Origin: Chrysochromulina tobinii
Taxonomy: Eukaryota; Haptophyta; Prymnesiales; Chrysochromulinaceae
Assembly (NCBI GenBank): GCA_001275005.1
Contig: JWZX01002962.1
Coordinates: 1 to 24,145 of the forward strand
Length of the DNA stretch: 24,145 bases
Direction of reading: 5' to 3'
The stretch's first letter is position 1; each line of letters opens with the position of its first letter. A program made the translations under genes and the position numbers. This document shows positions 1 through 24,145 of this stretch, one piece after another. A model generated the notes under the pieces. That model was not told the origin of the DNA. It did no database searches and worked only from the letters and a program-made list of their open reading frames with translations.

Positions 1-208
1 CCCCACGCCAACCTCTTCTCCCTCTCCCCCCTTCCCCCGATCCCCCCTGGGAGAAAGGGCCACCCCGCTCCACCTGCCGCTGGATTGCCGATTGATTGCC
101 GATTGATTGCCGATTGATTGCCGAATAATTGCCTATCGATTGCCGATTGATTGCCGATTGATTGTCGATTGATTGCGCGCTGATTGCGCGCTGGATGGCC
201 CTGGGCAG
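1..208 (+). other. Intron, 5' partial, with TGATTGCCGAT minisatellite
   Basis: Everything before the acceptor GGGCAG (ending at 208) looks like the tail of an intron of the beta-galactosidase gene. Bases 80-180 are an imperfect array of 11-nt units of the type GATTGATTGCC. Bases 1-80 are C-rich and show no convincing coding frame. Confidence 0.6.
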
Positions 209-940
209 GTACGTGCGCCCGCAGGAGACCGGTAACAAACTTGAGAGCCGTTGGATGGCGCTCAGTGACGAAACCGCCGTCTCGGGCACGCTGCTGCTGA
301 CGAGGCCCGACGCGCCGCTCTCGATGGGCTGCCATCATTTCACAACGGACGATCTCGATAGCTTGCCGGACAGCCGCCGGCCGCGCACGCGCCACGCGGC
401 CGATCTCGTCGAGCGAGATCTGACGTGTGTGATCGTCGACGGCGCGCAGGTGTGATGGGGCTCTGATTGCCTCTGATTGCCTCTGATAACCCCTGATTGC
501 ATCTGATTGCATCTGATTGCATCTGATTGTCCCTGATTGTCCCTGATTGCATCTGATTGCATCTGATTGCCCTTGAGGACTGCTTGAGTACGGCGCTTGA
601 TTGCCGCGGATGGCAGTGCCGAGATTGTGCCGAGATCGTAACCCCCTGACCTACATGAGCTCGATACGGCGCGTGCTCGCAGGCGGGCGTGGGCGGCATT
701 GATAGCTGGGGCTCGATGCCGTTAGCCGAGCACAGGTGCATCGGGGGCCACTAATTGCATATGATTGCATATGATTGCCACTGATTACCCCCCGATGCCG
801 TTAGCCGAGCACAGGTGCGTCGAGGGCCACTGATGGCCACTGATTGCATCGGGATTGCGAGTGAGGGCCACTGATCGCTGCTCGATTGCCATTGATTGCA
901 TCTGATTGCCACTGATTGCCACTGATCGCCGCTCGATGCG
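80..940 (+). repeat. Minisatellite blocks of about 10-11 nt units
   Basis: Three blocks (80-180, 466-570 and roughly 745-935) are built of degenerate units TGATTGCCGAT, TGATTGCCTC, TGATTGCATC and TGATTGCCAC. They sit in the introns of the beta-galactosidase gene and not in its exons. The same unit family recurs in introns at 10509-10596 (on the minus strand, the sense of that gene), 12310-12545, 13112-13235, 13325-13541, 14738-14808, 15077-15179, 15269-15343 and 18096-18230. Confidence 0.85.
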
Positions 941-1085
941 CGTGCATAGGCTGGATGCCGAGGCGCCGTGTACCTTTGCGTTCGCGCTCGTCCCGTTTGG
1001 GGCGGACCACCCCATTTTTGGGACGTCGTCCCTCGCGCTACGAGGCGCTCACTTGGCCGCGGCGCTGCGCCGTCCGTCCATGTAA
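209..1085 (+). CDS. Beta-galactosidase (GH2, LacZ type), C-terminal part, 5' partial, three exons
   Basis: The exons I infer are 209-449, 683-735 and 950-1085 (stop TAA 1083-1085). Joined, they give the last 142 residues of a GH2 beta-galactosidase, an enzyme that hydrolyses terminal beta-galactosides. Exon A carries YVRPQETGNK followed by ESRWMAL and CHHFTTDDLD, matching the Bgal_small_N domain of LacZ (PQENGNRTDVRW, then the SAS-H-YT--DL segment). Exon B supplies AGVGGIDSWG, the equivalent of the LacZ MGVGGDDSWG motif, exactly where it should follow. Exon C gives the closing beta-strand FAFALVPF, then a tail of about 25 residues not typical of LacZ. Phases are 0 and 2 and the joins keep the frame. 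The catalytic barrel lies upstream of the window. No single long frame exists here, so the gene shows only after splicing. No signal peptide can be judged because the 5' end is missing. Confidence 0.8.
450..682 (+). other. Intron of beta-galactosidase gene (233 nt)
   Basis: The donor is CGCAG|GTGTGA after exon A and the acceptor is CTCGCAG|GCGGGC. The first half (466-570) is a tandem array of about 10-nt units TGATTGCCTC, TGATTGCATC and TGATTGTCCC. Joining phase 0 to phase 0 recreates the LacZ motif around AGVGGIDSWG, which is the main support for these boundaries. Confidence 0.75.
736..949 (+). other. Intron of beta-galactosidase gene, apparently two stacked units
   Basis: The donor is GCACAG|GTGCAT and the final acceptor is TGCATAG|GCTGG. 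Inside, the segment 714-755 (end of exon B plus intron start) recurs at 793-834, period 79, with few mismatches. The second copy again carries CACAG|GTGCG at 814/815. It can therefore be read as one 214-nt intron or as two back-to-back introns, 736-814 and 815-949, with nothing between them. TGATTGC-type repeats fill both parts. Confidence 0.7.
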
Positions 1086-1785
1086 TGGCTCGTGTGATGG
1101 TTCTTTTGGTGCGGTGCGAATATGATGGGTGGCCGTAGAACGTTGAGGACGGGGCCTCGGGCTGCGCGGCGTGCTGGGCCCCTACTGCGTGCTTCGCTGG
1201 GCCCCCACTGCGGCCCCTCAGCGAGGAACAAGCCAAAGCCGAGCAGCCTGCATGGCAGCATGCGTGTGCCGTGTGCGATCGTGCATGGCTCATTTTTCGC
1301 ATCAACCATCGTGATTTCTAATCTGACCACATGTGACGCATCAACTCTAAAACTAAATTGCACCACGCCTAACGCCACATTCTAAAATCCTAATTGCATT
1401 TGCTTGTAATCGTGTGTAGGTAGCTTGGTAAGTTACAAAGTTCTCTCTCTGTAATCGTGTGCACGTAGTGTCGTAGCATGCACCTGCGGTGTGCCGGCTT
1501 GGATGCGTTGCTCGGCCGGAAAGCGCCACGCTCGTTGTCGACCAAGACCAAGTCGCGCGTTGACGAAGCGATACGCAGCTACGGCTATCGAGCTGCTTCT
1601 CACGTAGAGACCTCGACGAGGGCGGGGGGCGGTGCGAGAGGCAATGGCGGCTGCGTAGGCTCTACGGCTGTCGAGCTGCGTGGACGCGAAGAGGCCGGGC
1701 AGCCGCCGCCTCTCGCGCCGCGGAGATCCCATCTGGCAGGGACAACCTCTGATGACCTCTGATTACGAGGAGCAGCGCGGAGATC
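1086..1785. other. Convergent intergenic region
   Basis: This stretch lies between the stop of the plus-strand beta-galactosidase gene and the stop of the minus-strand PDZ gene, so it should hold both 3' UTRs. Frames through it are short and unconvincing. From about 1290 to 1450 it is locally AT-richer, as expected for 3' ends, but no clear poly(A) signal can be assigned. A 21-bp direct repeat (1719-1739 and 1776-1796, one mismatch) at its right end reaches into the end of the PDZ gene. Confidence 0.5.
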
Positions 1786-1796
1786 CTATCTGGCAG
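1719..1796. repeat. 57-bp-period direct repeat with TGATGACCTC spacer
   Basis: CGCGGAGATCC-C/T-ATCTGGCAG occurs at 1719-1739 and 1776-1796. The spacer holds TGATGACCTCTGATTACG, the intron minisatellite motif, here in the orientation opposite to the PDZ gene. The second copy covers the stop codon region of that gene. No AG-ending intron restores a longer frame, so I treat it as a repeat only. Confidence 0.7.
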
Positions 1797-3498
1797 CCGC
1801 CGCCTCTCGTGTCGCCCCCTCGGCAGCTGCCTTGGCCCTTTCCTGGTGACGAATGGCCACGCGCTGCATTTCCTTGTGCTCTTCGAGAGCGGCCCAGTGC
1901 AGGGCCCTCTCCTTGTCTTCCTTGCGAGTGTGCTGTCTTACGGCCAGAACCCACCTGTGCAACTGGCTCTGCGAGGGCCGGACCACATCGAGGCTCTCGG
2001 CTGGTCGAGCGCTGTGATGAGCGCTCTTGGGGCGCGTCGGCAGCGCATTGACGACCTTTTGATCGCGCGCCGAGAGCGCCGCGAAGGCGCCAGACGCGCC
2101 CCATGTATCGATGCCCAAGCCCATCTGCGTCTGCCGAGGAGGAGGTCGACGCGGCGCTGGAGCGTCCGGGGGCGCCGTCGCGGGCGGACGCGGCTTCGGA
2201 GGCGCGATGTTTTCCATCGTGAGGTGTTCTAGAAGGGGCTTGGGCGGGAGCGGCTCGGGCTCCGGGTCGCACACGTTGTCCCACAGTGGGAACATCGGAA
2301 ACGGAAACGGAAACGGAGCGGCTTCGTTGTGAGATGGGAACGGCGCAGGTCCGGGGTATGCGCTCGGCTCTTCTCGACCGCGCCTGGCACGCTCAGGCCT
2401 TGGCACAGGGTGGTTGGGTTCCTGTGGCGCGCTCGCCAACGGAGACTCTATCAGGGCTGCCTTGGGCTGCGGCGGCGGAGGCGGCCTACGGCCTCGAGGC
2501 GAATCGGCGAAGCCATAGAGACCAACGGAGTCCGCCGCAACCCAATGCGTAGGCATGCGCATTTGAGGGATCCGTGCGCCACTCCCGGGGCGCACGAGTT
2601 GAGAACGGATCGACCATCGCGCCAAAGTGTCGAAGCTCACCGTGCCCAGATCCCTGCCGTCCACACTGCTGCCGTGCGGACCACCCTCGGCGTGGCGCAC
2701 GAGGTGAAAGCCCTGCTCGAGGCTAAGCAGCTGGCCGGCCCTGTCGACGTTCTTGTGCCGTCGCTCGTGCAGCAGATGGCAGAAGCTCTCAAAGCTGATT
2801 GGGGACCAGGGGGCACAGTCATATAATTCATAGTGGAGCAGGGCATACACGTCCAGATACTGATGCAAGCGCATCAATAAGAGCCGAAACGTGCGCAGAT
2901 CCGTCAGATCCGAGCCGCGGCGCAGCTGCACGCATGCGACAAGCTGATCGGATGGAAGCAACTTTCGAAAGTCCTCCTCTGATGCAACGGCCCTTCCGTT
3001 GACCATGACCACCCTGTCTCCAATGTCGATTCGCTTGCAGTCGGCTGCGACGCTGCCCTGCTGCAAGTAGCTGACCTGTGGATACCCGCGCTCCGACTCC
3101 ACTGCAATGCCCAGCCCGAAGCTGCAGCCAGCCTCGCGACTCAGGTCGACCTGGAATGCGTCCGACGTGCCCTCCAACACCGCGTCGGCAGCAGCACGCA
3201 GCCCAGCTCGCAGAAACAAGAGCATTCGATGCCGTTCCTTTCCTTCACGTTCGTGCGCAAAATGGCCCATGACCATTTCCTCGATGAACTGCTGCACCGC
3301 TTGTAACGGCAGTCTGCCGTCCGTGGTTGAGCCACCCATCCATCTCCAAAGCTCCGCACGGCGTGCGGCCGAGGCCGCGCGGTTGGAATCAGGCAGGAGC
3401 ACGCGAACGGCCTGCGTCCAGTGCTCCGAAAGATGCGTCGCACGCTGCTTGAAGGCCCCAGACGCAAAGAGCGGATGCGCTGAGGGACCTTGGGCCAT
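1786..3498 (-). CDS. PDZ-domain protein with Pro-rich C-terminal half
   Basis: An uninterrupted 570-residue frame from ATG at 3498. Residues about 115-195 form a PDZ-like domain: SFGLGI occupies the carboxylate-binding-loop position, followed by a GSVAADCKRIDIGDRVVMVNG stretch (the usual A..-G-L..GD.IL.VNG core) and a closing VQLRRG strand. PDZ domains bind C-terminal peptides and scaffold signalling complexes. The N-terminal 110 residues are helical with no family I recognise. Residues about 330-470 are Pro-rich and low in complexity (runs of P, alternating FPFPFPMFP), and the last 60 residues are Lys/Glu/Ala-rich and probably coiled coil. There is no signal peptide or membrane segment, so it is likely a cytosolic adaptor. 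No introns are needed. Confidence 0.75.
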   Translation of the reverse strand: MAQGPSAHPLFASGAFKQRATHLSEHWTQAVRVLLPDSNRAASAARRAELWRWMGGSTTDGRLPLQAVQQFIEEMVMGHFAHEREGKERHRMLLFLRAGLRAAADAVLEGTSDAFQVDLSREAGCSFGLGIAVESERGYPQVSYLQQGSVAADCKRIDIGDRVVMVNGRAVASEEDFRKLLPSDQLVACVQLRRGSDLTDLRTFRLLLMRLHQYLDVYALLHYELYDCAPWSPISFESFCHLLHERRHKNVDRAGQLLSLEQGFHLVRHAEGGPHGSSVDGRDLGTVSFDTLARWSIRSQLVRPGSGARIPQMRMPTHWVAADSVGLYGFADSPRGRRPPPPPQPKAALIESPLASAPQEPNHPVPRPERARRGREEPSAYPGPAPFPSHNEAAPFPFPFPMFPLWDNVCDPEPEPLPPKPLLEHLTMENIAPPKPRPPATAPPDAPAPRRPPPRQTQMGLGIDTWGASGAFAALSARDQKVVNALPTRPKSAHHSARPAESLDVVRPSQSQLHRWVLAVRQHTRKEDKERALHWAALEEHKEMQRVAIRHQERAKAAAEGATREAAAAR

Positions 3499-4169
3499 CG
3501 TGGACGTTTACTGGGGAAGCCCACCACGAAGCGTGACGCGGGCGGCGCGCCTATAAGGTGCAGGCGGTAGAAACATGTACCGGTACAAGTATTTGACGAG
3601 ATTGCATGGGACGCGAGTGTGTGAAGTTGAAACAGGACCACACAGTACAGCGGCGCACATGCGAGTGTGTGGCCCAGGGGTGTGGGCTGGCTGAAAAACG
3701 AGCCAGATCAAACATCAATCAATGAACCAACCGACAGCCAGACAGCCAGATGCCCAGATCCCAGATTTACACGTTACACAAGGAGGTACTCACAATTAAG
3801 CACAAGCAGACACGCTCCATTTCATTTCGCACAGGTGTTTGCATGCTCTCTGGAACACACACACTCTACTTTGATTCGCGCCCGTCTCGTGACTCGTCCC
3901 TCTGCCACCTGCCCTTCCTACTCTCGCTTGGGTAAAATGCCTCCAACAGCCATGCCATTTGCTTAACCGTTACTTAACCGTGTCCCCACCTGCCGATTTT
4001 AACCAACGGTAACAGAGGTAGGTCTACACCATGAACATCTGTTGTACGGCTGATCCAATGGGCGCATGCCCGCTCAAGTCCGCTCGTCCCATTTCATTCA
4101 CACACCATGAATGTAGTGCATGTCGTCGTGGAGCCGTAGCCTCTCTTGCATGCTGCATGCTCTCCTGCC
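3499..4169. other. Intergenic, between two minus-strand genes
   Basis: It contains the presumed promoter of the PDZ gene (near 3500-3700) and the 3' flank of the methyltransferase gene. It is noticeably more AT- and CA-rich than the genes. I see no ORF with protein-like composition, no tRNA and no minisatellite array. Confidence 0.5.
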
Positions 4170-5264
4170 TCACGCCTCTTGCTTCTTGAGCTGCTCGCGC
4201 AGCTCCTTCTTCTTGCGACGCGCATGCAGCGCCGCCCCGAGCTGCTGCTCCTCCTTGGTGTTCTCGAGCTCCGCGGTCACTCGTGCGAGGTCGACCGTGG
4301 CCACATCCATGCCCGAGCCAAACGAATGATTGGTCCATGTCATGGATGTAATACGGCACATGGGATTATGAGGGTGCAGTTGGTTAAGAAGGGTAACCTC
4401 GCTGATTGCCTTCCGATGTGCTGCCTCGTGCTTGTCCTGCAGTTCCAGTTCCAGGTCAACTAGGCGTGACAAGTCTTGTTGCTCGTCGCATGTTTTATGC
4501 GTCCGTTTGCCAACTCCTGCAGCCTTAGCGAGCCCTTCAAAGGTGTCTATGCTGTGCTCATTACAATGAGCTTGAAGCACATCGTTGCGGACAAAGAACA
4601 TGTCCAAGCCGCTGGGCATTATATTGACCACTCGGTATCCATTGGCACTCGCCACGTGATTGATTGCCCCTGCACTGGCCCCGTACAGTGAGCGCTGAGT
4701 CCACTTATGCCAGTTGCGCACATGAGTAAGGTGCATCCAGCTCAAAAAGTTTCGGTTGAACTCGACCGAAATCACGCGTGGTGAGTATGACCTGGATCCA
4801 GGTCTTTGAGACTGGAGCAGCGCTCGCAATAACCACAGGTCAATGCTGTCCACGTCGATGCTCACGTAGTCCACTTCCGTAGGCACACCTGCATCGCGGA
4901 AGGCCTCCACGATGTTCTCTTCAGTGAGGGTCACCTTGCGGATGCCTGCCTTGGCGTCACTGATGATGGCATCAAAGTAGGTGACATTCCAACCTGTATT
5001 ACGAAGTAATCGCGTGTTGAGCCCCGAGTTTTTCTCGATCAGCTGCTCGCCAGTGTTGCCGGACCTGCCTTCATAGCCAAAGCCGAATTCCACTGCAACC
5101 CGATTGGTCACGCCGATAGCTTTGAAAATCTTGCTTAAAATGCCATCTTGATTTCCTTGGCTGTATTTTCGGAAGGCGCTGGATTGCGAAAGATGCGAGC
5201 AACTTTGTCCTTGGGCACCAATTGCGGATGCCGAGCCCATGAAGGCGAGATTGCAGAAGAGCAT
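4170..5264 (-). CDS. FkbM-like SAM-dependent methyltransferase, probably secretory
   Basis: The 364-residue reading starts at ATG 5264; the frame is open to 5357, but only GTG lies further upstream. Residues 1-17 (MLFCNLAFMGSASAIGA) look like a signal peptide. YSQGNQDG at 34-41 and VEFGFG at 58-63 are the entry motif and SAM-binding glycine motif of FkbM-type enzymes. VSIDVDSIDLW at 134-144 matches their conserved acidic motif, followed by RVISVEFN and an SLYGAS segment before a hydrophobic VVNIMPSGLDMFFVR strand. Such enzymes O-methylate sugars or other small acceptors; the acceptor here is unknown. The last 45 residues are Lys/Glu/Gln-rich and coiled-coil-like, an extension not typical of the family. 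A 5' exon supplied by the ORF at 5376-5783 is possible, because TGTGTCAG lies just upstream of the shared frame. Confidence 0.75.
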   Translation of the reverse strand: MLFCNLAFMGSASAIGAQGQSCSHLSQSSAFRKYSQGNQDGILSKIFKAIGVTNRVAVEFGFGYEGRSGNTGEQLIEKNSGLNTRLLRNTGWNVTYFDAIISDAKAGIRKVTLTEENIVEAFRDAGVPTEVDYVSIDVDSIDLWLLRALLQSQRPGSRSYSPRVISVEFNRNFLSWMHLTHVRNWHKWTQRSLYGASAGAINHVASANGYRVVNIMPSGLDMFFVRNDVLQAHCNEHSIDTFEGLAKAAGVGKRTHKTCDEQQDLSRLVDLELELQDKHEAAHRKAISEVTLLNQLHPHNPMCRITSMTWTNHSFGSGMDVATVDLARVTAELENTKEEQQLGAALHARRKKKELREQLKKQEA

Positions 5265-5375
5265 CGTGCTCCCTGCGGTAGCAAGCGACGTACAAGGTAT
5301 CGTGCCTTCCGACAATCGTTGGATTCGAAGATTTCGTTTTCGAGATCTGACACACACGGCATCTTTCCACGGTTA

Positions 5376-5783
5376 CTAGCGATACAAGTAGTAAAAACAT
5401 GCAATTCTTGACGAGAGTGTTTGCATGCCGCACGTAGCTCGCATTGGCCCACAAAAATCGGCGCCACCAAAGTGACCGAGGACACCGTCGAAGATGGCCA
5501 GCTTGCGCTGCAGTAGGTGGCGCTTGTTGGTGCCCTTGAGGCTCTCCTCCGGACGGGCGGCACTGGTGATGCTCGCGTCGAGCGGCCGCCACTGGTCGTC
5601 GGGGTTGCTGCGCAGCTGCTCCTGCCGCATGGTGTGGGCATACTTGGTGTGTGCAAACGAGGCCGGCCACCAATTCGCCACTCGCAGCGGAGGGATGATG
5701 GTGATCGGCACAGAGCGCAGTCTCAGGTGTACGGAAAGCGGGCTCGCGCCGGTGGCGCTGTCGATATGAAGAAGGGTGATCAT
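5376..5783 (-). CDS. Hypothetical 135-aa ORF or 5' exon of the methyltransferase gene
   Basis: Starts at ATG 5783 and ends at TAG 5376. I recognise no family. The middle part (KYAHTMRQEQLRSNP, DDQWRPLDASITS) has ordinary soluble-protein composition; the last 15 residues, ending in CFYYLYR, look like read-through of non-coding sequence. It lies on the same strand and in the same frame as the methyltransferase, 111 nt upstream. A splice from about 5480 to about 5350 could join them, but no direct-repeat signature like that of the other introns marks such a junction. It could be a separate small gene, a leader exon or chance. Confidence 0.35.
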   Translation of the reverse strand: MITLLHIDSATGASPLSVHLRLRSVPITIIPPLRVANWWPASFAHTKYAHTMRQEQLRSNPDDQWRPLDASITSAARPEESLKGTNKRHLLQRKLAIFDGVLGHFGGADFCGPMRATCGMQTLSSRIACFYYLYR

Positions 5784-5941
5784 ATGAACAGCATGTAGTT
5801 TCGCGCCGGCTCGTCCCTGGTCCCTCTCGCCTCTGCTACGCCTCTGCCACCTAACTGCCACCTGCCCCACCTAGTCCACCCCCATCCTAACCCCATCCCA
5901 CACATTCTTGACGCTGTGCTACTTGTACGCGGCGTAGCCGT

Positions 5942-8692
5942 TCAGACAGTCGAGAGGATCAGCGCCTCATAGCTGCCGCTGATGATGAAAGTCTCGCCGT
6001 AGCGGATCACACGAGGAGTATGCTTCGCGATGATGGGTGCTCGAGAGGACTTGGTGACTGACGCTGGCTGCACTGCCCAGCAGCTCGATGCGATCGCTTG
6101 CGAGGAGCGTTGATTGAGGATGGAGTTCCACAGCAGCGCCACAGACAGTCTGCCCTTGGCATCTTGATCCACTTGCAGAACGGTCGTCCCTGCGAGACGG
6201 TTCTCCTTCACGACCACGTCGCAGTCAAAGGTGGCGCCGATCGTGATCATTTTCTTGTGGATGTGCGTCACGTGGCGAATGGCGCCGCCCGGAAGCCGGA
6301 TGGAGAGCAGGAGCTTCGGCCCGCCAAGGCGCAGCGCGTTGGACACCATCATCTCGTGCTCGGCGAACTCGGGCGATTGCTTGAACGTGGGCCACACGTC
6401 ATGTTGCATGAAGGCGATGACGTGCTCGACTGCGCCGTCGAAGAGAGCCTCCGAGGGGAACTTGGGCAGCAGACCTTCCGCGATCAGGCTGATCATGGGG
6501 CTGGGTAGGCACACCTGCGCGACCGCCCCCTCGACAATGTACTTGGCATGGATGCGCGAGGCCATCTCCTTTGTGCTCGCAATGTCCTCTAATTTCTTGA
6601 AGCGCATCACGTCGCAGATGAAGTCGATGTTCTCGCTCGCACGCAACCTGGCGAGCCAGGTGCGAAGCGCGTTGAAGCCCGGTGGGCAGTGCAGCCAGTG
6701 GACGAGGCCGTTGCTGGCCATCTTCTCGACCTCCCGCCGCTTCGCGAGCTCCGCGAAGCCGGGCGTAGCAAGAAGCTCAGAGACGGGTGGACGCAGCGAG
6801 GGGAGCAGATCATCGTGAAGGACCGAGCTGAAGGCTGCGATAGCGGCACGGTGCACCAATTCGCTCGACGGCTCGGTGATCCAGCAAAGCATCGCTTCGT
6901 CAATGACGGCCGCTGCAGCGAGCTGCACCGGCTTCGGAGACGGGATGGCGAGGTGCGTCACAAAGATCTGCTGGGCGAGATCGATCCGAGGCTCTTCCGC
7001 CGTACTCGTGAGAATGAGGTCCTCGATGCGCAGGGCCGCCGCCAGCACGTGCTCGGCGGCCGTCCCGGCGACCATGGCCTGGAGCGCCTGCAAGCTCGGT
7101 GCATCCTGAAGGGTGGCGAGGAGCAGCAGCTCCATTCGCTCGTCCTCCTGCTGCTGCACCAGCCAGCGCTTGAACTCATCCGTCTCGCAGAAGAGTGGTA
7201 GGAGCTCGGCCATCATTCGGTGGCTCGCCGTGTCGTACGCCTCTTGAAACACGTGCTCGGCCTCGACGGGCTCGGCCTCGACGGGCTCGACCTCGAGACC
7301 GACCTCGCCCTGAGCCTCACCCTCTGTGTATGGAGATGGGGCCGCCAGTTGAGCAGCCCGCTTGCTCTCACGAAGGTACGTGCGGCTCTCACGGAGCAGA
7401 TCGGCCTGCCTCGCTCGTGGCAGGAGCGCCACGTCCGTGCTCTTGTGCATCTCCCCGGCCAGATCATCTCCGAGCGCCTCCGTCAGATTCGTCAGCAGCT
7501 GAAGCTCGCGTGCCGACCCGCTCTGCTCGGCGTATGCGCGGAGCAGCGCGCCGAGCTTTGGGTCCTTGAGGATGTCAGAGATCTCGAAATCGCAATGCTC
7601 GGGCGCGACCTCCGTGTACGAATGGCGTGTGCTGCCGCGCGTCCCCTTCACCGGACGCAAGAGCATTCGGGCCGCCAAAGCACCCCCCTTGGCGCGCAGG
7701 CGAGAGAAGAAGTTATCCTTGCGCACGATGCGCGGCACGAGCGCGTCAAAGGTGACGGTGCACTGGATCGCGAAGATCGTGTCGGTCCACGTTTCGTAAG
7801 CCTCATCGTCGTCGGCGCGCAGCTCGAGGGTCATCACCGGCGTGGCGAGGTTGAAGGCGTGCGAGAACTCATGGTTGGCCGTTACGGTGGCAAACTCGAG
7901 GCAGATGACGTCCTTTGGGATCGTGCTCTCCGCGCTCTCAAAGATGGTGAACAAGTTCGTGCTCAGGGCGCAGAATACCTCAACCCAGGCGGCCTCCTTA
8001 TTCGAGTCGTGCTCGGTGCCGCCGTCGAGCGTGCGCATCTGCAGGTAGCCGTTGAGCTGCTCACAGCCGCGGGCTTCGGCTGCACTGATGGCGAGGAAGT
8101 GGTCTTCCTGCATCCTGTTCAGCATACTCCACACCTTCTCGGCCTGCGAGAGGACCTGCCGCCAGACGAGAGGCTCGATCTTCTCGTAGGCCGCCTGCCG
8201 CTCGTCCCAGCACGAGGCCCCGTCACGCTGCACAACGACTTCGTGAAGCGCCTGTTGCCACCGTTCGAGATCATTCTTGTCGCTGAAGGCGAGCCAAATA
8301 CACGGGTGCCCACCCGGGCCGTAGACCGCGAGATGCAGTCGAGAGCCGAGCTTGCTCGCAATCATGTTCATATCCGGCGTCGTCAGGAAGGACGCTGACG
8401 GCGGCATGACCATAGTGGCAAAGGTGATCGTTTTGGGTCGGAAATACCTCCGTCCGACCTTGGGCGGGTCTGATTCGGCGAGCACGAGGACGTCGTCGCG
8501 AAGCTCCACCCAGCAAGACGTGAAGCTCTTCTCATTCGACACGTGGTGGAGCTTGTCGGTGTACGCCACATCGAGTCGGCCGCAAAGGCGAGAGGATTGA
8601 TCGCACGACTTTGGAGGCACAGGCTGCTCGCAAATGGTGCGGAGGAGTGAATCGATGCTCACTTGCGCCTGCGCGCGCCTGCGCATCATCAT
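5942..8692 (-). CDS. PH-RGS multidomain regulator (2 PH-like, 3 RGS-like, FHA-like)
   Basis: The 916-residue frame starts at the first ATG of an ATG ATG ATG run (8692); seven codons further upstream open only with GTG. Residues about 35-150 and 210-315 each read as a PH domain, ending in the helix with its tryptophan (DLERWQQALHEV; YETWTDTIFAI). The RGS-like domains lie at about 368-535 (interrupted by an EPVEAEPVEAE linker), 545-670 and 655-785. The third is the best: GFNALRTWLARL, then SENIDFICDVMRFKKL, then the FDGAVEHVIAFMQHDVWPTF helix with its aromatic end. RGS domains accelerate GTP hydrolysis by G-alpha subunits, and PH domains bind phosphoinositides or proteins. Residues about 795-910 resemble an FHA fold (ITIGATFDCDVVV as the first strands and loop). 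A membrane-recruited G-protein regulator is inferred. No intron is seen. Confidence 0.8.
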   Translation of the reverse strand: MMMRRRAQAQVSIDSLLRTICEQPVPPKSCDQSSRLCGRLDVAYTDKLHHVSNEKSFTSCWVELRDDVLVLAESDPPKVGRRYFRPKTITFATMVMPPSASFLTTPDMNMIASKLGSRLHLAVYGPGGHPCIWLAFSDKNDLERWQQALHEVVVQRDGASCWDERQAAYEKIEPLVWRQVLSQAEKVWSMLNRMQEDHFLAISAAEARGCEQLNGYLQMRTLDGGTEHDSNKEAAWVEVFCALSTNLFTIFESAESTIPKDVICLEFATVTANHEFSHAFNLATPVMTLELRADDDEAYETWTDTIFAIQCTVTFDALVPRIVRKDNFFSRLRAKGGALAARMLLRPVKGTRGSTRHSYTEVAPEHCDFEISDILKDPKLGALLRAYAEQSGSARELQLLTNLTEALGDDLAGEMHKSTDVALLPRARQADLLRESRTYLRESKRAAQLAAPSPYTEGEAQGEVGLEVEPVEAEPVEAEHVFQEAYDTASHRMMAELLPLFCETDEFKRWLVQQQEDERMELLLLATLQDAPSLQALQAMVAGTAAEHVLAAALRIEDLILTSTAEEPRIDLAQQIFVTHLAIPSPKPVQLAAAAVIDEAMLCWITEPSSELVHRAAIAAFSSVLHDDLLPSLRPPVSELLATPGFAELAKRREVEKMASNGLVHWLHCPPGFNALRTWLARLRASENIDFICDVMRFKKLEDIASTKEMASRIHAKYIVEGAVAQVCLPSPMISLIAEGLLPKFPSEALFDGAVEHVIAFMQHDVWPTFKQSPEFAEHEMMVSNALRLGGPKLLLSIRLPGGAIRHVTHIHKKMITIGATFDCDVVVKENRLAGTTVLQVDQDAKGRLSVALLWNSILNQRSSQAIASSCWAVQPASVTKSSRAPIIAKHTPRVIRYGETFIISGSYEALILSTV

Positions 8693-9074
8693 GAACGAAG
8701 GGCTCAAGGTCACTCACTGACACTTTTTCCAGACCACAGACGACAGAGAACAAGCGGAGCGCGTTTATTGGCGCTTCAAAACTCGCAAGAGTTGGCTTCC
8801 TAAAATGGCCCGTTTCGGTCGCGTCTTAAAAGCGAGAGCGAGAGCTCCAGCCCAACAATGAATCACTTACAGCTCTATCTTGCTCGTGCTGTAGCGGTCG
8901 GAGCTCGGACCGGGGGGTAACCTTGCTGACTATCTACCTGCTCTACATGCTTGGCTCTACATTCAAGTTCTCCACATTCACCGCACATGCGAGGGGTTCG
9001 GAAAGGGCGCGGTTTGTATACTCGCGGCCTGGAAAGTAAGTGACCCTGGGTGCGGCACATGCTGGCTACGCTGG
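8693..9074. other. Intergenic, between two minus-strand genes
   Basis: Promoter side of the PH-RGS gene and 3' flank of the EF-hand gene. No coding frame stands out. The only internal structure I see is a short ACGCTGGCT duplication (9065-9078) just at the end of the EF-hand gene. Confidence 0.45.
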
Positions 9075-11274
9075 CTACGCTACTGAGAGTGAGTACGGGT
9101 CGTCGCTCTCCTTATTCAGGCGCACGGGTTGCAACTTGGAGCACTCGCGCATCATCGCAAACTTGAGGGCAGCGGAATCGACCACCTGCACCACCTCTTC
9201 AACAACCTCGACCCTCTTGCGTTGGGCGGTTTTCAGGGCCTTGTTGTGCTTGGCCTCGCGCAGCAGCTTGTTCATCCTTCGGAAGGTGATCGTGCCGGCA
9301 CCATCCTTGTCGAAGAGGTCGAAGCATGCGGCAACAGCCTCGGGCGGCGCATGCAACCCAAGCAGAGGCAGCGCCTGCGCAAACTCGGCGCGGTCGACCT
9401 CGCCGTTGCCGTCCGAGTCCATATCGCGGAAAAAGTCGAGGACGCGCACCGCATTGCGCACGAGCTCATCGTGCAGCTGCTCGTGCAACGGCCGGTGGGA
9501 CGTGTCACCAAAGCGCACCAGTTTAGATGTGTGGCTGCCATCAAACTGCCGTTTAGCGAGCTTGCTGCCAGGCACCAAGGCGTCGCGCATCGCTTTCGCG
9601 ACGTGGGTGAGCGACACCTGGCCATTGCCGTTGATGTCCATGCTGTCGTACAGTGCATCGATCGTCGCCTTGTCAATTTGCACACCGAGCGTCGGTAACG
9701 CCAGATGGAACTCCCTTCGAGAGACAGAGGCGTTGCCGTTCGTGTCGAAGCGAGCGAGCGCCGCGACGAGCATATCGGGATCCGCTCCCAAGCGCTGCAG
9801 CACCTGCCGCTGCGCAGAGCTCATGGCATCGCCGCCCGAGCCTGAGCCTGAGCCCAAGCCCAAGCTCGAGCCCGAGCCCAAGCCCGAGCCCGGGCCCATC
9901 TTGCCCCTCTCGGTGCGGGCTTTACGGGCGAGCCGCTGCTTGCGGACGAGGGCACGTGCCACCTTCGTCGACAACTTGATACGCATCTGTTCGGCCCGAT
10001 GACGACGACGACGTGCCATCTTCTCGGCGTCGAAGCGCAGGTGGGAGGGCAGCGCGATTGAGGAGCCGCGGCGTAGGATCGTATTGAACTCGGTCAGGGC
10101 CAGCGTGCCCGAGCCGTCAACGTCCCACTCGTCGAAACACTGATGGATCGCGGCGTCGTCCACGGGTAGGCCGAGTTTACGGACCCCGACGAGGAACTCG
10201 TGCCGCGAGAGGCTCATGTCCTGTGACATGTCCCACTGCTTAAACAGGTCGATGACACGCACCGCCTGCCGCGCGAGCGCGTTGCGCAGCTGCTCATGCA
10301 AAGGCCGGGCCTCGTCCTCCTTCGCGAGATGAATTAGAGCTCCCTGCACCATCTGGGAGCGGCGGCGCCGATTGGGCCCGCCACCGAAGCGATCTGGCGG
10401 AGCGCCTTTGGGCGGGCGCGGCGTGAGCTCGCTCGCCGCGCGGCCTGCCGCAGCGTCTTTGGCGCTCAGCGCCTCCTCGGCTAGCGAGCCGAGGCCGCCG
10501 CCCCGCACCTGATAAGGGAGGCAATCAGTGGCACTCAGAGGCACTCAGAGGCACTCAGAGGCCATCGACGGCCATCAGCGACAGTCAGGCGCGCACCGCT
10601 TCGGCGATCTCCCGAAGGTCAATCACGCCGTCGCCATTGGCATCGTATAGGTGGAAGAGCATCTGCAGGTCCGACTTGGACAATGGCATCCCGAGCGAGA
10701 GCAGACCACGCTCGAGCTCCGCCGGTCTGATCATGCCGTCGCCGTTCTCATCCAGCATCGCTACCAGCGCTTCCACAGCACGTCGGCCGCTACCCATCTT
10801 GCGCTGCAGTCTCACCTGCGCCTGCCGCCTCGCGTCCGCGGCGTCGCCACGGCGATGGCTGTGCACAGGCGGCGTGGGCGGCGCGAACCTGGCCGCACGT
10901 GACGACTTGAAGAAGCTCGACACCTGCTTGCCCAGGCCGCTGGACGGCGCTGCGTATTGGCCAGGTCCCGGCATTGAATGCAGATCGCGCACGATGCTTG
11001 ACTCCACGAAGCGCGGGCCTCCAACCTGAGATGGCAGTGGCTTCGGATTGCCGCGCCGCGTCGGCACAGAGTGTGAGACCGAGGTGTGCGAGACTGAGCG
11101 ACCGCCGACGACGCTCGGGTCAGTGGACGGTACTGGCAGAGCCGGTAGCGAGGGCAGCAGTTTATCGAGCTGCCGATGACGGAGGCCACTGAGTGGTGTG
11201 ATCGGAATCCGGGGCGTCAGCTTGGGCAGCACGCCGACGGCGACACTATCCTCGGCAGCCGCCTCCACTGGCAT
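9075..11274 (-). CDS. Eight-EF-hand calcium-binding protein with SHIPPO-like motif, two exons
   Basis: Exons (minus strand) are 11274-10597 and 10508-9075, 703 residues in all; the join is phase 0 and both pieces stay in frame. The start is the first ATG (11274). Residues about 100-115 carry MPGPGQYAAPSS, the PGPGxY signature of SHIPPO/STPGR repeats found in axonemal microtubule-associated proteins. Calcium loops follow in pairs: DENGDGMIRPAE and DANGDGVIDLRE at the end of exon 1, then DMSQDMSLSRHE (degenerate), DVDGSGTLALTE, DTNGNASVSRRE, DINGNGQVSLTH, DSDGNGEVDRAE and DKDGAGTITFRR. Basic linkers (MARRRRHRAEQM; KAARKAR-type) and a Gly/Ser-rich linker (GSGLGSGSS) separate the pairs. A calcium-responsive flagellar or cytoskeletal protein is inferred. 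The gene is divergent from the Tudor-like gene. Confidence 0.82.
10509..10596 (-). other. Intron of EF-hand gene (88 nt)
   Basis: Read on the minus strand, the donor is GAAGCG|GTGCGCG and the acceptor CCCTTATCAG|GTGCGGG. The intron starts and the next exon starts with the same GTGCG (7 of 9 bases match), and TGAGTGCCTC units fill its middle. It falls between two EF-hand pairs. Confidence 0.85.
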
Positions 11275-11688
11275 GCCGGTGATGGTCTCCTCGTTACCGA
11301 TGCCCGCGATCACCTTCGTGTTCCTCCGTTGGGGTCACGGTGGCGGTATCACGCGACGCGCAGTATCCGGCACCGCGAACGCGGCCAGCCAGCCTCGAAG
11401 CCAGCCAGGCGCTGTCGACAGCCGAAATGACGGTCAGCGGATCACCGCTAGCCTCGGCGCGTCTCGCGGCGCTAAAGTTGTTCGAAACGACAACACGAGG
11501 ATCGAACATACCGGCTGGGCAACTCCGCTTGAACATCTACGCGGGGAAAAGGTCGTTTTTGATGCGAAGCACGCGCCGTCGCGGTGGGGTGTTTTCATGC
11601 CGGCCTTTTTTCTTTGTGTCACTCGAGGGGCAACGCACGGGTGACACGCAGAGGCGACACGCGAGAACCGTAACAGTGCGTCCGTGCG
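11275..11688. promoter_or_regulatory. Bidirectional promoter region
   Basis: This 414-bp gap separates divergent start codons (EF-hand gene on minus, Tudor-like gene on plus) and so must hold both promoters and 5' UTRs. A pyrimidine tract (CCTTTTTTCTTTGTGTC, near 11604) lies upstream of the plus-strand start. I could not assign a TATA box. Plus-strand frames crossing it are shadows. Confidence 0.5.
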
Positions 11689-13733
11689 ATGCAGCAAGGC
11701 GGCAGCGTGCTGCTGGCGGGTGTGCGCTGCACGATCCAGTACGTGTCGAGCAAAGGAATGCTGGATCTCAAGGGCGAAGATGGCGAGGTGCACTATGGCG
11801 TGGACCCGGCAAGTGTGGAACTCATCAAAGCACCGCCAGCCATTCCAGCCGCAGGAAGCTATGTGCAGCTGGACGGTGTGCGGTGCAAGGTGCAGTACGT
11901 AAGCTCCAAAGGCCAGCTCGATCTCAAGGGCGACGACGGGGCCGTGCATTACGGCGTCGACCCGGCAAGCGTCTCCATGAGCGCCGATCAATCTGCACCG
12001 GCCGAGATCACAGCGGGCTGCACGGTGCGCTTGGACGGCACCAGCTTCAAGGTGCAGTATGTGAGCTCCAAAGGTCAGCTCGATCTCAAGTCGCTCGACG
12101 GCGAGGTGGTACAGTACGGCGTCGATCCGGCCACCGTCACAATGGAGCAGGCGCTCGCGGCGGCGCCTGCGCCCGAGCCGGCGCCGAGGCAGTACGCGTC
12201 CAACTATGGCAATAATGCGCTGATGGGCACCTCAATCACGTTGTGGGAGGGCGGACGCGGCCTCATCGTCACCGTGGTCGAGGTTGACAATGACTCTGGC
12301 AAGAACATGGTGCGCGCGCGCTATCACTGATTGCATACTGATGGCATACTGATGGCATACTGATGGCATACTGATGGCATACTGATGGCATGCTGATGGC
12401 ATACTGACGGCAAGAACCTGGTACACGCGTGCACGTCTGAGAGCGACAAGGACTGCCTCTTGATTGCATCTTGAGTGCCTATTGATTGCATCTTGAGTGC
12501 CTCTTGAGTGCCTCTTGATGGACACTTGAGTACCTCCCTCATCAGGTGCGCGTGCAGTACGCGAGCGCCGAGGCGCGAGCTGATGAGTGGATCGAGCCGC
12601 GGCGCCTCAAGCAATCTCGGCGAGTGGCCGAAATGGCCGAGGTTACAGCTCGATGGTTGAATGCATGCACGGAGGTAACAGCTCGACGGTTGAATGCATG
12701 CACGGTGAGTGAGGCGTGCATCGATGCTCCCCTCGCGGCTCTCGCGACCGGAGCCGTTACTGCTGCTGTGAAGACGGCTGTGAAGACGGCTGTGAAGACG
12801 GCTGTGAAGACCAAGAAGCGAGTGACGGTGAATCCGTTACCAGAGGGCGAGGAGGCGGAGGAGGGGACGATCCTAATTAGGGTGGTCCCCGAGTGGCGCT
12901 CAGGCAAACGCCCTTCCCCCTGAGTGCCACCGAGTGCCACTGACCATGGCCTCTTCACACCTCCCTCTGACTTCACACCTCAGGCAAACGCCCTTCCCCC
13001 TGAGTGCCACCGAGTGCCACTGACCATGGCCTCTTCACACCGCCCTCTGACTTCACACCTCAGGCAAACGCCCTTCCCCGCCGTCGGCGAGCTCTACCAA
13101 CCAAGTGGACGGTGTGCGCCGCTGATGACCGCTGATGACCGCTGATGACCGCTGATGACCACTAATGATCTCTGATGACCACTGAGTGCCACTGACCATG
13201 GCCTCTTCACACCTCCCTCTGACTGCACACCTCAGGCGTATGGGTGACGGTCGATAAGTACCCGGAGGCCCTCGCGCGCAGCTACTCGCGCGCCAGCCAA
13301 CTGGAGGAGCAAGAGAGGCAGGCGGTGCGTGATTGCCTCCGATTCGCTATGTTTGCTTCTGAGTGCCTCTGAGTGCCTCTGACTGCCTCTGATTGCCTCT
13401 GATTGCTTCTGACTGGCCGTGATTGCTCTGGATACCTCTCCTTGCTCTCCTTGATGACCTCCCTGATAACCTCCCTGATTGCTCCCCTGATTGCCTCTCC
13501 TTGCTCTCCTTGATGACCTCCCTGATGACCTCGCTCATCAGGTACGCAAGCTTGCCGAGACGCTCGGCTGCTTCGGGTGCAGCACGCGCGCTCAGCACGA
13601 CGCGCTCAGCACGACGCTCCGCCCCGCGCTCAACGGCTTCGTCACACGCTGGCAGTACGCGTGTGCCATGAGCGGCGAGGCGATGCCAGCGGCGGATGGA
13701 TGGTTGGACGAGGAGGAAGGAGCGCCGTGCTGA
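11689..13733 (+). CDS. Tudor/SH3-like triple-repeat protein, five exons
   Basis: Exons inferred: 11689-12309, 12546-12903, 13064-13111, 13236-13324 and 13542-13733, giving 435 residues; all phases agree. Residues 5-43, 56-95 and 110-150 are three near-identical units of the pattern V-LDGVRCKVQYVSSKG followed by LDLKG-DG-VHYGVDPASV, each probably a small beta-barrel. A fourth, divergent barrel (residues about 185-230) is completed only after splicing, ending VRVQYA then EWIEPRRL, a shape typical of Tudor/Agenet-like or MBT-like domains. The middle has a 33-bp in-frame duplication (EVTARWLNACT twice) and four copies of AVKT. The C-terminal 90 residues are helical, with the segment CFGCSTRAQHDALS. 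Function is unknown; a binding or adaptor protein is the safest inference. Confidence 0.7.
12310..12545 (+). other. Intron 1 of Tudor-like gene (236 nt)
   Basis: Donor AACATG|GTGCGCG, acceptor CCCTCATCAG|GTGCGCG: the first seven bases of intron and next exon are identical. It holds an array of ATACTGATGGC units (about 12335-12405) and another of TTGAGTGCC units (about 12462-12530). The donor flank (12298-12321) recurs in degraded form at 12409-12432, suggesting a nested duplication. Confidence 0.82.
12639..12816 (+). repeat. In-frame 33-bp and 12-bp tandem repeats in Tudor-like exon 2
   Basis: GAGGTTACAGCTCGATGG... (33 bp) occurs at 12639 and 12672 with two mismatches, and GCTGTGAAGACG occurs four times around 12769-12816. 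Both keep the frame and encode EVTARWLNACT and AVKT repeats. Confidence 0.85.
12904..13063 (+). other. Intron 2 of Tudor-like gene: GC donor, two 80-bp tandem units
   Basis: The intron is exactly two 80-nt units (12904-12983 and 12984-13063), and the following exon begins with the same 16 bases, GCAAACGCCCTTCCCC. Both units end in ACACCTCAG. The only donor in register is CAG|GCAAAC, a GC-AG boundary. Removing one or both units restores the same junction; removing both gives a frame that joins to later exons. Confidence 0.78.
12932..13235 (+). mobile_element. Three copies of a 52-nt intron 3' element
   Basis: Copies end at 12983, 13063 and 13235, each beginning GAGTGCCACTGACCATGGCC and ending ACACCTCAG. 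The 13012-13063 and 13184-13235 copies differ at two positions. The first two lie in the 80-bp tandem of intron 2; the third lies in intron 3 beside a different flank, so it was copied separately. Confidence 0.75.
13112..13235 (+). other. Intron 3 of Tudor-like gene (124 nt)
   Basis: Donor GGACG|GTGTGC, acceptor ACACCTCAG|GCGTAT. The 5' half is an array of CGCTGATGAC units. The last 52 nt (13184-13235) match the 3' element of intron 2 with one or two mismatches, so the two introns share a common element. Confidence 0.75.
13325..13541 (+). other. Intron 4 of Tudor-like gene (217 nt)
   Basis: Donor CAGGCG|GTGCGT, acceptor CGCTCATCAG|GTACGC. Filled with TGAGTGCCTC, TGATTGCCTC and CTTGATGACC units. 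Intron start and following exon start are similar but decayed (GTGCGT against GTACGC). Confidence 0.78.
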
Positions 13734-13815
13734 GCGCGCCGTGCTGAGCGGCGAGGCGATGCCAGCGGCGGATGGATGGTTGGACGAGGAGGGATGGGCG
13801 CCGTGCTGAGCATGG
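13671..13815 (+). repeat. 76-bp-period tandem duplication across the Tudor-like stop codon
   Basis: The segment from 13671 (AGCGGCGAGGCGATGCCAGC) recurs from 13747 with a few differences. The stop codon at 13731-13733 lies inside the first copy, so the second copy is a non-coding duplicate of the gene's 3' end. Confidence 0.85.
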
Positions 13816-14136
13816 CATCCGGTCCTCTACTATAGTATTGAAAGCCTTCGATGGAGTTGACGAGACCGGACGGTGGACGACGCACCCCCCCAATGATGCA
13901 CTGTGGTGCTCCACAAGCACAAGGTCGAGTCCCTTCCCCCAAGGTGGCGGAGACATCCCCCACACGCGCGACCGTGGACCGTGTGTCGACGTCGTCAGCA
14001 GAACAATGTTGACTGAATGTAAGTATCGATTGAGTAGAACTCATTTTGCACGGCGATGCTCATGGCTGCAGGAGAGTCAGAGTGGTGAGTGCTTTTGCGT
14101 CTCAGAACGGAAGCTAAGGAAGCGACGAAAAAGTGA
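13734..14136. other. Intergenic between two plus-strand genes
   Basis: After the duplicated tail (to about 13815) this stretch has no convincing frame. It should contain the 3' UTR of the Tudor-like gene and the promoter and 5' UTR of the next gene. No minisatellite array is present. Confidence 0.45.
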
Positions 14137-15576
14137 ATGCATGCGCCGAAAATCCAAAGTTCGCACATCTCGCTGGCTCCGGGCGGATTGCACGGGCCAC
14201 GGCGTCTCACCTCTCTCACCTCTCCACTATCCTCTTCCGATTCGATGGTGCATAAGCGCTGGAAGCCCGCAGCCTGCGAGTTCTGCAACGAATCGTCGTC
14301 TTCACGATTGCCACCGTCTTCGGCAGCCGATCGATACGCTGTGTTGTTCCGCGGCGAGGCGTACAGGTGGGGATGCGATGCGCGCGGCGTGCAGCTCCAG
14401 CAACTCGCCTTCGCATCGCAGCTGTCCAACATCGTCGAGCCGCTGGCGAAAAGTGGCCGCACGGTCAAGGTATTCCTCACGGTCGACGACTGGCGCACGT
14501 GCCGTTCGAACACTACGACGCTGTTCAACGCGAGCACGGCCATCTCGCGGCTTGTCAGAGCCGTCGCTCCCGCGCAGCTTGCGACGCTCAAGTCGCTCCC
14601 TGGGGTTCGTGACCAGCCCGACGGGATCATGAAGGCGCTCAAAGAGTACCTGCCCTCCTCACTCGCCTTCGAGTTCCTTATCATCACGCGGTATGACGTG
14701 CGGCTGCTCACGCCGATCACATCGTGGGCTTGCTACGGTGACCGCGATCGGAGCAGATCTGATTGCATCTGATTGCATCCGATTACCGTTGATTGCATCC
14801 CTCATCAGGCGACCGCGATCGGATCAGCGCCGCATCAAAGTGCGAGCCGAGCGCCTGGGACCGCTTCAATTGCGTGGCCGACCACCTGTGGATTGTGCCG
14901 AGGCCCTACGTGCGCCCGTTCACCAAGGTGGTCGGTGCGCGCCTCAACTTATCCCATTTCACAAAGTGCTGCTACAGCAAGAGATGTCTTCACAAGGCGG
15001 GCCACGGGTGCTACAATGTGCTTGCGCATGTGCTCACGCCGGCGGCTGTGGGGTTCTGCTGGCCGCAGCCGGCGAGGAGCGTGGCCGAGCCGAACGCCAA
15101 TTACCACTGATGACCTCTGATGACCTCTGATGACCTCTAATTACCTCTGATGACCTCTCATTACCTCTGATGACCTCAGGAGCGTGGCCGAGCCGAACGC
15201 CAATTACCAGTGCTGCGCCCACGGCACAGCGAGGGTGTCGCTCGCGAGCCTCGCCCAGATCGCACCAGGTGCAACGGGTCGAGGTGCAAGGGGGCCACTG
15301 ATTGCCGCCACTGATTGCCTCTGATTGCCTCTGATTGCCACAGGTGCAACGGGTCGAGGTGCAACCTCTGCATGCAAGCGCTCACCACGGCGCCTCGCCC
15401 TCCCCACAGGTGCAACGGGTCGAGGTGCAACCTCTGCAGACCATGCAGGTGCTCGTGGGCCATATGCTGCCTCTGCATGCAAGCGCTCACCACGGCGCCT
15501 CGCCTTCCCCACAGGTGCTCGTGGGCCATATGCTGCGTCCGTTCCGATGGAGGAGTCAATGGGGGAGGATGACTAG
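14137..15576 (+). CDS. Glycosyltransferase-like protein, six exons
   Basis: Exons inferred: 14137-14737, 14809-15076, 15180-15268, 15410-15448, 15515-15576 (plus a zero-length position between two abutting introns), total 352 residues ending MGEDD. ATG 14245 is an alternative start giving 316. The first exon shows a Rossmann-like start (YAVLFRGEAYRWG, then VKVFLTVDDW) and FEFLIITRYDVRLLTPI, a strand followed by RYD that resembles the metal-binding DxD region of glycosyltransferase-like proteins of algae. Exon 2 has ISAASKCEP, WDRFNCVADHLWIVPRPY and a Cys pair, KCCYSKRC. I do not see a clear signal peptide. The 40 C-terminal residues are low-complexity Gly/Ala and lie on the tiny last exons. 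Transfer of a sugar is an inference from the fold-like pattern only. Confidence 0.6.
14738..14808 (+). other. Intron 1 of glycosyltransferase-like gene (71 nt)
   Basis: Donor GCTACG|GTGACC, acceptor CCCTCATCAG|GCGACC. The first 19 nt of the intron (14738-14756) match the first 19 nt of the next exon (14809-14827) at 17 positions. One difference turns exon GC into intron GT, creating a canonical donor. The rest is TGATTGCATC repeats. Confidence 0.9.
15077..15179 (+). other. Intron 2 of glycosyltransferase-like gene, GA-AG boundaries (103 nt)
   Basis: A perfect 32-bp direct repeat (15075-15106 and 15178-15209) brackets TGATGACCTC units. Only one register of this 103-nt period ends in AG, and it begins with GA. 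Splicing restores the frame into the next exon; without it translation stops at 15108. Confidence 0.75.
15269..15409 (+). other. Introns 3 and 4 of glycosyltransferase-like gene, abutting
   Basis: Bases GTGCAACGGGTCGAGGTGCA occur three times (15269, 15344, 15410). The first interval (75 nt) carries TGATTGCC repeats and ends in CCACAG; the second (66 nt) carries a different body and ends in CCACAG. Both can be removed together or in steps to give the same exon junction, CCAG|GTGCAACG. Confidence 0.85.
15366..15514 (+). mobile_element. Two copies of a 44-nt introner-like element
   Basis: Copies at 15366-15409 and 15471-15514 begin CTCTGCATGCAAGCGCTCAC and end TCCCCACAG, with one C/T difference. 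Each lies between direct repeats unrelated to the other's: 29 bp (15344/15410; 22 bp if the element-like CTCTGCA is excluded) and 22 bp (15449/15515). The element supplies the acceptor and the duplicated target supplies the donor. No coding capacity or terminal inverted repeat is visible. Confidence 0.8.
15449..15514 (+). other. Intron 5 of glycosyltransferase-like gene (66 nt)
   Basis: Donor ATGCAG|GTGCTC, acceptor CCCCACAG|GTGCTC. Its first 22 nt equal the first 22 nt of the last exon exactly. Its remaining 44 nt (15471-15514) match the last 44 nt of intron 4 (15366-15409) with one mismatch. Confidence 0.9.
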
Positions 15577-15873
15577 CGATGTGCTTGTGTCGAGGCGACG
15601 GTGGTTGTCCACAGATGATTGCTCGCACTGATTGAAAACTGTGAAGATGATCATCACGCAGCCGGCTGTGCAGCGACGGTCACGCGCCGTCGCCGGGCAC
15701 ACGGCCGCCGATACGCACATGTGAAATTGTGTATACGCGCAAATAAGATATTCCTTCGCTCATGTGTTACACACGTGTGTCCAGGTCCCCGAGGACCACC
15801 GACGCCCGCGCTTAGTAAACAACGTCGAACACGTGTGGCATGCACACGTGTGGACGCGGAATGCGAAGGCGAT
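15577..15873. other. Convergent intergenic region with CACGTG palindromes
   Basis: It lies between the stops of the glycosyltransferase-like (+) and GT8 (-) genes. ACACGTGT palindromes occur near 15771, 15829 and 15844, the last two as a direct repeat CACGTGTGG around GCATGC. They could form 3' hairpins or be G-box-like sites; no gene is seen. Confidence 0.5.
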
Positions 15874-16968
15874 TTATGCAGTTAGCATGGCTGTTAGGTT
15901 CGCATAAGCTAACCCTCTTCGGAAGGCGTTTTCCCAGGCGGCAACGAGGGTCGGTAATGCCGTTTTCCCAGCGATCCACTTTTGGCCGCACCACTTCGTC
16001 TTATTTCCAATCTCCGCTGGAAGAGATCGACACTCCATCTTGAGCGCCCATGGCTTGGGACTAAAGTGGAAGTGAATACCTGCTATAGCGCCTGCTTTCA
16101 GAAGCGCATTCACATGGTCGTTGGCAGCACTGTTAGTGTCCCAAACAGCAGCAGCTTCCAGTTCATCCCTTGTGTAGGGCACGATTCCAAGTTCAGTCAG
16201 ACCAATACAGTGAGACGATTGTGCCACATTAAAGCAGGATGGGATCCACGTGATCTTGTCTTTCCAGAACACGGAGGAGAAGCCCTGGCCACCACCGTCC
16301 ACTGAAACAATAGTCTTGTTCTTGTGCGCTGCCAGCAGCCGCGTGTACACCGCTGTGCTCGGGCGCAGCACTATCAGTCCTGCCTGGATTTCGTCTTCCT
16401 TTCCGGGACGTGACTCCATGTATGCAACGGGGCAGTCTCTGGAGGTTGCGATGTTGCCTTCAGGAATGTCGATGTAGAAGAGGCTTGAGAAGAGCCACCA
16501 GTCCACAACGATGAAGTCGGCGTCGATGAGCACGATTCGAGAGTAGTTGGTCTGTGTGAACGGGAAGGTCTTCATGGTCATATCCCACCTCCACCTTTTT
16601 GTAATGCCTTGGATGTGCACATGCGGTACACACTTCCAGCCGATTGCATCCAACACAGGGTCTGAGGAGAAATCGGGGCACATGGCGAGCATGTCGAATG
16701 CGACGCCACTGTTGCGGCGCATCATGCGTAGTGAGCCTCCGAGCGCGACTCCTCCGCTGTGCACTTTTCTCGTAAGAAGAGTCATCACAGCGAGTAGCGG
16801 TGCGTGTTTTCCGTCATCGAAATTCTGCTTGCGTGAGTGCACTGACCGAGCAATCTCAATGCACGCGGACGTGTTGCTGTTGTTACCTAGCATAATAAGA
16901 GCTCCAGCAGATGCGATTGACACCGCGGCACGAAAGAGGAAGTGGCTGTGGCGGGGAGGGCGTTGCAT
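15874..16968 (-). CDS. GT8-like glycosyltransferase, type II membrane protein
   Basis: A 364-residue reading from ATG 16968; the frame is open to ATG 17139, but the upstream 57 residues look non-coding. Residues 10-27 (FLFRAAVSIASAGALIML) are a hydrophobic segment after a basic N-terminus, a Golgi signal anchor. Residues 59-70 (LAVMTLLTRKVH) begin the nucleotide-sugar fold, RIVLIDADFIVVD at 144-156 contains the metal-binding DAD (149-151), QAGLIVLRPS lies at 195-204 and GGGQGF at 225-230, the order seen in glycogenin/galactinol-synthase-like GT8 enzymes. A late HFHFSPKPW supplies the C-terminal histidine motif. It should use a UDP-sugar and retain anomeric configuration; the acceptor is unknown. 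It is divergent from the next gene with a 200-bp gap. No introns. Confidence 0.82.
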   Translation of the reverse strand: MQRPPRHSHFLFRAAVSIASAGALIMLGNNSNTSACIEIARSVHSRKQNFDDGKHAPLLAVMTLLTRKVHSGGVALGGSLRMMRRNSGVAFDMLAMCPDFSSDPVLDAIGWKCVPHVHIQGITKRWRWDMTMKTFPFTQTNYSRIVLIDADFIVVDWWLFSSLFYIDIPEGNIATSRDCPVAYMESRPGKEDEIQAGLIVLRPSTAVYTRLLAAHKNKTIVSVDGGGQGFSSVFWKDKITWIPSCFNVAQSSHCIGLTELGIVPYTRDELEAAAVWDTNSAANDHVNALLKAGAIAGIHFHFSPKPWALKMECRSLPAEIGNKTKWCGQKWIAGKTALPTLVAAWENAFRRGLAYANLTAMLTA

Positions 16969-17168
16969 GGTGCAGAAGTTCCGACTTAGTAGTGGAAGAA
17001 AAAAAGGGCGTGACGCCGGCGTGAGCGCGGCATTTCCCTCGCTCCGCGCTACAAGCGTCGATCGGACGCCCCGCCCCGCTGGCGATCCCGCACAAAAGCG
17101 ACTTTTGAACTGTACCGGTAGATGATTGCAAACGGTCATCAACCTACACGCACGCACTCACGTCTGAT
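16969..17168. promoter_or_regulatory. Bidirectional promoter between GT8 and membrane-protein genes
   Basis: Only 200 bp separate divergent start codons, so the two genes probably share a compact promoter. A GGAAGAAAAAAAGG tract (about 16996-17009) is the most distinctive element; no TATA box is evident. Confidence 0.5.
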
Positions 17169-18470
17169 ATGGCCATTCTCTCATATGCGTCTGTCGCCGA
17201 GGCGCTCTTCTCAGGCGATGCCATGTCGCACGTGCGGACCGCCGCCTATTTTGCCTCCTTCCTCGGCTGTCTCTTCATTGTTCTGCACCAATTTCCATGG
17301 CGCAGCAGGGCGGCGCTCGTCATGCCCTACTCCTTGGCCGCACTCGTGTGCACGTGGCGCCTGATCCTTCTCTTCTTCGTGGAGCACACGCAGCGCTATG
17401 CGGCGCACCCGGACCCACCGAATCTCTTCGTCGAGGCGTACGTGCTCGTGTGTGACGCTCCCGCGGGCTGGTGGTGGACCAACATCCTACTCGTGTGGGT
17501 GACCGTGGCGTGCCCGATGGTGCACGCCGAGGCGACGCGTCGCGGCATGCCACCTTCGGTGGTGCTCGCGTACATTATCGTTGCCTTCTTGGGTGCGGTC
17601 AGCCTCGCATTCCCGCCCTTGCTCGCCCACCTACTCACGTTGCCAACAACACCTCGTAAGTCCGGTAAGACGTCTCTTGCTGCCGCCGCCGCGGCTGCTG
17701 CGGGTGTGAATGCTGCTGCGGGTGTGAATGCCCTATGGTGGCCTGTCTGCATAGGCGCGTCTCTACTCTCGATTGTCGTGTTGCCATGTTCGGTGGCCTT
17801 GTCACGCCCAATCTTCGTCCTCGCGCTCGTGATCGTCCACGTCGTGCTCGCTCTGCCTTTCATGCGGGCGGCAATAGCCACGCGCTCACCCAAAGATGGC
17901 AACTCACCCTCGGATGACATCTCTGTACTGGGCGCCCGTGGCTATCGGCTTCTCGCGTTCACATCGGCCGTCCTGCATGTTGGCTCGACGGCTGCCGCGG
18001 CCCTGTCGCTGGGTATTGCCACGTCAGCACCCATGGATGTGGGCAGCCGGCTGTGGGAACTTCTTGGCCTCCTCCGTGCCGCCTTCAACCGGAATGTGTG
18101 TGTGCAGCCGCAGTCTGATGACCTCTGATGACCTCTGATTGCCTCCCTCATCAGGTGTGCCAGCATCTCCATCTCCATCGATGCCATCCTCTGATGACCT
18201 CTGATGACCTTTGATTGCCTCCCTCATCAGGTGTGCCAGCAGTCCATCTCCATCGATGCCATCCTCTCAAGCGCCGCGGGAATCCTCTACATGCTCATCC
18301 GTGCGGGCCACGAGGAGGGCGCGCCGTCGCGGGCGCGGGCGCTTGGGTGCAGCCTGGCGAGCGTGCTGGTGGGGCCTGCGGCAGGGCTCGCGCTCTTCTG
18401 CGCGATTCACGAGGAACGGTTACAGGCCGCACGGCACGGCGACGGTCTACAAGTGAGAAAGCGGGTATGA
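17169..18470 (+). CDS. Multi-pass integral membrane protein, two exons, unknown family
   Basis: Exons 17169-18095 and 18231-18470 join in phase 0 to give 388 residues. Hydrophobic segments lie near 22-41, 48-70, 100-118, 128-155, 188-207, 209-228, 255-283, about 318-330 and 343-364, so eight or nine membrane passes. The loop after the second helix has an acidic and aromatic pattern (FFVEHTQRY, NLFVEAYV, WWWTN) of the kind seen in ligand- or lipid-binding membrane proteins. A soluble Ala/Gly loop (about 170-186) contains an in-frame 18-bp duplication (AAGVNAAAGVN). The second exon adds the final helices and a hydrophilic tail. I cannot name the family; transporter, enzyme or receptor are all open. 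Without splicing the frame ends at 18128 after NVCVQPQSDDL. Confidence 0.65.
18096..18230 (+). other. Intron of membrane-protein gene, two stacked units
   Basis: Donor near CGGAAT|GTGTGTG (GT repeats allow small shifts). CCCTCATCAG|GTGTGCC acceptors lie at 18154 and 18230. The unit 18155-18230 (76 nt) starts with a near copy of the first 37 nt of exon 2. It may be one 135-nt intron or two introns back to back (18096-18154 and 18155-18230). TGATGACCTC units fill both. Confidence 0.8.
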
Positions 18471-18550
18471 ACAGCGAGTGGTTGTTTGTGAGCGCGGGGG
18501 GAGCGCGACGAAACTGACTGACAGACTGTGAACGTGAAGGGCGCGAAGTT

Positions 18551-18973
18551 ATGGCGAATTCTCTCTCGGTGCCCGGCGTGGCGCACATCTTGTTCCACGT
18601 TGGAAGCGTGTGCCTTTCGGTGGGCCTCACTGCGCTCGGCGTCATGTGCTGGTTCGCCCCCAGCCTGGCGGCGGAACAGTATGGCATCGAGCCGTGCAGG
18701 TTGCCGAGTGGGATCCGCTCCGAATGGGTGCAGGTTGCGGGCTTGCGAGACCTCGGCCTTGGCCTGGCGACTCTTGGATTGTACCTGTACGAGCCACGTG
18801 CCATCCGGATCTTCGTGCCGGCGATCACTTGCATTCCGGCAGGCGATGCGCTACTCACGCTGCAGCATGGCACTGCCTCAGGAGCGGCGGCGCATGTGTT
18901 TGGCATCTTGGCCCTCTCCATCCTTTCCGCCAGCGCATGGCTGGACCCATCGCTGCACCAAAAGCGCGAATAG
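18551..18973 (+). CDS. DUF4267-like small four-helix membrane protein
   Basis: A 140-residue ORF, ATG 18551 to TAG 18973. Four hydrophobic helices lie near 10-32 (FHVGSVCLSVGLTALGVMCW), 62-82, 86-104 and 113-132. The second helix contains QVAGLRDLGLGLATLGLYL, the Gly-Leu-Arg-Asp motif characteristic of DUF4267 proteins, and length and topology fit that family. The molecular role is not known. It begins 80 bp after the stop of the preceding membrane-protein gene on the same strand, a very short gap for two independent transcription units. No intron. Confidence 0.72.
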   Translation: MANSLSVPGVAHILFHVGSVCLSVGLTALGVMCWFAPSLAAEQYGIEPCRLPSGIRSEWVQVAGLRDLGLGLATLGLYLYEPRAIRIFVPAITCIPAGDALLTLQHGTASGAAAHVFGILALSILSASAWLDPSLHQKRE

Positions 18974-19870
18974 AGGTCTTTGCAGAGCATGCTGTCGTAT
19001 CCACCGCTAGGCCGGGCGGTATACGTGTACGGTGTATCTGTGTTCGGTGTTTGGTCGTTGCTGTAAAGGCGTACAGTACGTCAGTACCCGCGTACGGGGT
19101 CCAACAGCACTTCCTTTTGTTGACTACGTACTAGTTATGGAAGCTACACTTACGCAGTGCCCTCTGCACCGCGGCCTTGGCACCTCCGATGGCCGCAGCG
19201 CGGGCGTCACACCCGGTAGCGGGCTAGCGGCGCCTGGCCCTGTGGCCTTACTCTATTTTACCTGTCGGGCCCTGCACAGCGCGGCGCACTTTTTTGACCT
19301 AGGGGGACCTTCCCACTACTCAGGTAATTACCTCATAGGCTTTGAACACTGTGGGGCGCACTTTTTTGACCTAGGGGGACCTTCCCACTACTCAGGTATT
19401 TACCTCATAGGCTTTGAACACTGTGACCCAGCGCCGCACGTACATGTAACGCCCACGGCCTTGCGCCTTCCACGGCCCAGGGCCGGAGATAGCGCGCAAG
19501 TCGCCAAGTCCCCGAACCGAACGTGATACGCCTCATCAGAGGCCCTGATGGAACGGGACAGGTGCACGACAGTCCGCCGATTTCCTGGATCCCGCCCGCC
19601 CCGCGGACGTGCCCGAAATCAGCACAAGGAAACAAGGATCTCCTTATCTCCGGCTGGCAAGTATGCCAGATGCACGATCGTCTTGGTCAGCATGCGAGCC
19701 GACCTAACAGAAGCAGTACAGGGTCAGGGTCAGGGCAGGTGGGACGCCGGCGATGCACTAATTTAAATGAATCAGCCTATTGAATTGCAATCAAGTTGTA
19801 ATGAAATCCTCGCGATCACGGCGACCTGCGGCGACTCCGTGTTTTGGCTTTCATCCCATCTCACTTTCGG
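18974..19870. other. Intergenic with a 72-bp tandem duplication
   Basis: About 900 bp without a convincing coding frame. It should contain the 3' UTR of the DUF4267-like gene and the promoter and leader of the large gene that follows. The main structure is the tandem repeat at 19284-19425. A GGTCAGGGTCAGGG stretch lies near 19721. No tRNA, 5S rRNA or spliced-leader sequence was recognised. Confidence 0.5.
19284..19425. repeat. 72-bp tandem duplication in non-coding DNA
   Basis: The unit GCGCACTTTTTTGACCTAGG...ends in TTTGAACACTGTG. Copies at 19284-19355 and 19356-19425 are almost identical (GTAATT against GTATTT inside). Each contains CTACTCAG|GTA, an AGGT at which a tandem duplication could create a GT-AG intron of 72 nt. 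Confidence 0.9.
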
Positions 19871-22800
19871 ATGCGGTTTTGCAAGGGGCTCACGATGACC
19901 GAGGACAAGGTCGAGGATGCGATCACTGGCAACCATCTGCTCATCGCCGAGCAGCTCATCTTCATGACCGCGGCCAACATCTTGGATGGGTGCAACACGC
20001 CCGAGCACATGAGCGTGCACGATGTGCCCCAGCTCGTGACCAACTTCCTCGAGCCTTCGCCACGCCGGCAACACGGCTCGCTCATCGCACAGCCTGTGCT
20101 CTGCCTCGACGGACCGGGCACCGGTAAGACGTGGCTGGTCAAACAGTGTCTCTTCTTGCTCGTCGACGCACTCGCAGGCGAGAACGCGGGCAAAGGCATC
20201 CGTTCGGTGCCCGTGATCGACTTCGAGGGCCTTCTGCTCTGGTACACTGGCAACGAGTTCGTCGGTAGGACGGAAGAGAAGTCGCTGCTGCTGCTCTCAT
20301 ATGAGATGCGCGCTTGCGTCATCCTCATCGACGGCGTGGACGAGGCCGCCGGCCTGCGTCAGGTCATCGAGGCGTTCGTTCACCACGAGTTCGTCACGAG
20401 CGGCTGCCGCGTCGTGATCCCCTCGCGTCCGGAGGGCGTCGACCTTGACGACTACATGGCGCGCTTCGCGATCATGAACCTGCTCGAGCTCTCGCAGGTG
20501 CAGCAGCGTACCGTGTTCAAGATGCAGCTGCAGGGCAACATCTTCTTCGGGCACCTAGTCAACATCGGCGAGTGCCGCAAATACCTCGACGACAAGTTCC
20601 CCGAGCTCTTCCGCTCGGGAGCGCTCCGGATCGAGGTCGAGAAGCTTGGGGATGAGAATGAGGAGAAGTCTGAGGTGGAGAAGGAGGAGGAGGGCACCAA
20701 GGATCGCAAGAAGGAGTTCTCCGAGGGCGCCGGCGGGGAAGCAACCAAGGGGGACGAGGAGGGGAACGAGAAGGGCAAAAAGGGCGCCGCACAAGATGCC
20801 GCGGAGGCCGCCGCATTGGCAGACCTGGATGACGAGATCAAGGATCCCAAGGCGAAGACAGGCAAACAGGGCGACAACGACGACGGGGAGTTCACGCGCC
20901 CCGCCGGCTCCGTGGCGACCCTCAATCCATCCTCTGTCGAGCCAGTGCCGCGCACGCCGCTCTCGCGCCGGCGCATGGCGCTCGACACGCTCGACAATAT
21001 GCAGGACCCGCAGACTTGGCTCGATGAGGCGAAAACGGTCCAGGCTCGCGCGCTGCGCTCCAACCTCCCAGAGGAGATCAACAAGGCGCTCAACAAGCCG
21101 CGCAAGGTGGGCACGGTCCCGACGCTGCTCGACTATCTCGACTCGGAGATCAAGCCGCTGCCCACGCCGTGCACGCGCGCACAGACGGACGAGGTCATCG
21201 ACCAGATGCGAAAGGACCTCAAGAGGACCTTCCCTGATGACGTGTGCGAGTCGCTTGCGCAGATCGGTGTGCTGCGCAAGCAGCCGCAGGTGGGCGGCCG
21301 GCATGGCGCCAAGGTGGCGCCGATGCCCGCCTTTGGCCTCTGGTCGCAGGCGACCGCCAAGGAGGGCGACAAGTTTGCGCTCCTCGAGCGGTTGCTACCC
21401 GCGGCCATGCACCTACTCGGCTGCGTGTGCATCACGGTCGGCATGGCCGACTATGGCCTCAAACGCGAGCGAGAAGGGCAAGGCGACTTCATCGTGGGCA
21501 GTGCCACCGTGACGCCGGCGATGAAGTACCGCGACCGGGTCGACGTCTGGCTCGAGGACACGTACCAGACCACGACCGAACCGGCCGAGAAGCCGCTCGA
21601 TACCTATCTGGTCACGCTACCGTGCTCCACGGGCGAGCAGCTCGTCAATCTCGTCAATCTGGTCACGATCACGCTACCGTGCTCCACGGGCGAGCAGCTC
21701 GTCAATCTCGTCAATCTCATCAAGATGCTCGCCAAGGGGGTGGAGGTGGACTTCGACGGTGACCAGGCGACACTCACGAAGCAGGAGATCAACAACACCT
21801 TCACCCCAGACACGATGCACTCGACGCACCTGCGAAACGTGAGGTTGCAGATGCTCTTCCGACACAAGGGTGTCGACGTGTGCTTCGTCATCGACGCAGA
21901 GCACAAGGATCTGCGCGAGTACTACGTCGAGATGGGCTACTCGGCACACTACAACCTTTTCATGCACCGTGCCAACATGCCCAAGGGACCACTTGACACC
22001 AAGTTCGAGACGTTGCTCGTCTTCCTCGTTGTAGCGATCGGTGTGCTTATGCTGCTCTCGCTGCTGCTGCTCTGCTACTCACTTGGCTCGGGCGGCTCGG
22101 GCGCCATCAGCCTCGAAGAGCTGCCGCAGGACCCGCTTCAGCTGTCCAAGCTCGGGATCCTCTCGGGCAACAAAAAGCGGCTCGCCTACACGCGGCAGGC
22201 TAACGAGGCGGTCGCCGAGGTGACCGAGAAGGAGGAGGAGCAGGCGACCGACGCCAGACCGCCCCGCGAGAAGCGCATGGGTGCGCTCGATTTCTCGATG
22301 GGCGCGGGCTCGTCCTTTTCAGCCGCGGGCGGGCAGGAGGCTACCGCCGTCACCAAGAAGACGACCGTGAGCAACGACCCGGTTCTCGATCTCAACTCGG
22401 CGCTCCGTGGCAAGAAGGTTCGCGTCGTGCAGGGAGAGGATGACGTGGCAGGGTGCTACTCGCTCGTCGTGCGCGTGCTCGACAAGTACGCGGGCGGCAA
22501 GGGCTCAGATGTGCGTGCGTCCATCACGGCGGTCGTGCCCAAGTCGCACTCGATGCACCTGCCCGTGACGGCGCTCGTCGAGGTCGTCATCGCGCCCAAT
22601 AGCCAGAGCGAGGCGCAGCTGCAAGAGACCGCCAATACGACGCTCCGGCGTGTCGCCGTCAAGAACCAGGAGAACGGGCGGCGCGAGTTCATCTCGAAGC
22701 ACGTGGCCTGCGTGACGCCCGAGGAGCTCGGCTTGTGGACGCGCCTCGATATGGACCGTGACTATGGCGCCAACGGGCATCCAAAGTGGGCGCAGCGTGC

Positions 22801-24145
22801 GCAGCTACTCGCGCCGTGCGCACTCGAAGCGGCGGGGTTCACGCCGCGGCCGCTCTTCACGCTGCTCCCAATCGTCGCCCTGGCGGGCTGTCCCGGAACG
22901 CCTTACGAGTCAGAAGAGGCTGTGCGTGAGGCAATAGTCACCAGGGGTGCGGTGACGTACGAATCGCTCGAGGCAGCGCTCGCCGCCGAACCCGATGAGT
23001 CACCGCCCGCAAAGTGCGATTCGCTCACGCGAGACATCGTGATGGCACACGACGTTGTCCGCAAGGACCTCAAAATGTCGGTTGGCTTCGCGATTAGGTC
23101 GACGAACAATCGCTCCTACCGAGGCTGGTGCTTCGCATTGGCCTTGCTAGTCCTCTGCGTCCCGCAGGTGAGTGCCATGGCGACGACGACACCACCAGAT
23201 AGCGAGGGGGCAAGTGTGCATGGGGTAGAGTCGGCGCAGGCGCCGCCAGTGCGGACGCTTCCGCTCACTCGAGTCTGTGCCGATGAAGTGAACAGCTTCG
23301 CATTTGATTTACGCGGCGCACCCATGCCGTGCTCGTACTTCTCCGCACAGCCCTCCGCGTGCGCTTCCTATTCCATCGCGCGGATCACTTGCCCGGTCGC
23401 GTGTGGCACGTGCACGCCTCCCCCGCCTGGCCCCTCGGGCCTATTGGAATTGTCCGGCGCCGTCACCAGCGACCATCCTGTAGCCGGGCTGTACTCCATG
23501 CAGCTTGTGCCCAGCCACCGCCGTGAGCTGCAGACCACAACACCGCCACCCTCGCCGCCACCGCCTTCGCCCTCGCCGCCGCCGCCCTGCGCGCGCGTCA
23601 GGCAAATATCCACTCGTACTGGTGGTTGTGTCAACTTCCTCAGACTGGACTTCGACGATGGTTCATTCACTGTTTACGGAGATGAGGCCTACGGACAAAA
23701 TCAAGCCGGAAATACGGATTACACATTCACTTTGCTAGCGGGTGAACATCTCGATTCTGTGTCCTGGTCTCGTCGACTAAGTAACCAAGCAACTTGTGTT
23801 CCTGGCTGTGCGGTGACCTTCATTACTTCCTACGGACGCAGTGCCAGCTACAGTGGTTCATGGGTTCCTCCGAGTTGTGCGCAAGCAGTTCAGTTTCCTA
23901 GTAACCAACGGCCGATTGTAGGGCTCAACTATTCAGCACCTGATGGGACCTCCATGTCGCAAGTTCTTATAGGTCCAATCACCACAGTCTCTGCTTGCGC
24001 GGCGCCGCTGCCGCCCTCGCCGCCGCCGCCTTCGCCCTCGCCGCCGCCGCCCTCGCCCTCGCCCTCGCCGCCGCCGCCTTCGCCCTCGCCGCCGCCGCCT
24101 TCGCCCTCACCGCCGCCGCCCTCGCTGCCGCCGCCCTCGCCGCCG
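19871..24145 (+). CDS. NACHT/STAND-like ATPase with membrane helix, in frame with ShKT/Pro-rich secreted-type region (3' partial)
   Basis: One stop-free frame runs from ATG 19871 to the window end, at least 1,425 codons. GPGTGKT (81-87) is a Walker A loop, VILIDGVDEA (about 150-159) a Walker B with the NACHT-style DGVDE, and VVIPSRPEG (181-189) the sensor-1-like segment, followed by LLELSQVQQ. Residues about 257-343 are a Lys/Glu-rich linker. Residues 582-619 are an in-frame 19-residue tandem duplication (TLPCSTGEQLVNLVNL twice). A transmembrane helix lies at about 715-738. Residues 740-1065 form a further soluble region I cannot name. Met1069 starts a signal-peptide-like stretch (FALALLVLCVPQVSA), then a six-Cys domain and Ser/Pro spacers. 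STAND ATPases act as ligand-triggered switches. The frame may really hold two genes (see 23075). Confidence 0.65.
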   Translation, partial: MRFCKGLTMTEDKVEDAITGNHLLIAEQLIFMTAANILDGCNTPEHMSVHDVPQLVTNFLEPSPRRQHGSLIAQPVLCLDGPGTGKTWLVKQCLFLLVDALAGENAGKGIRSVPVIDFEGLLLWYTGNEFVGRTEEKSLLLLSYEMRACVILIDGVDEAAGLRQVIEAFVHHEFVTSGCRVVIPSRPEGVDLDDYMARFAIMNLLELSQVQQRTVFKMQLQGNIFFGHLVNIGECRKYLDDKFPELFRSGALRIEVEKLGDENEEKSEVEKEEEGTKDRKKEFSEGAGGEATKGDEEGNEKGKKGAAQDAAEAAALADLDDEIKDPKAKTGKQGDNDDGEFTRPAGSVATLNPSSVEPVPRTPLSRRRMALDTLDNMQDPQTWLDEAKTVQARALRSNLPEEINKALNKPRKVGTVPTLLDYLDSEIKPLPTPCTRAQTDEVIDQMRKDLKRTFPDDVCESLAQIGVLRKQPQVGGRHGAKVAPMPAFGLWSQATAKEGDKFALLERLLPAAMHLLGCVCITVGMADYGLKREREGQGDFIVGSATVTPAMKYRDRVDVWLEDTYQTTTEPAEKPLDTYLVTLPCSTGEQLVNLVNLVTITLPCSTGEQLVNLVNLIKMLAKGVEVDFDGDQATLTKQEINNTFTPDTMHSTHLRNVRLQMLFRHKGVDVCFVIDAEHKDLREYYVEMGYSAHYNLFMHRANMPKGPLDTKFETLLVFLVVAIGVLMLLSLLLLCYSLGSGGSGAISLEELPQDPLQLSKLGILSGNKKRLAYTRQANEAVAEVTEKEEEQATDARPPREKRMGALDFSMGAGSSFSAAGGQEATAVTKKTTVSNDPVLDLNSALRGKKVRVVQGEDDVAGCYSLVVRVLDKYAGGKGSDVRASITAVVPKSHSMHLPVTALVEVVIAPNSQSEAQLQETANTTLRRVAVKNQENGRREFISKHVACVTPEELGLWTRLDMDRDYGANGHPKWAQRAQLLAPCALEAAGFTPRPLFTLLPIVALAGCPGTPYESEEAVREAIVTRGAVTYESLEAALAAEPDESPPAKCDSLTRDIVMAHDVVRKDLKMSVGFAIRSTNNRSYRGWCFALALLVLCVPQVSAMATTTPPDSEGASVHGVESAQAPPVRTLPLTRVCADEVNSFAFDLRGAPMPCSYFSAQPSACASYSIARITCPVACGTCTPPPPGPSGLLELSGAVTSDHPVAGLYSMQLVPSHRRELQTTTPPPSPPPPSPSPPPPCARVRQISTRTGGCVNFLRLDFDDGSFTVYGDEAYGQNQAGNTDYTFTLLAGEHLDSVSWSRRLSNQATCVPGCAVTFITSYGRSASYSGSWVPPSCAQAVQFPSNQRPIVGLNYSAPDGTSMSQVLIGPITTVSACAAPLPPSPPPPSPSPPPPSPSPSPPPPSPSPPPPSPSPPPPSLPPPSPP
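21614..21727 (+). repeat. 57-bp in-frame tandem duplication in the ATPase gene
   Basis: Two copies (21614-21670 and 21671-21727) encode TLPCSTGEQLVNLVNL followed by VTI or IKM. The copies are nearly identical at the DNA level over the first 47 bases, so the duplication is recent. The period is a multiple of three and the frame survives. Confidence 0.9.
23075..24145 (+). CDS. Possible separate secreted gene: ShKT-like domain, pherophorin-type Pro-rich spacers (3' partial)
   Basis: Within the same open frame, ATG 23075 (AAAATGT) begins a basic N-region and a hydrophobic core ending VPQVSA|MA, a standard signal peptide and cleavage site. After it, 23276-23413 encodes six cysteines in ShKT-like order, finishing CPVACGTC; such domains are common on extracellular and peptidase-linked proteins. 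Then comes a Ser/Pro spacer (23551-23590, PPPSPPPPSPSPPPP), a domain of about 135 residues (23591-23998) with a beta-rich pattern including DFDDGSFTVYGDEAYGQN and TLLAGEHLDSV that loosely resembles jacalin-type lectins, and a second SPPPP tract from 24003 to the window end. An independent cell-surface protein is as likely as fusion to the ATPase, because the signal peptide would be odd in mid-protein. Confidence 0.5.
   Translation, partial: MSVGFAIRSTNNRSYRGWCFALALLVLCVPQVSAMATTTPPDSEGASVHGVESAQAPPVRTLPLTRVCADEVNSFAFDLRGAPMPCSYFSAQPSACASYSIARITCPVACGTCTPPPPGPSGLLELSGAVTSDHPVAGLYSMQLVPSHRRELQTTTPPPSPPPPSPSPPPPCARVRQISTRTGGCVNFLRLDFDDGSFTVYGDEAYGQNQAGNTDYTFTLLAGEHLDSVSWSRRLSNQATCVPGCAVTFITSYGRSASYSGSWVPPSCAQAVQFPSNQRPIVGLNYSAPDGTSMSQVLIGPITTVSACAAPLPPSPPPPSPSPPPPSPSPSPPPPSPSPPPPSPSPPPPSLPPPSPP
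24003..24145 (+). repeat. Pherophorin-like (SP)n/(PPPP) coding repeat
   Basis: A compositionally extreme CCG/TCG/CCC tract encoding repeated PPSPSPPPPSP units; a shorter tract occurs at 23551-23590. Such spacers are rod-like and often O-glycosylated in algal wall proteins. It runs off the window, so its length is unknown. Confidence 0.85.

Follow-up and report, generated by a model that had tools for sequence, protein, structure and literature searches.

Several kinds of introner, neointron and mobile-element insertion resemble in part the introns reported here, and we describe them as they are given in the passages of the papers cited. In the introner survey, target duplications measure 3-9 bp, and one type takes its donor from the duplicated target (PMC9860276). 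Introners of that type are like the present ones in that similar introns lie in unrelated genes, the element carries the 3' splice site, the duplication supplies the 5' splice site (a case described for Symbiodinium microadriaticum) and the coding sequence is restored, as we predict here (PMC9860276). The same survey covers Chrysochromulina sp. introners, which share the haptophyte host and have duplications without inverted repeats but differ in that the duplications are 4 bp and the element carries the 5' splice site (PMC9860276). Daphnia neointrons also have a direct repeat of exon end and exon start at opposite intron ends, and they vary by presence and absence in populations, but their repeats measure 4-12 bp and the passages cited describe no such recurrent element (PMC4202315). 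In tandem genomic duplication, too, the intron start equals the start of the downstream exon, with AGGT serving as both splice sites (PMC3443670; potato, PMC4974935), but the intron as characterized there is the duplicated exon itself (PMC3443670), whereas here a foreign element stands between the copies. The introner elements of another protist, Amoebophrya, share the non-canonical donors and border direct repeats and differ in that the direct repeats are 3-5 nt long and accompanied by inverted repeats of 8-20 nt (PMC7789003). A rotifer Penelope element closes its 5' junction by microhomology, as LINEs do according to work cited in the same paper; such insertions share variable duplications, 5' truncation and 5' junction microhomology with ours but have duplications of 8-10 bp (PMC3846280), and the elements described below are far too short to code. 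In the single-celled alga studied here, many recent introns appear to stem from short mobile pieces of about 24-70 nt that inserted into genes and duplicated about 13-47 nt of their landing site, each intron thereby taking its first part from the exon downstream. Judging by a limited literature search short of a full check, duplications of 13-47 bp are apparently unreported.

The window, that is, the whole stretch of 24,145 nucleotides analysed, is one complete contig (C1803) of the genome that was searched (53.15 Mb in 2253 contigs). We use T for a duplicated target, T5 for its 5' copy, E for the element, and F1 and F2 for the two element families. The host gene (14245-15576, plus strand, as are all its features) was called glycosyltransferase-like in the earlier note; we found 14 homologs, and a Pfam search with exon 1 returned no family. 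Unspliced, the frame is interrupted by several stops, and removal of four T5+E units leaves a single frame of 316 amino acids ending in TAG at 15574-15576. Intron A opens with T5 at 14738-14756 (GTGACCGCGATCGGAGCAG), the predicted source of its 5' splice site, which is identical at 17 of 19 positions to the 3' target copy at 14809-14827, the start of the next exon; between them lies a 52-nt F1 element (14757-14808) whose 3' end is CTCATCAG; the F1 3' motif is found genome-wide. Insertion B has a 32-nt 5' target copy at 15075-15106, identical at 32 of 32 positions to its 3' copy at 15178-15209, and a 71-nt array of F1-type 10-bp repeats at 15107-15177. Its frame-restoring intron would be 15077-15179, with GA..AG ends, as no GT stands in the register that restores the coding sequence. 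This need for a GA donor counts against our preferred reading.

Composite intron C carries two elements. Its first target copy (15269-15289, 21 nt) is identical at 21 of 21 positions to 15344-15364 and is followed by an element of F1-like repeats at 15290-15343 with the 3' end GATTGCCACAG. The second target copy (15344-15372, 29 nt, the last 3 nt overlapping the F2 core) matches the 3' copy at 15410-15438, the start of the next exon, at 29 of 29 positions; the F2 element at 15370-15409, with its core from GCATGCAAG and the 3' end CCCCACAG, is 98% identical to that of intron D. Intron D consists of a 22-nt 5' target copy (15449-15470), identical at 22 of 22 positions to the 3' copy at 15515-15536, and a 44-nt F2 element at 15471-15514. 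The earlier note had reported these five direct copies between 14738 and 15514 and counted five introns. All five are present with the identities it gave, and in every case 0 of 1000 shuffles of the exon start align equally well (the second pair was compared from 15077/15180). The five insertions make four introns, since the best reading of 15269-15409 is a single composite, T-E1-T-E2-T, with one target common to an F1-like element and an F2 element.

Both families recur throughout the genome. F1 is built from imperfect 10-bp repeats of the type CTGATTGCCT and has the 3' end CTGATTGCCTCCCTCATCAG; the 21-mer formed by this end and the next G has 560 exact copies, 284 and 276 by strand (reversed control, 0). 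The F2 core is the 24-mer GCATGCAAGTGCTCACCACGGCGC, with 461 exact copies, 235 and 226 by strand (reversed control, 0). This core often follows a few pyrimidine-rich bases, and in introns it is succeeded by a variable stretch and a tail like CTTCCCCACAG, made up of pyrimidines and CACAG. Queried with the 66-nt F2 intron of the window (intron D), the genome returned 46 matches outside the window among the best 40 of 89 candidates; the matches listed are 86-100% identical over about 40-50 nt, and 45 of the 46 reach the last base of the query and begin at its base 15-27. The first part of F2-family introns is private to each locus, because it is a copy of the following exon. Element size without T is 31-68 nt at 47 of 58 introns measured (full range, 31-153). 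In intron copies the 3' end of the element is constant and the 5' end is ragged; tail-less F2 copies end at GGCGC(C). Inverted similarity of at least 6 nt between the element ends occurs in 0 of 31 F2 elements and in 6 of 27 F1 elements, compared with 1.1% in shuffles; terminal inverted repeats of that length belong to introners of the DNA-transposon type and are not a requirement for every introner. The RNA fold of one F2 element was no better than those of its shuffles (z 0.02). A longer 5' extension, GAACCTAAGATGGA, has five copies, all of which also match the F2 query, and no exonic source was found for it. The motif GCATGC is at most slightly enriched in the sampled stretches (162 versus 138 expected).

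F1 and F2 fit the broad sense of the word introner, and they depart from the described families in duplication length and in end-to-end similarity. For the survey, similarity had to start no more than 5 exonic or 10 intronic bases from either intron end (PMC9860276), and 45 of the 46 F2 matches listed become similar only from intron base 15-27 on. Targets of 13-47 bp here stand against 3-9 bp in the introners of the survey, and F2 is without terminal inverted repeats (PMC9860276). By the account given there, low-complexity families were removed, so that F1, which is of low complexity, would be filtered, and the similarity between our introns misses the 5' end (PMC9860276). The F2 core also differs from those introners in that it enters exons without a 3' splice site (PMC9860276). 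Because of the low-complexity filter and the rule of similarity at both ends, as stated in the parts of the survey cited, this class may be uncounted elsewhere (PMC9860276).

The duplication of the target was compared with chance at sites selected by the 3' motif or by similarity to the F2 intron of the window, so that the counts describe such sites and are not a rate over all introns of the genome. With one site per distinct exon start, 98 F1 and 52 F2 sites had enough flank (from 108 and 58 found). A copy was called from the best ungapped upstream match of the exon start at a score of at least 12, at which copies shorter than 12 bp are invisible. An upstream copy is present at 50 of 98 F1 and 40 of 52 F2 sites, as opposed to 13 of 1926 and 1 of 1007 swapped exon starts; with both families pooled, 90 of 150 motif-selected sites and 14 of 2933 swapped pairs have a long copy. 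No strong ungapped copy is present at the remaining 60 of 150 sites, some of which show one that is visibly decayed or gapped and others none, and we count these sites against the preferred reading. At the 68 simple insertions with a copy, T measures 13-60 bp and its two copies are identical in 37. It measures 13-47 bp, with a median of 23, at the 52 sites that are left when T of 50 bp or more, elements shorter than 25 nt and sites with an element end as the left flank are dropped. The left boundary of T is CAG|GTGCG, with G|GT at most sites; no clear motif marks the right one. Both families have more microhomology at the 5' junction than expected: 2.72 versus 1.07 nt for F2 at the 25 of 31 sites that could be used, a value reached by 0 of 200 permutations, and 1.95 versus 1.16 nt for F1 at 20 of 27 sites, reached by 2 of 200. 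At the 3' junction, microhomology assessed at base -4 by comparison between the families did not attain significance (P 0.09), which is a point against the preferred reading. Direct repeats were also surveyed without regard to motif in 20 stretches of 10 kb, and AG|G[TC] marked where the second copy begins in 66 of 409 pairs (mirror control, 28); this survey, in which coding tandem repeats (L016) and long minisatellites (L014) predominated, is not used as evidence.

To assess coding strand and frame, we took 53 long frames from this genome and trained a codon model on them. Where the strand call is strong, the element lies sense to the coding strand at 29 of 30 F1 and 23 of 24 F2 sites. With weak calls included, sense falls to 59 of 74 and 41 of 55, and the antisense sites (15 of 74 and 14 of 55) count against the preferred reading. 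After removal of T5+E, the frames of the left and right exons agree at 52 of 68 sites (28 of 34 F1, 24 of 34 F2), where chance would give one third (P 4e-13). Only 31 of 68 sites have a T5+E whose length is divisible by 3 (near the chance value of about 23), and the units are therefore not kept as in-frame insertions. A test of whether the join stays open hardly discriminates, with 16 of 34 F1 and 24 of 34 F2 true joins open and 29 of 68 and 42 of 68 shifted ones, and this too is counted on the negative side. These frame data support a reading in which the target copy supplies the 5' splice site and the element the rest, so that predicted splicing would restore the coding sequence.

The homologs of the host gene point the same way. 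All 14 relatives of the spliced host protein were aligned, and 11 of them (P0004-P0007 and P0010-P0016; 42-96% identity) run uninterrupted across the insertion points A and B, so that the intron-less state is most likely ancestral, with the caveat that some database proteins could stem from transcripts. P0004 also fits the predicted product through C and D, and P0005 reads through C and D with four extra residues and other differences; P0017 departs before A and is uninformative. Two near-identical relatives, P0008 (98%) and P0009 (96%), end in ...YGDRDRIRSDCI, which is what reading into intron A would give. The residue I in their tail is the one expected from a target copy still identical to the exon, the copy in the window having changed since. 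Intron A thus appears to differ between near-identical sequences. These relatives lend good support to the earlier note's proposal that introns were gained recently by insertion with target duplication, and so does the recurrence of the same elements at sites unrelated to one another, where each has duplicated a target of its own.

The neighbouring gene (17169-18476, plus strand) holds a comparable composite intron at 18096-18230, made up of a degenerate first target (18096-18113), F1 (18114-18154), a further target (18155-18189) and a second F1 (18190-18230), with the 3' target copy at 18231-18264; spliced, its frame is open to the stop. The copy at 18155/18231 is strong (0 of 1000 shuffles as good) and the outer pair 18096/18231 marginal (25 of 1000). 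Four relatives of this gene (P0018, P0019, P0020 and P0022) end inside the intron, and two others (P0023 and P0036) read NVCQASISIDA across it, where the predicted spliced window reads NVCQQSISIDA. For both P0005 and P0020 the longest contig has 5426 bases, which, with the reading of P0020 into this intron, suggests a genomic DNA source; judging from equal size only, the two contigs may be one. The only relative of this gene with a named organism is from Prymnesium parvum (45% identity).

Three further introns of the window look older. That at 12310-12545 (plus strand) is an F1 intron with an open spliced frame and a marginal target copy (12310/12546, 39 of 1000 shuffles as good), and that at 13325-13541 (plus strand) is probably of the same kind, with no target copy above chance (13325/13542, 195 of 1000 as good). 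The third, 10596-10509 on the minus strand, is a probable older F1 intron between two exons coding for EF hands, with EF-hand frames on both sides; no target copy above chance was found at three trial donors (659, 863 and 906 of 1000 shuffles as good). Shorter or decayed pairs had been proposed for these three introns and 18096-18230. A strong copy is confined to 18155/18231 inside the composite intron, 12310/12546 is marginal, and the other two are at chance level. The broader suggestion that this is the dominant mode of intron gain across several adjacent genes is accordingly borne out in two genes, the glycosyltransferase-like one and that at 17169-18476; the shuffle tests do not extend it to the introns at 10.5, 12.3 and 13.3 kb.

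F2 insertion seems to be independent of splicing, which would then act as a filter; the loci that suggest this are few, one gene and two others that are suggestive. The gene is L012, a minus-strand frame of 1044 amino acids on the strand that scores better by codon use, which holds nine F2 cores. All nine are tail-less, eight are antisense, their targets do not start in GT, and all nine T+E offsets are multiples of three. At L149 and L152 the 24-nt core recurs every 48 bp with a T of 24, and the frames are open over stretches of only 201 and 141 bp. L150 has an F2 core with a T of 34 beside a tailed copy, and since 34 is not a multiple of three and the tailed copy adjoins, L150 may be intronic. 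Among 19 core copies in random stretches, 8 are tailed by a simple pattern, all eight of them in two contigs, and one copy scored as tail-less ends in CACGCAG. If insertion occurs regardless of splicing, the CAG|GT boundary of the introns is at least partly what splicing lets pass.

The main reading, to which we assign a probability of about 80%, is that F1 and F2 are introner-like elements with unusually long target duplications, arising and spreading in five steps. A short F1 or F2 would be copied into an exon, leaving a T of 13-47 bp on both sides in the order L-T-E-T-R that is seen at these sites. The insert would be synthesised, from an RNA or DNA template, at a staggered nick, break or stalled end, and closure would come about by annealing of the end of T with the element copy. 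Insertion would have no need of splicing, in keeping with the tail-less F2 cores in exons, which are mostly antisense. Where T happens to start with GT after a G (CAG|GTGCG), that donor and the branch-like site of the element, which we name on the assumption of a yUnAy consensus, together with its pyrimidines and CAG, would allow T5+E to be spliced out, and the original coding sequence would be restored, as coding frame and homologs suggest. Lastly, the direct repeats T may later expand to [T-E]n-T arrays; such arrays are present in the genome.

For the second step, we infer staggered synthesis and annealing from the constant 3' end, the ragged 5' end and the microhomology at the 5' junction; the ragged end and the microhomology, with the variable T, speak for primed or re-annealed synthesis at a staggered opening and against cut-and-paste. 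We give somewhat less than an even chance to the fuller proposal that a conserved unit of about 24 nt spreads by copy-in, in either orientation, duplicating 13-47 bp of target and closing by 5' annealing, so that introns are its splice-hidden insertions and in-frame exonic copies are disguised as short peptide repeats, by neither cut-and-paste nor ordinary break repair. We rank template switching and target-primed copying about level: the first accounts for the junctions equally well, the second for the constant 3' end of tailed copies but not for the tail-less ones. Template switching during DNA replication or repair (MMBIR-like), with T copied, a jump by microhomology to an element and a return upstream of T, is a tentative alternative that would need no mobile-element enzyme and would let the elements spread through their abundance and the tolerance of spliceable copies. 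The excess of 5' junction microhomology, the variable T, the right boundary without a motif and the richness of the genome in local tandem repeats all fit it, as does the left flank of L150, CACCACGCCGC, which resembles the core end CACCACGGCGC; but microhomology at the return junction has a P of 0.09 and is absent at several tail-less sites, and hundreds of copies of the same two sequences are left unexplained. We regard as possible, in equal measure, target-primed reverse transcription, in which a LINE- or Penelope-type enzyme working at a nick would copy element RNA, perhaps an excised intron, and produce 5' truncation and a long duplication of the target. LINE insertion produces variable duplications, 5' truncation and 5' junction microhomology. 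In 2025 Gozashti et al. reportedly named retrotransposons, cryptons and helitrons as sources of introners, which would make an RNA route nothing new in itself. The tailed copies, with their constant 3' and ragged 5' ends, and the variable target duplications suit this route, and the genome contains 26 reverse-transcriptase (RVT_1) matches, most in long open frames and 22 over the cut-off; 5' junction microhomology is, moreover, as in Penelope and LINEs (PMC3846280). Against it, the tail-less F2 copies, unlike LINE and Penelope insertions, have no fixed 3' end but stop at GGCGC(C), no reverse transcriptase is tied to F1 or F2, there is no special RNA fold, and the Penelope duplications given in the cited text measure 8-10 bp (PMC3846280).

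The three other accounts fare less well. The model put forward for Daphnia, in which staggered double-strand breaks capture filler DNA during their repair, would yield direct repeats from filled-in overhangs and insertions in both orientations that are independent of splicing; it is nonetheless unlikely, because the filler is repeatedly the same two families (the sites were chosen for that) and the Daphnia repeats, as reported there, are 4-12 bp (PMC4202315). Still less credit goes to cut-and-paste transposition of a non-autonomous, MITE-like introner, in spite of the short inverted similarity at F1 ends (at least 6 nt in 6 of 27, 1.1% in shuffles). A transposase would give a fixed short target duplication, but the duplications here vary from 13 to 47 bp, the element ends are ragged, and 0 of 31 F2 elements have inverted repeats of at least 6 nt. 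Most introners are thought to be of the cut-and-paste kind, according to the survey (PMC9860276). The earlier note had offered, besides insertion, tandem duplication of an AGGT-containing exon segment, with repeats expanding later in the new intron, and had called both models established in the literature; this understates the case, the introner and Daphnia papers giving duplications of 3-9 and 4-12 bp against 13-47 bp here. We reject pure tandem duplication as the origin and consider it very improbable: the [T-E]n-T arrays, the many local tandem repeats and the G|GT at most left boundaries would fit it, but the sequence between the copies is a foreign element common to unrelated loci, including a non-repetitive 24-nt core, and for F1 CTGATTGCCTCCCTCATCAG would have to arise anew at each site. 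It may explain the arrays as a secondary development.

How introns originate is a long-standing open question, and here an intermediate state is visible: the element, its duplicated target, apparently empty and filled versions of a gene, and seemingly unspliced siblings can be seen together. Because the donor would come from the target copy and the rest from the element, the coding sequence would be restored at once, which would explain why such insertions survive. With insertions recent enough to differ between near-identical sequences, a culturable relative would allow direct tests of the insertion reaction. If the copy-in proposal is true, the 24-nt unit would be an intron-birth machine of a kind that existing introner screens were built to discard.

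We also searched viral and prokaryote collections, which may lack records related to the window. IMG/VR gave no exact match for F1 or for the F2 variant with C, in a collection that may hold nothing near this genome; one contig carries the F2 core near its end (L153). Other frames of that contig look phage-like by eye, and the contig may be chimeric. The host protein had no relative in the viral search, and the F2 core was absent from the prokaryote genome contigs searched. Viral spread of the elements was considered and set aside on these results, a single, possibly chimeric IMG/VR contig with the core and no match in the other viral and prokaryote searches. In the genome itself the light-harvesting family gives 58 matches, some being pieces of the same gene, and the sampled stretches hold myosin and actin genes; with the Prymnesium parvum relative, this points to a photosynthetic alga, probably a haptophyte, as host. 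G+C content is 0.61-0.66 in the 20 sampled 10-kb stretches and 0.61 in the window, which fits one main organism.

Two loci in the host genome (G000) carry the F2 element family as arrays in which the exact 24-nt core alternates with a 24-nt target copy at a period of 48 (L149, G000:C416:3030-3230; L152, G000:C40:12640-12780). An F2 subfamily, found in the fetched stretches L120, L121, and L151 and in at least four other places, has a longer 5' extension in common, AACCTAAGATGGA.CCTGCC. This extended subfamily would represent either a less truncated form of the element or a piece of a source locus that was carried over. Nine F2 cores that lack the pyrimidine and CACAG tail lie within one long frame of L012 (2046-2994 and 2581-2604), for the most part in antisense. 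Each of them has its own duplicated target, and their offsets are divisible by three. Judging from these L012 cores, exonic peptide repeats may be a further mode of F2 spread.

The window contains additional arrays of 10-11-bp repeats of the F1 kind at 75-193, which ends in ...GGCAG|GTACGTG, and at 461-571 and 826-930, the latter two without intron assignment. Tandem duplications at 19283-19425 (72-bp units, 98% match) and 12899-13079 (80-bp units, 99% match) both have CAG at one of their unit boundaries and are possible further [T-E]n arrays of alternating target and element from other families. There is also a 76-bp duplication at 13669-13811, whose spacer contains GCGCCGTGCTGAGC; apart from one mismatch, this matches part of the F2 core in antisense. 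Outside the window, 108-bp (36-codon) repeats make up most of a 2,328-aa open frame (L016 1838-8821).

For the introns at window 15077-15179 (insertion B of the glycosyltransferase-like gene), L037, and L135, the register that restores the reading frame has GA rather than GT as its first two bases; the sequences of these introns suggest that GA..AG donors may be in use in this genome.

Reverse-transcriptase matches occur at 26 places in G000, most within long open frames of up to 3,358 codons, and are candidates for an autonomous partner of the elements. An F2 core followed by a pyrimidine tail and CACAG|GTGAG ends a 4.55-kb viral-collection contig (L153 4495-4554, IMGVR_UViG_3300027760_000958), possibly reflecting a contig chimera or an element residing in a virus.
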